64,000 bases of DNA from NCBI RefSeq assembly GCF_024643285.1, contig NZ_JAMSLW010000003.1, forward strand, positions 186,001-250,000, given 5' to 3'. Under the pieces are notes generated by a model. That model was not told the origin of the DNA, searched no databases, and worked only from the letters and a program-made list of their open reading frames with translations. The translations under genes were made by a program, and so were the position numbers. Positions 1 through 64,000 of the stretch are shown in pieces (within the stretch, counting starts at the first letter, position 1; every line of letters starts with the position of its first letter). Source of the DNA: Parapedobacter lycopersici. Its GTDB lineage: Bacteria > Bacteroidota > Bacteroidia > Sphingobacteriales > Sphingobacteriaceae.

Positions 1-438
1 TTTGATAAGCATACCATTTTCACGCGCGGTCGTATGCTGCCCCCGTCGAAAGTTTCGGGCACACTGCTGGACCGTGTCCTGATTGCGGATGGCTGTATCG
101 TAGCGGCCGAACGGATTGAGCGGTCGGTTATCGGCATCCGGTCGCGGATCGGCAAAGGCACGGTAATCAAAACCGCCTACATGATGGGGTGCGATTTTTA
201 CCAGACACTGGAAGAAATTGCGCATGATCAGGAACGGGGGATTCCCCTGGCGGGGGTAGGCGAAAACTGCTATATCGAAAATGCGATATTGGATAAGAAC
301 TGCGCGATCGGCGACAACGTACGGATCAACGGTGGAAATCACCTGGAAGACGGCGACTTCGATACCTATGCGGTGTATGATGGCGTGGTGATCGTAAAAA
401 AACGCGCGGTATTGCCAACAGGCACGGTAATCGGGTAG
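1..438 (+). CDS. glgC: glucose-1-phosphate adenylyltransferase, C-terminal part
   Basis: The reading frame is open from the first base, so the gene enters from upstream and only about 145 C-terminal residues are visible. GlgC makes ADP-glucose from glucose-1-phosphate and ATP, the committed step of glycogen synthesis. The visible part is the left-handed beta-helix domain: it starts with the family-typical stretch FTRGRMLPPSK, followed by hexapeptide-like turns (IADGCIV, ERSVIGIRSRIGKGT, ENCYIENAILDKNCAIGDNV), and ends PTGTVIG. The nucleotidyltransferase domain lies outside the window. It is followed after 47 bases by mnmE, which has its own promoter. Confidence 0.93.
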   Translation, partial: FDKHTIFTRGRMLPPSKVSGTLLDRVLIADGCIVAAERIERSVIGIRSRIGKGTVIKTAYMMGCDFYQTLEEIAHDQERGIPLAGVGENCYIENAILDKNCAIGDNVRINGGNHLEDGDFDTYAVYDGVVIVKKRAVLPTGTVIG

Positions 439-473
439 GCCGAAGGGCGTTTCGTATCCCGCGCACAGACTTG

Positions 474-481
474 TATCTTTG
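474..481 (+). promoter_or_regulatory. Bacteroidota -7 promoter element of mnmE
   Basis: TATCTTTG matches the Bacteroidota -7 consensus TAnnTTTG exactly. It ends only 4 bases before the mnmE ATG, so transcription would begin at or next to the start codon, implying a leaderless or near-leaderless mRNA. A weak TTTC lies about 20 bases upstream in the -33 position. Confidence 0.55.
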
Positions 482-485
482 TGCC

Positions 486-1865
486 ATGTCAGTAACAGCC
501 AGCACCGCTCAGGAAGATACCATTGTGGCATTGGCAACCGCTTTAGGTAGCGGCGCCATTGGTGTAATCCGCCTTTCGGGACCCGCTGCAATAGCCATTG
601 CAGGGAGCGTATTCAAGGGTAAAGACTTAACGAAACAAGCCTCGCATACGATTCACTTCGGTACCATCCGGGAGGGAGATGAAGTGCTGGATGAGGTGCT
701 GGTATCGCTGTTCGTGGCGCCGCATTCCTATACGAAAGAACATGTGGTCGAAATCTCGGTCCACAATTCTGCATACATTATCGGCCGGATTATCCAGCTG
801 CTGACCCGCAAAGGGGCCCGTGCGGCCAAGCCCGGGGAATTTACACTACGCGCTTTTCTCAACGGAGGAATGGACCTTTCGCAGGCGGAGGCGGTAGCCG
901 ACCTGATTGCCTCAAATTCGGCAGCCTCCCATCAGATCGCTATGCAGCAGATGCGTGGCGGGTTTTCCAACCAACTGAAGCAACTGCGGGAGCAGCTCAT
1001 CCATTTCGCGTCGCTGATCGAACTTGAACTAGATTTCTCGGAAGAAGACGTGGAGTTTGCCAACCGCGAACAACTTCGGACGCTGCTGCTGGACATTAGT
1101 GCAGTAATCCGTCGGCTGATTGCATCTTTTGCACAGGGTAACGTGCTGAAAAATGGCGTTCCCGTGGTTATTGCCGGCAAACCCAATGTAGGCAAATCTA
1201 CGCTACTCAATGCACTGCTTAACGAAGAGCGGGCGATCGTTTCGGATATCGCGGGGACTACCCGGGATACCATTGAGGATGAAATTAACATCGAAGGCAT
1301 CCGATTCCGGTTTATTGACACGGCGGGAATCCGGGATACCAAGGACGCCATTGAAGCACAGGGCGTGGAGCGCACCCGCGAAAAGATGCGGCAGGCACGG
1401 CTCATTGTGTATATGGCAGATCCGCAACAGGACGATATTGATGAGATCCGAAGCCAGCAACAGGAGGTAGCACAGCTGGATGTACCTTTTGTAACGGTGG
1501 TTAATAAAACTGACCTGTTGCGTCCGGCGCATGTTTCGGAACTGCAGGCACTCGGCGCTGTCTTTATTTCTGCTAAGCATAAAACCGGAGTGGAGGAGTT
1601 AAAGGAGGAACTCCTGCGCAAGGTGAACCTGCATCAACTCAATACCGACGATGTGCTGGTCACCAATATCCGGCACGTAGAGGCATTGCAAAAGACCCTG
1701 GAGTCATTGGAAAAAGTAATCGACGGTATAGATCATCCCATTACATCGGATTTTCTGGCCATGGATATCCGGCAGGCGCTGCATCACCTGGGTGAGATTA
1801 CGGGCAGTGTTTCCACGGATGATTTATTGGAGAATATTTTCAGTAAGTTTTGTATCGGGAAGTAA
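486..1865 (+). CDS. mnmE: tRNA uridine-5-carboxymethylaminomethyl(34) GTPase MnmE
   Basis: MnmE works with MnmG to modify the wobble uridine (U34) of certain tRNAs. The 459-residue protein has the N-terminal tetrahydrofolate-binding domain, a helical domain, and an inserted G domain with P-loop GKPNVGKST near residue 231, switch motif AGTTRDT, DTAG and NKTD. It ends with the diagnostic FCIGK, which carries the catalytic cysteine. The ATG at 486 was chosen: a TTG lies five codons upstream, but the -7 promoter element falls between the two. Length and motifs are normal for the family. Confidence 0.97.
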   Translation: MSVTASTAQEDTIVALATALGSGAIGVIRLSGPAAIAIAGSVFKGKDLTKQASHTIHFGTIREGDEVLDEVLVSLFVAPHSYTKEHVVEISVHNSAYIIGRIIQLLTRKGARAAKPGEFTLRAFLNGGMDLSQAEAVADLIASNSAASHQIAMQQMRGGFSNQLKQLREQLIHFASLIELELDFSEEDVEFANREQLRTLLLDISAVIRRLIASFAQGNVLKNGVPVVIAGKPNVGKSTLLNALLNEERAIVSDIAGTTRDTIEDEINIEGIRFRFIDTAGIRDTKDAIEAQGVERTREKMRQARLIVYMADPQQDDIDEIRSQQQEVAQLDVPFVTVVNKTDLLRPAHVSELQALGAVFISAKHKTGVEELKEELLRKVNLHQLNTDDVLVTNIRHVEALQKTLESLEKVIDGIDHPITSDFLAMDIRQALHHLGEITGSVSTDDLLENIFSKFCIGK

Positions 1866-1870
1866 ACATT

Positions 1871-2080
1871 GTTCCGTCCGAAAGAAATGGACATGTTTAC
1901 GATGTACTCTTGTATGCTCCACCATCGTCGTCAGACGACGATACGCTGGAAGTCATATGGCATAATAACCTGGTTAAGGGAGCCACGCCATAGCGCTTGT
2001 TTGAAATTCCGGATGTGGTACATTATATTTGCCATGTTGCGCGTAACCAAGCGATAAGAATCCTAAAATGCATCAAATAA
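1871..2080 (+). pseudogene. possible decayed coding fragment with in-frame stop
   Basis: Between mnmE and the next lipoprotein gene, one frame reads as natural-looking protein: about 40 codons including NGHVYDVLLYAPP and DDDTLEVIWHNN, then a TAG at 1991-1993, then another 28 codons including RLFEIPDVVHYICHVARN up to a TAA at 2078-2080. It has no convincing start codon and no family was recognised. Its end overlaps the start of the next gene by 13 bases. It looks like the C-terminal remnant of a lost gene with one nonsense mutation, but it is short and chance cannot be excluded. Confidence 0.3.
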
Positions 2081-2958
2081 CAGCCGTTTTCTGTTTACTT
2101 GTGTTGTCTATAATGCAAAGTTGTGCCCAAGAGGGTGGAAAGCAGGATAATCTTCCTTTGAAGAGCATATATGAGGTGACCATAGCGGATATTCAGCAGG
2201 GGTTGGATACCTATGGTTTAAAAGGGCCTGTAAAAACGGTGCGCCAAAGGCAACATGCAGTTCCCCGAGATTCGGTCATTGATCTGAACGAATACGAAGC
2301 TGCCGATTTAAGGAATGATGCACACCATGCCCTGTTCGCGGGCGCTGGAATGAATAACAAATGTATGCTTACGTTTGATGAAACAGGGAGGTTGTTGTAT
2401 CGCAGGGCACATGGAAGACGGTTTTCAAGTAAAGTGGTCGAAACGGATACGCTCCATTACGACACAGCCGGTTTTCTTACCGGGATAGAAAATGAGTTAG
2501 TGGGTGATGACTTCTCCTTTTATACACATACTGTTTTTGAATATAATGGTGATGGACACCTTGTCCGGCAGTCGAGCAATGACCAATCGGTATTTGAGTA
2601 TACCTACGACGAGGCCAGTAACCAGGTTAAGGTCGTACGTTACGATGATGGCAGCTTCGCGTACGATCATGTTTATACCTATGACCCGTTCGGACTGAAT
2701 ATAGAAACACACAATTACAAGGAAGACGGCAGTCTGGAAGTGCGCTGGGAGCGTGTATACGATGGCTTCGGATATGTTAAAAAGGAGATCCAGCATTATC
2801 CCAACGACGAATCGCACGAATCCAAAATGCCGGATACCGACCAACGGGTGAAGGTTTATGCCCAGTACGACGCCTATGGGAATTGTACCAAAAGGCTAAT
2901 CATGGAACCAAATGGCCGGTCCACAATCAGGGACAGGGAATTTACCTATTACCGGTAG
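2068..2958 (+). CDS. YD-repeat-like lipoprotein, function unknown
   Basis: A 296-residue protein with an N-terminal signal and a lipobox-like LSIMQSC (Cys at about residue 19), so probably a lipoprotein. The middle and C-terminal parts carry degenerate tyrosine-aspartate repeats of the RHS/YD type, for example FDETGRLLYRR, YDTAGFLTG, YNGDGHLV, YDEASNQVKVVRYDDG, YDPFGLNIET and YDGFGYVKKE. Such repeats form beta-strand-rich surface structures. Unlike true RHS toxins it is short, with no core DPxG motif or toxin tail. Single gene, not obviously in an operon. The role is unknown. Confidence 0.75.
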   Translation: MHQITAVFCLLVLSIMQSCAQEGGKQDNLPLKSIYEVTIADIQQGLDTYGLKGPVKTVRQRQHAVPRDSVIDLNEYEAADLRNDAHHALFAGAGMNNKCMLTFDETGRLLYRRAHGRRFSSKVVETDTLHYDTAGFLTGIENELVGDDFSFYTHTVFEYNGDGHLVRQSSNDQSVFEYTYDEASNQVKVVRYDDGSFAYDHVYTYDPFGLNIETHNYKEDGSLEVRWERVYDGFGYVKKEIQHYPNDESHESKMPDTDQRVKVYAQYDAYGNCTKRLIMEPNGRSTIRDREFTYYR

Positions 2959-2969
2959 CGGGCATTTTG

Positions 2970-3992
2970 TCAGGGGTGAACATCCGCTTCAGGTATTCCC
3001 TCCGATTTGCTTTGTCGTATCTCCTGCTGAAATAGCTCCTGAAAAGCCCTGTCGGTAGCGTTACCAATGAAATGAACAGGACTTGGGTAATGGGCTACGT
3101 TATGGATCTTTTCACTAAAGTCCGCCGTAAACTGTTGAACCCGCGCTTCCCATTTTTTTACCGTTTCGTTATCGTGGCGAAGGTAGTGGAGTGTTAAATA
3201 CCCAACTGCAGTTTCAAAATTCGCGTCAAGCGACCAAGCGGTACGAAAGGCTGTGGCTGCCGCTTCCCAGTCTTGCTGCTCCAGGTATGCATAGCCAAGG
3301 AGCATAAGGGTTTCCGCATTTGCAGAATCCAGCGCCACTGCACGTTGCAGGTGCGTTGTCGCCGTAGCATAGTCGCCTGTAATGTCCATTTCTGCCCGGG
3401 CCAATCCAATCCATTCCTTCACGGTCAGCTGGGGGTGAAGCAGGTTGTTTTTCCGTTCGTTATCCAACCGGTCAAAAATAAGGGCGATGTACTTCAACAG
3501 GCGGTGTATGGGGCGGTAGGCATTCGGTTTCCGGTATTTTGATGTAAATAGTTGATTCAGCTCCCCGGTATAGGGCGTAAAATCGGCTTCGTTATCACGG
3601 CCATATCGGATCCAGTTTCTGCCATCTTCTTCGCTGAATAATATCATGACGTGGTTTCTTGCCGCACGGGGATCTTCTCCCAGATAATAGGCAGGTAATC
3701 CACCCAGGTTCCCGTTTTTCCAATCGTTTGCTTCTTTGGGTACGAGCGAAGCGAACACAATGACGGTACCGTAATCTTTTTGGATCTGCCTGATACGGCG
3801 ACCAAGCTTTTCGGCTTGCTTCGAGGTGAGTAGCTGTTGGTTTACTTCACCGAAGCCCAGCTTTGTATAAACGACATCCGCATACTTCGCGCGGTCGTAC
3901 CTTTTCAGCTCTTGCTGAGCCAATAGCAACGTGGGCAAAAATGCTCCCACGGCAACTAAACAACTATAACAAAAGCGTTTCAAGGTGTTCAT
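2970..3992 (-). CDS. exported TPM-domain and TPR-repeat protein
   Basis: A 340-residue protein with a signal peptide (hydrophobic SCLVAVGAFLPTLLLAQ). Residues of about 30-160 look like a TPM/YgcG-type domain (KLGRRIRQIQKDYGTVIVFASLV, NHVMILFSEEDGRNWIRYG). Residues of about 190-270 contain tetratricopeptide repeats (GDYATATTHLQRAVALDSANAETLMLLGYAYLEQ, written here only as the repeat region). TPM domains occur in envelope proteins linked to photosystem repair or phosphatase activity, but no function can be assigned. An ATG at 3992 is preferred over the TTG just before it. It lies 41 bases downstream of the GH20-like gene on the same strand and may be cotranscribed with it. Confidence 0.7.
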   Translation of the reverse strand: MNTLKRFCYSCLVAVGAFLPTLLLAQQELKRYDRAKYADVVYTKLGFGEVNQQLLTSKQAEKLGRRIRQIQKDYGTVIVFASLVPKEANDWKNGNLGGLPAYYLGEDPRAARNHVMILFSEEDGRNWIRYGRDNEADFTPYTGELNQLFTSKYRKPNAYRPIHRLLKYIALIFDRLDNERKNNLLHPQLTVKEWIGLARAEMDITGDYATATTHLQRAVALDSANAETLMLLGYAYLEQQDWEAAATAFRTAWSLDANFETAVGYLTLHYLRHDNETVKKWEARVQQFTADFSEKIHNVAHYPSPVHFIGNATDRAFQELFQQEIRQSKSEGIPEADVHP

Positions 3993-4033
3993 CAATATGA
4001 ATCGGGGTGTTGCTGTCAGGATACCTTCATTTT

Positions 4034-5143
4034 CTACTGTTCCACTTCGGCAATTTTCTCATACATCACATTAAAGGTATTCCATGGTGTATTCTTCCCA
4101 CCATCTTCATCCGGTGTGTTTTCATAAAAACCCTTGAAGAAAGGCGTGGGGCCGGACCATACGGTATGCGCAATTCCATAATAACGGCCCTGTAGCTGTT
4201 CACCTGAGATCGCCCTTGATTTATAGAGGTTTTCCACCTGGCTGACGGCAACTTCCGGGTGGTCCCACGCGCAGGTGACTACCCGCAACCCTTTTAACGC
4301 AAAATAGACCGCCGTTTGGTTATCCTGCGTGTATTGCCAGTCGCAGATAACGACGTCTCTTGGAATCATATCAATTGCGCGGTAAGTGTCGTTATAGCTG
4401 GCTGCCCACATGCCGATACCTGTTGCCCTGCCGTCGATCAGCCGGTCGCCCCAGATCCACAGCTCCTGTCCGCGTTCCGCCAGGTGATCGCGGATAGTCT
4501 GCACCTCATTGGCAAACAGGATTGATTTATCCCGCCCGGAACAGCGCGGGCATTTGTCTTCACCCAGGTAAAATACTTCGTCCATTCCGGCGTGGAATGC
4601 CTTCGCTTCGAATACATCCATGATTTCGTCGACCAGTGCAAATACGACCCGGTGTACGCCCGGATGTAGCGGGCAGTAACTTTTGCAATATAGGCCGTCC
4701 TCGTTTGGCCATTTGTATGTTCCTTCGGGCGGCATCTTTATCCAAGGGGTTTCATCAAACTCCGGATACACGCGCAACAGGTTGCCGATGTCACCGGCCC
4801 ACGATTGATGGCCCAGCAGGTTAACCTGCGGAACGATCTGTATTCCATGTTCCCGGCAGGCCTTTACGAGCTTTTTTACATCGTTTTTCGATAATGTAAC
4901 CGAGTCCCGCAATTCCGGATGACTTTTGAAAGCATAGTTGAAATCTACCCGAAGGATCAGGGTATTGACCCCCCGTGGAGCAAGTTCCTCATGAATGAAC
5001 TTAATAAAATCGGACAGGCCGTCCGGTTTCGGTGCTGCGATGCTGAAACCTTTGATGATCGACAGGCTGTCTGCTGTCTGCTGTGCATACCCCATCCGGC
5101 CCAGCAGCACCACCATCAGCAAAATAAAACAAGACGTTTTCAT
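4034..5143 (-). CDS. GH20-like family glycoside hydrolase, exported
   Basis: A 369-residue protein with a signal peptide ending around MGYAQQ. The TIM-barrel part resembles glycoside hydrolase family 20 (beta-N-acetylhexosaminidases): it has the GVNTLILRVDFN strand, the QVNLLGHQSW region and an adjacent acidic pair in FHAGMDEVF, where GH20 enzymes carry the catalytic Asp-Glu. Odd features are a CPRC pair soon after the catalytic motif and a second pair in YCKSYCP, suggesting a metal site or disulfides. It is shorter than classical hexosaminidases and lacks their N-terminal domain. It has its own promoter upstream. The substrate is unknown. Confidence 0.75.
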   Translation of the reverse strand: MKTSCFILLMVVLLGRMGYAQQTADSLSIIKGFSIAAPKPDGLSDFIKFIHEELAPRGVNTLILRVDFNYAFKSHPELRDSVTLSKNDVKKLVKACREHGIQIVPQVNLLGHQSWAGDIGNLLRVYPEFDETPWIKMPPEGTYKWPNEDGLYCKSYCPLHPGVHRVVFALVDEIMDVFEAKAFHAGMDEVFYLGEDKCPRCSGRDKSILFANEVQTIRDHLAERGQELWIWGDRLIDGRATGIGMWAASYNDTYRAIDMIPRDVVICDWQYTQDNQTAVYFALKGLRVVTCAWDHPEVAVSQVENLYKSRAISGEQLQGRYYGIAHTVWSGPTPFFKGFYENTPDEDGGKNTPWNTFNVMYEKIAEVEQ

Positions 5144-5175
5144 GGCTTAAATTTGGTTTATGTAAACTGGCTTGT

Positions 5176-5206
5176 CTAAGGTACGGTTTTTGGGTCGAAA
5201 TCAAAA
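5176..5206 (-). promoter_or_regulatory. promoter of the GH20-like gene
   Basis: On the minus strand a TTTTG at about 5202-5206 is followed by about 18 bases and then TACCTTAG at 5176-5183, a near match to the Bacteroidota TTTG/TAnnTTTG promoter. It lies about 33 bases before the GH20-like start codon. Confidence 0.4.
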
Positions 5207-5266
5207 TTGTAATTGATACAGAATCCTTTACAATGGCTCGTTGAGGTTCCGGAACATACCGGTTCG

Positions 5267-8200
5267 CTAGAATACCTCTTCGTTTTCCTCTTCTTCCCGG
5301 CTCCGGAGGGTGAGCAGCCGTCGTAAAAATTCGCCGAATGTATAGAATTCCTGGCGGTAAACCAGCCCGACGGCACTTACATAGTTGTTGTCGTTGAGAT
5401 TGAGCAGGAAATTGCGGCTGTTCAGCCGGTTGGAGGCCCGGAGTACCAGGCGGCCGTCTTTCCGGATCAGGTATTGTACTTCGGCATCGGTGGCAACGCG
5501 ATCGCTGAATACATTCAGATCGGTCACGTTTCGTCTGTCGGTTACACCACCGGTCAGGATCAGCCGGTCGTTGAAAAGATGCACCGAAGCGCTTGCATCG
5601 TTGAGCGAACGGATGTTGAGATCCACGAAATTGAGATTAAGGGATTGTGCGATGATATTGTTGAGCTGGTTGAAAGCAAGCTCGGTACCGGCACTCAGTA
5701 ACGTGTTGTTGAGCTCGCGGCTGAAATCCGTTGCTGATCCGGGCGTAAAGCTACGGCGTACGATCAGGCTCAATGTCTGTTGGTTTACGTTGTTGGCGTC
5801 ACTGAGGTAGCCCTGCAGTTCGTCTTTTACATAAGGATCATTCGGGAAATTCAGGCCGAACGTAATATCCGGCCGCATAAGATTGCCGCTAAGGTTCATC
5901 TGAGCCTGCGCAAGTGCGCGTTGTTCGTTGGTCTCACGCCCCGCGGCATTGTAAAGCGGGGAAAGGCTTGTGCGTTGCTCATAAACCGCGGTGAGCGCAA
6001 TTGTTGCTTCCGTCGGTTGCCCTGTCCAGCGGATGGTGCCGCCCTGATTAATATCGAAGATCTTGTTGATAAAATCCTGGGCGGTCAGGGTAAATTTCCC
6101 TGAATTGATGGCGTAATCGCCAAACATCTCAAAATCGCCCAGACTGGATATGCGAAGCGATAAAGCACCGGTTCCCCGTCCGGATAATTCTCCCAGATCG
6201 GTATACAGGCTGATTTCTGCGTCAGGTGTTACCTGAAAATCCATGTTCAGACTCAGCCCCTTCAATAACTGGGAGGTTGGGGTCCGTGTGTTGACGGTGT
6301 CCTGACTGACAAAGCGGATAAAATCGTTGTCGCTCACGGTGCCTACCGCATTGAGCGGTATAGCCAGCCGGGTATTTTCATTGGTCCGTGCTTTGACCGT
6401 AATGTTGATGGCATTCGTGAGGCCATGAAACGCAAACCTACCTGTGCCGTAAGCAGTTCCATAATACAGCGGATTATCCCGAAGGGTAGTGTGAAGCACC
6501 AGGAAATTGGTTGCGTCAATTGTAAGGTCGATATCGGGAACGCGGATATTGCTCAGGTCTACCTTCCCATTGGCAAGGGCCTGATTCCCCAGGGGGTCTG
6601 TTACCGTCAGGTTGGTGAGCAGCAGCGTACTGTTCGATAGGTATACTTCGTCATCTATGCGATAGGGGGTTTTGAGGTAATTTACGGTGAATCCTGCGTC
6701 GTGTAGACTGAAGCGGCCATCCACCTGCGGGTTCAATGCGGTGCCCGTGATGCGGAGGTCGGCGGAAACGGTGCCGGTAATGTTTGATACCAGGTTCTTA
6801 AGCAGGGGCTGGAAAATGATCAGCTCACTTTTATTCAGCGCAACACGCATATCCAGCTTATTCACTGCAGCGGCATTATAGGTGCCGGTCGCCAGGATGG
6901 TTCTGATGCCGTGGTTGACCACTTCCATATTAACATTCACCAGTTTAGTATGCTGGTCAAAGTCGGCCTGCAGCAGCAGGTCACCCACCTCCGTGTCGTT
7001 ATAGTGGATGCCGCTGGCTTCGATATCGGCAATGAAATAAGGTTGTTTCAATAAGGACGAAATGTTCATCTGCCCGTTCACGATCCCGTCGAGTCTGATA
7101 CCCGAAGGCCGCATTGCCGCGTTGAATGTACTGAGGTCGAACTGGCTGAATGTAAGCACAGCCTCATCGCCTGTCTGCGGGGATATGACGCCATCCAAAC
7201 GGACGGTCTGATTGCCATTTGTAAGCTCCATGTCGCTTATGCGCAATCGGTCCCTATCGAGGTGGATAAGCGCCTGGTTCCCCAGTTGCCAGGGTTCCTG
7301 ATTGAGAATAACGGCCGAAGGGAGAAAGCGGAGTTCGGCCGGCTGTTCTTCCCTGAAATGCATCAGGCCATTCAGGTCGATCCGGTTGCTCGCCGTGGTA
7401 TGTGCCAGTTTGAGGTTAAAGTACAGGCTATCGTTGGTGAGCGTGTTGGTCATGTTTACGTTGTCGATATACAGGCTGTCGGTCAGGCTAACCCGATCGG
7501 CGGTAACCAATAGGCGGAGGGCCTCGTTATTGGTGGTCTCGTCGGCAATCAGCTGCTCGATCCGGAGATTTCCGTAATGCAGGGTAGGCACGAGCAAATT
7601 GAAGTTGGCCGCGCCGGCGGCCGAAGAAAAATACCCGGTTAAGGAGGCACCTTTACCAATAGCCAGCGCTGGTTCGACAAATGGGGCAATAGGGGTAAAG
7701 TCCTTCAACGTCAGGTCGACATGGAAATCCTGCTTTCCCGATGGTTTTAAAGCGAGGCCCATGGCGGGCGCGTAGCGCATCGCGACCGACTGAAAGTATG
7801 CGGATAACGTGGGTAAATCCGTCTCGCCGCTTAATGTCGCTTCCATGACATCGGATGTTAACCACAATACCCGGTGTTCCTCATCGCCTTTGGCCAGCAA
7901 TGCCACGGAATCAATGGTGTAGCTGCCGGTGTCGACCTGGAACTGTATGTCGTTTGCTGCGATGCTTCCCTGGATGTTATTGAGGGTGTTTCCGGTGAAA
8001 TTACTGGTAATCGTTCCGCCGTGAAGGACCACTGGTTTTTTATCGTATAGGCGAAGCCGGGACAGGTCGGCATGTGCTACGGAGGCATAAAAGTGATAAG
8101 CGGGCTGGCGCGGATTGAAATTCGCTTCCCCATCAAAGGTTAATTGCAGGTTGGGATCGGCTACCGTGAGCGCACCGGCAAATAACAGGTTGTCGAACCG

Positions 8201-9604
8201 TCCCTGTATGTCAATGTCGCGATACTGGTATCCACTGAACTCAAGATAGCCCACATGTCCTGAAATCTCACTGCTTACGTCGTGTGCGGCAAATCCCTGC
8301 CCATCTACCATCATGTCGAAACTTCCGCGCCCCATCTTTTCGTAGTTCAGCAATGTCCCTACATCAAAAGTGTCGGCAGAAAGCTTGCCGGAATAACGTT
8401 GTTGATCGGTAATGTCGAGGTGGATATCGGTATTGATGGTGCCAAGATCCGTTTCCAGCATCCCGTACGCAACGAAATCCAGGTAGTGGCCGGTTAAGGA
8501 ACCCTGGTAGCGGATGTCACCCATCCGGTCAAAAATTTCGGGAAGGTCCAGCAGCGGGGTATTTCCTAACTGTGGGACAAGTGATTCGATTTCCCGGCTA
8601 TTCGTCTGGAGCTCGTCCAGCCGCAGGTCAAATAGGGCACGGTTGATGTCGGGCAGGCCCTCAACGGTGGCATCACCGGCTAAGCGGGTGTGCTGGCCGG
8701 TTTGCAACACCATATTGCGGGCCGACAGCTCCGGGATATGGCCGGAGAAATTTCCGGAGAGCAGGATGTCGAAATTGGTGACGTTAACGTTTGGTGCGAA
8801 GAAGGCGATGTCTTTCGAATTGATCCGGGACCGCTTCAGGTCCAGTGTGATGTCTACCTGTCGCACAAAGTCGTCGAATGCTCCGAAGTCTGCATATTCG
8901 AGCAGCAGGTAATCCCGGATATGACTGCGATTGGTTTCCAGGTCGAGTGCATGGAGTTCCAATCGGTTGCTATCTACCACCGCCAGGGTGTTCAGCTTCC
9001 GGATTTTAAACCCGCTTTTCTCCTGAAGTTGCAGTTCATGGATTTCCGCTTTCAATAGGTGCTCACTGAAATCGATTGCCGAAACATTGCCGCTGATTCC
9101 GGTAAGCTCAATGTCACGGAAATTGACAGTCCCGGCCTTGGGTGGAACGCCGGTGTAATGATAGCGTAATGATACATTATCCAGTTCCAGGTTGTTGATG
9201 TTCCAGGTGATTTTTCGGCCGGCAGGTTGCCCGCCGCTTTCCCCGCCCTGGAAATAGTTAAGAATAAACGATAAGTTCGTCCCGCCACTGTCACGCTTCA
9301 GCGAAAATTGGCTGTCGGAAAGACGGATCCGGCGGATTGCGACCGCTGCATTGGCGAGCTCCCGTAAATTGAGGTTTGCCGACAGCTGACGGCTATACAA
9401 CAGCGTATCGCCCTCCAGGTCTTCAATATACAGCCCGCGGAGGACCAGTGAAGAGAAAGGCTTGAAATAAATCCCCTGCAGGGATACGGTGGTATGGAGT
9501 TCATCGGAGAGGTATGCAGCTGCTTGCTTTGCAAAATACGTTTGGACCGTGGGGTACCGCAGCGAATAAATTAGTCCGGTTGCCAGTAATAGGAATCCGG
9601 CCAA
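5267..9604 (-). CDS. tamB: TamB-like translocation and assembly module protein
   Basis: A very long (about 1445 residues) inner-membrane-anchored protein, mostly beta-strand repeats facing the periplasm. The C-terminal part (DINQGGTIRWTG, LRPDITFGLNFP-like, NQLNNIIAQSLNL, VGLVYRQEFYTFGEFLRR) is typical of the TamB/DUF490 domain. TamB is an AsmA-like bridge protein thought to move lipids or help outer-membrane assembly. The N-terminal membrane anchor is GFLLLATGLIYSL. The start given is a TTG; no ATG is available, and the frame stays open upstream with a plausible anchor extension (KKILKITLWTL), so the true start is probably slightly upstream, next to divergent tsaD. Confidence 0.88.
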   Translation of the reverse strand: MAGFLLLATGLIYSLRYPTVQTYFAKQAAAYLSDELHTTVSLQGIYFKPFSSLVLRGLYIEDLEGDTLLYSRQLSANLNLRELANAAVAIRRIRLSDSQFSLKRDSGGTNLSFILNYFQGGESGGQPAGRKITWNINNLELDNVSLRYHYTGVPPKAGTVNFRDIELTGISGNVSAIDFSEHLLKAEIHELQLQEKSGFKIRKLNTLAVVDSNRLELHALDLETNRSHIRDYLLLEYADFGAFDDFVRQVDITLDLKRSRINSKDIAFFAPNVNVTNFDILLSGNFSGHIPELSARNMVLQTGQHTRLAGDATVEGLPDINRALFDLRLDELQTNSREIESLVPQLGNTPLLDLPEIFDRMGDIRYQGSLTGHYLDFVAYGMLETDLGTINTDIHLDITDQQRYSGKLSADTFDVGTLLNYEKMGRGSFDMMVDGQGFAAHDVSSEISGHVGYLEFSGYQYRDIDIQGRFDNLLFAGALTVADPNLQLTFDGEANFNPRQPAYHFYASVAHADLSRLRLYDKKPVVLHGGTITSNFTGNTLNNIQGSIAANDIQFQVDTGSYTIDSVALLAKGDEEHRVLWLTSDVMEATLSGETDLPTLSAYFQSVAMRYAPAMGLALKPSGKQDFHVDLTLKDFTPIAPFVEPALAIGKGASLTGYFSSAAGAANFNLLVPTLHYGNLRIEQLIADETTNNEALRLLVTADRVSLTDSLYIDNVNMTNTLTNDSLYFNLKLAHTTASNRIDLNGLMHFREEQPAELRFLPSAVILNQEPWQLGNQALIHLDRDRLRISDMELTNGNQTVRLDGVISPQTGDEAVLTFSQFDLSTFNAAMRPSGIRLDGIVNGQMNISSLLKQPYFIADIEASGIHYNDTEVGDLLLQADFDQHTKLVNVNMEVVNHGIRTILATGTYNAAAVNKLDMRVALNKSELIIFQPLLKNLVSNITGTVSADLRITGTALNPQVDGRFSLHDAGFTVNYLKTPYRIDDEVYLSNSTLLLTNLTVTDPLGNQALANGKVDLSNIRVPDIDLTIDATNFLVLHTTLRDNPLYYGTAYGTGRFAFHGLTNAINITVKARTNENTRLAIPLNAVGTVSDNDFIRFVSQDTVNTRTPTSQLLKGLSLNMDFQVTPDAEISLYTDLGELSGRGTGALSLRISSLGDFEMFGDYAINSGKFTLTAQDFINKIFDINQGGTIRWTGQPTEATIALTAVYEQRTSLSPLYNAAGRETNEQRALAQAQMNLSGNLMRPDITFGLNFPNDPYVKDELQGYLSDANNVNQQTLSLIVRRSFTPGSATDFSRELNNTLLSAGTELAFNQLNNIIAQSLNLNFVDLNIRSLNDASASVHLFNDRLILTGGVTDRRNVTDLNVFSDRVATDAEVQYLIRKDGRLVLRASNRLNSRNFLLNLNDNNYVSAVGLVYRQEFYTFGEFLRRLLTLRSREEEENEEVF

Positions 9605-9685
9605 CGTCCACAGCGTTATTTTAAGTATTTTTTTGATATTTTTGTACGCTAATAAAGAATAATAAAGCGGTTTAATTATCCACCC

Positions 9686-10687
9686 ATGTCCATTATACTC
9701 GGCATTGAATCTTCCTGCGACGAAACATCCGCTGCCATTTGTATAGACGGAAAAATCCGTTCAAATATTATTGCCAACCAGACCATTCATGAAAAATTTG
9801 GTGGTGTAGTGCCTGAATTGGCTTCAAGGGCACACCAGCAAAATATCATCCCCGCGGTACAACAGGCAATCGGGGAGGCAAAAATACACAAAAATGAGAT
9901 AGATGCCGTGGCTTTTACCCGCGGCCCCGGACTTTTGGGGGCGTTATTGGTAGGTGCCTCATTTGCGAAAGCATTTGCACTTGCACAGGACATTCCATTA
10001 ATTGAGGTGAACCACATGCAGGCACACATCCTGGCGCATTTTATTGAGGAGCCGGTACCCCGTTTCCCTTTCCTTTGCCTGACGGTGTCCGGCGGACATA
10101 CACAGCTGGTACTGGTGCGGGATTATTTTAATATGGAGCTGCTCGGTCAGACACTTGACGATGCAGCGGGTGAGGCATTTGACAAAACAGCAAAGATACT
10201 CGGGCTGCCCTATCCGGGCGGGCCACTGATTGATCGTTATGCAAAAGAAGGAAATGCTACGGCTTTTGAATTCCCGAAGCCGCAGATTCCGGGCCTGAAC
10301 TTCAGCTTTAGCGGACTGAAAACCTCCATCCTTTATTTTGTACAGCAACGGGAACGGGCCGATCCGCAGTTTCTGCTGAAACACCGCGATGATATCTGCG
10401 CATCGGTGCAATCCCGGATCGTGTCGATCCTGTTAGACAAGCTCACCCAGGCGGCCCGGGAAACAGGCGTCCATGACGTAGCCATTGCAGGCGGTGTATC
10501 GGCTAATTCGGGTCTCCGCAATGCGTTGCTGCAGTTGGGCGAAAAAGAAGGGTGGCGCGTTTCTATACCCCGCTTTGAATATTGTACGGACAATGCCGCA
10601 ATGATTGCCATTGCCGGTCACTATAAATACCTGGCGGGTGAGTTTGCCGGGCAGGATGTTGCCCCACTGGCCCGCTGGAGTGTGTAA
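9686..10687 (+). CDS. tsaD: tRNA N6-adenosine threonylcarbamoyltransferase TsaD
   Basis: Transfers the threonylcarbamoyl group onto A37 of ANN-decoding tRNAs (t6A). The 333-residue protein starts IILGIESSCDETSAA, carries the metal-binding HMQAH near residue 111, and has the ASKHA-fold segments LTVSGGHTQLVLV and AIAGGVSANSGLR. Its partner gene tsaB is also in this window, at 40.25 kb; tsaE is not. Divergent from tamB with only about 80 bases between. Confidence 0.97.
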   Translation: MSIILGIESSCDETSAAICIDGKIRSNIIANQTIHEKFGGVVPELASRAHQQNIIPAVQQAIGEAKIHKNEIDAVAFTRGPGLLGALLVGASFAKAFALAQDIPLIEVNHMQAHILAHFIEEPVPRFPFLCLTVSGGHTQLVLVRDYFNMELLGQTLDDAAGEAFDKTAKILGLPYPGGPLIDRYAKEGNATAFEFPKPQIPGLNFSFSGLKTSILYFVQQRERADPQFLLKHRDDICASVQSRIVSILLDKLTQAARETGVHDVAIAGGVSANSGLRNALLQLGEKEGWRVSIPRFEYCTDNAAMIAIAGHYKYLAGEFAGQDVAPLARWSV

Positions 10688-10690
10688 CCT

Positions 10691-12949
10691 TCAGTTTACT
10701 TTTTCCATCGCTGTAGCCTGCGTCAATTCTTCGATGAACTCGTTTCCCCATCGGTCAATATCGTAAAGGTTGACGATTTCATGCAGCCGTTTCATCCGTA
10801 ATACCCGGTCGGCTTCCGGCATTTCTATTGCCTGGAGCAGGCTTTCTTTCAGGTTTTGTGAATCGTACGGGTTGGTCAGTACAGCGTAGGGTAATTCCAC
10901 TGAAGCGCCGGCAAATTCAGACAATACCAGCACGCCGTCCGGATTGGCTTTCAATCCCTGGACCGCGACGTATTCCTTGGCTACCAGGTTCAATCCATCA
11001 CGCAGGGGGGTGATCCAGGCGACGTCCGCTATCGCGTAGTAGGTAACGATTTCTTCGAACGGGAGGGAACGGAAAAAGTAGCGGATAGGCGTCCACTCCA
11101 GATTGGAATACCTGCCGTTGATTTCGCCCACGGCCCGGTCGAGTTCCTGCCGTATCTTATCGTAAATTTTCATGCCCTGGGACGGCGGCGTACAGATGTT
11201 GACCAACTCTACTTTTCCGTGTAATTCGGGGTGCTCCTTTAACAATTCACCGAATGCCTGGATTTTTTCAAGCGGACCCTTCACGTAATCAAGCCGTTCG
11301 ACGGACAACACAATCTGTTTTCCTGATTTTCGCTTTTCCAATGCCGTGATCCGTTGCTGTGTTTTTTTTAGTCCGTATATGCGTTTGATATTTTCATTAT
11401 TAACCCCCACGGGCTGTGCGCCCAATCGGATACGGCGGTCGCCGACCTCAATTTCCTTGGTCATCTGGTCGATGCCCAGCGCGCAGCTGTAGGTTAGAAA
11501 CTGCTGTGCGGCATTTACGCGTTTCAGGACCTGTACTGGAGCATGGCTGCGCAGCACGTCGACAAAATTTTCGACATACCGTGGGATATGGAAGCTGATA
11601 AAATCACATTGCAGTAAGCTGCCGATAATCTCGCGCCGCCAGGGAATAATATTGAAAATATCGGCAGGGGGGAAAGCGGTATGATGGAAAAAGCCTATTT
11701 TAAGATCGGGACGCATTTGGCGGACAAAGCCGGGGACCATCCAAAGGTTATACTCATGAATCCAGACCAGTGCTTCATGATCCGCTTCTTCTGCTATCCG
11801 TTCGGCAAATATCCGGTTTATTTTTACGTAATGTGCCCAGTGCGCGTGATTGAATTTGGCCTTATCAATGAAAGAAAAGATGGTTGGCCAGAATGCCTCT
11901 TTGGAAAACACACGGTAAAACAGGTCGATGTCTTTTTTGGACAGCGGAATAATCGATGCAATGAGATTCGGGTACTTTTTTTCGTCGATGTATGCATTGT
12001 GTGACGGGAGAGGCTCATTTTTTTCAACCACGTCTTCGCCGATCCATACACCTGAACGGCCTTTGGCAAAGAATCCAAGCAGGGAGGGAATAATTCCGTT
12101 CGGACTTTTTGGCGATACGCGCCGGGACTGGCCATCGATCACTTCCTTGTCAAATGGCAGCCGGTGGTAAACCATCAATAGCTGGGGTTCCCCTGACTGT
12201 TTTTCCCGCTTCTTTTTCCCCACGGCTTCCTGATAATAGGTGTTGAATACCGGAAAGTGGTGAATGGCCGCTATAATACCTCCCGCACCGGCTGTGTCGG
12301 CCTGGTAAACCAATGGGTTCCCTGCTGTGGCCTGGCTGAGTGCCGCTTCCGCATGGCCGACGACCACACCCCGGTACCCGGTTTCATAAAGCGAAAGGTC
12401 ATTCAGGGTGTCTCCTGCAACCAGCACGCGATCTTCGGGAAATCCAATAAGATCAACCAGTTGGGTGAGGGTATTTCCTTTGCTGGTATGTCCCGGTAGG
12501 ATGTCTAGGTACTTGCCTGCCGACAGCAGTACATGGCAATCGTATGCTGCAGCAATACGCTGCACCGCCTCGATATCCGTGGTTTCATCGTAGTAAAATG
12601 AACAACGGCGTTGCTGGGGCACTTCCTGGAATTCAAGGCCGGTTACACCGCTGAGCGCCTGCCGGAACGTGAAGATACCCGGCCATTTGTTTTCTATATG
12701 GGACTGAATTGGCTCTACGGGTTCGAGGGTATGACCATTGACCACAGTAGCGCCTACATCCGATATAATGTATTCCGGCCGGGGAATAATGGGGTCGTTC
12801 AGGAGCGGCAACACCGTCTCGATTCCCCGTCCGGTAACGAAAGCCAGCTGAATGTCCTTATTCTGACGGATCAGGCGGTAGAGTTTAAGCCGGTCGACCC
12901 GCTTGCCCCCTAAAAATGTGCCGTCAAGATCTGTAGCTAATAACATCAT
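10691..12949 (-). CDS. HAD phosphatase-GT20 synthase fusion, glucosylglycerol-phosphate synthase-like
   Basis: A 752-residue two-domain enzyme. Residues 1 to about 255 are a HAD-IIB (sucrose-phosphatase-like) phosphatase: LATDLDGTFLGG holds the nucleophilic Asp and DTLNDLSLYETG the C-terminal acidic motif. The rest is a GT20 retaining glycosyltransferase related to trehalose-phosphate synthase, with HEYNLWMVP, SVERLDYVKG and PLRDGLNLVAKEY. This phosphatase-first order matches bifunctional GgpPS proteins, which make the osmolyte glucosylglycerol from ADP-glucose and glycerol-3-phosphate, rather than OtsA-OtsB fusions. The exact product is an inference. Start at one of two adjacent ATGs (12949 or 12946) directly before the HAD motif. 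Its end is 3 bases from the end of convergent tsaD. Confidence 0.82.
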   Translation of the reverse strand: MMLLATDLDGTFLGGKRVDRLKLYRLIRQNKDIQLAFVTGRGIETVLPLLNDPIIPRPEYIISDVGATVVNGHTLEPVEPIQSHIENKWPGIFTFRQALSGVTGLEFQEVPQQRRCSFYYDETTDIEAVQRIAAAYDCHVLLSAGKYLDILPGHTSKGNTLTQLVDLIGFPEDRVLVAGDTLNDLSLYETGYRGVVVGHAEAALSQATAGNPLVYQADTAGAGGIIAAIHHFPVFNTYYQEAVGKKKREKQSGEPQLLMVYHRLPFDKEVIDGQSRRVSPKSPNGIIPSLLGFFAKGRSGVWIGEDVVEKNEPLPSHNAYIDEKKYPNLIASIIPLSKKDIDLFYRVFSKEAFWPTIFSFIDKAKFNHAHWAHYVKINRIFAERIAEEADHEALVWIHEYNLWMVPGFVRQMRPDLKIGFFHHTAFPPADIFNIIPWRREIIGSLLQCDFISFHIPRYVENFVDVLRSHAPVQVLKRVNAAQQFLTYSCALGIDQMTKEIEVGDRRIRLGAQPVGVNNENIKRIYGLKKTQQRITALEKRKSGKQIVLSVERLDYVKGPLEKIQAFGELLKEHPELHGKVELVNICTPPSQGMKIYDKIRQELDRAVGEINGRYSNLEWTPIRYFFRSLPFEEIVTYYAIADVAWITPLRDGLNLVAKEYVAVQGLKANPDGVLVLSEFAGASVELPYAVLTNPYDSQNLKESLLQAIEMPEADRVLRMKRLHEIVNLYDIDRWGNEFIEELTQATAMEKVN

Positions 12950-13019
12950 AATTGAAATAAATTGCGGCCATTGCATGGCTTGATGCAACGGCGGTAAAAC
13001 CATAAATTGCTGTCAAGAG

Positions 13020-13182
13020 ATGTTTATCCGGAATACCCTAAAGCGGGTTGCGTAAATTTGTGTAAACAGCGGGGATAAACATGAAGTAATTGAAGCACTG
13101 GAAAACAGCTGTTTCCAGATTGAGGTGGGCAAACATAGCTAAAGTTGCTTTGATATGCAATTTAATCGCGTTGAATATCAAA
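13020..13182. promoter_or_regulatory. intergenic region with three inverted repeats
   Basis: The space between the HAD-GT20 gene and lutB holds a 10-bp perfect inverted repeat (ATGTTTATCC at 13020-13029 with its complement at 13073-13082), a near-palindrome centred on ACAGCTGT (13098-13118, one unpaired base), and TTTGATAT at 13149-13156 with its complement at 13175-13182. It must contain the promoter of the minus-strand HAD-GT20 gene and the 3' end of lutB. No gene is visible here. Confidence 0.4.
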
Positions 13183-13245
13183 TGAATCTATAAGATCGTC
13201 TGCTGTAATAGCGAATTACTATAGGGTGGGAATATGCGGTTTGTT

Positions 13246-14628
13246 TTATTTAGGATCGCGCGCTTTCCATTGCTCGCTGAAAGATTTTGGTGCTACCTGC
13301 GGCAATTCGCGGTGTTTGCCCCAGGCTTTTTTGAAGAAATGCCGCAGGAATAGATTTTTGACCTTTCCGCTAAACAGATCAACAATTTTCCGCCTGGTCA
13401 TTGCGAATGTAAAGCCTTTCCAGGCAAGTTTTTCTGTCTGGGGTGCCAATTTGCTGGCTACTGCATCACGCCGGTTAAGCAGCAGCATATTGTGAATATC
13501 GATCTTTACCGGACACACTTCCGTACATTTGCCACAGAGTGAGGATGCATAGCTTAGGTGCTTGAATTGTTCCATGCCCTGTAGGTGCGGCGTAATGATG
13601 GAGCCGATCGGCCCGCTGTAGGTCGTGTTATAAGTGTGGCCGCCGATATTCCGGTAGATGGGGCATCCGTTCAGACAGGCGCCGCAGCGTATGCAGTATA
13701 ACCCCTGCCGCTGTTCTTTCTGGGCCAGCAGGTTGGTGCGTCCGTTATCAAGCAGTACCACGTACATTTCTTCCGGGCCATCCGTTTCCCCTTCCTGGCG
13801 CGGACCGCCAAATATACTGTTGTAGACCGTGAGCCGCTGTCCGGTGCCGTGTGTGGCCAGTAACGGCCAGAACAGGTCCAGGTCGGCCAGTGAGGGAATC
13901 AGTTTTTCGATGCCCACAATGGCAATATGAATTTTGGGGAATGTGGTGGTCAACCTTGCATTACCTTCATTTTCCGTAACGGCAATGCTGCCCGTGTCGG
14001 CAATCAGGAAATTGGCACCGGTAATGCCGATATCAGCTGTTGTATATTTTTCCCGCAGCAGTTCACGGGCCTTTAAGGTCAGCGCTTCAGCTGAGGCATC
14101 CAGCGGGGTACCGAAATGCTCGTGAAAAAGCGCGGCAATATCCTGCAGGCTCAGGTGCATGGCTGGTGTCACAATGTGATAAGGCTTTTGGCCAAGCAGC
14201 TGGACAATGTACTCACCAAGGTCCGACTCGACTGTCCTGACCCCTTTTTCTTCCAGAAATTCGTTTAAATCGATTTCTTCGGTGGTCATGGACTTCGACT
14301 TAATCACACTTTTTGCGCCGGCCTGCGCTACGATTTTCCATATTTCGTTGCGGGCTTCAGCTGCGTCGTTCGCCCAGATAACTTTGCCGCCCTTCCTCTG
14401 GAAATTAGCCTCAAATTCAGGTAATAGCTTGTCGAGGTTCTCCATTACCCGCCATTTGGTAATGTGTGCCTTTCGCTTGGCGTTTTCCAGGTGCTGGAAA
14501 CTGGACAGGCCTACGTGGACCGCAGCGTCATATTTGTCAATGTTGTAATTGATAATTTGCCTATGCCGGGGCTCGAATGCTTTGGTTGCACTGTCCTTCA
14601 GAAAGATTTTCTCTTGGGTAGCCGGCAT
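13246..14628 (-). CDS. lutB: LutB-like lactate utilization iron-sulfur protein
   Basis: A 460-residue protein with an N-terminal LUD domain (KSVIKSKSMTTEEIDLNEFL, GITGANFLIADTGSI, THGTGQRLTVYN) and two [4Fe-4S] ferredoxin-like motifs, CIRCGACLNGCP and CGKCTEVCP, followed by a C-terminal tail. LutB is the electron-transfer subunit of the LutABC L-lactate dehydrogenase system. Here no lutA or lutC is adjacent; they may be elsewhere. The ATG at 14628 is preferred to a TTG four codons upstream. It lies 56 bases after aspS on the same strand, so cotranscription is possible. Confidence 0.9.
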   Translation of the reverse strand: MPATQEKIFLKDSATKAFEPRHRQIINYNIDKYDAAVHVGLSSFQHLENAKRKAHITKWRVMENLDKLLPEFEANFQRKGGKVIWANDAAEARNEIWKIVAQAGAKSVIKSKSMTTEEIDLNEFLEEKGVRTVESDLGEYIVQLLGQKPYHIVTPAMHLSLQDIAALFHEHFGTPLDASAEALTLKARELLREKYTTADIGITGANFLIADTGSIAVTENEGNARLTTTFPKIHIAIVGIEKLIPSLADLDLFWPLLATHGTGQRLTVYNSIFGGPRQEGETDGPEEMYVVLLDNGRTNLLAQKEQRQGLYCIRCGACLNGCPIYRNIGGHTYNTTYSGPIGSIITPHLQGMEQFKHLSYASSLCGKCTEVCPVKIDIHNMLLLNRRDAVASKLAPQTEKLAWKGFTFAMTRRKIVDLFSGKVKNLFLRHFFKKAWGKHRELPQVAPKSFSEQWKARDPK

Positions 14629-14684
14629 AATAAATGACAATTAAATTAATAACGCGAAAATATGGCAACTGTTGTATCCATTCA

Positions 14685-16427
14685 CTATTTTAAGGCGATG
14701 GCCAGTTCATTTAGTTGTTCCTGACTGATTGAGGCCGGAGATTCGATCATGACATCCCGGCCCGCATTATTTTTCGGGAAGGCGATCACATCCCGGATGC
14801 TGTCCAGCCCGGCAAATATGGATACCAGCCGGTCGAAACCGAACGCAATGCCACCGTGCGGCGGCGCCCCGTATGTGAATGCGTCCATCAGGAACCCAAA
14901 CTGTTTTTGTGCCTCTGCCGGTGAAAAACCCAGCAGATCGAACATGCGCGACTGCAGTTCACGTTGGTGAATCCGAATGGAACCCCCGCCGACTTCTACG
15001 CCATTAATAACCAGGTCATAGGCATTGGCCCGTACCTGGCCGGGATCACTTTCCAACAACGGGATGTCGGTAGCCTTTGGTGAGGTGAAGGGATGGTGCA
15101 TTGCATGGTAACGCCCACTTTCCTCATCCCACTCCAATAGCGGGAAATCGACAACCCACAGCGGGGCAAACGTAGTTTTGCTGCGCAGGCCGAGTTGACT
15201 GGCGATTTCCAGCCGGAGTTCGCACAGCTGTTTACGTACCTTATCTGTAGCGCCGGCCATAACCAGCAGCAGGTCTCCGGGTGCAGCATCGAAGGCTGCT
15301 GCCCACTGTTGAAGCTGCTCGGGCCCGAAGAATTTGTCGACTGAGGACTTGAGGGTGCCATCAGCGTTATACCGCAGGTAAACCAAGCCGGAGGCACCTA
15401 TCTGCGGGCGCCGTACAAAGTCTGTCAATTCGTCCAGCTGTTTACGGGTGTAGGAAGCACATCCCGTAGCACGGATACCCACTACCAGCTCAGCCTGGTC
15501 AAATACCGGGAACCCTGCTCCCTGGAGTACACTGTTCAGTTCAACGAACGGCATGTCAAAGCGGATGTCCGGTTTGTCGGACCCATACAGGCGCATTGCA
15601 TCGGCATAAGGCATGCGGGGAATGGCGCCCAGGTCGATCCCCTTGACGGTTTTAAATAGATGAGTGACCAACCCCTCGAAAGTATGGAGGATATCTTCTT
15701 GGTCCACAAAGGCCATTTCGCAGTCAATCTGCGTGAATTCAGGCTGGCGGTCGGCCCGCAGGTCCTCGTCGCGGAAACATTTTACGACCTGGAAATAACG
15801 GTCGAAGCCTGACACCATCAATAATTGCTTAAAGGTCTGCGGCGACTGGGGAAGGGCGTAGAACTCGCCTGGATTCATCCGGCTGGGCACAACGAAATCG
15901 CGGGCGCCTTCGGGTGTCGATTTAATAAGCACCGGTGTTTCCACTTCCAGGAAGCTTTCGCCGTCGAGGTACCGTCGTACCTCCTGGGCCAGCCGATGGC
16001 GCAGGATCAGGTTGTTCCGTACCGGATTGCGACGGAGGTCCAGGTAACGGTATTTCATACGGAGATCATCCCCGCCGTCGGTATCGTCCTCAATGGTAAA
16101 GGGAGGAAGCTTCGATGGATTCAGTACCTCCAGTACGGATACCTTGATTTCAATTTCCCCGGTGGGTATTTTCAGGTTTTTATTCTCCCGTTCAATGACC
16201 GTTCCGGTCACCTTAATGACATACTCACGGCCCAGGTCGCGCGCATTATTGCGCAGGGTCTCGTCGGCATCTGCATCAAACACAAGTTGGGTAATCCCGT
16301 ACCGGTCGCGAACATCGATAAATGTCATTCCGCCGAGGTCCCGGGACTTATGTACCCACCCACTTAATACCACCGTTTGACCCAGTTGTGCCGTAGTCAG
16401 TTCACCACAAGTATGTGTTCGTTGCAT
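14685..16427 (-). CDS. aspS: aspartate--tRNA ligase
   Basis: Charges tRNA-Asp. The 580-residue class II synthetase has an N-terminal OB anticodon-binding domain ([23 protein letters not shown]), motif 2 ([18 protein letters not shown]), the bacterial GAD insertion domain and motif 3 ([15 protein letters not shown]). The ATG at 16427 begins [10 protein letters not shown], the usual bacterial AspRS start; the longer frame upstream is not needed. It is divergent from mraZ, with a 186-base shared control region. Confidence 0.97.
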
Positions 16428-16527
16428 AATGCTATTATTTGAGGTTGCTAAAATAGCTGTTTTTTGGAAGAAACCCCGAATTGGATATGGATGCGGCAAG
16501 AAAAAAGTACAATCCCATTAAAATAGG

Positions 16528-16536
16528 TGTGGAAAA
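16528..16536 (-). promoter_or_regulatory. DnaA-box-like site before mraZ
   Basis: TGTGGAAAA, the complement of TTTTCCACA, fits the relaxed DnaA-box consensus TTWTNCACA. It sits 50 bases upstream of the mraZ -7 element and just before the MraZ-type repeats. The same 9-mer recurs before ftsZ and before the histone-like gene. Binding is not shown by sequence alone. Confidence 0.3.
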
Positions 16537-16544
16537 CTTTTTTG

Positions 16545-16569
16545 TGGGGAAAAGTGGGAGAAAGTGGAG
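16545..16569 (+). promoter_or_regulatory. MraZ-binding repeats (TGGGN-type, three copies)
   Basis: Three direct repeats spaced by 10 bases: TGGGG at 16545, TGGGA at 16555 and TGGAG at 16565, each separated by 5 A/G bases. This matches the TGGGN-N5-TGGGN array bound by MraZ in other bacteria. They lie immediately upstream of the -7 element (TACTTTTA, 16578-16585), overlapping where a -33 element would sit, which fits autoregulation of the cluster by MraZ. Confidence 0.7.
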
Positions 16570-16613
16570 TAAATTCCTACTTTTACCTCATCATTATCAG
16601 GTTAAGTGGATTT

Positions 16614-17087
16614 ATGAATCACCTCATCGGCGAATTTGATTGCAAATTAGACACCAAGGGAAGGATGGTGTTGCCGGCTGCGCTCAAAAGGCAAATGCCT
16701 GATGTAGAGCGTGCAGGGTTGGTTATTAACCGTGGTTTTGAACGGCACCTGGTGATTTATACGAAAGGGGAGTGGGATAAGATTACGGCCAAGCTGGCTA
16801 AACTGAACCCTTACAAAGCACAGAACCGGAAATTTATCCGCGACTTTACCCGTGGTGCCACAGAGTTGACGCTGGATTCGGCGGGACGGGTGCTTTTGCC
16901 GAAATCGTTGCTGGAATATGGCGGGATTCAGGCGGAGATTGTGCTTTCCTGCCAGTTTTCCAAAATAGAGGTTTGGTCGAAAGAGGCATATAACCAATTG
17001 TGGGAAGATGATGGGGATGATGATTTTGCGGCGTTGGCCGAAGAAGTGATGGGAACGGACCACCTAACGGATGATAGTCATGAATAG
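16614..17087 (+). CDS. mraZ: division/cell wall cluster transcriptional repressor MraZ
   Basis: First gene of the dcw cluster. The 157-residue protein consists of two SpoVT/AbrB-like half domains, each with the DxxGR signature (DTKGRMVLPAALK near residue 12 and DSAGRVLLPKSLLEY near residue 88). MraZ forms a ring-shaped oligomer that binds TGGG repeats in its own promoter and modulates the cluster; such repeats are present 45-70 bases upstream. Start at the ATG of MNHLIGEFDCKL; the upstream extension of the frame includes the promoter. Overlaps rsmH by 8 bases (ATGAATAG). Confidence 0.96.
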   Translation: MNHLIGEFDCKLDTKGRMVLPAALKRQMPDVERAGLVINRGFERHLVIYTKGEWDKITAKLAKLNPYKAQNRKFIRDFTRGATELTLDSAGRVLLPKSLLEYGGIQAEIVLSCQFSKIEVWSKEAYNQLWEDDGDDDFAALAEEVMGTDHLTDDSHE

Positions 17088-17985
17088 CGCCTACCATATG
17101 CCGGTAATGCTGGATGAATGCCTGGAGGCGTTGGCCATAAAGCCGGCGGGGATATATGTGGATGTGACGTTCGGTGGTGGCGGGCATTCCAGTGCGCTGA
17201 TAAAGCAATTGAGCGGATCGGGCAGGCTTTATGCTTTTGATCAGGATCCGGATGCGGCAGGAAATGTTCCGGAGGACAATCGGCTGGTGTTTATTCCGCA
17301 TAACTTCAGGTTTATGAAAAATCACCTGAGGCTGCATGGGGTAACCGCTGTCGACGGAATTCTGGCAGATCTGGGGGTGTCATCCCACCAGTTTGATGAT
17401 GCGAAAAGGGGGTTTTCAACCCGCTTTGATGCGCTGCTGGATATGCGGATGGATCAGGCGGGCGACCTGAATGCGCGGGATGTGCTTAATACGTATTCCG
17501 AAGCCGAACTACATCGGATTTTTGGCATGTATGGCGAGATCCAGAATGCCCGGTCGTTGGCTAAGACGATCGTGACTGCCCGGATTGAGCAGCCCATCCA
17601 GACCGTGGAAACGCTGAAGTCAATGATCAGGAAACTCGTGCCGCGGGGCAAGGAACATAAATATCATGCACAGGTGTTTCAGGCATTGCGCATCGAAGTA
17701 AATAAGGAACTGGAAGCGCTGCAGGATTTTTTAGTGCAGAGCGCAGCGGTGCTTAAGCCGGGAGGCAGACTGGTGGTCATGTCGTATCATTCGCTGGAAG
17801 ATCGGATGGTGAAGAACTTCATGGCGAAAGGCAAATTCAAAGGGGAAGTGGAGCGGGATTTCTATGGTAATGAACTGAAGCCTTTTGCGGTAATCAGCCG
17901 TAAGGCAGTAACGGCTTCCCCTGAAGAAATTGCCCGGAATAGCCGGGCCCGGAGCGCGAAACTTAGGATAGCAGAAAAATTATAA
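17080..17985 (+). CDS. rsmH: 16S rRNA (cytosine(1402)-N4)-methyltransferase
   Basis: Methylates N4 of C1402 in the ribosomal P site. The 301-residue protein has SAM-binding VDVTFGGGGHS near residue 24, DGILADLGVSSHQFD, RGFSTRFDALLDMRMD, and the C-terminal SYHSLEDRMVKNF motif. The ATG at 17080 overlaps the end of mraZ; another ATG three codons upstream is possible. Second gene of the dcw operon, in its usual position. Confidence 0.97.
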   Translation: MNSAYHMPVMLDECLEALAIKPAGIYVDVTFGGGGHSSALIKQLSGSGRLYAFDQDPDAAGNVPEDNRLVFIPHNFRFMKNHLRLHGVTAVDGILADLGVSSHQFDDAKRGFSTRFDALLDMRMDQAGDLNARDVLNTYSEAELHRIFGMYGEIQNARSLAKTIVTARIEQPIQTVETLKSMIRKLVPRGKEHKYHAQVFQALRIEVNKELEALQDFLVQSAAVLKPGGRLVVMSYHSLEDRMVKNFMAKGKFKGEVERDFYGNELKPFAVISRKAVTASPEEIARNSRARSAKLRIAEKL

Positions 17986-18034
17986 TATAACGGGTTGCTG
18001 CCGGCAACGCGGCGGTTTCAAAAACGTTGGTTTT

Positions 18035-18445
18035 ATGGTAAAGAATGCTTACAAAAAGGTGCCATTGAGCGACGAACAGCAGGAAGCCCTGCAGGATACC
18101 GTGGAAGAAAAGGCGGATGCCACGCGGAATTTCTTCCAGTCGTTCCTGGGTTCCGATCGCTTTTCATCGGAGTCGTTTGTGCGGTACATTCCTTTTATTG
18201 CCTTCGCCGGCTTGCTTGCTATCCTATACATCGCCAACCGGCACTATGCCGAACGCACAGCGCGCGAAATCGACCGGCTGGGAAAAGAGGTCAAGGAAAT
18301 GAACTGGGATTATAAATCGCTTTCCGCTGATTTAATGAAACTGACGACCCAGACGGAAATTGCAAAACGTGTCGACAGCATGGGATTAAAAGAACGTACC
18401 CAGCCACCGAAAAAGATCATTGTAGTCAAAACATTAGCGCAATAA
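18035..18445 (+). CDS. ftsL: FtsL-like divisome protein
   Basis: A 136-residue bitopic membrane protein: an N-terminal cytoplasmic stretch of about 48 residues, one membrane segment (YIPFIAFAGLLAILYIAN, about residues 50-67), and an extracytoplasmic coiled-coil leucine-zipper region (REIDRLGKEVKEMNWDYKSL). Position between rsmH and ftsI and this topology identify it as the Bacteroidota FtsL equivalent, which joins FtsQ and FtsB and activates FtsWI. Sequence conservation with proteobacterial FtsL is low, so the call rests on topology and position. Confidence 0.88.
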   Translation: MVKNAYKKVPLSDEQQEALQDTVEEKADATRNFFQSFLGSDRFSSESFVRYIPFIAFAGLLAILYIANRHYAERTAREIDRLGKEVKEMNWDYKSLSADLMKLTTQTEIAKRVDSMGLKERTQPPKKIIVVKTLAQ

Positions 18446-18469
18446 CAAGGATAAAAAATTACATGTAGC

Positions 18470-20563
18470 ATGAACATCAGGGCAGACATACTTTTCCGAG
18501 CATATTTGTCATTTGGGCTGATTGTGCTCATTGCTATTGCCGTACTGGCCAAGTTATTCCACCTGCAGTACGTGGAAGGGGAGGAATGGCGTGACATGGC
18601 TGACAGCCTTTCCACCCGGTATGTAGACGTGGAGGCTGTAAGGGGGAATATCTATTCGGCAGATGGCAGCTTGCTGGCCACGTCGGTACCGGAATATGAC
18701 CTGCGCATGGACCTACTTGCCCCGGGGATCCAGGAGGATGATGTTTTTTATGCTAAAGTTGATTCGCTGGCGGCTAAATTATCGGCCTTTTTCGGCGATA
18801 AGTCCACTGCCCAGTATTCCCGCCTGCTTAAGCATGCGCGTGCCAACGGCAACCGGTACTACCTGATTAAGCGCGATGTGGGGCATCAGGAGCTGAAAAC
18901 TGTTCGTGAGTTCCCGGTTTTTAATCTTGGTAAATACAAAGGCGGATTAATTGCGGAGCGGAAAAATAAACGGATCCTTCCTTTCACCAACCTGGCTGCC
19001 CGCACAATCGGCTATAAAGTTCCCGCCGAAAACATACACGTGGGCCTGGAGGGTGCATATGGTGAATTTATTGACGGCCAGAGCGGAAAGCGCTTGGTCC
19101 AGCGGATCGCGGGGGGTGTGTGGATGCCTGTCAACCGCGAAATTGAAGTGGCGCCGGTTGACGGGTCGGATATTATTTCCACCATTGATGTGAATATGCA
19201 GGATATGGCGCAGCGTGCATTGGAAAAACAGCTCATTGCCAGTAACGCCGACAATGGATGTGTGATCCTGATGGAAGTGGCAACGGGTGAGATACGTGCC
19301 GTAGCTAACTTTACCCGGGATTCAGAGGGGGTATACCGCGAAAAGTTCAATTATGCCATTGCCCAGAGCGCAGAACCGGGCTCGACATTTAAACTGGCGT
19401 CTTACCTGGTGGCACTTGAGGATGGTAAGATTGATACGAATACCGTTGTTGAAACGGGCAACGGAACTTATCAGGTGCCGGGGCATACGATACGTGATAC
19501 CCACGCCTATGGCACCCTAACGGTCAAGCAGGCATTCGAACTGTCATCCAATGTGGCCATTACGAAAATAATCAATACCGCATACCGGAATAGCCCGGCC
19601 GCATTTACCAAAGCGCTTCGCGGACTGCACCTGAACGAGGAACTGCAGCTCCAGATACCGGGTGAAGGCAAGCCGCTGATCAAGACACCTGAAAGCAAAA
19701 GCTGGAGCAAGCTGTCGCTGCCCCAGATGGCCTATGGTTACGAGCTGCTAATGACCCCGCTGCAGATGCTGACTTTCTACAATGCCGTAGCTAATGACGG
19801 TAAAATGATTGCTCCGCTGTTTGTAAAGGAAATCCGTCATCTGGGTAATACGGTGGAGCATTTTGACGCCCGGGTCATCGATGAACAAATTGCCTCGGAA
19901 AATACGATAAACAAATTACAGGAGATGCTCGCTGGGGTGATGATTGAAGGTACGGGAAAACGGTTGCGTAGCCCCAACTATTCGATGGCCGGAAAAACCG
20001 GTACCGCCCAGATGGCCGATGGCGCCTCAGGATACGGTGCGCGCAGGTACCAATCGTCCTTCGCTGGCTACTTCCCTGCTGATAATCCGAAATACTCCAT
20101 GATTGTGGTGATCCGGAATCCCCGTAATGGTTATTACGGTGCCTCTATCGCCGGACCGGTATTCCGCGAACTGGCGGATATGGTTTACGCGAATGACCTG
20201 GATATGCACGATAACTTTGACCAGCTTCGGCTCGTCGGCAATACCGGACTGCCTCCCACGCTGAAAGGGTCCACATCCGCCACACGCAAGGTATTCGACG
20301 CTTTCGGAATGAAAACCATGTATGCGTCCGCGGGAGGCACACAGCATATTGACACGGTAAAGGGTATCCCGTTTGCCGATGAAGCCATTACAGAGGGGAC
20401 GGTGCCGGATGTGAAAGGCATGGGACTGATTGATGCCCTTTATGCAATCGAAAATTCGGGCTACCAGGCAAAGGTAACGGGCAAGGGCCGGGTCGTAGCC
20501 CAGTCACTTCTTCCCGGACAGCGGTTAAAAACAGGAACATCCATCTCGATTGAATTGAAATGA
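18470..20563 (+). CDS. ftsI: penicillin-binding protein, septal transpeptidase FtsI
   Basis: A 697-residue class B penicillin-binding protein that crosslinks septal peptidoglycan with FtsW. It has an N-terminal membrane segment (LIVLIAIAVLAKLF), a dimerisation domain starting RGNIYSADGSLLATS, and a transpeptidase domain with catalytic STFK (Ser about 305), SSN (about 359-361) and KTGT (from about 509). A single C-terminal PASTA domain (EGTVPDVKGMGLIDALYAIE to the end) is present, as in Spo-VD-like enzymes. Overlaps murE by 4 bases (ATGA). Confidence 0.96.
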   Translation: MNIRADILFRAYLSFGLIVLIAIAVLAKLFHLQYVEGEEWRDMADSLSTRYVDVEAVRGNIYSADGSLLATSVPEYDLRMDLLAPGIQEDDVFYAKVDSLAAKLSAFFGDKSTAQYSRLLKHARANGNRYYLIKRDVGHQELKTVREFPVFNLGKYKGGLIAERKNKRILPFTNLAARTIGYKVPAENIHVGLEGAYGEFIDGQSGKRLVQRIAGGVWMPVNREIEVAPVDGSDIISTIDVNMQDMAQRALEKQLIASNADNGCVILMEVATGEIRAVANFTRDSEGVYREKFNYAIAQSAEPGSTFKLASYLVALEDGKIDTNTVVETGNGTYQVPGHTIRDTHAYGTLTVKQAFELSSNVAITKIINTAYRNSPAAFTKALRGLHLNEELQLQIPGEGKPLIKTPESKSWSKLSLPQMAYGYELLMTPLQMLTFYNAVANDGKMIAPLFVKEIRHLGNTVEHFDARVIDEQIASENTINKLQEMLAGVMIEGTGKRLRSPNYSMAGKTGTAQMADGASGYGARRYQSSFAGYFPADNPKYSMIVVIRNPRNGYYGASIAGPVFRELADMVYANDLDMHDNFDQLRLVGNTGLPPTLKGSTSATRKVFDAFGMKTMYASAGGTQHIDTVKGIPFADEAITEGTVPDVKGMGLIDALYAIENSGYQAKVTGKGRVVAQSLLPGQRLKTGTSISIELK

Positions 20564-22017
20564 TGCCATTAAAAGACATACTTCATGGGATTCCAGTACA
20601 ACAAGTAGTGGGTAACCTGAATGTATCCATTGATCAGCTTGGGTTCGACTCGCGGAAGGCGGGAGCGAATAGTCTTTTTGTGGCCATTCGTGGTGTGCAT
20701 ACCGATGGACATCGTTATATCAGTGATGTGATCGCCCAGGGGGCTATTGCGGTGCTTTGCGAAACATTACCGGAAAGTACCAGCGATGAAGTGACTTATA
20801 TCCAGGTGGCCGATACGGCATTTGCGTTGGGTGTATCCGCGGCTAACTATTATGGAAATCCCTCCCGGAAGTTAAAACTGGTGGGCGTTACGGGTACAAA
20901 TGGAAAAACAACGGTGGCTACGCTGCTTTATAAACTATTCCGGGAATTAGGCTATGAGGCTGGCCTGTTATCGACGGTGGAAAACCGGGTAGGCGACCGC
21001 GTGCTGGCTGCTACCCATACCACACCCGATCCTGTTGCGCTAAATGCACTGATGCACGAAATGGTTGATGGCGGCTGCGATTACTGCTTCATGGAAGTCA
21101 GCTCCCATGCCGTTGCCCAGCAACGGATAGCCGGATTGAATTTTGCAGGCGGTATTTTTACCAATATTACGCACGACCACCTCGATTTCCACGGGACGTT
21201 CGATGCGTATATTAAAGCCAAGAAGACATTCTTCGACGGCCTGGACCGCTATGCCTTTGCGTTGACAAATGCCGATGATAAAAACGGGCAGGTGATGCTG
21301 CAGAATACATTTGCCCATAAGCGTGCGTACGGACTTACTCATATGGCTGATTTTAAGGCTAAGGTAATTGAAAGCCATTTCGACGGCATGTTGCTGCAGC
21401 TTGACGGGCATGAAGTATGGGTGAAACTGGTGGGCGGATTTAATGCCTATAATATACTCGCTGTTTATGGCGCTGCCATTTTGCTGGAACAGGAAACGGT
21501 TAAGGTGCTGACGGCACTCAGCAACCTGTCCGGAGCGGAAGGCCGTTTTGATATCACCATCTCTAAAACCGGTGTGATCGGGATTGTGGACTATGCCCAC
21601 ACGCCGGATGCGGTAAAAAATGTATTGGAAACGATTCGTGGACTGAGAAAGAACGGGGAACAGATCATTACAGTGCTGGGCTGTGGCGGCGACCGCGATA
21701 AGACAAAGCGCCCCGAAATGGCTGCTGTTGCGGTAGGACAGAGCGATAAACTGATTATTACCTCAGATAATCCGCGGACGGAAGACCCGCTGCAAATTAT
21801 CAGGGAAATGGAAGCCGGTATTTCCGAGAAGGACCGGCGGAGTGTGTTTTCTATTGCCGACCGGAAAGAAGCCATCCGTGCGGCATGCCACCTGGCGCAG
21901 CCGGGAGATATTGTATTGGTGGCAGGGAAAGGCCATGAAAAATATCAGGAAATCAATGGAATACGACACGAATTTGATGACAAGGCCGTATTAGCTAACG
22001 CATTTAACGAACAATAA
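20560..22017 (+). CDS. murE: UDP-MurNAc-L-Ala-D-Glu--2,6-diaminopimelate ligase
   Basis: Adds the third amino acid of the peptidoglycan stem peptide in the cytoplasm. The 485-residue Mur ligase has the ATP-binding [12 protein letters not shown] near residue 113, [13 protein letters not shown], and the substrate-selecting motif DNPRTEDP near residue 405. DNPR is the signature of enzymes that add meso-diaminopimelate rather than lysine. Starts on ATG overlapping ftsI; mraY follows after 7 bases. Confidence 0.97.
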
Positions 22018-22024
22018 CAGATCT

Positions 22025-23269
22025 ATGCTATATTATTTATTTACCTGGATAGAAGAGTATACGCACATACCCGGTTTGGGTCTGTTCCAATACATCTCGT
22101 TCCGAACGGCCATAGCGGTGATTTTGTCATTGGTCATCACGACTGTTTACGGCAGCCGGCTGATCCGGATGCTGCAGGCGCGGCAGGTTGGCGAAACCAT
22201 CCGGGACCTTGGTTTGGAGGGCGAGAAGCAAAAGCAGGGAACACCCACGATGGGTGGACTGATTATCCTTGCGGGTATTTTGGTGCCGACGCTGTTATTT
22301 GCTAAACTGGATAATATTTATGTAATCCTGATGCTGATCACCACTGTATGGATGGGGACAATCGGGTTTGTAGACGATTACATCAAGGTATTCCGTAAAA
22401 ATAAGGAGGGACTGGCTGGCCGGTTTAAGATTGTCGGCCAGGTGGGGCTGGGGGCTATCATCGCCTGTACCATGTACTTTCACCCCGAAATCGTTGTCCG
22501 GCAGCAGGTGACGGATCCCGCCGCCTATGAACAAGCACAGCTGCGGGTGCAAGAGTCGACTGGCAGGAAATATTATACGGAAGATGTCAAATCAACCAAG
22601 ACCAATATACCGTTCTATAAAAACAATGAGTTTGACTATGCCAAGGTGCTGAGCGTGTTCGGCCTGAGCGGACCGATCTTTACGTTTCTGGTTTTTTTAG
22701 TGGTGGTGGTCTTTATTGTTACCGCCGTGTCCAATGGTGCGAATATAACGGACGGTATCGACGGACTGGCAACGGGTACTTCCGCTACCATTGGCGGAAC
22801 GCTGGCTATCCTGTCGTATGTATCGGGTAACGTTGTTTTTTCAAATTACCTGAACATCATGTATGTGCCGAATTCGGAGGAGCTGGTCATTTTTGCCGGC
22901 GCATTTGTCGGCGCCTGCACAGGCTTCCTTTGGTATAATTCCTATCCGGCACAGGTATTTATGGGCGATACGGGCAGCCTGGCAATCGGAGGCATTATCG
23001 CCGCGTTTGCCGTGCTGATTCGCAAGGAGCTGCTGATTCCGATCTTATGCGGTGTATTCCTGATTGAAAACCTGTCGGTCATCATGCAGGTCTCCTATTT
23101 TAAATATACCAAGCGGAAATACGGGGAGGGGCGAAGGATATTCCTGATGTCGCCCTTGCACCATCATTACCAGAAAAAGGGGTATCACGAGGCGAAGATC
23201 GTTACCCGGTTCTGGATCCTGGGGATTATGCTCGCGATTTTAACCATTGTTACCTTAAAGATCAGATAG
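22025..23269 (+). CDS. mraY: phospho-N-acetylmuramoyl-pentapeptide-transferase
   Basis: Makes lipid I from undecaprenyl phosphate and UDP-MurNAc-pentapeptide. The 414-residue polytopic membrane protein has GTPTMGGL, the DDY catalytic acid motif in [22 protein letters not shown] and [12 protein letters not shown], and [10 protein letters not shown] near the C terminus. It carries an insertion of about 45 residues before the central region ([11 protein letters not shown] to NNEFDYAKV), making it longer than E. coli MraY. Spaced 7 bases after murE and 3 bases before murD. Confidence 0.97.
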
Positions 23270-23272
23270 CGG

Positions 23273-24646
23273 ATGGGCAATATACCGACATATCATTACC
23301 CCCAGCACGGCAAGCTTGTTGTGCTTGGCGCCGGTGAGAGTGGTGTGGGTGCCGCTATACTGGCCCGACAGAAAGGCTTTGATGTTTGGGTTACCGATAG
23401 CGGGCAACTGGCCGGGCGGTATAAAACCCAGCTGGAGGATGCCGGTATTGCCTATGAAGCAGGCGGACATACCGAAGCACGGATATTGGATGCAGTACTG
23501 GTCATCAAAAGTCCAGGCATACCGGACCATGTACCCATTGTGAAGCAGCTGAAAGACCGCGGAATACCCGTTATTTCGGAGATTGAATTCGCCGCACAGT
23601 ATACAGACGCCAAACTGATCTGCATTACCGGATCAAACGGTAAGTCGACGACAACCATGCTGACGTGGTTTATATTGAGCCAGGCCGGATTGAATGTCGG
23701 ATTGGCCGGCAACATCGGCAGCAGCTTTGCACTGCAGGTGGCTACCGCAGATTACGATTATTATGTGCTGGAAATCAGCAGCTTTATGCTGGATGATATG
23801 GTGCATTTCCGGGCAGACGTCGCCGTGTTGCTTAACATTACCCCAGACCACCTCGACCGCTATGCGTACAAGCTGCAGAACTATGTGGATTCGAAATTCC
23901 GGATTATCCGTAACCAACGGCCGGAAGACCTGTTTATTTACTGTGCGGACGACCCACTGACCGTGGAAGGCCTCCAGACGCACCAATCGCCGGCACGCAT
24001 GCTGCCGTTTAGCCTGACACAGCAATTTGAGGCAGGCGCATACCTGAATGAACACAATCAACTGGTAATTAACATACCCAATCAAGCGATATTTATCATG
24101 GATATTAATGAAATTTCCCTCCAGGGCCAGCACAATATATATAACAATATGGCTTCTGGCTTAGTAGCCAAAGCACAGGAACTGCGCAATGCTTCCATGA
24201 AGGAAAGCATGAGCTCATTTAAGAATATTCCGCACCGGCTCGAGTTTGTGGCCTGTATTGCCGGCGTTAACTACATCAATGACTCCAAGGCAACCAATGT
24301 AAATGCAGTATGGTATGCCCTGGAAAGTTTTGCCCCCAGGATCGTGCTGATCATGGGTGGTGTAGACAAGGGAAATGATTACGAGATGCTGCGTGACCTG
24401 ATACGTACCAAGGTACATGCCATTGTATGCATTGGCAAGGATAATTCCCGGATTTATGATGCATTGGAAGAAGATGCGGAGATCATCGTAAACAGCGCAA
24501 GCATGCAGGATGCGGTACAGATTGCGTCGCACCTCGCGCAGAAAGGGGATACCGTTCTCCTCTCGCCCGCCTGTGCAAGTTTTGACTGGTTTAAAAACTA
24601 TGAAGACCGGGGCGACCAGTTTAAGGAGGCAGTAATGAATTTGTAA
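23273..24646 (+). CDS. murD: UDP-MurNAc-L-alanine--D-glutamate ligase
   Basis: Adds D-glutamate to UDP-MurNAc-L-Ala. The 457-residue Mur ligase has an N-terminal Rossmann-like UMA-binding domain (VVLGAGESGVGAAILA), ATP-binding ITGSNGKSTTTMLT near residue 120, LNITPDHLDRY, and a C-terminal domain with IMGGVDKGNDY and LLSPACASFDWF. All expected motifs are present and the length is normal. It is followed by 84 noncoding bases before ftsW. Confidence 0.97.
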   Translation: MGNIPTYHYPQHGKLVVLGAGESGVGAAILARQKGFDVWVTDSGQLAGRYKTQLEDAGIAYEAGGHTEARILDAVLVIKSPGIPDHVPIVKQLKDRGIPVISEIEFAAQYTDAKLICITGSNGKSTTTMLTWFILSQAGLNVGLAGNIGSSFALQVATADYDYYVLEISSFMLDDMVHFRADVAVLLNITPDHLDRYAYKLQNYVDSKFRIIRNQRPEDLFIYCADDPLTVEGLQTHQSPARMLPFSLTQQFEAGAYLNEHNQLVINIPNQAIFIMDINEISLQGQHNIYNNMASGLVAKAQELRNASMKESMSSFKNIPHRLEFVACIAGVNYINDSKATNVNAVWYALESFAPRIVLIMGGVDKGNDYEMLRDLIRTKVHAIVCIGKDNSRIYDALEEDAEIIVNSASMQDAVQIASHLAQKGDTVLLSPACASFDWFKNYEDRGDQFKEAVMNL

Positions 24647-24730
24647 GGACGATCGCGGATGGAGAAGCAGCAAACAAGGATTATGGATTTAACCGTCGGT
24701 CAATAGCCGGCAGCAGACAGCTAAAGGACA

Positions 24731-25912
24731 ATGGAACAGGTATTTTCAAAACTGAAGGGAGACCGCTGGTTGTGGATCATTATCATCGTGCTCTCCGTAT
24801 GGTCGTTATTGGCGGTATACAGTTCCGTTGGCACACTCGCCTATAAGGAAGGGAAGGGTACGGAAGTGTATCTCATTAAGCATACACTGCTCATCGTCGG
24901 CGGGTTTGCACTGATGTATTTCTCCCATTTGCTCGACTATCGGTGGTACGCCGGTATTTCCAAAATATTGATGGCCATTACCATTCCGCTGCTGCTATAT
25001 ACGTTGATTTTTGGCGAGACTATCAACGATGCCAACCGCTGGGTTACTATCCCGGTGATTAACCAGACGTTTCAGACGTCCGACCTGGCCAAGCTGGCAC
25101 TCATTACGTTTCTTGCACGTACCCTAACCCGGAAGCAGGAGAGTATTAAAGATGTAAAAAGGGCCTTTCTGCCCATTATGGGTGCGGTATGCCTCATTTT
25201 TGCATTGATTGCGCCTGCCAACTTATCCACAGCGCTGATGCTATTCGGCGTCAGTGTACTGCTGCTCATCATTGGCCGGATCAGCATTAAGCAGATTGCC
25301 TATGTATGTCTGGGTGTTTTCGTGCTGCTGATATTGGTAATTGCGTTGGGACCGCGGCGGCAAACGTATGTATCGCGCGTGCAGACTTACATGAATGGCG
25401 AGGAAGCCAATCCGGATAAATCGTTCCAGTCGGACCATGCTAAAATTGCCATCGCATCCGGGGGCCTGTTTGGCAAGGGACCGGGCAACAGCGACCAGCG
25501 GAATGTATTGCCACACCCTTACTCGGATTTCATCTTTGCGATTATCGTGGAAGAATACGGTGCCATTGGCGGTGTAGTACTGGTAGCGCTATATGTGATA
25601 CTGATGTTCCGGTGCATACGGATCGTCACGCTGAGTCCCAAAGCTTTCGGTGCGCTGCTGGCTGCCGGATTGGGCTTCAGCCTGACCCTGCAGGCGCTGG
25701 CCAATATGGCCGTAGCTGTGGGCCTGGGTCCTGTAACGGGTGTCCCGCTGCCGTTTGTCAGCATGGGAGGAACATCCATACTGTTTACCAGCATTGCGTT
25801 CGGCATTATCCTGAGCGTAAGCCGGAATATCGATGAAGTGAAGGAGAAAACAATAGCCACGCAGCAAAAAAACAAGAAAGTCGTTGTCGGTGAAATTCCG
25901 GCCATAGGATAG
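24731..25912 (+). CDS. ftsW: peptidoglycan polymerase FtsW (SEDS family)
   Basis: A 393-residue SEDS glycosyltransferase with about ten membrane segments, which polymerises lipid II at the septum together with FtsI. Recognisable segments are QTSDLAKLALITFLAR, PNLSTALMLFGV-like (here PANLSTALM), SDHAKIAIASGGLFGKGPGNSDQR and the C-terminal PLPFVSMGGTSILFTS. FtsW rather than RodA is inferred from position in the dcw cluster. It is followed after 19 bases by murG. Confidence 0.95.
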   Translation: MEQVFSKLKGDRWLWIIIIVLSVWSLLAVYSSVGTLAYKEGKGTEVYLIKHTLLIVGGFALMYFSHLLDYRWYAGISKILMAITIPLLLYTLIFGETINDANRWVTIPVINQTFQTSDLAKLALITFLARTLTRKQESIKDVKRAFLPIMGAVCLIFALIAPANLSTALMLFGVSVLLLIIGRISIKQIAYVCLGVFVLLILVIALGPRRQTYVSRVQTYMNGEEANPDKSFQSDHAKIAIASGGLFGKGPGNSDQRNVLPHPYSDFIFAIIVEEYGAIGGVVLVALYVILMFRCIRIVTLSPKAFGALLAAGLGFSLTLQALANMAVAVGLGPVTGVPLPFVSMGGTSILFTSIAFGIILSVSRNIDEVKEKTIATQQKNKKVVVGEIPAIG

Positions 25913-25931
25913 TTGGGAGAATACAAATAAC

Positions 25932-27038
25932 ATGGCAAAGCGAGTCATCATCAGTGGAGGCGGAACGGGAGGACATATCTTCCCGGCCATTGCGATAGCC
26001 CATGCGTTAACGCGCATCGAACCGGGTATCGACTTGCTGTTTGTGGGTGCCAACGGCAAAATGGAGATGGAAAAGGTGCCTGCCGCAGGATACCGGATTG
26101 TAGGACTGGACATTCAGGGAATTCACCGGAAATCGCTGTTAAAAAACTTGGCCCTGCCGTTTAAACTATACAAAAGCATGCAACGGGCCCGGCAGTTAGT
26201 CCGCGATTTTAATCCGGATGTGGCGGTTGGCGTCGGTGGTTATGCCTCCGGGCCGCTGCTTTATACCGCGGCAAAAATGGGAATTCCCTGCCTGATCCAG
26301 GAACAGAATTCCTATGCAGGTATTACCAATAAAAGGCTTGCGGCGAAAGCAGCGCGGATCTGTGTGGCTTTTGAGGGTATGGAACGGTTTTTCCCCGCAG
26401 AGAAAATACGGTTTACGGGCAATCCAATACGCCGCGGGTCGGTAGCTATACAGGATAAAAAGGCGGAAGCCATGACTGCTTTCGGCCTGAACCCGGATAA
26501 GAAAACCATATTGGTCACCGGCGGAAGCCTCGGTGCCCGTACACTGAATGAATGCCTGCGTGATGGATTGGATAAACTGGCAGCCGCACAGGTGCAGGTG
26601 ATCTGGCAATGCGGCAGCTATTATTATGAAGCACTGGAACCGGTGGTTGCTGCAAAGCAGGCGGAAGGCGTTGTGCTGACCGCATTTTTGAACCGGATGG
26701 ATCTGGCATATGCCGCAGCAGATGTGATTGTCGCCCGTGCCGGAGCCGGTACGATCGCCGAGTTGTGCGCTGTGGGAAAGCCGGCCATACTGGTGCCTTC
26801 ACCCAATGTGGCAGAAGACCATCAGACAAAAAATGCACAGGCACTGGTCGGGCAGGATGCGGCATGGATGGTGAGCGATGCCGATGCACCGCAGCAGTTG
26901 GTCGATGCGGCACTGACATTGCTGGGAGATGAACAACGGTATGCAGCGCTGGCTGAAAATATTGCAAAATTAGCCATCCTGGATGCCGATGAGGTTATTG
27001 CGCACGAAGTGCTGGCACTGGCGGGAGAACGGAAATAA
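25932..27038 (+). CDS. murG: UDP-N-acetylglucosamine--lipid I GlcNAc transferase
   Basis: Forms lipid II by adding GlcNAc to lipid I on the cytoplasmic side of the membrane. The 368-residue GT28 enzyme starts with the glycine-rich IISGGGTGGHIFPAIAIA, then VGVGGYASGPLLYTA, LIQEQNSYAGITNK, VTGGSLGAR, and the donor-binding VIVARAGAGTIAELCAVGKPAILVP. All family hallmarks are present. murC follows after 12 bases. Confidence 0.97.
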   Translation: MAKRVIISGGGTGGHIFPAIAIAHALTRIEPGIDLLFVGANGKMEMEKVPAAGYRIVGLDIQGIHRKSLLKNLALPFKLYKSMQRARQLVRDFNPDVAVGVGGYASGPLLYTAAKMGIPCLIQEQNSYAGITNKRLAAKAARICVAFEGMERFFPAEKIRFTGNPIRRGSVAIQDKKAEAMTAFGLNPDKKTILVTGGSLGARTLNECLRDGLDKLAAAQVQVIWQCGSYYYEALEPVVAAKQAEGVVLTAFLNRMDLAYAAADVIVARAGAGTIAELCAVGKPAILVPSPNVAEDHQTKNAQALVGQDAAWMVSDADAPQQLVDAALTLLGDEQRYAALAENIAKLAILDADEVIAHEVLALAGERK

Positions 27039-27050
27039 CGAGTAAAGAAA

Positions 27051-28406
27051 ATGAATATAGAAAACATCAGACAAGTATACCTCATTGGTATTGGCGGCAT
27101 AGGCATGAGTGCGCTGGCCCGTTATTTCCGCCATTTTGGATGTCTGGTGGGGGGATATGACCGGACGGAAACGGAACTGACGAGGCAGCTGGTTGCAGAA
27201 GGGATTCCTGTGAGCTATACCGATGATTTTAGCCTGGTTAATGATGCATTCCGGGAAGCCGGCGACCATACCCTGATTATATATACACCCGCAGTACCCA
27301 GCGAACTCGGGCTGATCGACCAGTTCCAGCAGCGGGGTCATCTCCTGTTTAAACGGTCGCAGGTCCTTGGTCTGATCAGCCAGAACCGGTTTGCAATCGC
27401 CGTGGCAGGTACGCATGGTAAAACAACGACATCGTCGCTCATCGCACACGTACTTACCGACAGTGGTTATGGATGTTCTGCATTTTTGGGGGGTATCAGC
27501 ACCAATTACCACACGAATGTGCTGTTTTCCGATAATAATGTCATTGTGCTGGAAGCTGACGAGTACGACCGGTCTTTCCTGACACTGTTTCCCGATATTG
27601 CAGTAGTTACATCGGCAGATGCCGATCACTTGGATATTTATGGCGATAAAGACCAATTGCAGGAATCATTCCAGCTGTTTCTGGACCAGCTCCATGCGGA
27701 TGGAAAACGCATCGTCAAAGCCGGTCTGCCATTTGCCGCCGATATTTTTTATAGCGCCGGGGGCGTTGCAGATGCCTATGCTGACCGTATTCATATCGTA
27801 GCTGGCGAATTTTATTTCGACTACGTTTGGGACGGTGGTAGGATGGATGATGTCCACCTCGGGGTACCGGGTAATCACAATGTGGAGAATGCAACTGCAG
27901 CCATTACAGTAGCCCGGTTACTGGGTATCACCGAAGCTAAAATCCGTCGGGCCCTCGCTTCATTCAGCGGCGTGAAACGCCGGTTCGAATATGTGGTCAA
28001 ATCAGAGAAAGCCATCTACATCGACGACTATGCGCACCACCCGGCGGAGTTGAAGGCATGCTTTGCGGCCGTGCGGGCGCTCTACCCGGATAAACACCTG
28101 ACGGTGGTGTTCCAGCCCCATTTGTATAGCAGGACCCGCGACTTTGCCGACGAGTTTGCAGCGGTGCTGAGCACGGTGGATACGCTGCTGTTGATGGAAA
28201 TTTATCCGGCGAGAGAACTGCCCATCAAAGGAGTGGATTCCAGTATGCTGCTTGGTAAAATTAATATCGCGGATAAACACCTCTGCAGTGCCGATGAGGT
28301 AAAGGCGTTTGTAAAGGCCCATCGGCCCGAACTGGTAGTTACGGTAGGTGCAGGTAATGTTGATTTATTGGTTGAACCCCTTAAAACGATATTAAGTCAT
28401 GCTTAA
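27051..28406 (+). CDS. murC: UDP-N-acetylmuramate--L-alanine ligase
   Basis: Adds L-alanine to UDP-MurNAc, the first Mur ligase step. The 451-residue enzyme has N-terminal YLIGIGGIGMSALARYF, ATP-binding VAGTHGKTTTSSLI near residue 119, VLEADEYDRSFL, and IDDYAHHPAELKAC with VVFQPHLYSRT in the C-terminal domain. Its end overlaps ftsQ by 8 bases. Confidence 0.97.
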   Translation: MNIENIRQVYLIGIGGIGMSALARYFRHFGCLVGGYDRTETELTRQLVAEGIPVSYTDDFSLVNDAFREAGDHTLIIYTPAVPSELGLIDQFQQRGHLLFKRSQVLGLISQNRFAIAVAGTHGKTTTSSLIAHVLTDSGYGCSAFLGGISTNYHTNVLFSDNNVIVLEADEYDRSFLTLFPDIAVVTSADADHLDIYGDKDQLQESFQLFLDQLHADGKRIVKAGLPFAADIFYSAGGVADAYADRIHIVAGEFYFDYVWDGGRMDDVHLGVPGNHNVENATAAITVARLLGITEAKIRRALASFSGVKRRFEYVVKSEKAIYIDDYAHHPAELKACFAAVRALYPDKHLTVVFQPHLYSRTRDFADEFAAVLSTVDTLLLMEIYPARELPIKGVDSSMLLGKINIADKHLCSADEVKAFVKAHRPELVVTVGAGNVDLLVEPLKTILSHA

Positions 28407-29223
28407 ACGGATATCAACGGCTATAAACTGGCGCCACATCCTGTATGGCATGGCCGGCTTGGTGGTGCTTGCCGGGCTGGTGACGCTAATGGGATTCATT
28501 CAGGTAAAGAGCAGTGAACAGGCGTGCACGCAGATGCGCATCATCGTGCTGGGCAATGAGTCCTTTGTCGAGCACCGGGATATTGCAGAACTGATTACCG
28601 CAAAGTACGGAGAGCTGGAGGGACGGACCCTCGCAAGCGTTCCGATCCACCAGCTGGAAAGCGACCTCTTGCAGATCCCGTTCGTATTCGCTGCAACAGT
28701 TACGATAGATATGGACGGTATGCTTACCATACGCATCCGGCAACGGGAAGCCGTCGTGCGCGTGATCAATAAAGCAGGACTGGACTTTTATATTGACAGG
28801 CAGGGGTATAAGATGCCGGTTTCGCCGAAATACATGCCCCGTGTACCTGTTGTCAACGGAAATATCGCTGAGCCGTATAACGGCGAACTGGATAGCATGA
28901 GCAGCCAGCTGATCAAGGACGTTTTCAAAACCGCCCAATTCATCAGTGCAGACAGTGTATGGAGCAACCAGGTGGTACAGCTATATGTCAACACCGCCAG
29001 GGATATCGAACTGGTACCGCGGGTAGGTAACCAGCAGATTATCCTCGGAAATGCGGATTCGCTCGAAAGGAAGTTTGAAAAGCTGATGCTTTTCTATAAA
29101 CGGATCGTTCCCCGCACGGGAATCGACGCTTATAAATCGGTCAATTTGAAATTTGCGGGCCAGCTGGTTTGTGAACGAAACGAGCACTTCAAGCCTGCGG
29201 ATAACGGTAACCAGGCATTATAA
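28399..29223 (+). CDS. ftsQ: cell division protein FtsQ
   Basis: A 274-residue bitopic protein: short cytoplasmic N terminus, one membrane helix (ILYGMAGLVVLAGLVTLMGFI), a POTRA domain (IIVLGNESFVEHRDIAELI to REAVVRVI) and a periplasmic beta domain. FtsQ links early and late divisome proteins. Conservation outside the POTRA region is low, as is usual, but the position between murC and ftsA is diagnostic. The ATG lies within the end of murC. Confidence 0.93.
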   Translation: MLKRISTAINWRHILYGMAGLVVLAGLVTLMGFIQVKSSEQACTQMRIIVLGNESFVEHRDIAELITAKYGELEGRTLASVPIHQLESDLLQIPFVFAATVTIDMDGMLTIRIRQREAVVRVINKAGLDFYIDRQGYKMPVSPKYMPRVPVVNGNIAEPYNGELDSMSSQLIKDVFKTAQFISADSVWSNQVVQLYVNTARDIELVPRVGNQQIILGNADSLERKFEKLMLFYKRIVPRTGIDAYKSVNLKFAGQLVCERNEHFKPADNGNQAL

Positions 29224-29265
29224 TTCATTAACAATAATAGCATCTATATACAATACAGTCACGTT

Positions 29266-30609
29266 ATGAAAACAAGAATATCATCAGAAAAGGACTCGCC
29301 GATTGTGGTGGGGCTTGACATTGGTACAACCAAGATCTGTGTAACCGTGGGGCGTCGCAGCGGAGCGAAGAAAATTGAAATCCTGGGTGTGGGTAAGGCT
29401 GAATCATCGGGCGTAAGCCGTGGAGTGGTGGCCAATATCCAAAAGACGGTAAACAGTATCCTGCAGGCCGTGGAAGAAGCCAGCTCGCAGTCCAACGTAG
29501 ACATTAAAGTAGTTAATGTGGGCATCGCGGGCCAGCACATTAAAAGTATACAGCACCGGGGTATTCTGACCCGAAGGGATGAAAATGAGATCAACCGCCT
29601 GGATATTGAACGGCTGATTGAAGACATGTACAAATTGGTACTTCCTCCGGGTGAGGAAATCATCCATGTGCTTCCACAGGAGTTTACCATCGATAATGAA
29701 CCGGGCATCAAGGATCCCATTGGCATGGCCGGCCGCCGTATGGAAGCTAATTTCCATATTATATCCGGTCACGTCAGCGCGATAAAGAACATCAAGAAAT
29801 GCATCGACAATGCATCCCTGGAAGTTCAGGACCTTATTCTGGAACCCCTGGCCTCTTCTGAAGCGGTGCTCGACGAAGCCGACAAAGATGCCGGCGTTGT
29901 ATTGGTGGATATCGGTGGAGGCACCACCGACGTGGCCATCTTCCATGAAGGCATCATCCGCCATACGGCCGTGATCCCGTTGGGAGGGAACATCGTAACT
30001 GAGGATATCAAACAAGGTTGTTCCGTACTCCGTAACCAGGCTGAGTTGTTAAAAATCCGGTTCGGTTCTGCCCTGGCCGACGAGAATAAGGAAAACGAGG
30101 TCATCTGCGTTCCGGGACTGCGGGGCAGGGAGCCCAAGGAAATTTCGGTTAAAAACCTGGCATATATTATTCAGGCCCGGATGGAGGAGATTGTCGAGCA
30201 CGTGTATTATGAGATTAAGTCGTCCGGTTACGAAAACAAACTGATTGGCGGTATTGTGGTCACCGGTGGCGGGGCCCAGCTGAAACACCTCGTGCAACTG
30301 GTGGAATACATTACCGGGATCGACTGCCGCGTAGGATTCCCGAATGAGCACCTGGCTAAAAATGAAGTGCTGCCAAAAACCATCTATGATGAACTGAAAA
30401 GCCCGTTGTATGCCACGGGTATCGGGTTATTGATCAAAGGTATACTGGCCGAGGAAGTACAGGAAGAAATGCCTGAAAAGAAAAGTGTCCTGTCCGTGAG
30501 GGAAATTACGGAAAAGGGAAATAAAGAAAAAGGCTTTTTCAAATGGTTCCGCGATATCATTAAAGACGGAAACGAGATTGATGACGAATCTTACCTCGGA
30601 AAAAAATAG
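29266..30609 (+). CDS. ftsA: cell division protein FtsA
   Basis: Actin-fold membrane tether of FtsZ. The 447-residue protein has VVGLDIGTTKICVTVG at the N terminus, the SHS2-inserted domain 1C, the phosphate-binding LVDIGGGTTDVAIF near residue 210, and GGIVVTGGGAQLKHLVQL. After the fold is a linker followed by an amphipathic-looking segment KGFFKWFRDIIKD, a likely membrane-targeting helix, and about 12 further acidic residues. It is separated from ftsZ by 139 bases that hold paired DnaA-box-like sites. Confidence 0.96.
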   Translation: MKTRISSEKDSPIVVGLDIGTTKICVTVGRRSGAKKIEILGVGKAESSGVSRGVVANIQKTVNSILQAVEEASSQSNVDIKVVNVGIAGQHIKSIQHRGILTRRDENEINRLDIERLIEDMYKLVLPPGEEIIHVLPQEFTIDNEPGIKDPIGMAGRRMEANFHIISGHVSAIKNIKKCIDNASLEVQDLILEPLASSEAVLDEADKDAGVVLVDIGGGTTDVAIFHEGIIRHTAVIPLGGNIVTEDIKQGCSVLRNQAELLKIRFGSALADENKENEVICVPGLRGREPKEISVKNLAYIIQARMEEIVEHVYYEIKSSGYENKLIGGIVVTGGGAQLKHLVQLVEYITGIDCRVGFPNEHLAKNEVLPKTIYDELKSPLYATGIGLLIKGILAEEVQEEMPEKKSVLSVREITEKGNKEKGFFKWFRDIIKDGNEIDDESYLGKK

Positions 30610-30627
30610 TTTTCAACAACGACTGAT

Positions 30628-30656
30628 TTTTCCACATTACTAACAATTGTGGAAAA
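30628..30656. promoter_or_regulatory. inverted pair of DnaA-box-like sites before ftsZ
   Basis: TTTTCCACA at 30628-30636 and its exact complement TGTGGAAAA at 30648-30656 are 11 bases apart. Both fit the relaxed DnaA-box consensus TTWTNCACA. A second, smaller inverted repeat follows (GTGTAA at 30662, TTACAC at 30680). These lie in the 139-base ftsA-ftsZ gap, where a separate ftsZ promoter is likely. The pair could also form a hairpin in the RNA. Confidence 0.4.
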
Positions 30657-30748
30657 CCATTGTGTAAAATGTGCTATTATTACACTACGAATATTGAGTC
30701 AAAACGAATGTTGCATCATACTCTTTATGAGTAAAATACGATAGAGCT

Positions 30749-32431
30749 ATGTCATTTAAGTTTGAAATGTTAAAGGAGCAATCGGCAATTATTAAGGTAA
30801 TTGGCGTAGGCGGCGGCGGCGGAAATGCGGTCAATCACATGTATAAGCAGGGAATCAGCGGTGTTGATTTCATCGTTTGCAATACGGATGCTCAGGCATT
30901 GGAATTGAGCCCCATCCCCAATAAGGTGCAGCTGGGCGCCAGCCTTACCGAAGGAATGGGAGCGGGGGCCGATCCGGATGTAGGGGAGAACTCAGCAATT
31001 GAGAGTATTGAAGACATCAAGCGTATGCTGGGTTCCAATACCAAGATGCTGTTTATCACGGCCGGGATGGGTGGTGGTACCGGTACCGGGGCGAGCCCCG
31101 TGCTGGCCAAAGCAGCCCGGGAACTGGGTATCCTTACGGTGGCGATCATAACCACTCCTTTTACTTTTGAAGGCAAACGGCGGCGGATGCAGGCCGAAGA
31201 GGGCCTGGGCGAATTGAGGAAGTACGTGGATTCGTACCTGGTTATTTCCAACGACCGGCTCCGTGACATTTTTGGAAACCTGACCATGACGGCGGCATTT
31301 GCGAAAGCAGATGATATCCTGACCACGGCGGCGAAGGGCATTGCGGAAATCATTACTATTCCCGGTTATGTCAACGTCGACTTTAAAGATGTGCGTACGG
31401 TAATGAATGACAGCGGGGTAGCCATCATGGGCAACGCCCTGGCAGAGGGCGAGGACCGGGCACTGCGGGCCGTACAGGGCGCATTGGCATCGCCGCTCCT
31501 TAAGGATAATGAGATTGAAGGCGCCCGTTATATCCTGCTCAACATCACGTCAGGCAAGCAGGAGGTGACCATGGATGAAGTTACTGTAATTACCGATTAT
31601 ATTCAGGATAAGGCTGGTCTTTCGGCCGATCTGATCTGGGGTAACTGTATCGATGAGACGCTGGAGAATGAGTTGTCCGTGACGATCATTGCCACCGGAT
31701 TCCAGACCTCAGAAGAGCGGATAAAGGAAAAAGAAAACGAACGGGTGGAAATCCCGCTTACTCCCGAGGAGCCGCGTACTCCTTATGTTAAGCCGATTAA
31801 TCAGTTTGTACAGAAGAGTACTGCTGCAGCAGAAGCGGAACCCGTTCCGCAGGCCCCGGTGGCTAAGCATACGAATGTGACCGCTCAGCAGGATTTATTC
31901 AGCACGACTTCCTCCAAACCGCAGCTGCGCAACAGCACGCCCGAAAACGATGGTATCATCCGTCATGAGCTGGCTCCGCAACGGGAAGAAGCCGAGGAAA
32001 AACCACAGGAGAATGACGGCTATGAGGTAAAGACATCGCCTTCAACGCTTCATTTTGAACTGCCGACAACGTTTGACCAGCTACCGGAAACCAAGCCAGC
32101 ACCTGCAGCCGGTCCGGAAGAACAGCCCGCTGCGCGGCCAGTAGAAGCAGTCCGTCAACCGGATGAGCAAAAAACACCGGAATTCGTGGAAGAGCAGCTG
32201 TTGAAAACCAAGGAACGTATCCTCCGGCTTAAGGAACTGAGCATGAAGCTGAAATCGGCGAACGGACTCCAGGAACTGGAAACGGAACCGGCCTACCGAC
32301 GCAAGCAGATGGCACTTGACGATGTGCCGCATTCGTCTGAATCGCAGGTTTCCCGGTTTACACTGTCTACCGACGAAGGAATTACCGAAATTAAACCAAA
32401 TAACTCATTTCTACATGACAATGTAGATTGA
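30749..32431 (+). CDS. ftsZ: cell division protein FtsZ
   Basis: Tubulin-like GTPase that forms the Z ring. The 560-residue protein has VIGVGGGGGNAVNHM at the N terminus, the tubulin signature GGGTGTGASP near residue 107, and the T7-loop NVDFKDVRTVM near residue 210 with catalytic Asp residues. The globular part ends near residue 320; a long linker of about 240 residues rich in Pro, Glu and Ala follows. The last residues (EIKPNNSFLHDNVD) do not match the proteobacterial DIPAFLRR peptide, so the FtsA contact may be phylum-specific. Last gene of the dcw cluster. Confidence 0.97.
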   Translation: MSFKFEMLKEQSAIIKVIGVGGGGGNAVNHMYKQGISGVDFIVCNTDAQALELSPIPNKVQLGASLTEGMGAGADPDVGENSAIESIEDIKRMLGSNTKMLFITAGMGGGTGTGASPVLAKAARELGILTVAIITTPFTFEGKRRRMQAEEGLGELRKYVDSYLVISNDRLRDIFGNLTMTAAFAKADDILTTAAKGIAEIITIPGYVNVDFKDVRTVMNDSGVAIMGNALAEGEDRALRAVQGALASPLLKDNEIEGARYILLNITSGKQEVTMDEVTVITDYIQDKAGLSADLIWGNCIDETLENELSVTIIATGFQTSEERIKEKENERVEIPLTPEEPRTPYVKPINQFVQKSTAAAEAEPVPQAPVAKHTNVTAQQDLFSTTSSKPQLRNSTPENDGIIRHELAPQREEAEEKPQENDGYEVKTSPSTLHFELPTTFDQLPETKPAPAAGPEEQPAARPVEAVRQPDEQKTPEFVEEQLLKTKERILRLKELSMKLKSANGLQELETEPAYRRKQMALDDVPHSSESQVSRFTLSTDEGITEIKPNNSFLHDNVD

Positions 32432-32556
32432 TATCCCTTCCGCGAGATCAAATTATTGACCCGGTTGAAGGTATTGCATAAGCGTGATAAACAGTTGATT
32501 GGAGTCAGATTGTGTAAACAATGCTCCAGTTAAGTGAGTGGAATAGTAGTGGGCGG

Positions 32557-32587
32557 TTGTTACCTTTTGAATTAAAGTTTATCTTTG
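32557..32587 (+). promoter_or_regulatory. promoter of the alpha-oxoamine synthase gene
   Basis: TTG at 32557-32559, 20 bases, then TATCTTTG at 32580-32587, an exact match to the Bacteroidota -7 element. The start codon is about 38 bases further on. This separates the gene from the dcw transcript. Confidence 0.6.
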
Positions 32588-32625
32588 CTTCAATTTTTTT
32601 AACAATTTAATATTGAAAAAAGAGA

Positions 32626-33870
32626 TTGGACTTATTTGACAAAATAACTAAAAACCTTGGGCCAATCGGCCAGCATTATGAATGGTCGCATGGCTATTTT
32701 TCGTTCCCTAAACTAGAGGGCGATATTGCACCCCGTATGTTATTTAACGGGAAAGAACATTTAACCTGGAGCCTGAACAATTACCTGGGACTGGCCAATC
32801 ATCCTGAAATACGGGAAGTGGACGGTCGGGCGGCATTGGAATATGGCCTGGCCTATCCGATGGGGGCGAGGATGATGTCTGGAAACAGCGCGCATCATGA
32901 AACCCTGGAACAGGACCTGGCCGCGTTTGTCGGCAAGGAAGACGGTTACCTGCTTAATTATGGTTACCAGGGCATGGTCTCCATCATTGATGCACTGGTC
33001 GATCGAAACGACGTGATTGTTTATGATGCGGAATCCCATGCCTGTATTGTGGATGGCGTTCGTTTGCATATGGGCAAGCGGTTTGTTTACCGGCACAATG
33101 ACATCGATAGCTGTGAAAAACAACTGATACATGCATCCAAGCTGACGCGCCAGACCGGCGGGGCCATCTTATTGATCACGGAAGGTGTTTTTGGTATGTC
33201 GGGTGTGCAGGGGCAGCTGAAGGAGATTGCTGCACTGAAGAAAAAATATGGATTCAGGATGCTGGTGGACGACGCCCACGGCTTCGGCACAATGGGACCT
33301 ACCGGAGCCGGTACGCATGAAGAGCAGGGGTGTATCGACGAGGTGGATATCTATTTCGGAACGTTTGCGAAATCAATGGCCGGTATCGGTGCTTTCGTAG
33401 CCTCCAATAGGGATATTATCACGTACCTGCGATACAACATGCGCTCGCAGACTTTCGCCAAATCGTTGCCGATGCCCATGGTACTCGGACTTAAGAAACG
33501 CTTTGAGTTGCTGAAAAGCAACCCGCAGCTCCGGGAGAACCTCTGGACAATCGCCCGCACGCTGCAGAATGGACTACGCGAAAGGGGATTTGATATCGGC
33601 ACTACGAATACCATGGTTACACCGGTGTTTCTGAAGGGCGACCTGAATGAGGCGACAGCCCTTACCAGGGACCTACGGGAAACGCATAGTATATTCTGCT
33701 CCATCGTGGTTTATCCGGTAATCCCGAAAGGACTGATCGAACTGCGGCTTATCCCCACGGCGGTGCATACACTGCAGGATGTGGCGTATACGTTGGAAGC
33801 ATTTACGGCTATCAGCACCAAATTAAGCGCAGGCTACTATAAACAGGATGTTTCCCTGTCATCGGAATAG
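32626..33870 (+). CDS. alpha-oxoamine synthase family PLP enzyme
   Basis: A 414-residue fold-type I pyridoxal-phosphate enzyme related to 8-amino-7-oxononanoate synthase, 2-amino-3-ketobutyrate CoA ligase and serine palmitoyltransferase. Visible motifs are TWSLNNYLGLANHPE, the substrate-binding YNVDDAHG-like MLVDDAHGFGTMG, and the PLP lysine in GTFAKSMAGIGAF. These enzymes condense an amino acid with an acyl thioester. In Bacteroidota, related enzymes start sphingolipid or sulfonolipid synthesis, which would fit here, but the substrate cannot be read from sequence. The start is a TTG; an in-frame TGA 12 bases upstream leaves no alternative. Confidence 0.85.
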   Translation: MDLFDKITKNLGPIGQHYEWSHGYFSFPKLEGDIAPRMLFNGKEHLTWSLNNYLGLANHPEIREVDGRAALEYGLAYPMGARMMSGNSAHHETLEQDLAAFVGKEDGYLLNYGYQGMVSIIDALVDRNDVIVYDAESHACIVDGVRLHMGKRFVYRHNDIDSCEKQLIHASKLTRQTGGAILLITEGVFGMSGVQGQLKEIAALKKKYGFRMLVDDAHGFGTMGPTGAGTHEEQGCIDEVDIYFGTFAKSMAGIGAFVASNRDIITYLRYNMRSQTFAKSLPMPMVLGLKKRFELLKSNPQLRENLWTIARTLQNGLRERGFDIGTTNTMVTPVFLKGDLNEATALTRDLRETHSIFCSIVVYPVIPKGLIELRLIPTAVHTLQDVAYTLEAFTAISTKLSAGYYKQDVSLSSE

Positions 33871-33941
33871 GGGGCTTCTGCTTGCCTATCTCATTGTAAA
33901 ACAGGACGATATTTTGCGTTAATCGCGATAGTGTGGTGAAA

Positions 33942-33950
33942 TGTGGAAAA
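33942..33950 (-). promoter_or_regulatory. DnaA-box-like site before the histone-like gene
   Basis: TGTGGAAAA, identical to the 9-mers before mraZ and ftsZ, lies 69 bases upstream of a -7-like TACTTTTA (34011-34018) that probably drives the histone-like gene. The surrounding DNA is A+T-rich, so chance occurrence is quite possible. Confidence 0.25.
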
Positions 33951-34071
33951 AAAAGTGCGTTTATAGCGTGTTTTGGATGTTTTAAAGTTTTTTTTTCCGA
34001 AAAAAGATTCTACTTTTAACGCACTGTAGATTATTAACTTAATTAAATTAAACTTAAAAGGAGTATTTATT

Positions 34072-34257
34072 ATGGCAAGTATTCAGAAATTTAATGAACT
34101 TAAAAGCTTGATCGAAGGGTTAGATGGGGACGCTGACAAATTCTTCAATAAAGGCAACAACGCTGCTGGCACACGGGTAAGAAAAGGTCTTCAAGACGTT
34201 AAGAACCTGGCCCAGGCCATTCGCTTGGAAATACAGGATGCAAAAAATGCAAAATAG
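34072..34257 (+). CDS. histone H1/Hc1-like small protein
   Basis: A 61-residue, lysine-rich, helical protein (FNELKSLIEGLDGDADKFF, NNAAGTRVRKGLQDVKNLAQ). It belongs to the small Hc1/histone-H1-like proteins found widely in Bacteroidota, which are thought to bind DNA. A good ribosome binding site (AGGAG, with the ATG about 9 bases on) is present, unusual for this phylum and suggesting high expression. It has its own promoter-like TACTTTTA at 34011 and an intrinsic terminator 34 bases after the stop, so it is a single-gene unit. Confidence 0.87.
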   Translation: MASIQKFNELKSLIEGLDGDADKFFNKGNNAAGTRVRKGLQDVKNLAQAIRLEIQDAKNAK

Positions 34258-34290
34258 GCATTATTAGCAATGCGTATTAGTTTATAAGGA

Positions 34291-34317
34291 GGCTGTCTTA
34301 CCCGACAGCCTTTTTTT
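34291..34317 (+). terminator. intrinsic terminator of the histone-like gene
   Basis: GGCTGTC at 34291-34297 pairs with GACAGCC at 34304-34310 around a 6-base loop and is followed directly by seven T residues. A textbook Rho-independent terminator. Confidence 0.9.
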
Positions 34318-34389
34318 ATTTCAGGCCGTCCGATCATAAGGAAGCATCCGGTAGTATCGGTCTTTAACGGACCAAGCATAACAACCCTA

Positions 34390-35529
34390 ATGGATAAGAA
34401 ACCAGATAATCCGATATGGGCAATGAGCTCGGCTTTTGATCAATTGCCCCTGCACGCACTGATTGCCACCGCAGAGAAAATAGGGGTACAGGGAATAGAC
34501 CTGTGTGTATTTCGACGTGATGGCACCCGCAGCGACCATACCGCTACCCACCTGGAATATGAAGGGTTCTCACCCGACGATGCCGCGCGGGTGTTGGACC
34601 AGTTTAATGCCTCCGGCCTCCGGCTCTCGCTGGGCGCTTTTGAAAACCTGATCGGTGGCGATCCTGCCGAACGGATCCGTAACCAGAATCATTTATTGAA
34701 ACTGATCCGGATGGCATACCTGCTGGGGGGTGATGCCAACGACGTGAAAGTAGGTACGTTTGTTGGGTATAATCATGAGCTTGGAAACCAGGAAAATGGG
34801 TTCCAGAAAAATCTGGATGAATACCGGCGGGTGTTTACTCCGATTATCCGGTATGCCGAGGACCTGGGGGTAACGGTACTATACGAGAACTGTCCAATGG
34901 AAGGATGGCGCTCTGCCGCTTATACTTCCACCTATAATAACCTCCCCGGTGTGCTGGCCGCCCGAAAATTGATGTATGCCCTTATCCCAAGCCGTGCACA
35001 CGGCGAAATTTACGATCCGTCCCATGACGTCTGGCAGCATACGGATCCGGTAGAAGTGATTGCACAGAGCGATATGTCCCGCATCCACCGGATTCACGTC
35101 AAGGCAACCCGTAACCTAAAAACAACTGCACGCACGGATTGGGGTGGGATGTATCCAATGCAGTCGGTTGATGCAGGTTTGGCTGCAGCAGCAGGCGTAT
35201 CCATCCCGGCAAACGCCTGGAACCGGCATCATTACGAGGCAATGCTGCCCGGTTTCGGTGGATCTGATGACCTGGATTGGCGGGCGTTTGTTTCGCAGTT
35301 AACCGAAAAAGGATTTACCGGTCCCTATGAAATCGAAAACGAAGCGCGGAATTCGAAAGATACCGGTAATCAGGGAGCTATTATACAGGGTTTCCGGGCC
35401 GCAGTGGGTTTTCTGAGTCCGATGCTATGGGAGCTGGATGCCACAGGCGGCTACACCCACGGAGGTGTGAAACCCCTGCTCCGGCCCAATGCGCGCGACA
35501 TCCCTGTACGGACGGTTGACCAACTGTGA
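34390..35529 (+). CDS. TIM-barrel sugar phosphate isomerase/epimerase-like protein
   Basis: A 379-residue protein of the xylose-isomerase-like TIM-barrel (AP endonuclease 2) superfamily. Typical segments are GVQGIDLCVFRRDG, VTVLYENCPMEG, HGEIYDPSHDVWQ, HRIHVKAT and GPYEIENEAR; the Glu, Asp and His residues in these are the usual metal ligands. There is no signal peptide, so it is cytoplasmic. Many relatives act on sugars or inositol derivatives; the actual substrate is unknown. Single gene between the histone-like gene and mscL. Confidence 0.8.
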   Translation: MDKKPDNPIWAMSSAFDQLPLHALIATAEKIGVQGIDLCVFRRDGTRSDHTATHLEYEGFSPDDAARVLDQFNASGLRLSLGAFENLIGGDPAERIRNQNHLLKLIRMAYLLGGDANDVKVGTFVGYNHELGNQENGFQKNLDEYRRVFTPIIRYAEDLGVTVLYENCPMEGWRSAAYTSTYNNLPGVLAARKLMYALIPSRAHGEIYDPSHDVWQHTDPVEVIAQSDMSRIHRIHVKATRNLKTTARTDWGGMYPMQSVDAGLAAAAGVSIPANAWNRHHYEAMLPGFGGSDDLDWRAFVSQLTEKGFTGPYEIENEARNSKDTGNQGAIIQGFRAAVGFLSPMLWELDATGGYTHGGVKPLLRPNARDIPVRTVDQL

Positions 35530-35573
35530 GTAACTACAGGGGCACAGGAGAAAAAAAATTGGTTTGCATTGTA

Positions 35574-35587
35574 AAATTGCGCAATTT
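35574..35587. promoter_or_regulatory. 14-bp palindrome upstream of mscL
   Basis: AAATTGCGCAATTT is a perfect palindrome 43 bases before the mscL start and overlaps a weak -7-like TAAAATTG. It could be an operator for mscL; no regulator is known from the sequence. Confidence 0.35.
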
Positions 35588-35630
35588 AGATCTACGAATT
35601 AATAATTAACGAATTTTAAACTGATCATTT

Positions 35631-36041
35631 ATGGGATTTTTAAAGGAATTCAAAGAGTTTGCCATGCGGGGAAGCGTGGTAGATCTTGCCGTGGGTGTAG
35701 TCATCGGCGCTGCTTTTGGTAAAATCGTTACCTCGCTGGTTGATGACATCATTATGCCACCCATTGGTTACGTCACCGGCGGTATTGATTTTTCGCAGTT
35801 GAAATATGTACTTAAAGCCGCGGACGAAGCCGGCGGGGTTGCTGAAGTAGCTATTACCTATGGTAACTTCATCAATGTAGTTATCCAGTTTTTAATCGTT
35901 TCATTCTGTATTTTCTTAGTGATCAAAGGCATTAATTCCCTCAAACGTAAGGAAGAGGCTGCTCCCGCCGCTCCGCCGGCGCCGAGCAAGGAAGAGGTAC
36001 TGCTTACTGAAATAAGAGACGCGCTTCGCGCAAAACAGTAA
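35631..36041 (+). CDS. mscL: large-conductance mechanosensitive channel MscL
   Basis: Emergency osmotic release channel of the inner membrane. The 136-residue protein begins with the amphipathic helix [14 protein letters not shown] and the pore-lining first transmembrane helix [24 protein letters not shown], has a periplasmic loop, a second transmembrane helix ([19 protein letters not shown]), and a charged cytoplasmic bundle. The Ala/Pro-rich link before the C-terminal helix is normal. The gene is followed by a long hairpin shared with the convergent ChaN-like gene. Confidence 0.96.
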
Positions 36042-36097
36042 CCGGCAGCTTACGGGAAAACCGGACCGTGTTTTGTGGACGGGTAAGGTTAATAAAT

Positions 36098-36144
36098 CGA
36101 GAAGGGTGGGGCAAACTAGGAATCAGTTTGCCGCACCCTTCTCG
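36098..36144. terminator. long hairpin between convergent genes
   Basis: A 20-base arm (36098-36117) pairs with 36125-36144 with one G-G mismatch around a 7-base loop. It lies 56 bases after mscL and 45 bases after the end of the convergent ChaN-like gene. There is no T-run on either side, so it is not a classical intrinsic terminator, but its position suggests a bidirectional transcription stop or RNA 3'-end stabiliser. Confidence 0.55.
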
Positions 36145-36189
36145 TGCTATAGCTGCGCAGCGCTGGCCGCTGAACGGGCGATTATCCGG

Positions 36190-37077
36190 TTAAAATGTCC
36201 GTTTCACGTCCGGATTGGTAATAATCACATAATCCCCTAGGTGGCGGAAAGTTTCCCATTGGGGCTTATCAAAGCCTTCGTGCGGAAAGCAGGAAATATT
36301 CTTTACCCGCAGCGTAGCAGCATATTTGGCCAGCTGGGCAATCGTACCGAGTTTTTCATCGCTATGAAAGCGGCCGTTCAGGTGTAAAATCTTGACCGCG
36401 GGTGTCCGTTTGGCCAGCTGGCTGATGCGGTAAGCCATGGTAGCATCCCAGAGGCTCTGGCTTTGGTAGATCTTCATGTTGGCCATTCCGCTGCCATGTT
36501 CGCCCATCAATCCGTTGAATTTTTCGTAATAGGCGCCGGTTAGGGTGTCAATAGGCAACGGCGCCAGCAGCATTTTGGCGGCTTCGTCCAGCGTGTCAAG
36601 GCTCCCCAGTCCCTCACGCGTCACCCGGTTGGTGTAACGGCTTGGTGCATTGGCGGCCAGTACTTTCAGGTGATGCGCTTTGGCGTATTCCACCGCAGGA
36701 CGGTAGTCCGCGTAATTATTCCATAATACGGCATCTTTACTGAAATTGCGTTCCGTAATCAGTCCCCCAAGGTATTCATTGAGCACCAGCTGATCGTCAC
36801 TCACCAGCATCTCCATGGATAGGGCAACGGTTTCGTAGCGCTCGTCCATTGCCTTAAGCACGTCATACTGCAGCGCATGGGCCACTGAATCGTTATGTTC
36901 TTCTCCAAAAAATAACACATCGGTGTGTTGCAGCGAACCCACCAGTTCGGACAGGCTGATTTCTTTTTCTGCCTGCGTGTCAAAGACACGGTACAGCACA
37001 CTGTCAGTCTGTGCGTGCGCAACGGCGGTAAACGTCGTCGCGAAAGCGATGGTAAGGAGTTGTTGACGTATGTTCAT
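36190..37077 (-). CDS. ChaN/Tiki-like haem-binding family protein, exported
   Basis: A 295-residue protein with a signal peptide (LTIAFATTFTAVAHA). The body matches the ChaN/Tiki superfamily: LFFGEEHNDSVAH near residue 55, VALSMEMLVSDDQ, and HLNGRFHSD with conserved His near the C terminus. The E. coli-type relative ChaN from Campylobacter binds haem pairs; other Tiki members are metalloproteases, so the exact role is open. There is no lipobox. Divergent from the GNAT gene only by position; a near-palindrome (ACGGGTTTG/CAAACCGT, 37089-37110) lies just upstream. Confidence 0.75.
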   Translation of the reverse strand: MNIRQQLLTIAFATTFTAVAHAQTDSVLYRVFDTQAEKEISLSELVGSLQHTDVLFFGEEHNDSVAHALQYDVLKAMDERYETVALSMEMLVSDDQLVLNEYLGGLITERNFSKDAVLWNNYADYRPAVEYAKAHHLKVLAANAPSRYTNRVTREGLGSLDTLDEAAKMLLAPLPIDTLTGAYYEKFNGLMGEHGSGMANMKIYQSQSLWDATMAYRISQLAKRTPAVKILHLNGRFHSDEKLGTIAQLAKYAATLRVKNISCFPHEGFDKPQWETFRHLGDYVIITNPDVKRTF

Positions 37078-37203
37078 GCTGCGAAGATACGGGTTTGTGC
37101 AGCAAACCGTATTAGTTTTCAGGACAAACTGCGGCTGTGATTGGTTTAATTGTTTTGCAATGCGGCTGCTATGTTAATGCCGGATAAACAACTGCATGTC
37201 GTT

Positions 37204-37773
37204 TTAGCTAAGCATGGCCGGACTTCGTTGGAGGTGTTCCATTTTTTTGCCTGCCAGTGTTTTTCGACCCACGGGTACAAAACCCAATTGCAGGTACAGC
37301 CGTTTGGCATTGGGATTATTTTCATCCACCAGTAAACCGAGGGTCTGTTTCCTTTTTTCCACATATTCCCCGATCAGAAAACGGAGCATATTCGAACCGA
37401 CGCCCTTGCCTTGCTGCGTGGGGTTCACTCCGATGCTATCGATATAAAACTCGCCGGCCTGGGTTTCATCTTCATAAAAAAAGTCGTTATTGAACCGTTT
37501 TTTTATTTCCCGGATAACCGGGTCCCTCAGTTCCTTCAGCCTGGCACCCTCATAAACAATAGCTGCCGCTATCGGCCCGTCGGCATTTTCGGCCACCCAG
37601 CAGTTTTCATACGAGTATTGATTGGCTTTCTTACTTATCAGGCTCTTGAGGAACAGACGGGCTTTCTTATTCGATTTTTCTCCTATAAATGCAGAAACGA
37701 TCTCTTCCATGGCCAATAGCAGCAAATCGGAAATAACGCCGGCATCATCGGGTGCTGCTTTTCTTATGTGCAT
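37204..37773 (-). CDS. GNAT family N-acetyltransferase
   Basis: A 189-residue acetyl-CoA-dependent acetyltransferase. The acetyl-CoA-binding motif A is FYIDSIGVNPTQQGKGVGSNMLRFL, with the Q/RxxGxG/A loop, followed by LGLLVDENNPNAKRLYLQLGFVPVG. The N terminus (MHIRKAAPDDAGVISDLL) is typical, and the ATG at 37773 is preferred to the upstream extension. The substrate is unknown. Confidence 0.85.
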   Translation of the reverse strand: MHIRKAAPDDAGVISDLLLLAMEEIVSAFIGEKSNKKARLFLKSLISKKANQYSYENCWVAENADGPIAAAIVYEGARLKELRDPVIREIKKRFNNDFFYEDETQAGEFYIDSIGVNPTQQGKGVGSNMLRFLIGEYVEKRKQTLGLLVDENNPNAKRLYLQLGFVPVGRKTLAGKKMEHLQRSPAMLS

Positions 37774-37827
37774 ACAATTTGATGGTTCATGTTTATAAAT
37801 CAACGAACGGAAATAGGTCAAAGGCAG

Positions 37828-38190
37828 TTAAGCTTCTTCTTCCAGCAACTGTTGCTTTTCTTTTACATAATCGGAGTGCTCGTTTCCCCAGTGATCAATC
37901 TGGGCAAGGATGTGAAGCATACTTTCCCCCAGTTCGGTAAGCTGGTAAGCTGTTTTTTTGGGATATACGTCTTCTGCACATTTATCCACAAGTCCAAAAT
38001 GCAGCAGTTCCGCCAGCTGCATTTCAATCACCCGGAGGGTGGAGTTGGAGATGCTTTTATGAATTTCTACGGGCCGTACGATACCTTTGTTTATGGCGTC
38101 AATGATGCAAAGCTTCCATTTTCCGCCGAAAAGTTTCAACGCAACCCGGATACCGCAGTCCAGGTCTTCTTCCATTTTTCTTTTGTACAT
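37828..38190 (-). CDS. HxlR family transcriptional regulator
   Basis: A 120-residue winged-helix regulator: CGIRVALKLFGGKWKLCIIDAI is the HxlR-family start, with a single Cys near the N terminus that in relatives can sense aldehydes or redox state. Later segments (STLRVIEMQLAELLHFGLVDK, YPKKTAYQLTELG) form the recognition helix and wing. It is divergent from the NAD(P)-dependent reductase across a 126-base region, the usual arrangement for HxlR regulators controlling a neighbouring oxidoreductase. The ATG at 38190 is used; the upstream TTG is less likely. Confidence 0.88.
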   Translation of the reverse strand: MYKRKMEEDLDCGIRVALKLFGGKWKLCIIDAINKGIVRPVEIHKSISNSTLRVIEMQLAELLHFGLVDKCAEDVYPKKTAYQLTELGESMLHILAQIDHWGNEHSDYVKEKQQLLEEEA

Positions 38191-38316
38191 GCAATTGGAC
38201 TTTACACAAAAATAAGCCAATCTTGGGACTCTTCTATGCCGAATCTTTTTTCGGTTATTGTTCCGCCTGGTCCGATAGGCGAAATTTGCCCTATCTTATC
38301 ACATAAAATTACAGCA

Positions 38317-39198
38317 ATGGAACAAAAATCGAACAGGATATCCGTTTTGGGACTGGGACAAATGGGAATGAAAATAGCGCAACTGTATATAGCGGCTGGC
38401 TATGAGGTCAGTGTCTGGAACCGTAGCGATAGCAAAGCAAAGGGACTGACACAGGCAGCAGTTACCAAAACTGCCTCTGATGCCATTAAAGCCAGCACGA
38501 TCAGTGTTGTTTGTGTTTCCGACAACGATGCGGTAAGCGGGCTGCTTGAAAAATTAACCGACAAAAATGTGCTCAACGGAAAGGTGCTTATTAACCTGAC
38601 CACCGGAAGCCCGTTGGAAGCGGATAAATTAGAGAAATTGCTTTCCGGTTACGGAGGCAAGTACATCAATGGCGCCTTACAGGTGGCACCTGATCAAATG
38701 GGCCTTGAAACAACGACCGTATTGCTGTCCGGGGATGAAAATGCCTACCGGCAGAGTAAAGCTGCGCTGCAGATTCTCGGCGGTAACCTGAAATACCTCG
38801 GCGCAAAGGCGGCTGCTTCTTCGGCGATGGACCTGGCAAGCCTCACCTGGCTGTATGGTTCCTACGTGGGATTGATTTATGGGGTAAAACTATCACAGGC
38901 ATACGGTTTGGACTTAACAGATTACAGCAACCTGATTGGGGAAGTTACACCTGGTTTTACGGATTTTTTTAAGCATGAGATCGGTGTGATTTCAAAAGGC
39001 GACTTCCGTGTTTCGCAAAGTCCGTTGGCGATAAGTGTTGCAGCAACCCAGCGAATAGCTGCCGCTTTCCAAAATTTAAATGTAATGAACGGGTTTCCCG
39101 GGGCATTGGCGGGCATTTTGGAGAAAGCCCGGCAGGATGGCCTGGAAAATAAAGAACTGGCAGCGATTATCAACGTCATAGGGCAACAGGAAAGCTGA
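38317..39198 (+). CDS. NAD(P)-dependent beta-hydroxyacid dehydrogenase/imine reductase-like
   Basis: A 293-residue enzyme with an N-terminal Rossmann domain (ISVLGLGQMGMKIAQLYIAAGYEVSVWNR written here as the GLGQMG motif and its context) and an all-helical C-terminal domain. The NADP-preferring WNRS motif is present. The catalytic region NGALQVAPDQMG replaces the usual DAPVSGG of hydroxyisobutyrate dehydrogenases and there is no obvious catalytic Lys, which makes it more like imine reductases. Probably regulated by the divergent HxlR protein. The substrate is unknown. Confidence 0.75.
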   Translation: MEQKSNRISVLGLGQMGMKIAQLYIAAGYEVSVWNRSDSKAKGLTQAAVTKTASDAIKASTISVVCVSDNDAVSGLLEKLTDKNVLNGKVLINLTTGSPLEADKLEKLLSGYGGKYINGALQVAPDQMGLETTTVLLSGDENAYRQSKAALQILGGNLKYLGAKAAASSAMDLASLTWLYGSYVGLIYGVKLSQAYGLDLTDYSNLIGEVTPGFTDFFKHEIGVISKGDFRVSQSPLAISVAATQRIAAAFQNLNVMNGFPGALAGILEKARQDGLENKELAAIINVIGQQES

Positions 39199-39287
39199 TT
39201 GGACAGCTGCGGTTTTTGACGCTGATGTCAAGTCGCGGACCATGAAAAACAGGGAAGCGCTGATCGCACTGTTAATTTTTAGATAAA

Positions 39288-39319
39288 TTTGATATTTGTC
39301 CGATTAAACCGTACATTTG
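39288..39319 (+). promoter_or_regulatory. rpmH promoter
   Basis: TTTG at 39288-39291, 20 bases, then TACATTTG at 39312-39319: an exact Bacteroidota promoter. The rpmH ATG is 40 bases downstream of the -7 element. Confidence 0.75.
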
Positions 39320-39358
39320 CACTCCTGTTTAAGAATACAATAAAAATAGAATAGCGTC

Positions 39359-39517
39359 ATGAAGAGAACATTTCAGCCATCGCAACGGAAAAGAAGAAAT
39401 AAGCACGGGTTTCGCGAACGCATGAGCACAGCCAACGGCCGTCGCGTATTGGCAGCCCGCAGGGCAAAAGGCCGGAAACGTCTTTCCGTATCGGACGAGG
39501 GGCGCCACAAATCCTAA
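39359..39517 (+). CDS. rpmH: 50S ribosomal protein L34
   Basis: A 52-residue very basic protein: [18 protein letters not shown], then [22 protein letters not shown], an unmistakable L34 sequence with a short C-terminal tail. Followed 63 bases later by rnpA, the usual rpmH-rnpA-yidD order. Confidence 0.97.
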
Positions 39518-39580
39518 TGTTGCATTACCGGTGATCGCTTGCATCCGGAGCCTTACCGGTTTCGGGGTACGTCATCGATA

Positions 39581-39988
39581 ATGAGAAAGCATACATTTAC
39601 CAAAGGAGAACGATTGTGTAGCAAAAGGTTGATTGACAGCCTTTTCCACGATGGTTCTTCTTTTTTTATATACCCCTATCGGGTAACGTTCCGTCCGGCG
39701 GATAAACAGGAATACCCGGTTCAGGTACTGTTTACTGTACCGAAGCGGCGTTTCCGGCATGCCGTCCAGCGCAATGTGCTAAAACGGCGTATGCGCGAGG
39801 CCTACCGGATACAGAAACCGGAGTTGTTGTACCCGCACATCGAATCGCTGCCGTTTACGTTGACGCTGGCCATTCAATATGCGGCAAATGAATTGCTGGA
39901 TTATCCGCTGTTGTTTGCACGGATGACGGATGTATTGCGAAGATTACAGCATGAAAGCGCTCAGATTCATATGGGAGAAACTCATTAA
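39581..39988 (+). CDS. rnpA: ribonuclease P protein component
   Basis: Protein subunit of RNase P, which trims the 5' ends of tRNAs. The 135-residue protein has the N-terminal [17 protein letters not shown] and the RNR-type signature [20 protein letters not shown]. The ATG at 39581 gives the normal length; the frame extends upstream but the extra residues are not family-like. Overlaps yidD. Confidence 0.95.
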
Positions 39989-40205
39989 GGCCGCTTTGGG
40001 CAGCATTTTTCTGGTGCTCATCCGCGCCTATCAGCTGCTATTGTCGCCAATGTTCGCTGCATCGTGCCGCTTCACACCCACCTGTTCGCAATACGGGCTG
40101 GAAGCCATCCGCAAATACGGCCCTTTCCGCGGTGGCTGGCTTACACTGAAGCGGATCTCCCGCTGTCATCCCTGGGGCGGGCATGGCCATGATCCTGTAC
40201 CCTGA
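39951..40205 (+). CDS. yidD: membrane protein insertion efficiency factor YidD
   Basis: An 84-residue protein with an N-terminal hydrophobic helix and the family motif [20 protein letters not shown], then [17 protein letters not shown]. YidD aids YidC-dependent membrane insertion. The ATG at 39951 starts within rnpA, overlapping it by 38 bases; an ATG seven codons upstream is also possible. No yidC is adjacent here. Confidence 0.95.
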
Positions 40206-40240
40206 CCACCAATCCCCGGTTATGGGTCACAAAAAATCCC

Positions 40241-40248
40241 TACCTTCG
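40241..40248 (+). promoter_or_regulatory. -7 promoter element of tsaB
   Basis: TACCTTCG, one base off the Bacteroidota TAnnTTTG element, ends 4 bases before the tsaB ATG, the same spacing as at mnmE. This suggests a leaderless or near-leaderless transcript. Confidence 0.4.
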
Positions 40249-40252
40249 CACC

Positions 40253-40954
40253 ATGTCCGCAAATCATATTCTTCAGCTTGAAACGGCCACGCAGGTATGC
40301 TCCGCCGCACTTTCCGTCAATGGCCAGACCATTGCCTTCCGCGACATCGATGAGCCTAATGTGCATGCCAGCCGGCTGACCCTGCTCGTCAGCGAGCTAC
40401 TGGCTGAAGCGGGTCTTTCTTTCGCCGATCTGCAGGCGGTGGCGGTAAGCAAGGGCCCGGGCTCGTATACCGGACTGCGTATCGGTGTATCCGCGGCCAA
40501 GGGATTCTGTTATGCGGCTGATCTGCCGCTGATCGGCATCAGTACGTTGACCGCCATGGCGTCCGGTTTTGCCGAACAGAACCCCAGCCTTGTCCGGCCG
40601 GAAACGAAGCTGTGCCCCATGATTGATGCGCGCCGGATGGAAGTATATTCGGCCATGTACAGCCCACAGCTCGACATCACCCAGCCAACCGGTGCCCGCA
40701 TCATTGATGCATCGTCGTTTGACGAGTTCGAAGATACGGGGGAAATTCTGCTGTTTGGCAGCGGGGCAGAAAAATTCGAAGAGCTGTTTGCCGGTCATCG
40801 TCATATTACCGTTATTCCCGGGTTTAAGAATTCGGCGAGCCACATGAGTGCGCTGGCTTATGCCGCTTGGCAGGCCGGCGATTTCGTTGACGTCGCTTAT
40901 TTTGAGCCCGATTACCTGAAAGATTTTGTTGCCACGGCGCCGCGGCAGAAATGA
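40253..40954 (+). CDS. tsaB: tRNA threonylcarbamoyladenosine biosynthesis protein TsaB
   Basis: Partner of TsaD in t6A synthesis. The 233-residue ASKHA-fold protein begins ILQLETATQVCSAALSV and contains VAVSKGPGSYTGLRIGVSAAKGFCYA and MIDARRMEVYSAMY. It is an inactive homologue of TsaD that acts as a scaffold. The stop is 1 base from the end of the convergent corA gene. Confidence 0.95.
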   Translation: MSANHILQLETATQVCSAALSVNGQTIAFRDIDEPNVHASRLTLLVSELLAEAGLSFADLQAVAVSKGPGSYTGLRIGVSAAKGFCYAADLPLIGISTLTAMASGFAEQNPSLVRPETKLCPMIDARRMEVYSAMYSPQLDITQPTGARIIDASSFDEFEDTGEILLFGSGAEKFEELFAGHRHITVIPGFKNSASHMSALAYAAWQAGDFVDVAYFEPDYLKDFVATAPRQK

Positions 40955-40955
40955 A

Positions 40956-41858
40956 TTATAACCACCCTTTCCGCTTAAACCAAAAGTAAATAGCAATCGA
41001 GAGTCCCAGCATCAGCGCCATGACCGCCGGATAACCATACGGCCACGCCAGTTCAGGCATAAACTTGAAGTTCATTCCGTATACGCCTACAATAAAGGTA
41101 AGTGGCATGAAAAAAACGGAAAAAACCGTCAGCACGCGCATGGTCTCGTTGGTGCGTTGCGAGGAAATCGAGAAATAGAGCGATAGCAATTGTGCGGTAT
41201 TCTCCGAAAGGTTGTCGAAAAATGTCTGTGTGCGGATATACAGGTCGCGGAGGTCGCGCGTATATGCGGTGCTCTGTTCGGGGGTATCGATATTATCGAT
41301 GATTTCATAAGACAGCAGCAGGATCTTCCGGATAACATCGATTTTACGTTTTACAAAATAAAGTCCGCGTAATATAGGCGATTTCTGCTGCCGCAGAAAC
41401 ACCCGCTCCTCGTAATAATCCAGTGTTTCCGACAGCTTAACGCTGGATAAGTCAAACGTCAGTATCGACTCCCGGATCAAGGTGTTCAGCAGGTGCAGCA
41501 CATTATCGCACGTGCCGGAATCAATGCGTTTGCTTTTCACCGTTTCAATAAGTGGATGTTCCTTTTTGTGTACCGTAATCAGGTACGACTCATTGAAGAA
41601 GATGGCAATTTTATTGGTGAGTTCCTGTATCGTGTCTGCCTCGTGGACCGGTCGACTGTCCAATAACCGGAAAATCACGAACGTATAATGGTCAAACAGC
41701 TCATACTTGGGCAGGTGATCGGGCTGCATCCAGTCCTTGATGGAAGCCTCGTGCAACTGGAACCGGGTCGCTATCTGGTTAATTTCCTCATCGCTCGGTG
41801 ACGATAGATCAACCCAGTCGAACCCGTTTTGGTCTTTTGAAGCAAAGGATTGGATCAT
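40956..41858 (-). CDS. corA: CorA family magnesium/cobalt transporter
   Basis: A 300-residue divalent-cation channel: a long cytoplasmic domain, then two C-terminal membrane helices. The first helix (VLTVFSVFFMPLTFIVGVYGMN) ends in the selectivity motif GMN, followed by the MPEL-type loop and the second helix (GYPAVMALMLGLSIAIYFWF). The extreme C terminus is basic (KRKGWL), as usual. Divergent from the GH130 gene. Confidence 0.93.
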   Translation of the reverse strand: MIQSFASKDQNGFDWVDLSSPSDEEINQIATRFQLHEASIKDWMQPDHLPKYELFDHYTFVIFRLLDSRPVHEADTIQELTNKIAIFFNESYLITVHKKEHPLIETVKSKRIDSGTCDNVLHLLNTLIRESILTFDLSSVKLSETLDYYEERVFLRQQKSPILRGLYFVKRKIDVIRKILLLSYEIIDNIDTPEQSTAYTRDLRDLYIRTQTFFDNLSENTAQLLSLYFSISSQRTNETMRVLTVFSVFFMPLTFIVGVYGMNFKFMPELAWPYGYPAVMALMLGLSIAIYFWFKRKGWL

Positions 41859-41896
41859 AGCCGGTCGCGTTAAATCGTGAAATGAACCGAATGTCT

Positions 41897-41946
41897 AAAA
41901 AAAACTCGACTTTTGCGATGCTTTTTCTGATAAAAGTCTTTTTTTT
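41897..41946. promoter_or_regulatory. hairpin flanked by A-tract and T-tract between divergent genes
   Basis: GACTTTT (41908-41914) pairs with AAAAGTC (41932-41938). Eight A bases lie before (41897-41904) and eight T bases follow (41939-41946), so transcripts from either direction would read as a weak intrinsic terminator. It lies between the divergent corA and GH130 starts, so it would act on leader RNAs or on opposing transcription. Confidence 0.4.
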
Positions 41947-41988
41947 GTTGTAAATGACGGTACTGCCACCGGGAACAAGACAAGATAC

Positions 41989-43470
41989 ATGCCAGTAACG
42001 ATAGTCAGAAAGAAGCAGATTTTCCAACCGGACTCCAGCCGGGTCATCGCACGCTACCTATTTGCCGGAGATGAACGTGCGAAGCGCCTGATCAAGGCCG
42101 TTATGGCACTCACCGACCAGCGGCAGCGCGAAGTACTCAGCCAGGTGCAGCGCAAATACTCCACCAGGCATCGCAGTATCCAGCGGATATTTGTAAATCA
42201 TTTCAAGCGGTTGACTCCACTCATGGAGCAGATGGAAATTGATCCGTCAAAATTACCCGAGCACCTGAAACTGCTGATCGGTGCTTATTTTACCATGGAG
42301 TATTCCATTGAGGCAGCGGCATTTTTTAACCCGTCGATTGTCCTGCACCCCGATCAGGACCAGCTGGCTCCCGGACAAAAGCGGATCATTATCAGTTTCC
42401 GGGCTACCGGCGAGGGACATATTTCGTCCATTGTATTCCGGCAGGGCATACTCGATGAGCGGCTGAATATCGAGATCGACAACCCCGGTAAAATGCTGGA
42501 AGTTCCCGAGCATGTCAAGAACCACACCTATCACAAGCGTTCGTTTCTCCGCAAGCTGCGGGAAATGTGGAGCGACAGCGGTTACCGCAACGATGAGGCC
42601 TACGAGATCATCAGTGACCAGCTTCAGGATGCCTTTACCTATGAGGAGCTGAAGCAGGCGCTCAGGGAGGTGCAGGTCAAGCTGGAACCACGGCAGGAAA
42701 ACCTGGCATTTTTGCAGGAGGTCAGGTGGCTGGCTTCATCGCATTATGAAATGACATTCTCGGCAGATACCGCCGTTTGCGAGCGGGTTATTTTCCCCAT
42801 TGCCGAAACGGAAAAAAACGGGATCGAAGACGCCCGGTTCGTCCGGTTTACCGACGACCGGGGAAAGGCTACCTATTACGCTACCTATACAGCGTACGAT
42901 GGCATATCCATTCTGCCGAAGTTGCTGGAGACCGAGGATTTCCGGCATTTCAAAGTGATGCCCGTGCATGGTTACATTGCGCAGAACAAGGGGATGGCGC
43001 TCTTTCCACGCAAGGTCAACGGAAAATACGCCATGTTATGCCGGATTGATGGCGTGAACAACTACATCGCTTACTCCGACAGCGTCAACGTATGGCGTGA
43101 AGCTAAACTCATCCAGACGCCGGACCAACCCTGGGAACTGGTGCAGATGGGCAATTGCGGATCACCGCTGGAAACGCCCGCCGGGTGGCTCGTGATCACC
43201 CATGGCGTGGGTCCCATGCGCGAATATGTATTGGGGGCTTCCCTGCTTGACCTGGAGAATCCAGAGCGGGAAATCGGACGCCTCAAGCAACCGCTGCTTA
43301 CGCCCAATAAAGTAGAACGGGAAGGGTATGTTCCCAATGTAGTATACTCCTGCGGAGCTTATATACACGAAGGCAAGCTGATTATTCCCTATGCGATGTC
43401 CGATTATGCCTCAACGTATGCCGTTGTCGACGTGAACGAACTGCTGGAACACCTGTTGGCCCGGGGCTGA
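41989..43470 (+). CDS. GH130-like glycoside phosphorylase
   Basis: A 493-residue protein. From about residue 240 it shows the five-bladed propeller of glycoside hydrolase family 130 (beta-mannoside phosphorylases): GIEDARFVRF, YYATYTAYDG, GMALFPRKVNGKYAMLCR, WELVQMGNCGSPLETPAGWLVITHGVG and PYAMSD. GH130 enzymes use phosphate to release mannose-1-phosphate from beta-mannosides. The N-terminal 220 residues are an extension seen in one subgroup and contain SFRATGEGHISS. There is no signal peptide, so it is cytoplasmic. The exact beta-mannoside is unknown. Confidence 0.85.
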   Translation: MPVTIVRKKQIFQPDSSRVIARYLFAGDERAKRLIKAVMALTDQRQREVLSQVQRKYSTRHRSIQRIFVNHFKRLTPLMEQMEIDPSKLPEHLKLLIGAYFTMEYSIEAAAFFNPSIVLHPDQDQLAPGQKRIIISFRATGEGHISSIVFRQGILDERLNIEIDNPGKMLEVPEHVKNHTYHKRSFLRKLREMWSDSGYRNDEAYEIISDQLQDAFTYEELKQALREVQVKLEPRQENLAFLQEVRWLASSHYEMTFSADTAVCERVIFPIAETEKNGIEDARFVRFTDDRGKATYYATYTAYDGISILPKLLETEDFRHFKVMPVHGYIAQNKGMALFPRKVNGKYAMLCRIDGVNNYIAYSDSVNVWREAKLIQTPDQPWELVQMGNCGSPLETPAGWLVITHGVGPMREYVLGASLLDLENPEREIGRLKQPLLTPNKVEREGYVPNVVYSCGAYIHEGKLIIPYAMSDYASTYAVVDVNELLEHLLARG

Positions 43471-43494
43471 GGTGCCGCCGGGCCCGGCGTTATT

Positions 43495-44094
43495 TTATTT
43501 CTTTTCGTTTTTGTAAACCGTATTCAGCGCTTGGAGCACTTCGTTGGTGATTTCCAGGCTCTCATCTGCATACAGTACCGCTGGATTGGCCGTAGAGTAG
43601 GAGAGCACCATTTTATACCCGTTTTCCTTGGCGTGTTTTTTCAGGTAATCCGTAATCCGTGAATACAGCTTTTCGTTTTCTGCCGCTTCTTCCTGGGCAA
43701 ACGATGTGCTGGCATTCTGGTTGTGACGGGCAAGTTCATCCTGCTTACGGGCGAGCCGCTCTTCAGTGCTTTGCCGGTCGGCAGCACTCATGGTTGCTGC
43801 CTTTTGCTGGTAGTCAGCCACCTCACGCTGGAAGGCTGTACTACGCGATTGCAGGTCGGCCTGTGCTTTCTTGGCCTTGTCTTCCAGCCGGGTGCGTACA
43901 TCTTTGAAGTATTCGTATTTTTCAAGCAGGGTGTCGGCATTTACATAGACGATCTTTTCCGTATTTGCCTGCGTGGAATCACGGCTGGCTGATGCGGCGG
44001 ACGGTGCCGTTCCCTGGTTGTTGCAGGATATGACCGCGGCGGCGAGCACGGCGAATACGCCAGTTCTGGTAATCAATGCGGATGCGTTGTTCAT
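43495..44094 (-). CDS. OmpH/Skp family periplasmic lipoprotein
   Basis: A 199-residue protein with a signal and lipobox (AAAVISC). The body is a helical hairpin of the Skp/OmpH type: IVYVNADTLLEKYEYFKDVRTRLEDKAKK, a long charged coiled coil, and the C-terminal KENGYKMVLSYSTANPAVLYADESLEIT. Skp chaperones outer-membrane proteins. Here the lipid anchor is unusual compared with soluble Skp, though lipoprotein versions are common in Bacteroidota. Confidence 0.88.
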   Translation of the reverse strand: MNNASALITRTGVFAVLAAAVISCNNQGTAPSAASASRDSTQANTEKIVYVNADTLLEKYEYFKDVRTRLEDKAKKAQADLQSRSTAFQREVADYQQKAATMSAADRQSTEERLARKQDELARHNQNASTSFAQEEAAENEKLYSRITDYLKKHAKENGYKMVLSYSTANPAVLYADESLEITNEVLQALNTVYKNEKK

Positions 44095-44205
44095 GTTTTC
44101 TGTCTTTTTCTGATTTAAAGCACAAACCTAAGAAAAAATCCAGCATTTTCTGTTTTTTGTCCTCCTTTTTAACGGGGATTATCCAGGGTTATTATGCCGG
44201 GGTAA

Positions 44206-46221
<2,016 letters not shown>

Positions 46222-46289
46222 ATCCTGTTATAATTTCTCGACCGCCTGCCCGTGCAGGTACCTCTTTTGGATACCCAATCGTGTTTCGG

Positions 46290-47168
46290 CTATTTGCGGA
46301 CGGGACTCACTTTTGTCCTGAGCTGTGCGATGTCCTTTAAAATCTGCGTTGTATTGCTGTGGATTTCGATCTCCTCGCCAACAGGCCCGTCAAATGCCGG
46401 ATTGTTTTCCTGTGTTATTGCCATTTCCGCCGTGATGTGGAAGGCATCCAGGATAATGGTTGGATAGAAGCATTTATTCGTGGTGGGTATCCGCTGGTTC
46501 AGCCAGTTCATGGAAGCGTAACGTAACGAGAACACCACGAAAGCGATGGCGCCGGCCGGCAGTTGCCTACGGCTGATCCAGTTAATTTCCGCCTGCTTAT
46601 CCTGGTTAGCGAACGGAAAGCTGGCATGATCAATTAACCACATGTATCCTACCTTTTCCCGAAAGTGAAATGCGACGATGGCGATGGTAAACTCCAGGTC
46701 CATCCGCGGGCTGTCCGTTGGATAAGCAATGTCTTTCAGGATGTTGAACGTCGGGAGCGAAAACCGGAACTCCCCATCCGGCATACGCTCAACGAAGGGC
46801 TTTACGGAAACCAGCCGTTCAAATGGCGCGTCCGTATTGAACGGAAACCCGACGAGGGGCTGGAGGTCCGCATCGTGCAGATCGCGCTCCCCGATCTCCT
46901 TCCCGGATGCCCGTATACAGGCCGCTACTGCGGCATTTAACCGCAATGACATTTTGCTGTCGCATTCGTCGTAGAAGGGGCGCATAACCTCCCGGAGTGC
47001 CCGTGCCTGGGTACTTGCCAGCCCAAATTCCAGTGCATTTAATTTCGTAGCCAGGGTTTGCTTTACCCGGCCCGGCATTACCTGCATGATCTGTTTATCT
47101 CCGGCTGTCCGGTATACGGTGTTATTCAGCTTGCCATGGATCTTGCCTTTTCTGTCTTGTATAGCCAT
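46290..47168 (-). CDS. conserved Bacteroidota protein, function unknown
   Basis: A 292-residue cytoplasmic protein without signal peptide or membrane segment. The N-terminal 50 residues (GKIHGKLNNTVYRTAGDKQIMQ, KQTLATKLNALEFGLASTQAR as two blocks) look like the start of a family of uncharacterised Bacteroidota proteins, loosely similar to DUF6266-type proteins. The C-terminal half is rich in aromatic residues and beta strands. No catalytic motif was found. It stands alone between gyrB and a 480-base noncoding stretch containing tandem repeats. Function unknown. Confidence 0.6.
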   Translation of the reverse strand: MAIQDRKGKIHGKLNNTVYRTAGDKQIMQVMPGRVKQTLATKLNALEFGLASTQARALREVMRPFYDECDSKMSLRLNAAVAACIRASGKEIGERDLHDADLQPLVGFPFNTDAPFERLVSVKPFVERMPDGEFRFSLPTFNILKDIAYPTDSPRMDLEFTIAIVAFHFREKVGYMWLIDHASFPFANQDKQAEINWISRRQLPAGAIAFVVFSLRYASMNWLNQRIPTTNKCFYPTIILDAFHITAEMAITQENNPAFDGPVGEEIEIHSNTTQILKDIAQLRTKVSPVRK

Positions 47169-47650
47169 AATGAAATACTATTGTGTAATATGATTAGGTT
47201 TTGCTATTTTGGTTTATCCTCTACGCATGCCAACATCCCACCGTACGGCCCTGCCGGGCTTGTATCCCCCACCACAGTGTCTTGTCACCTGCTTCGGGGT
47301 CAATCAGTCGTCCGGCTATCGTGCATCCGGCATGAGTCCAGGTATTTATCGATGAAAACTGGACTCACCCTGGACTCACTATGGACTCACCCTGGACTCA
47401 CTCCGAAGAAGGTGCGGGCAGCATATCCACCCGGTCCCGTACCGGTATGCTTTTGCCAGGTCAAATCAATCAGCAGAAATAGGTTACGTTTAGTTGCTGA
47501 ACCAAAGGTAATGGTTTACATCCTTAATCCCAAATCGGCTGCGTTTCAATGAGATGCAAATCGTGCTGGCATATGACTCATGGAGGGGCTGACCGGTTAT
47601 GTTGTTTAAAATAGTATATTGCAGTTTGATAAACCTTTTTTGCACTAAAC
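47169..47650. other. 482-base noncoding region with tandem repeats
   Basis: Between the orphan protein and the sialidase-like gene no credible gene is seen: the only long plus-strand frame covers the start of the opposite gene and has no protein-like composition. The region holds a cluster of TGGACTCAC repeats (separate entry), the promoter of the orphan gene at its left end, and probably the promoter of the sialidase-like gene near 47600-47625 (TATATTGC at about 47615 resembles a -7 element). Confidence 0.6.
47333..47403. repeat. 11-bp tandem repeat (TGGACTCAC) with one inverted copy
   Basis: Four head-to-tail copies at 47360, 47371, 47382 and 47393: TGGACTCAC followed by CC, TA, CC and TC, so effectively two copies of a 22-bp unit. 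A single inverted copy, TGAGTCCA, lies at 47333-47340. The function is unknown; it could be a protein-binding array or the remains of a mobile element end. Confidence 0.85.
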
Positions 47651-48823
47651 ATGTCAAAAATGAATAGGAAGGATAAAAACGATCTCTTTATCATGGGGCT
47701 GTTTATGGCGGCCGTTTTCTCATCGTGTTCAGGTACCCCATCGGACAAGACAGATCCGCCAAACGATATCACCGGACGGTACCATCTTCCCGCGCTGGTG
47801 GATTCAACTAATAGCGCTTACCTGCGGGGTGAGCTGATTTATTCGCTGGACAATAGGCCTGCTCCACAAAGTCATGCTTCGACCATCGTGGAAACACCGG
47901 ACGGTATGGTCGCCGCTTTTTTTGCCGGTACCCATGAAGGCAATAATGATGTGGGCATCTGGATTTCGAGATTGGTGGACGGAAAATGGACAAGGGCTCA
48001 GGAAGCCGCTAACGGCATCCAAAGCGACACACTCCGGTATCCCTGCTGGAATCCGGTGTTGTTTCAACCCGAAGGCGGAGACCTGATGTTATTTTATAAG
48101 ATTGGTCCCGGACCGCAAACCTGGTGGGGCATGGTAATGACTTCGTCGGATAACGGACGATCGTGGTCCGAACCGCGGAAACTGGGGGAAGACCCGAAGA
48201 TCGGATCATTGCTGGGGCCGATAAAAAATAAACCGATACAGCTGGATGATGGGACGATTATCAGTCCAACAAGTATCGAATATCCGAAAGGAGACGGGGC
48301 GGACCAGGACTGGCGGGTTTATTTTGAGATCAGCAAAGACCTGGGACGTACCTGGGAAGTGGTAGGGCCGATTAATGATGGTGTTGAATTTGATGCCATT
48401 CAGCCCAGTATACTCACGTATCCCGGCGGCAGGCTTCAGGTGATCTGCCGTACACGGCAGGGGGTGCTGGCAGAAAGCTGGTCGGACGATCAGGGTCGCA
48501 CGTGGAGTGCGATGACCGCCATGGACCTGCCTAATCCGAATTCAGGGACGGATGCGGTGACATTGCGTGACGGTCGGCAGCTGCTGGTATACAACCACTC
48601 CACGAAAGAGGGAGAAGAACCTAAAGACCGGAACATCCTCAACGTGGCCGTGTCGGCGGATGGAAAGGACTGGACACCGGTAATGACCCTTGAAAATGAA
48701 CCCGTCGAAGATGGCTATGCTTATCCGGCAGTTATACAGGCATCCGATGGGTACGTACACATTACCTATACATACAACAGAAGGTCAATCAAGCATGTTG
48801 TACTTGATCCTTCGGGCATTTAA
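47651..48823 (+). CDS. sialidase-like BNR/Asp-box lipoprotein
   Basis: A 390-residue exported lipoprotein (lipobox AAVFSSC, Cys at about residue 26). The rest is a six-bladed propeller of the sialidase/BNR-2 type with Asp boxes SDNGRSW, SKDLGRTW, SDDQGRTW and SADGKDW. A FRIP-like arginine motif is not obvious, so activity on sialic acid is uncertain; related proteins act on other acidic or neutral glycans. It is followed by a structured intergenic region and an esterase on the same strand. Confidence 0.8.
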   Translation: MSKMNRKDKNDLFIMGLFMAAVFSSCSGTPSDKTDPPNDITGRYHLPALVDSTNSAYLRGELIYSLDNRPAPQSHASTIVETPDGMVAAFFAGTHEGNNDVGIWISRLVDGKWTRAQEAANGIQSDTLRYPCWNPVLFQPEGGDLMLFYKIGPGPQTWWGMVMTSSDNGRSWSEPRKLGEDPKIGSLLGPIKNKPIQLDDGTIISPTSIEYPKGDGADQDWRVYFEISKDLGRTWEVVGPINDGVEFDAIQPSILTYPGGRLQVICRTRQGVLAESWSDDQGRTWSAMTAMDLPNPNSGTDAVTLRDGRQLLVYNHSTKEGEEPKDRNILNVAVSADGKDWTPVMTLENEPVEDGYAYPAVIQASDGYVHITYTYNRRSIKHVVLDPSGI

Positions 48824-48925
48824 CCATTGTACGTATGCATTCATCGTGGTAATGTGTAGGTACTAAGTAACATGGCGGCATCGCCAAACACAAACAACAT
48901 GCCGCATTTGACAATGGTTTTTTTA
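48822..48925 (+). terminator. structured element after the sialidase-like gene
   Basis: Starting in the stop codon, AACCATTGT (48822-48830) pairs with ACAATGGTT (48911-48919), followed by a T-run to 48924. Inside, short matches continue the pairing (ATGC and CAT on both arms), and a GGCG-GCAT-CGCC hairpin is nested. It may be a large intrinsic terminator, an attenuator for the esterase gene, or a small repeat element with terminal inverted repeats. Confidence 0.4.
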
Positions 48926-48972
48926 TATTCGCATGGAGATCGTAATCGTCTTTAACCACCAATTTTATAACC

Positions 48973-50292
48973 ATGAACAGAATTGTATTCATCCGTATGT
49001 TTACCGCTACCTGCGGGCTGCTTTTCCTTTCTTTATGGGGTGTTGCGCAAACCCAGTCGCGTTCCGCCCAGTTGATCCAGGTACTGGTAACCCCTAATAA
49101 GGCAGACTGGACCTACGCGCTGGGGGAGGAAGCTTCCTTTGAAGTGACTGTATTGAAGCATCAGGTGCCGGTTGAAAATGCGACCGTTAGCTACCGGATC
49201 GGACTGGAAAAAATGCCACCCACCCAATCGGGTGAAGCCACCTTGTCTTCCGGTACCGTCGTGGTAGGCAAAAAAGCCACGCTGGACACCCCGGGTTTTC
49301 TGCGGTGTGAAGTGCGTGTCACGGTTGACGGTGCGGATTACCGGGGATTTGCCACGGCCGCCTTTGCACCGGAATCCATACAGCCTACCCAGCAGCTTCC
49401 CAACGATTTCTGGACCTTTTGGAATGCCGCCAAAGCCGAGGCTGCTAAGGTTCCGATGGATGCAAAACTGACCCTGCTTCCCGGGCGTGGCACGGAAACA
49501 GTGGATGTATACGAAGTTAATATCCAGAACTACGAGCTGGGCACGCGGTTATACGGTATTCTCGCGCGCCCGAAAAAGCCCGGAAAATATCCGGCTGTGC
49601 TCCAGGTGCCAGGTGCTGGCATCCGTCCTTATGCCGGCCTCATTGAGCTGGCAGCGGAAGGCATGATTACGTTGCAGATCGGTATCCACGGTATGCCGGT
49701 AACCTATGAGACTGGCCTTTATAACGACCTGGGTGCCGGCGCGCTCCGGGGCTATCAGTTCTTTAATATGGACGACCGCGACCGGTATTACTATAAGCGG
49801 GTATACCTGGGCTGTGTGCGTGCCATTGACTACCTTTATTCGCTTCCTGAGTTCGACGGCAACAACCTGGCCGTCTGGGGAGGCAGCCAGGGCGGCGCGC
49901 TGGCGATTATTACGACAGCATTGGACAATCGGGTGAAGTACCTGGCTTCGTTTTACCCGGCACTGAGCGACCTCACCGGATACCTTCATGGCCGTGCCGG
50001 CGGATGGCCGCATATGTTCAACGAAACGAATGCACCGTTTATGGCCAAAGACGATAAAATTGCCGTGTCGGCCTATTATGATGTGGTCAATTTTGCACGC
50101 TCGGTAAAGGTACCCGGCTTTTACAGCTGGGGCTATAATGACGAAACCTGTCCGCCCACCTCATTTTATGCCGCCTACAATCAGATAAAGGCCCCCAAGG
50201 AACTCTACCTCGTACAGGAAACGGGACATTGGACGTTTCCGGAGCAGCAGATCAAAGTGCAGGAGTGGCTGGTTGCGCAGCTGCGGCGGTAA
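48973..50292 (+). CDS. acetylxylan esterase-like alpha/beta hydrolase, exported
   Basis: A 439-residue protein with a signal peptide (GLLFLSLWGVAQT). Residues of about 30-130 form an immunoglobulin-like beta domain. The rest is an AXE1-type (CE7) alpha/beta hydrolase: LYGILARPKKPGKYPAVLQVPGAG-like entry segment, the nucleophile elbow GGSQGG (Ser about 305), WGYNDETCPPTS with the acid, and ETGHWTFPEQ with the catalytic His. CE7 enzymes deacetylate xylo-oligosaccharides and other acetylated sugars. The periplasmic or surface location fits glycan use with the neighbouring sialidase-like protein. Confidence 0.87.
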   Translation: MNRIVFIRMFTATCGLLFLSLWGVAQTQSRSAQLIQVLVTPNKADWTYALGEEASFEVTVLKHQVPVENATVSYRIGLEKMPPTQSGEATLSSGTVVVGKKATLDTPGFLRCEVRVTVDGADYRGFATAAFAPESIQPTQQLPNDFWTFWNAAKAEAAKVPMDAKLTLLPGRGTETVDVYEVNIQNYELGTRLYGILARPKKPGKYPAVLQVPGAGIRPYAGLIELAAEGMITLQIGIHGMPVTYETGLYNDLGAGALRGYQFFNMDDRDRYYYKRVYLGCVRAIDYLYSLPEFDGNNLAVWGGSQGGALAIITTALDNRVKYLASFYPALSDLTGYLHGRAGGWPHMFNETNAPFMAKDDKIAVSAYYDVVNFARSVKVPGFYSWGYNDETCPPTSFYAAYNQIKAPKELYLVQETGHWTFPEQQIKVQEWLVAQLRR

Positions 50293-50349
50293 TGTCCGGA
50301 CAAATGTCCCAAAGATTTCAGGCAGCGGGACAGCGCTGCGGGTATCGCC

Positions 50350-50386
50350 TTTGATTACTGGCTAAAATTTCCCAAATTTGGGAAAT
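50350..50386 (+). promoter_or_regulatory. palindromic operator overlapping promoter and start codon
   Basis: ATTTCCCAAATTTGGGAAAT (50367-50386) is a perfect 20-bp palindrome whose end includes the AT of the start codon. Its centre CAAATTTG (50373-50380) resembles the -7 element TAnnTTTG, and TTTG at 50350-50353 lies 19 bases upstream in the -33 position. A repressor bound here would block the promoter directly, and the mRNA would be leaderless or nearly so. Confidence 0.5.
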
Positions 50387-52028
50387 GCGCAGTAAATTTC
50401 TTTTTGGGGCCGTCATTATCCTGGCGGTAATCGGCCTCGTCAGCATGTGGTGGTTACCCGTGCTGTGGAGCTTGGTTATCGTTTTGCCGCTGGTGACGCT
50501 GGGGATAGTTGATATGATCCAGACCCGGAAAGCCATCCGTCGGAATTTTCCGCTGTTCGGCCGGTTGCGTTACCTCTTTGAAAGCATCCGACCGGAAATA
50601 CAGCAGTATTTTGTCGAAAGCGATACGGCCGGCCGGCCCTTCAACCGGCTGCACCGCAGCCTGATTTACCAGCGGGCTAAGCGCGAGCTGGATACCACGC
50701 CGTTCGGCACACAGCTTAACGTATACGACAACAATTACGAGTGGCTCAATCACAGCATCAACGCACTCGATTTCTTTAAGATCAACGAACACCCGCGCGT
50801 GGTGGTGGGTGGCCCGGAATGCACGCAGCCTTACTCGTCAAGTGTGTACAACATCTCCGCCATGAGCTACGGTTCCCTGAGTAAGAATGCGATCCTGGCG
50901 TTAAGCGAGGGCGCTAAAATCGGCAACTTTTACCACAACACCGGAGAAGGCGGCCTGAGCGATTATCACCTGGCAGGGGGCGGCGACCTGGTCTGGCAGA
51001 TCGGGACGGGGTATTTCGGCTGCCGTCATCCCGATGGGAACTTCAATCCCGAGGCGTTTGAGATAAAGGCACAGCATCCGCACGTGAAGATGGTGGAGAT
51101 CAAACTCTCCCAGGGAGCAAAACCGGGTCATGGCGGCATACTGCCAGCCGCCAAGGTAACGGAAGAGATTGCCCGTATCCGGTTGGTGGAAAAGGGAAAA
51201 GAGGTGGATTCGCCACCTTATCACCGTGCATTTACTACACCGATTGGCCTGCTGGAGTTCGTCAAACAGCTACGCGAACGCTCCGGTGGCAAGCCGGTGG
51301 GATTCAAGCTTTGTATTGGGCACCGAAGCGAGTTTGTCGCCATTTGCAAGGCCATGATACAGACGGGTATTTATCCCGATTTCGTAACTGTTGACGGGGG
51401 CGAGGGCGGTACCGGCGCGGCGCCCCTGGAATTCTCCAACTCCGTGGGCATGCCGTTGCGCGACGCGCTGGCCTTTGTATATGACTGCCTCACCGGGTTT
51501 GGCCTCAAGCAGCATATTAAAATCATCGCATCGGGTAAGATTGTCACGGGATTTGACCTGGTCAAGTATTTTGCGCTGGGAGCCGACATCTGCAACAGCG
51601 CCCGGGGCATGATGATGGCACTGGGGTGCATCCAGGCACTGGAATGCAATACCAATACCTGCCCTACGGGGGTAGCGACGCAGGACCCGGAACTCGTGAA
51701 AGGGCTGGTTGTGGCCGATAAGAAGGTGCGCGTTGCCAACTTCCATCACGATACGGTAAAGAGTGCGGGCGAATTGATGGGAGCTGCCGGCATCAAGCAT
51801 CCGGATGATATCCACCGGATTTATATCCATCGACGTGTTTCCGCCAGCCGCATTGAAACGTACCTGGACAGTTATCCCTATATCCCCAGCCGCTGCCTGT
51901 TGCAGCCGCCCTATCCCAAATCCTTTGAACTGCTGATGAAGGTCAGCCGCGCGGAATCCTTTGAACCCAGCTTTGAAGATGTCGATTTCGAAAAATATGC
52001 CTGGGCGAAGAAACCCATGACGGGTTAG
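50385..52028 (+). CDS. membrane-anchored FMN-binding glutamate synthase-like protein
   Basis: A 547-residue protein. Two N-terminal membrane helices (residues of about 6-45) are followed by the FMN-binding TIM barrel of glutamate synthase (PF01645-type): ISAMSYGSLSKNAI, GEGGLSDYH, EIKLSQGAKPGHGG, TVDGGEGGTGAAPLEF. The 3Fe-4S cluster motif C-x5-C-x4-C is present in CIQALECNTNTC. It lacks the N-terminal glutamine amidotransferase domain and the C-terminal GXGXG domain, so it cannot by itself be an ordinary glutamate synthase. The in vivo substrate is unknown. Its stop abuts the end of the convergent flavin monooxygenase gene. Confidence 0.87.
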   Translation: MRSKFLFGAVIILAVIGLVSMWWLPVLWSLVIVLPLVTLGIVDMIQTRKAIRRNFPLFGRLRYLFESIRPEIQQYFVESDTAGRPFNRLHRSLIYQRAKRELDTTPFGTQLNVYDNNYEWLNHSINALDFFKINEHPRVVVGGPECTQPYSSSVYNISAMSYGSLSKNAILALSEGAKIGNFYHNTGEGGLSDYHLAGGGDLVWQIGTGYFGCRHPDGNFNPEAFEIKAQHPHVKMVEIKLSQGAKPGHGGILPAAKVTEEIARIRLVEKGKEVDSPPYHRAFTTPIGLLEFVKQLRERSGGKPVGFKLCIGHRSEFVAICKAMIQTGIYPDFVTVDGGEGGTGAAPLEFSNSVGMPLRDALAFVYDCLTGFGLKQHIKIIASGKIVTGFDLVKYFALGADICNSARGMMMALGCIQALECNTNTCPTGVATQDPELVKGLVVADKKVRVANFHHDTVKSAGELMGAAGIKHPDDIHRIYIHRRVSASRIETYLDSYPYIPSRCLLQPPYPKSFELLMKVSRAESFEPSFEDVDFEKYAWAKKPMTG

Positions 52029-53141
52029 TTACAGTCCGAGATGTTGCTTCAGCTCGCTGGCCGCCGAACGACCGGCACGGTTTGCACCGATGGTGGAGGC
52101 GGAGGGACCATAGCCCACCAGGTGAATGCGCGGATCTTTGGCTACCTGCGTGGCCAGCCTGCCAGCCATGACGATGCCGCCGTTGGGTTCGCGCAGCATC
52201 AGCGGAAGCAGGTGATCAAGCGAGCTCCGGAAGCCGGTACACCACAGAATCACATCTGCATTGACCGTATGGCCATCGGCCCACCGTACACCCTGTTCGG
52301 TGATTTCGCTGAACATGGGCTGCCGGTTGAGCACGCCGCGGGCCTGCATGGCCGTGATGGCAGGCGTCAGGGGGAGCCCGGTGACGGACACGACGGAAGC
52401 GGGGGGCAACCCGCGCCGTACCCGGTCTTCGACCATTGCCACGGCTGCGCGGCCGTCTTCTTCGGTAAAGGAGCCCTCCCGGAATGCCGGAGGCCGCCGC
52501 GTGACCCATGTGGTAGTCGTTACCCGGGAGATTTCGTCAAGCAACTGTATGGCGGAAATACCCGCGCCGACAATTACTACGTGCTTACCGAGGAAGGCAT
52601 CCGCTGAGCGATAATCCTTCGTGTGCAGTTGGGTGCCCTGGAATCGCTGGGCACCGGGGTATTCGGGGATATATGGTGTTTCCCACGTCCCGGTAGCATT
52701 GATGATGCCCTGTGCCGAAAAGAGTCCCCGGTCGGTTTCCACCCGAAAGCGGTCGACCCGGTCACAGATCACCACCACCTTTACCGGCCGGTAAACCTGC
52801 AGGTCAAATGCCCGTTCATACGCCTCGAAATAGTGGGGTACCGCCACACTGGCCTGTACGGTCGTGTCCCCATCCGCTATCGTATCGGCAAAGCGCATGC
52901 CCGGCAGGTCGTGGATGCGGTTGACGGTACTCAGCGTAAGCGACGGCCAGCGGTGCTGCCAGGCTCCGCCCGGGCGGGGCGACTGATCGAGTACGACAAA
53001 ACCCTTGCCGGCCGGGACACCCAGTTTGCTGAGGTGATAAGCCGAAGACAGTCCTGCCTGGCCGGCGCCGATAACCACAATATTGGTTTTGTATATTGCC
53101 TGCGTCGATTGTCCGGGGGATGAATGGGAATGCGAAGCCAT
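52029..53141 (-). CDS. flavin-containing monooxygenase-like FAD/NAD(P)-binding protein
   Basis: A 370-residue flavoprotein with two Rossmann motifs: FAD-binding IVVIGAGQAGLSSAYHLSKLG near residue 22 and NADPH-binding VVIVGAGISAIQLLDEIS near residue 170. The middle of the protein has the WQHRWPSL region of the YUC/CzcO-type monooxygenases, and the end has LWCTGFRSS and the GYGPSASTIGANRAGR segment. Relatives oxidise small soft nucleophiles or act in efflux and resistance. The FMN reductase gene lies 127 bases further up the same strand. Confidence 0.85.
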   Translation of the reverse strand: MASHSHSSPGQSTQAIYKTNIVVIGAGQAGLSSAYHLSKLGVPAGKGFVVLDQSPRPGGAWQHRWPSLTLSTVNRIHDLPGMRFADTIADGDTTVQASVAVPHYFEAYERAFDLQVYRPVKVVVICDRVDRFRVETDRGLFSAQGIINATGTWETPYIPEYPGAQRFQGTQLHTKDYRSADAFLGKHVVIVGAGISAIQLLDEISRVTTTTWVTRRPPAFREGSFTEEDGRAAVAMVEDRVRRGLPPASVVSVTGLPLTPAITAMQARGVLNRQPMFSEITEQGVRWADGHTVNADVILWCTGFRSSLDHLLPLMLREPNGGIVMAGRLATQVAKDPRIHLVGYGPSASTIGANRAGRSAASELKQHLGL

Positions 53142-53268
53142 ATCTTTTGTGACTAAAATAGCAACAAAATACCGAAGTACAAAGATTGCATTACGGCAGG
53201 TCGCACCAATCGGCCATCCCGTTCGTGCAGAAATCCGGCTTCCGTGATAATTTCCGGCTTAACCGCCG

Positions 53269-53826
53269 CTAATCCGGCAGGTTTTTGGCCACCCAGGCAG
53301 CAAAGGCATCGATAAACCCGTTGAGAAATTTCCGGGTTGATTCCTTAACCAGCTGATCGTTGCGGTCGAACAGTTCGCCGGCATTTCCGATATAAGCTTC
53401 TGGCTGCTGCATGGCCGGCATGTTCAGGAATACCAATGCCTGCCGCAGGTGATGGTTGGCACCAAAGCCGCCGATGCTGCTCGGCGAAACGCTCACGATT
53501 GCCGCCGGTTTTCCGTCCCACGTGCTTTGGCCATAAGGCCGCGAACCCACGTCAATGGCATTTTTAAGTACCGATGGAATCGAACGGTTATATTCAGGTG
53601 TTACAAAGAGGATACCGTCGCTCTCCCGGATTTCCTTTCGGAACGCTGCCCATTCGGGGGGAGGGGATTGGTCCAGGTCCTCGTTGTAAAGTGCCAGCTG
53701 GCTGATATCTACCACATGGAGTTCGAGCGATTGGGGCGCCATTGCGATCAGTGCATGGGCTACCTTTTTATTCAGGGACGCCTGCCGCAGACTACCCACG
53801 CAAACAGCTATGTTGTATGTTTTCAT
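53269..53826 (-). CDS. NAD(P)H-dependent FMN reductase
   Basis: A 185-residue flavodoxin-like protein: phosphate-binding GSLRQASLNKKVAHAL near residue 9, and FVTPEYNRSIPSVLKNAIDVGSRP, the family hallmark. Such enzymes reduce FMN or quinones, and can act on azo compounds or chromate. The ATG at 53826 gives the expected start MKTYNIAVCVGS; upstream in-frame sequence is not protein-like. Upstream of, and possibly cotranscribed with, the flavin monooxygenase, to which it could supply reduced flavin. Confidence 0.9.
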   Translation of the reverse strand: MKTYNIAVCVGSLRQASLNKKVAHALIAMAPQSLELHVVDISQLALYNEDLDQSPPPEWAAFRKEIRESDGILFVTPEYNRSIPSVLKNAIDVGSRPYGQSTWDGKPAAIVSVSPSSIGGFGANHHLRQALVFLNMPAMQQPEAYIGNAGELFDRNDQLVKESTRKFLNGFIDAFAAWVAKNLPD

Positions 53827-53960
53827 ATCTATATAAGCACAAAGAGGTGCAAAAGGTTTTCGTTGGATTCGGCTAACCTGATGGATAATCCGGGCGGACC
53901 AGTATGCGGATCTGTCGGACGCGTTGCGATTAGCGGGAGCGGGACAGGCCCGTTGTCTGT

Positions 53961-54004
53961 ACCAAAAACACAGCCGGGCTGCCTTTTTAGGCAGCCCGGC
54001 TGTG
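53961..54004 (-). terminator. intrinsic terminator of the cytochrome c lipoprotein gene
   Basis: A perfect 16-base stem (53969-53984 with 53989-54004) around a 4-base loop. On the minus strand it is followed by five T residues, so it ends transcription of the gene at 54026. Confidence 0.9.
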
Positions 54005-54025
54005 GCTGGTAAGCTTGTGATGTGG

Positions 54026-55813
54026 CTATTTTGCCGTTTCTTTCCGTACCGCGGCAACCTCATCGGCAGTTACCGGGCTTGAAGTGTTGCCGAAGTTCGA
54101 CCGCACATACGTTAACACTTCGGCCACCTGGGCGTCATTCAAAAAGCTTCCATGCGCCGGCATCGGCTCTTCGTAAGGCAATCCCCGCACGGTAATTGGA
54201 CCGGAGAGACCATTTAGAACCACATTGATGAGCCTGGTTTTGTCGCCATTTACCCACTCGGATTTTTCAAGCGGCGGAAAACGGCCGCCATCGCCCTTGC
54301 CATCACGCTGGTGGCAGGCCCGGCAATACATCATATAAACCGCAGCGGCATCCACGGGCCGTCCACGGTCCAGGTTATCTGCTACCGGATCCGGATCCTT
54401 GATATTTGCTGCAGTAGCTTTGCGTTCGGCCATTTTGGCGAGCTGGGCTTCACCGAAACCATCCTTATCGCCTTTGTACATGATGCGCCAAACCCGACCC
54501 TGTTCCGTATCGCTCACGTAGATGGAACCATCCGGACCTTCCGCGAGACCCATGGGCCGGTAATGTGCGTCGCTATTGCTGACGATAGTATCAAGCCCCG
54601 CAAAGCCATCGGCAAACACTTCCCAGGGGCCGGAAGCTGCGCCGTCCTTCATCGGTACGAATGCGATGATGTAGCCGGCCTGCGGGTACGGTGCCCGGTT
54701 GGTGGAGCCGTGGAGGGCTACGAATACCCCTTCCTTATAACGCGCAGGAAATTGATTTCCCTTGTAAAACAACAGGTCGTTCGGTGCAAAGTGGCCCGGA
54801 AAGCCCACAATGGGCTTCGTCAGCTTTCCACCATTCGCTTCATTTTTGTTGCCGCCATATTCCGGGTTGAGCAGTTTTTTGCCCTGTATTTGATCGTAGT
54901 AGTAATAAGGCCATCCACCGTCGAGCCCTTCGTGTACGCGGAAGAGTTCTTCGGCAGGCAGTACGGCACTTTCCCAGGGAGAATACATACCCGGCCAAAG
55001 CATTTTGAAATTGTCGCGGCCGTGCGATACGGCATACAGGGAGTTGGAATTGCTGTCCCATTCCATGCCGACGATGCTACGCAGGCCTGTGGCGTAGCGT
55101 GTGCCGTCTTCCTGACGCTGGTTCAACGTGTTTTCATTGAATTTCCAGATGCCGCCATGGTCCAGCAGCTGCGGGCACCCTTCACCGGGTGTGGCAGGAT
55201 CCGCCACTCCCTGGCCTTTTGATCCGGGCTGGCCGTCGGAGCAGTCGTCCGAGCCAGCTCCCCAACCCACATACATATTGCCCTTGCCATCGAATGCCAC
55301 CGGCTTGGTCTGGTGCGCATGGCTTGGCGGGTTATCAATAACGATGGTGTCCAGCTTGCTGTCCGGTACCAGTTGTCCCGGTTTCAGCTTGTAACGATAA
55401 ACGATCAGGTTGGAGCTGAAATACAGGTAGCCATTATGGATGCGCATGGCCGTTCCATACTGTCCGCTTTCGTATTTGCTGAAATACACGATGCTGTCCG
55501 CTTTTCCATCGTTGTCAAGGTCGCGCATGGCGATGTTGCCGTAGCCGTCCGTGCGTGCATGCAGCCGTACTTTTACATAGATGTCGCCGTTGTCGTTGAC
55601 GGCGAGGTGCCTGGCGTAGCCATTGAGGCTGTCGACTACCACCAACGCATCGAAACCGTCGGGGAGGTAGAGCCCGCCGTTATCCGGGTCGCCCGGAGGC
55701 AGCTTGGAGCCTGTCTGACATTGCACGAAAAAAAATACGGTAAAAAGTACCCCTAAGGCCATCAGTAAACGGGTGGCTTTCCACGGGTGAAGTGATTTAA
55801 AATAGGCAGTCAT
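54026..55813 (-). CDS. beta-propeller sugar dehydrogenase-like lipoprotein with cytochrome c domain
   Basis: A 595-residue protein: signal with lipobox (FFFVQC), a beta-propeller of the PQQ-dependent glucose/sorbosone dehydrogenase type (residues of about 45-440; LRSIVGMEWDSNSNSLYAVSHGRDNF, PMGLAEGPDGSIYVSDTEQGRVWR as family-like blocks), and a C-terminal cytochrome c domain with haem site CRACH and axial Met in EEPMPAHGSF. It would oxidise a sugar or alcohol in the periplasm and pass electrons to the haem. Whether it binds PQQ is uncertain. It has its own terminator. Confidence 0.85.
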   Translation of the reverse strand: MTAYFKSLHPWKATRLLMALGVLFTVFFFVQCQTGSKLPPGDPDNGGLYLPDGFDALVVVDSLNGYARHLAVNDNGDIYVKVRLHARTDGYGNIAMRDLDNDGKADSIVYFSKYESGQYGTAMRIHNGYLYFSSNLIVYRYKLKPGQLVPDSKLDTIVIDNPPSHAHQTKPVAFDGKGNMYVGWGAGSDDCSDGQPGSKGQGVADPATPGEGCPQLLDHGGIWKFNENTLNQRQEDGTRYATGLRSIVGMEWDSNSNSLYAVSHGRDNFKMLWPGMYSPWESAVLPAEELFRVHEGLDGGWPYYYYDQIQGKKLLNPEYGGNKNEANGGKLTKPIVGFPGHFAPNDLLFYKGNQFPARYKEGVFVALHGSTNRAPYPQAGYIIAFVPMKDGAASGPWEVFADGFAGLDTIVSNSDAHYRPMGLAEGPDGSIYVSDTEQGRVWRIMYKGDKDGFGEAQLAKMAERKATAANIKDPDPVADNLDRGRPVDAAAVYMMYCRACHQRDGKGDGGRFPPLEKSEWVNGDKTRLINVVLNGLSGPITVRGLPYEEPMPAHGSFLNDAQVAEVLTYVRSNFGNTSSPVTADEVAAVRKETAK

Positions 55814-56056
55814 TTTTAGTTAGTTGTTATCATGAAGTTAGTAAAACGCAGCAGGTGCTGTTCCATGCAATAGCGAACGGGAATTGTTCCACGGGCATTA
55901 ACTATCGTTCATCACAGGGTGGTGTGCGTGCATGGTTAGTATCTGCAGGCTAAACTACATATTCCCTTCGTTTATTCCAAATGATATTGGCCGAAATATG
56001 TGTTCATTTTCCGGACGTTGCCGGTTACAAAACAGCAAATTCAATTGGATGTAACG

Positions 56057-56086
56057 GCGGGAAAGTCCCGCTGTTCTGTATCTTTA
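56057..56086 (+). promoter_or_regulatory. promoter region of the SDR gene with small hairpin
   Basis: TATCTTTA at 56079-56086 resembles the -7 element; a GCGGGA/TCCCGC inverted repeat (56057-56071) sits where the -33 element is expected and may be an operator. The rest of the 293-base gap from 55814, between two divergent genes, shows no gene. Confidence 0.35.
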
Positions 56087-56106
56087 CACCGGAAATCCAG
56101 TATGGT

Positions 56107-56835
56107 ATGCGTATGGAAAAACAAAAGATCATCGTTGTGGGCGCCAGTTCGGGAATCGGGCGCGCGCTGGCCGGTGTCCTGGTGTCGGCGGGCCACACTG
56201 TGGGCATTACCGGTCGACGCGCTGAACTGCTCGAGGAGGTGGCGGCCACCTGCCCGGAACGCGTTTACGTGCGGGCATTTGACGCGACAGACACAGCGGC
56301 ATGCGGGGCGGAACTGGATGCCCTGGCAGCGGCCATGGGGGGTGTGGATGCCGTGGTAATCAGTGCGGGCGGGGGGGATGTCAACGAACAGCTGGACTTT
56401 GCCCTGGAACAGCAGATGATCCGGCTCAATGTACTGGCTTTCACCTGTATTGCAGACTGGGCTTTTACCCGTTTTCTGGCACAGGGTTATGGACAGCTGG
56501 CGTCCATTACATCCATTGCGGGTATCCGGGGCAGCCGCCAGTCGCCGGGCTACAGTGCGGTTAAAGCTTACCAGATTAATTACCTGCAAGGATTGCGACA
56601 GAAAGCGCGGCGTATGCAACCCGCCATTGCAGTGACCGACATCTGTCCGGGGTTTGTGGCCACGCCAGGAGCGAAGTCTCCCAAAAGATTCTGGGTCGCC
56701 CCGGTTGATAAGGCCGCGCGCCAGATTTACCAAGGCCTGCAGCGGCGCAGCAGGGTGGTATACATTACGCGGCGCTGGCGCATGATTGCGGCGCTGTACC
56801 GGTGGTTACCGGGCTGGCTGCACGAAAGGCTATAA
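56107..56835 (+). CDS. short-chain dehydrogenase/reductase
   Basis: A 242-residue Rossmann-fold oxidoreductase with cofactor motif VVGASSGIGRAL, the NAG-type VISAGGG, Ser in SITSIAG, the catalytic YSAVK (YxxxK) and ICPGFVATPGA. The basic residues after the second strand (TGRR) suggest NADP(H). The C-terminal WRMIAALYRWLPGWLHERL could be a membrane-associating helix as in some bacterial ketoreductase-like SDRs. The substrate is unknown. Two ATG codons (56107, 56113) are possible; the frame is open further upstream but the promoter lies at 56079. Confidence 0.9.
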   Translation: MRMEKQKIIVVGASSGIGRALAGVLVSAGHTVGITGRRAELLEEVAATCPERVYVRAFDATDTAACGAELDALAAAMGGVDAVVISAGGGDVNEQLDFALEQQMIRLNVLAFTCIADWAFTRFLAQGYGQLASITSIAGIRGSRQSPGYSAVKAYQINYLQGLRQKARRMQPAIAVTDICPGFVATPGAKSPKRFWVAPVDKAARQIYQGLQRRSRVVYITRRWRMIAALYRWLPGWLHERL

Positions 56836-56870
56836 AAAAGCGGGCACCCCTTATGAAAAGGGGCACCCGC
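56834..56870 (-). terminator. terminator of the SusD-like gene
   Basis: GCGGG and CCCCTT (56840-56852) pair with AAGGGG and CCCGC (56858-56870) with a CA/CA internal mismatch. On the minus strand a run of six T residues follows, ending the SusC-SusD transcript. The stop codon of the convergent SDR gene is within the T-run. Confidence 0.75.
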
Positions 56871-56899
56871 CGCAACCAATTATCACAATCTTTATTCCC

Positions 56900-58504
56900 T
56901 TATTCCTTATCCCACCAGATCCGGGTCATGAACAGGTCCGGTCCCTGATGCTGGATAGCTGCATTGTAATTTTCCGTATTCAGGCTGATTTCCGTATCTG
57001 GATACATGAGCCGTCGCTGGATCTTTCCACCGGTTTCGTTACCCGGATAGTCCGTCGGTATCAGGTTGGGATATCCCGTCCGCCGCCAGTTGGCATACAC
57101 CTCGATGTTGTTCATGAACAGCGACGCCCAGAACTGGGTATGGATCTGTTTCATTTCACTGTCGAAACTGCCGGGAGTATACGGATTGTCTGCCAGGTAG
57201 CCGTTAGCGGCAACCAATGCCTGGTTGGCATCCATCGCATTGGGATACAGTTCCTGGGCCTGGAATGCAGCGCGCACGCCCGCCTCGTAATGTTCCTGTG
57301 CCGTGCCCGGTCCCCAGCCGCGTAGGGCGGCCTCGGCGAGCAGGTATTCCACTTCGGCGTAGCTTTGGAAAATGGTCGGAGCTTCCAAGTGCGCAATGGT
57401 ATGGATATTGATTTCCGAGTATTCCTGTTGCATGTTGTCGGTCCAGCCCGGTATCAGGTCCTGGATAGAGGTGTAGTCATAACCACCCGGTAGGCCCTTC
57501 TGCTTTTCAGGCAACGACTCGGCAGGTAGTTTGGTAATGTCAATATTGCCCTGCCATAGGGTAGCATAAAAAGGTAACCGCGGGTCGTTGGTCGACTTCA
57601 AATAATCAATAAACGTTTTATTAAGCTTCGAGAAGCCCTTGCCCTGAGCGGAGGGTGGCACGCCTTCGGCCGTTTGCAGCTGGCGCGAGTTCCAGTTCCA
57701 GTTGGTTCCCGAACCGGAAGTATGCTCCAGTCTGGCAATGTCGGCATTGCTTTGCATGACGCCGGCCGCGATGGCCTTCTTCACCCAGCTTTCCGCAGCT
57801 GCAGGATCTACCTTGGTCATGCGCATGCCCAACCGCAGTATCAGTGAATTGGCAAAAACACGCCATTGCTCCACGTCCCCGCCATACAGAAAGTCGGCAG
57901 CACCATACGACGGTTTTGCCGGATCGAGCGCGGCAGCCGATTCTTCCAGTTCCTTCAGCATATCGGCATATACCGCTTCCTGGTTATCATATTTCGGCTT
58001 ATAAGTGCCATTGATATAACCCAGGCCAGCCTCAAAGTAGGGGATATCCCCGTACATATCCGTTACCCGGTGCAGGATGAATACCCGCCATATCCGGGCG
58101 ATGTTGTGCAGGTTGGACTGCTCCGGATCATCGGCGGTAAGTTCCAGGATCTGTACAGGTTCTTTCAGTTCAGTGCGGTACGCGGTATTCCAGAGCCCGT
58201 TATTGTAGTCTGGTTTATACAGGTACTTGTCGCCTGTCCACTGCCACGGATTGAGTGAGGCGAAATACTGGACAAAGCAACCTGCCTGTTTGGAATTGGG
58301 ATAGAGTGTATTGCCGTCCCCCACGCCCGCGGTGCGAATGATCGCAGCCGAAAACAGGTTGCCGATTACGGGTTCCGTAAACGCATTGGGGTTCCGGTTC
58401 ATCTCTTCGAAGCCCTTGTCGCACGAAGACAACAGCAGCACAGCCGCCGTGCCCAGGCCGAAGGCCATCTTTGAAATTCCTTGCTTGATGTGATCTATCT
58501 TCAT
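56900..58504 (-). CDS. SusD/RagB family outer-membrane nutrient-binding lipoprotein
   Basis: A 534-residue surface lipoprotein with lipobox LLLSSC and the typical start SCDKGFEEMNRNPNAFTEP, placing it in the SusD-like_2 type. Helical TPR-like regions form the scaffold that caps the SusC channel. Characteristic segments are LYKPDYNNGLWNTAYRTELK and QAEVEYLLAEAALRGW-like AEVEYLLAEAALRGW, and the C-terminal YANWRRTGYPNLIP. It is 42 bases downstream of susC on the same strand. The ligand cannot be deduced. Confidence 0.94.
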   Translation of the reverse strand: MKIDHIKQGISKMAFGLGTAAVLLLSSCDKGFEEMNRNPNAFTEPVIGNLFSAAIIRTAGVGDGNTLYPNSKQAGCFVQYFASLNPWQWTGDKYLYKPDYNNGLWNTAYRTELKEPVQILELTADDPEQSNLHNIARIWRVFILHRVTDMYGDIPYFEAGLGYINGTYKPKYDNQEAVYADMLKELEESAAALDPAKPSYGAADFLYGGDVEQWRVFANSLILRLGMRMTKVDPAAAESWVKKAIAAGVMQSNADIARLEHTSGSGTNWNWNSRQLQTAEGVPPSAQGKGFSKLNKTFIDYLKSTNDPRLPFYATLWQGNIDITKLPAESLPEKQKGLPGGYDYTSIQDLIPGWTDNMQQEYSEINIHTIAHLEAPTIFQSYAEVEYLLAEAALRGWGPGTAQEHYEAGVRAAFQAQELYPNAMDANQALVAANGYLADNPYTPGSFDSEMKQIHTQFWASLFMNNIEVYANWRRTGYPNLIPTDYPGNETGGKIQRRLMYPDTEISLNTENYNAAIQHQGPDLFMTRIWWDKE

Positions 58505-58546
58505 GTCTTGAATGTTAAATGTTATGATACTTCAGCTGATTGACCG

Positions 58547-61500
58547 TTAGAACCTGACCATCAGGTTCAGTCCAAAGCTGCGTGTAGGCGGTACCCCGAA
58601 ATTTTCCAGGCCCTGTGAATTTCCGGCCACGCTGTAGCTTGATTCGGGATCCACGTTGTCCACTTCGCTGTATAAAAGCAGCAGGTTACGGGCAACGAGC
58701 GACAGGCTTGCCGATTGCAGCGGTGTGCCCGCGAGCAAGCGCTGCGGCAGGCTGTAACCGAATGTCAATTGGCGGAGTTTCACAAAGTCGGCTCCCGAAA
58801 CAAAGTCCTCGGTTAACGTGAATGCCGTGCCCTGGAAATATTCCTGTGCGGGAATGACCCGTTCAAACGGATTGCCATCCTGGTCTACTCCGGATACCGC
58901 TACACCCGATTCCCGTACGCCGTTTTCCACGGTGCGTTTGTGCAGGCCATAGTTGGTTGCATAAGCATTGGTTGACGTATACAGTACGCCGCCGAATTTT
59001 CCGTCGAGCAGGATGCCAAGCGAAAATCCTTTGTACCGGAAATCGTTGGATAAGCCCAGGGTAAGCGGCGGTACACCGCGTCCCAATGCTTCCAGCGGTC
59101 CGCGTAGCGGCAGCCCGTTGCCACTGTTGTACACTACATTGCCATTTTCATCACGCAATCTCCGGTAACCGGCAATCATGCCATACGGCATACCTTCGTA
59201 GTGGTATACATAGGCATTCTGCGTGCGCGGCTGTCCGCCGGCCAGGCTGTTCAGGTCGTCCGAAACTTTAATTACCTTGTTGTCGTTGTAGGCCATGTTG
59301 AGGCTCACATCCCAGTTCAGGCCTTCCGGTACCCGTATAGGCGTTCCGGTCAGCAACACTTCGATACCGCGGTTGCGCATTTCACCCACATTGAGGCTTA
59401 CGTTGTTGTAGCTTGCGCTCGGTGGCACGGAAGCGCTGACGATGTCATTGGTCGTCGTCCGGTCATACACCGTAATGTCTGCACCTAAACGGCTATCCAG
59501 CATCCGCAGTTCCACACCGGCTTCGGTAGTGGTTGAGGTATACGGTTTCAATGCGTTGGGAATGGTATTCCCGTTGATGGTCATAATGGGCTGTCCCAGG
59601 TGCGGAATAGAACCAGCAGTATATACGAGGTTCAGGCCGTACGGGCTTGGCGCGCCGCCGCCCACCTGTGCCCAGGAGGCACGCAGCTTGGCGAAGCTTA
59701 ACCATGCCGGGCGGGTGCCCATCGCTTCCGACAGCACGAAGCCGACACCCACCGAGGGGTAGAACAGGCTGTTGCTTTGGGGCGAAAGCGTGGAGAACCA
59801 GTCCTGGCGGCCGGTCAGGTTCAAGAACAGGTAATTGTTGAAACCGACGTCAGCCGACCCGAACACGGAATTGATTGCCCATTCCGAGAAATCTTCCGTA
59901 AAAGTCTGGCTGCTGCCGTTGCTGATGAAATACTGGAAAGGTACATTGAAGTTTCCACTGTTCAGCGATACACCGCGGGCCTGGTTATACATCTGGTTAC
60001 CACCAACCATGGCGTTTACGGAAAACCGGCCGAATGTTTTATCGAATCCGATCATCAACTCGGCGTTGGTTTCGTAAAATACGTCCTGGTCCTTGGTCAT
60101 GGCACCGAACTGATTGTATAGGATACCACTTGGCGTGATGTTTTCGGCATTCCGGCTGATGTGGTCCATGCCCAACCGGCCACGGGCATACAAGTAATCG
60201 GTAAAGTTATACCGGGCGCTGAAGGAACCGATGAACCGCTTGCGGTCGTCGCCGTTCCGCACTTTATTGACGGCAAAATAAGGATTGGTTACGAAGTTAT
60301 AATCGTTCCATGGCGTTTCAAAGCCATTCGCATCATATCCCGGAGCCAATGTCCGCACGTCAAGGCTTGTGGCCATTACACCGATGGATGCGTTGGGATT
60401 TGCCGTAAAGTCGGCGATAGCCGTACGGTTTTTCGCTTCTTCAATGCTGTATTGTGCACGACCTTCGAAGAGGATCTTATCTGACAGGTTCGCATTGGCG
60501 CTCAGGTTAAATGTTTTGCGGTTCAGCTTGGAGTTAGGCACGATGCCCGCGTTGTCCATATTAGACACCGAAAAGCGGAAATTCAATGCCTCGCTGCCGC
60601 CATTGAGGGCCAGTGTATTGGAGAAGGTACTTCCCAGGTCGTAGAAATTTTTGACATTGTCTTTCTGGGCCACGTAAGGGCGCATTACGCCGTCGTGCTG
60701 GATTACCGGCTCACCATCGAGCGGGGCACCCCAGGACATCCGGCCGTTGGCTACGGCTTCACCCTGTGTGGTGGGCTTCAATCCACGGGATCCGGAGCCA
60801 TAATCAAACTGGTAATCGGGAATAGCCAGCGGCGATTCCATGGTGTAGGTGGAATTGAATTCCACGCCGATACCCTGTTGCGCGCGGCCGGATTTTGTCG
60901 TAATCAGGATGACACCGTTTGCTGCGCGTGAGCCATAAAGTGCTGCCGCGGTTCCACCTTTAAGCACGGAGATGCTCTGGATGTCATCGGGGTTAATGCT
61001 GATGAGGCCATCGCCCATATCACGCCCGCCAAATGTGCCGGGTGTGCCCTGGTTGGCATTATTGATGGGAATGCCGTTGACCACATACAGGGGCTGGTTA
61101 TCGCCGCTCAGTGAGCCGTTACCGCGGATGATTACGCGGCTTGAACCGGCAGGTCCGGTTGCCGAGCTCGAGGCATTGACACCCGCAATCCTGCCCGAAA
61201 GGGCATTACCAAGGTTGTTTTCACGGGCCTGGGTAAATTCCTCGCCGCCTACTTCGGTGACGGAATAAGACAGCGATTTCTTTTCGCGGGTGATGCCGAG
61301 TGCGGTTACCACCACTTCGCCCAGCGCTTCATTGGCCGTCACCAGCTGCACGTTTATGGTGCTGCGCCCGTTTACGTTGATCCGCTGGCTGTCAAAGCCA
61401 ATGATCGAGAACACCAATACCGCATTTCCACTGGCCGCATTGAGCTGGTAAGCACCCTGTGCATTGGTTGTTGTTGCCGTAGTGGTGCCCTGTACACTGA

Positions 61501-61969
61501 CCGTTACCCCTTCCAGCGGTTCGCCCGCGTCACTGGTAACCGTTCCCGAGACCGCCTGTTGCAGCATGGCGCTTGGCACATTCGCCCCGGCTCCGTTGAG
61601 CTTCATCGTCGGTTTCCGATGGATTAATACCGTCGTATTCTTAATTTCGTAGGTTAGCGGCTGGTTGGCGAGCACATTTTTCAGTACCTGATCCAACGGT
61701 TGCTGTTTTACGTCCAGGGTCACCGGGTTTGCCTGCCTCAGGTCTTCCGACACATACAGGAAATCATAGCCGGTCTGCTTGGTGAGGGTCCGGAATACTT
61801 CACGCAACGAAACGTTCTTTACCTGGATGCTCACCTCCTGGGCGAGTACATTGGCATTTACCTGCACCACGCTGATTAATAGGCATAACACGGCTAATTT
61901 CATGGCAAGAAGTGATTTGAATAACGCACGGTGTTTATTCCGTACGAATACCATATTTTTCTTATACAT
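58547..61969 (-). CDS. SusC/RagA TonB-dependent outer-membrane transporter with STN domain
   Basis: A 1140-residue TonB-dependent receptor. In order: signal peptide, an STN signalling domain (about residues 45-120; VSLREVFRTLTKQTGYDFLY), a carboxypeptidase-regulatory-like beta domain (about 140-220; SGTVTSDAGEPLEGVTVSVQG as its start), the plug (IRGNGSLSGDNQPLYVVNG, SISVLKGGTAAALYGSRAANGVI), and the beta-barrel ending in VRF. The STN domain contacts FecR, so this is a transducer that senses its own ligand. ATG at 61969. Forms an operon with the SusD-like gene. Confidence 0.95.
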   Translation of the reverse strand: MYKKNMVFVRNKHRALFKSLLAMKLAVLCLLISVVQVNANVLAQEVSIQVKNVSLREVFRTLTKQTGYDFLYVSEDLRQANPVTLDVKQQPLDQVLKNVLANQPLTYEIKNTTVLIHRKPTMKLNGAGANVPSAMLQQAVSGTVTSDAGEPLEGVTVSVQGTTTATTTNAQGAYQLNAASGNAVLVFSIIGFDSQRINVNGRSTINVQLVTANEALGEVVVTALGITREKKSLSYSVTEVGGEEFTQARENNLGNALSGRIAGVNASSSATGPAGSSRVIIRGNGSLSGDNQPLYVVNGIPINNANQGTPGTFGGRDMGDGLISINPDDIQSISVLKGGTAAALYGSRAANGVILITTKSGRAQQGIGVEFNSTYTMESPLAIPDYQFDYGSGSRGLKPTTQGEAVANGRMSWGAPLDGEPVIQHDGVMRPYVAQKDNVKNFYDLGSTFSNTLALNGGSEALNFRFSVSNMDNAGIVPNSKLNRKTFNLSANANLSDKILFEGRAQYSIEEAKNRTAIADFTANPNASIGVMATSLDVRTLAPGYDANGFETPWNDYNFVTNPYFAVNKVRNGDDRKRFIGSFSARYNFTDYLYARGRLGMDHISRNAENITPSGILYNQFGAMTKDQDVFYETNAELMIGFDKTFGRFSVNAMVGGNQMYNQARGVSLNSGNFNVPFQYFISNGSSQTFTEDFSEWAINSVFGSADVGFNNYLFLNLTGRQDWFSTLSPQSNSLFYPSVGVGFVLSEAMGTRPAWLSFAKLRASWAQVGGGAPSPYGLNLVYTAGSIPHLGQPIMTINGNTIPNALKPYTSTTTEAGVELRMLDSRLGADITVYDRTTTNDIVSASVPPSASYNNVSLNVGEMRNRGIEVLLTGTPIRVPEGLNWDVSLNMAYNDNKVIKVSDDLNSLAGGQPRTQNAYVYHYEGMPYGMIAGYRRLRDENGNVVYNSGNGLPLRGPLEALGRGVPPLTLGLSNDFRYKGFSLGILLDGKFGGVLYTSTNAYATNYGLHKRTVENGVRESGVAVSGVDQDGNPFERVIPAQEYFQGTAFTLTEDFVSGADFVKLRQLTFGYSLPQRLLAGTPLQSASLSLVARNLLLLYSEVDNVDPESSYSVAGNSQGLENFGVPPTRSFGLNLMVRF

Positions 61970-62110
61970 TTGCAATTAGGTTAAATAAATAGCGATTGTT
62001 AGTAGCAATTCGTTGTTGCCTAAACAGGTCCTGAACTTTTCAGGCATTGGCCGGCGATGCGCCCACATTGCCGGCTTTTTTGTGGCAACAATTTTTTTGG
62101 GTATGGGTAA

Positions 62111-63256
62111 TTACATGCTTACGATAACCCTCCTTTCCGATAACTGGAAATGCGCGCCACTGAGTGCTTCCAGGTGATTCAATAGTTCCTGCAGGCCTTT
62201 CGACCGGAGGTAGGTACCTCCGATTTTCTTATAGTTGCCCTTGCCTTTATATTCAATATCCACGTTGTACCAGCGTGCAATATCGTTCATGATGGTCTTG
62301 ATGTCCTGGTCTTCAAATACGAAATACCCCTTGGTCCACGCCAGCGCGTAAAACGGATCCACATTGAGTTTTTCGATCTCGTCGTTTTCGAAGTTACTGA
62401 TCGCCTGCTGGCCCGGGGCCAGCACCAGCCGGGTTTTATTCTTGGATACGATGACACCGCCTTCGACCAGTGTGGTCTTTACCTGTTGCTGGTCGTTATA
62501 AGCCGAAATGTTAAAATGCGTTCCCGTTACCTCGATTTCATTATCCAATGCCTGTACGATAAACGGCTGCTCGCGGTTGTGGGCCACTTCGAAATAAGCC
62601 TCCCCGGTGAGGGTAACGGTCCTTGTTTTGCCTACAAATACCGCAGGATACACCAGCGTGGAGCCCGAATTGAGCCAGACCTTGGAACCGTCGGGAAGCG
62701 TGAGCTGGTATTTGCCGCCACGGGGGATGCTGATGGTATTTTTGGCCACGTTGCCGTCTTTATCCAGCGGGATGGATTTGTCGACTTCGTAGACCAGTTC
62801 GCCGTTATCCATTTTTTTGATCATTACCCCGTTTTTATTGGACAGCAGGCCATTATCCGCTTCATCCAGCCGGATGGTTGAGCCGTCGGCGAGCGTGAGC
62901 AATGCCGCGCTGGATCCGGGATCCACCGCCTCGCTGGTATAGAATTGTTCGTATTGGTCTGTTGATTGCCGCCCGGCATACAGCCACGCCAAGGCACTGA
63001 ATAGGCAAAGTAAGCACGCTGCGGCGACGGGGCGTAACACCGTCTTCCGACGGTACCATGCCGGCGTAAAGAGCGTGCGGTCCAGGCGATGGTACAGCAT
63101 CTCCCGTACGGCCATGCGCTCTTCCTCGCTTTGCCATACCGGTTCGTCGCGTTCCGCTTGCCCGGCCAGCCATTGCAGGAGTAGTTTTTTCTCCGCCTTG
63201 GTGCAGGTATTCTCCTCGTACCGCTTTAATAACGCCAATACGTCTTCTTGCTTCAT
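62111..63256 (-). CDS. FecR family anti-sigma factor
   Basis: A 381-residue inner-membrane regulator: N-terminal cytoplasmic anti-sigma domain, one membrane helix (VAAACLLCLFSALAWLYAG), a FecR domain (ISIPRGGKYQLTLPDGSKVWLNSGS and TLTGEAYFEVAH as markers), and a C-terminal DUF4974-type domain that is probably what contacts the STN domain of SusC. It holds the sigma factor until SusC is ligand-loaded. It lies between the sigma factor and susC on the same strand. Confidence 0.95.
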   Translation of the reverse strand: MKQEDVLALLKRYEENTCTKAEKKLLLQWLAGQAERDEPVWQSEEERMAVREMLYHRLDRTLFTPAWYRRKTVLRPVAAACLLCLFSALAWLYAGRQSTDQYEQFYTSEAVDPGSSAALLTLADGSTIRLDEADNGLLSNKNGVMIKKMDNGELVYEVDKSIPLDKDGNVAKNTISIPRGGKYQLTLPDGSKVWLNSGSTLVYPAVFVGKTRTVTLTGEAYFEVAHNREQPFIVQALDNEIEVTGTHFNISAYNDQQQVKTTLVEGGVIVSKNKTRLVLAPGQQAISNFENDEIEKLNVDPFYALAWTKGYFVFEDQDIKTIMNDIARWYNVDIEYKGKGNYKKIGGTYLRSKGLQELLNHLEALSGAHFQLSERRVIVSM

Positions 63257-63395
63257 TACCTTGGTTAGTTTTGTCAGCTATAGGTAAGTGTCATAAAACA
63301 CCGTTTGGTAGTAGGAAAAATTAAAATATTTTTAACCTATTGGTTATTCAGGATTAAAATGGCTTTTTAAGGGGCAGCCGGAGCGTGTAGGCGGT

Positions 63396-63983
63396 TTATT
63401 TGAACCACGCATTTACCATCAGGAAAACGAGCAGTGGCAGGTAGTGGTTGGTGATCTTCAACCGCAGGAGTTTCAGCGAGTTGCTGATCTGTTTCTTTAC
63501 TGTCTTATCCGAGAGCTGTAATTTTTCGGCTATTTCCTTGTAGGAAAGGTTCTCGTGGCGGCTCAGGGTAAAAATGACGCGCATTTTTTTTGGGAATCGT
63601 CCTATTTCATCATCAATAAGCTGCTGCAACTCGTCGGCCATCAGCAATTCTTCCGGACTTTGTTCGTGGTGGGTCAGGAAAGCAGCGAGGGAGTCTGCGT
63701 AATCTTCGCGGTGAATATGTTTCCGGATATATTGCAGGGATTTATAACGGGCAATCGCAAACAGGTACGCTTTCAGGGATTGTACGGTGGGTACTTGCTG
63801 GCGTTGTTCCCACAATGCGATAAATGTTTCCTGCACGATGTCAATAGCATCTTCTTTATTCTGGATTGCCCGGGCGGCATAAACGAACAGCGGTTCCCAA
63901 TACCCTTCATAGAGCAGTGCGAACGCCGACCGGTCGTCGCCATCCGCAAGGAATCCGATAAACTGTCTTTCAAAATGCTCCAT
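63396..63983 (-). CDS. ECF RNA polymerase sigma factor, FecI-like
   Basis: A 195-residue sigma-70 factor of the Bacteroidota FecI-like group. Region 2 is at residues of about 20-85 (FALLYEGYWEPLFVYAARAIQNKEDAIDIVQETFIALWEQ, cited by its DIVQETF core) and region 4 near 120-175 (RHENLSYKEIAEKLQLSDKTVKKQI, cited by its helix-turn-helix). A hydrophobic tail (LPLLVFLMVNAW) is common in this group and may tether it to the membrane. It probably activates the SusCD operon. The promoter region continues beyond the window end. Confidence 0.95.
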   Translation of the reverse strand: MEHFERQFIGFLADGDDRSAFALLYEGYWEPLFVYAARAIQNKEDAIDIVQETFIALWEQRQQVPTVQSLKAYLFAIARYKSLQYIRKHIHREDYADSLAAFLTHHEQSPEELLMADELQQLIDDEIGRFPKKMRVIFTLSRHENLSYKEIAEKLQLSDKTVKKQISNSLKLLRLKITNHYLPLLVFLMVNAWFK

Positions 63984-64000
63984 GAATGGACAATTGGTAA

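Follow-up and report, generated by a model that had tools for sequence, protein, structure and literature searches.

Linkage to a gene and dispersal through the genome point to an unrecognised two-part repeat system behind a short tandem array in the 64,000-nucleotide stretch of the Parapedobacter lycopersici genome analyzed here (the window). We give a probability of roughly one half to the reading that the array is one copy of a dispersed, noncoding, hairpin-like element and that the protein partner of such a system would recognise the 11-bp units of the element and enable it to be copied. The elements are dispersed, follow a common layout, are linked to a gene, consist of different units beside different homologs of that gene and, at one site, are missing from the relatives.

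The element in the window and its copies

The window contains exactly four occurrences of the unit TGGACTCAC, at positions 47360, 47371, 47382 and 47393, always on the plus strand and with a spacing of 11 bp, where 0.27 occurrences are expected and none of 100 shuffles reaches four. The array also ranks first in the window by tandem-repeat score (86 with a 22-bp unit and 72 with an 11-bp unit; the next array scores 64). An inverted unit, TGAGTCCAG, is located at 47333-47341 and, together with the base preceding it, agrees with the inverse of TGGACTCAC at eight of nine bases. The array of four 11-bp units with one inverted copy that the initial annotation had described is therefore real, and the 482-base noncoding region in which it was placed corresponds to the gap at 47169-47650 between two flanking reading frames, a 292-aa gene read leftward (46290-47168) and a BNR-repeat gene read rightward (47651-48823). 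The ends originally given, 47333-47403, match the units and fall short of the element, which extends from 47286 to 47414 as judged by its outer inverted repeats, CACCTGCTTCGG and CCGAAGAAGGTG, complementary at 11 of 12 bases as read. The features are as follows:

47286-47414, no strand: whole quasi-palindromic element, 129 bp, defined by its outer inverted repeats, in a layout common to the copies of this genome
47286-47297, plus: left outer inverted repeat CACCTGCTTCGG with its TTCG mark (15 of 25 own copies carry TTCG in their left outer zone; chance expectation 11%)
47298-47329, minus: degenerate left arm with remnants of inverted 11-bp units, from arm pairing over 25 copies
47333-47341, minus: innermost inverted unit TGAGTCCAG, the inverted copy of the initial annotation
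47342-47359, no strand: A/T-rich centre, the loop of a possible hairpin; the pairing offset is nearly constant across copies
47360-47402, plus: right arm of four direct 11-bp units, TGGACTCAC-NN, from exact-unit count and tandem-repeat score
47403-47414, minus: right outer inverted repeat CCGAAGAAGGTG with its CGAA mark (20 of 25 own copies carry CGAA in their right outer zone; chance expectation 18%)
46290-47168, minus: candidate partner gene, 292 aa, of an unannotated family, transcribed away from the element; homologs adjoin arrays elsewhere

By eye, no target-site duplication is apparent at the window copy, and a search of the window for tRNA and tmRNA genes found none.

A genome-wide search for clusters of the unit, as proposed in the initial annotation, revealed that the array is dispersed and not unique: the double unit yielded 75 matches with up to three mismatches in the 3.62-Mb genome and a single match in the reversed-pattern control. 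Together with the shuffles (0 of 100) this rules out an array arisen by chance. The 75 matches were grouped into 26 places, one of which (L025, C1:944274) was left out because it lies inside a reading frame and is devoid of the shared layout, so that about 25 own copies remain, each a quasi-palindrome of roughly 130 bp. When aligned on the first direct unit, the 25 copies follow one plan that reads, from left to right, TTCG, degenerate inverted 11-bp units, an A/T-rich centre of nearly constant length, direct units (mostly three to five per copy) and CGAA. Of the 25 own copies, 14 lie in divergent gaps; among the other gaps of 150 bp or more, taken over the loci of all groups, 32 of 104 are divergent. 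Apart from the partner family, no recurrent neighbour was found beside the own copies, where homologous flanking frames form no more than small clusters attributable to chance. The flanking reading frames matched 90 Pfam families (48 of 95 frames), and the 25 families listed comprise neither transposases nor Cas or integrase-type families indicative of CRISPR or integrons.

The two arms of the element correspond to one another. Over the 25 own copies, 67.1% of the cells are paired between left and right arm, compared with 29.7-41.2% when the arms are slid by one to three bases, and the covariation score of the arms was reached by none of 500 shuffles. Pairs changed on both sides are not clearly in excess, 33 of 500 shuffles being equally high. 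Arms within one copy match better than swapped arms (p 0.0018 for all columns, 0.014 for the spacers alone), the pairing offset is 19 or 20 in 22 of 25 own copies and in 71 of 79 copies from other genomes, and the hairpins are predicted to be stable.

In a genome collection covering 84,980 species, three exact units in register were present in 94 stretches, and the 80 that are listed all originate from Bacteroidota, namely from Myroides, Mesonia, Flavobacterium, Pedobacter, Parapedobacter, Sphingobacterium and Olivibacter. The arrays of the other genera follow much the same plan as the own copies. The stretch common to the copies amounts to about 450 bp in Myroides N17-2 and about 200 bp in P. 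insulae. In the Myroides N17-2 stretch (loci among L042-L119), inward TAnnTTTG-like motifs are located near both ends; TAnnTTTG is a promoter motif of Bacteroidota. In three Myroides loci (L081, L114, L120), TTGTCTCGTCCT is found just past TGGACTCA arrays and is perhaps the end of an insertion sequence (IS) that prefers these arrays.

The initial annotation had also suggested a comparison of copy numbers. A covariance model detected about 25 R1 elements in the own genome versus zero to seven in eight congeners (two to seven in six of them, none in the other two), all of these counts being lower bounds (150 candidates scored per genome; a variant array in G001 was missed). The gap between ubiE and dnaB comprises 761 bases including an element in the own genome and 368-508 bases in the seven congeners that keep this gene pair, none of which (7 of 7) has such an array there by eye; the eighth, G008, does not have ubiE at this place. 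The element thus combines presence or absence at one site with outer inverted repeats, as is typical of MITEs. The proposal that the array may mark an old insertion site has been borne out in part, as the array belongs to a dispersed element of which one own copy is absent from the same site in all seven comparable relatives.

The linked gene family and its units

Homologs of the window gene (48-57% identity) reside beside the element in five other Parapedobacter genomes, and more distant ones (about 21-30% identity) adjoin TGGACTCA arrays in Olivibacter, Pedobacter, Sphingobacterium, Flavobacterium paronense, Myroides NP-2 and a genome from another genus of the Sphingobacteriaceae (locus L041). 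The array consequently does have a recurrent neighbour, the lack of which would have spoken against the initial annotation: it is the gene at 46290-47168 on the minus strand. The gene family is encoded by 16 of the 18 array-bearing genomes searched, while two gave no gene match; because six of these genomes were already known to encode the family, the fair count is 10 of 12, including one (G435) with a weak match containing stops. An earlier, different model had found the family in 33 of 395 genomes sampled from the phylum across a wider range of taxa. When 30 of 42 matches were inspected, 11 of the 18 array-bearing genomes proved to have a TGAGTCC-type array upstream of a family gene, among them Myroides N17-2, P. 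insulae, P. steynii, P. caeni and Olivibacter; three Mesonia genomes have arrays, but none beside a family gene among the inspected matches. The congeners G001 and G007 possess homologs without an R1 element, although a variant array is present at the gene in G001. Relative to the element, the gene is next to the degenerate arm in the window and next to the direct arm in the own loci L019 and L138. In six of eight congeners a homolog is encoded within about 45 kb of gyrB, as expected for a resident gene. G008 contains a second gyrB-like match (G008:C138:10355-12310, 84% identical), possibly a contamination or a duplicate. Both dispersal in intergenic space and adjacency to a resident gene, two traits of REP/RAYT systems, were found.

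The relation between gene and array extends to homologs with other units. An 11-bp period is significant upstream of all 16 family genes with GAGTCC units, where it is partly built in because this set was defined by repeated GAGTCC, and upstream of 32 of 60 others; downstream, it is significant in 1 of 16 and 0 of 60 cases, respectively. Other upstream periods between 6 and 21 reach at most 7 of 60 genes, and period 22, the double, reaches 16 of 60. Some of the 60 genes are preceded by variants of the GAGTCC-type unit and others by quite different units, while 28 of these homologs without GAGTCC units have no significant 11-bp array. Period 19 is significant upstream of 7 of the 60 genes; a 19-bp periodic stretch precedes the homolog in L172, which has no significant 11-bp array. 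The own copies and those of related genera retain the spacing of about one helical turn pointed out in the initial annotation, as do, with other units, the stretches upstream of many partner-gene homologs. This phasing agrees with sites on one face of the DNA and would fit protein binding as a candidate role.

If different units stand beside different homologs, these units are predicted to be dispersed as well. This was tried with two units, each in its own genome, and held in both cases. In P. insulae, TACTTGA-NNNC, which is the unit of a different family gene, had 24 matches and none in the control; they form four array loci, one of which adjoins the gene, plus two single matches. In G023, a single-contig genome of 3.93 Mb that entered the analysis via its protein and in which the search for TGGACTCA remained empty, the unit TGTAAGTG-NNN gave 131 matches versus 8 in the control. 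Of the 37 loci fetched from G023, 33 have a loop of 8 in their best fold, and outer TTC and GAA marks occur in the G023 elements, too. With gene calls taken as mechanical reading frames, 35 of the 37 loci lie between long frames, one at an edge and one within a frame; the 35 intergenic loci are distributed over 21 co-directional, 9 convergent and 5 divergent gaps. G023 does not reproduce the excess of divergent gaps seen in the own genome, and placement at promoters only was rejected. On the basis of the examples and the two dispersal predictions, we tentatively propose, as something close to an open call, that unit and protein co-diverge and that a phylum-wide class may exist in which members of an undescribed protein family without a known catalytic motif each have 11-bp hairpin arrays of their own, gene and array diverging together and several pairs occurring per genome.

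No known family was found for the 292-aa window protein, and in a profile search with 54 family members each Pfam, NCBIfam, PADLOC or PHROG family was matched by at most one member, and weakly. AlphaFold2 (pLDDT 93.5) predicts short strands and two helices, followed by a beta-rich part with weak Ig-like matches. With Foldseek, neither the whole protein nor its 113 N-terminal residues had a match reaching E 0.001, and the best VIA-align scores (Z 6.7 for Brr2 over 115 residues at 3.3 A, then 5.1) are within the range of common arrangements. The net charge averages +6.3 over the first 62 residues and -2.4 over the rest. No histidine or tyrosine column is conserved in 75% of the 54 aligned homologs, none of the 54 members matched Y1_Tnp in the Pfam search at E 0.1, and the conserved residues make up no set known from a transposase or recombinase. 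Judging by sequence, the partner protein appears to be devoid of the HUH and tyrosine signature of the Y1 transposases to which RAYT belongs.

Two family members had no match in 50,697 phage records, and one of 72,556 plasmid records matched one family member. On plasmid p1 of Marivirga sp. BKB1-2 (L260), a family gene that is 47% identical to the homolog in L171 is absent from the plasmid's gene table and is followed by a DUF5675 gene. In the wider family (L169-L218) a conserved gene for about 140 aa, presumably the DUF5675 gene that is annotated at this place on the Marivirga plasmid, is often located 3' of the family gene, as is a small hydrophobic holin-like gene; the clusters of either gene comprise 19 loci among the 47 used. 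In four loci a small divergent gene reading ..IYPKDIQ.ITGRS.. is present upstream of the family gene.

Alternative explanations

The strongest rival, which we nevertheless consider unlikely, holds that MITE- or REP-like repeats are moved in trans by an ordinary enzyme, either a Bacteroidetes TnpA-REP of subclass 2.6 or an IS transposase, and that the gene is merely a favoured or historical neighbour. Outer inverted repeats and differences in copy number are indeed MITE-like, TnpA-REP of subclass 2.6 are described in the available text of PMC6006769 as having atypical flanking hairpins with copies elsewhere in the genome, and Mesonia has arrays beside which no family gene was seen. A pattern scan of individual loci detected a TnpA-REP-like motif in 1 of 248 loci (P. 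insulae, about 3.8 kb from the array) and a looser IS200-like pattern in 23 of 248, but the former was found in none of 25 own, 27 congener and 36 G023 array loci. Movement in trans is further opposed by the recurrence of the linked family with units of its own and by the lack of transposases among the listed Pfam families of flanking frames. Alternatively, the arrays may be operator sites of an autoregulated DNA-binding protein, the dispersed copies representing a regulon or chromosome-organising sites. Helical phasing, the position upstream of the gene and the many divergent gaps in the own genome (14 of 25) would suit such a role, which is nonetheless improbable: of the 37 loci in G023 only 5 are in divergent gaps while 9 are in convergent gaps, the genes next to the copies are unrelated, for 16 of 25 own copies no flanking gene recurs at any of the 27 fetched congener element loci, and the arms are matched to one another, which separate operators do not need.

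An RNA identity of the element, be it a structured RNA gene or a processed motif, has a distinctly low probability. The predicted hairpins are stable, G-T mismatches exceed A-C mismatches by 185 to 81 in the G023 elements (L282, L296 and L297 omitted), and the minus strand has a slightly lower folding energy in 52 of 79 copies from other genomes (p 0.018). The own copies, however, do not differ in energy between the strands, and on the plus strand G-T is not preferred over A-C (106 to 89 in own copies, 234 to 306 in other genomes). Drift from C to T may explain the excess in G023, every orientation relative to neighbour genes occurs, and no Rfam family was matched at gathering score in 18 loci including that of the window copy (L017); elsewhere in the region the sole match was ArcZ, well below threshold with 23.5 of 66 bits. 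A strand-specific RNA fold was set aside because the wobble bias is inconsistent. Slippage can give rise to short tandem repeats, but a chance minisatellite without wider meaning is refuted by dispersal, by occurrence in other genera and by gene linkage, and its probability is negligible.

Relation to known systems and implications

As a two-part system, the arrangement would consist of a chromosomally resident gene from an undescribed Bacteroidota family (here 46290-47168), encoding a protein with a basic N-terminal and a probably beta-rich, Ig-like C-terminal part, and of a population of quasi-palindromic elements built of 11-bp units, the sequence of which would vary with the gene subfamily. 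The protein would recognise the units in double-stranded form or as a hairpin, extruded or single-stranded, and, acting directly or together with a host enzyme or another enzyme, would allow the element to be copied to new intergenic sites at a low rate. The gene itself would stay put while the elements spread.

Phased direct repeats about one helical turn apart serve as protein sites in ParR/parC-type and iteron arrays. Unlike these, the present arrays are quasi-palindromic, exist in many chromosomal copies and are located away from a plasmid partition or replication locus. A closer parallel is provided by REP/REPIN sequences with TnpA-REP (RAYT), the 'REPtron', for which the available text of two papers describes dispersed intergenic palindromes with a vertically kept resident gene per repeat family, several repeat families with their own genes per genome, and repeats adjoining the gene (PMC6006769, PMC8049555). 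Dispersed palindromes, one gene per repeat family, several families per genome and repeats beside the gene are likewise encountered here, as far as these descriptions go. In contrast to the REPtron, the partner protein does not exhibit an HUH/tyrosine signature, and the element is about 130 bp long and contains an 11-bp array with several units per arm, whereas REP is a short hairpin. As the signature of an HUH transposase is missing, the system would work like a REPtron rather than be one. According to the available text, subclass 2.6 TnpA-REP are not associated with a GT[AG]G tetranucleotide at the foot of the hairpin (PMC6006769). The BrickBuilt MITE of Porphyromonas gingivalis, with a 23-nt unit, ends resembling the IS5 family, a reportedly limited host range and 19 copies in one strain, is similar in that it is intergenic, belongs to Bacteroidota and has tandem repeats between flanks with small inverted ends; it differs by its 23-nt as opposed to 11-bp units and by having no linked gene in the available part of its description (PMC4596501). 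Among the papers listed by searches of the open literature, none deals with the arrays or the partner gene, although an earlier description may exist in print; the available text of PMC3733652 contains nothing on either.

If the protein governs the arrays, it would represent a second, apparently unrelated solution to the role played by REP and RAYT, and it would become possible to test why a resident gene and a population of small repeats are retained side by side in bacteria. As several gene-array pairs with different units exist, the specificity of the protein for its DNA might be read from comparative data. The system would, if true, account for dispersed repeats in Pedobacter, Parapedobacter, Myroides and their relatives, and it would suggest a role for an unnamed protein family present in 33 of the 395 sampled Bacteroidota genomes.
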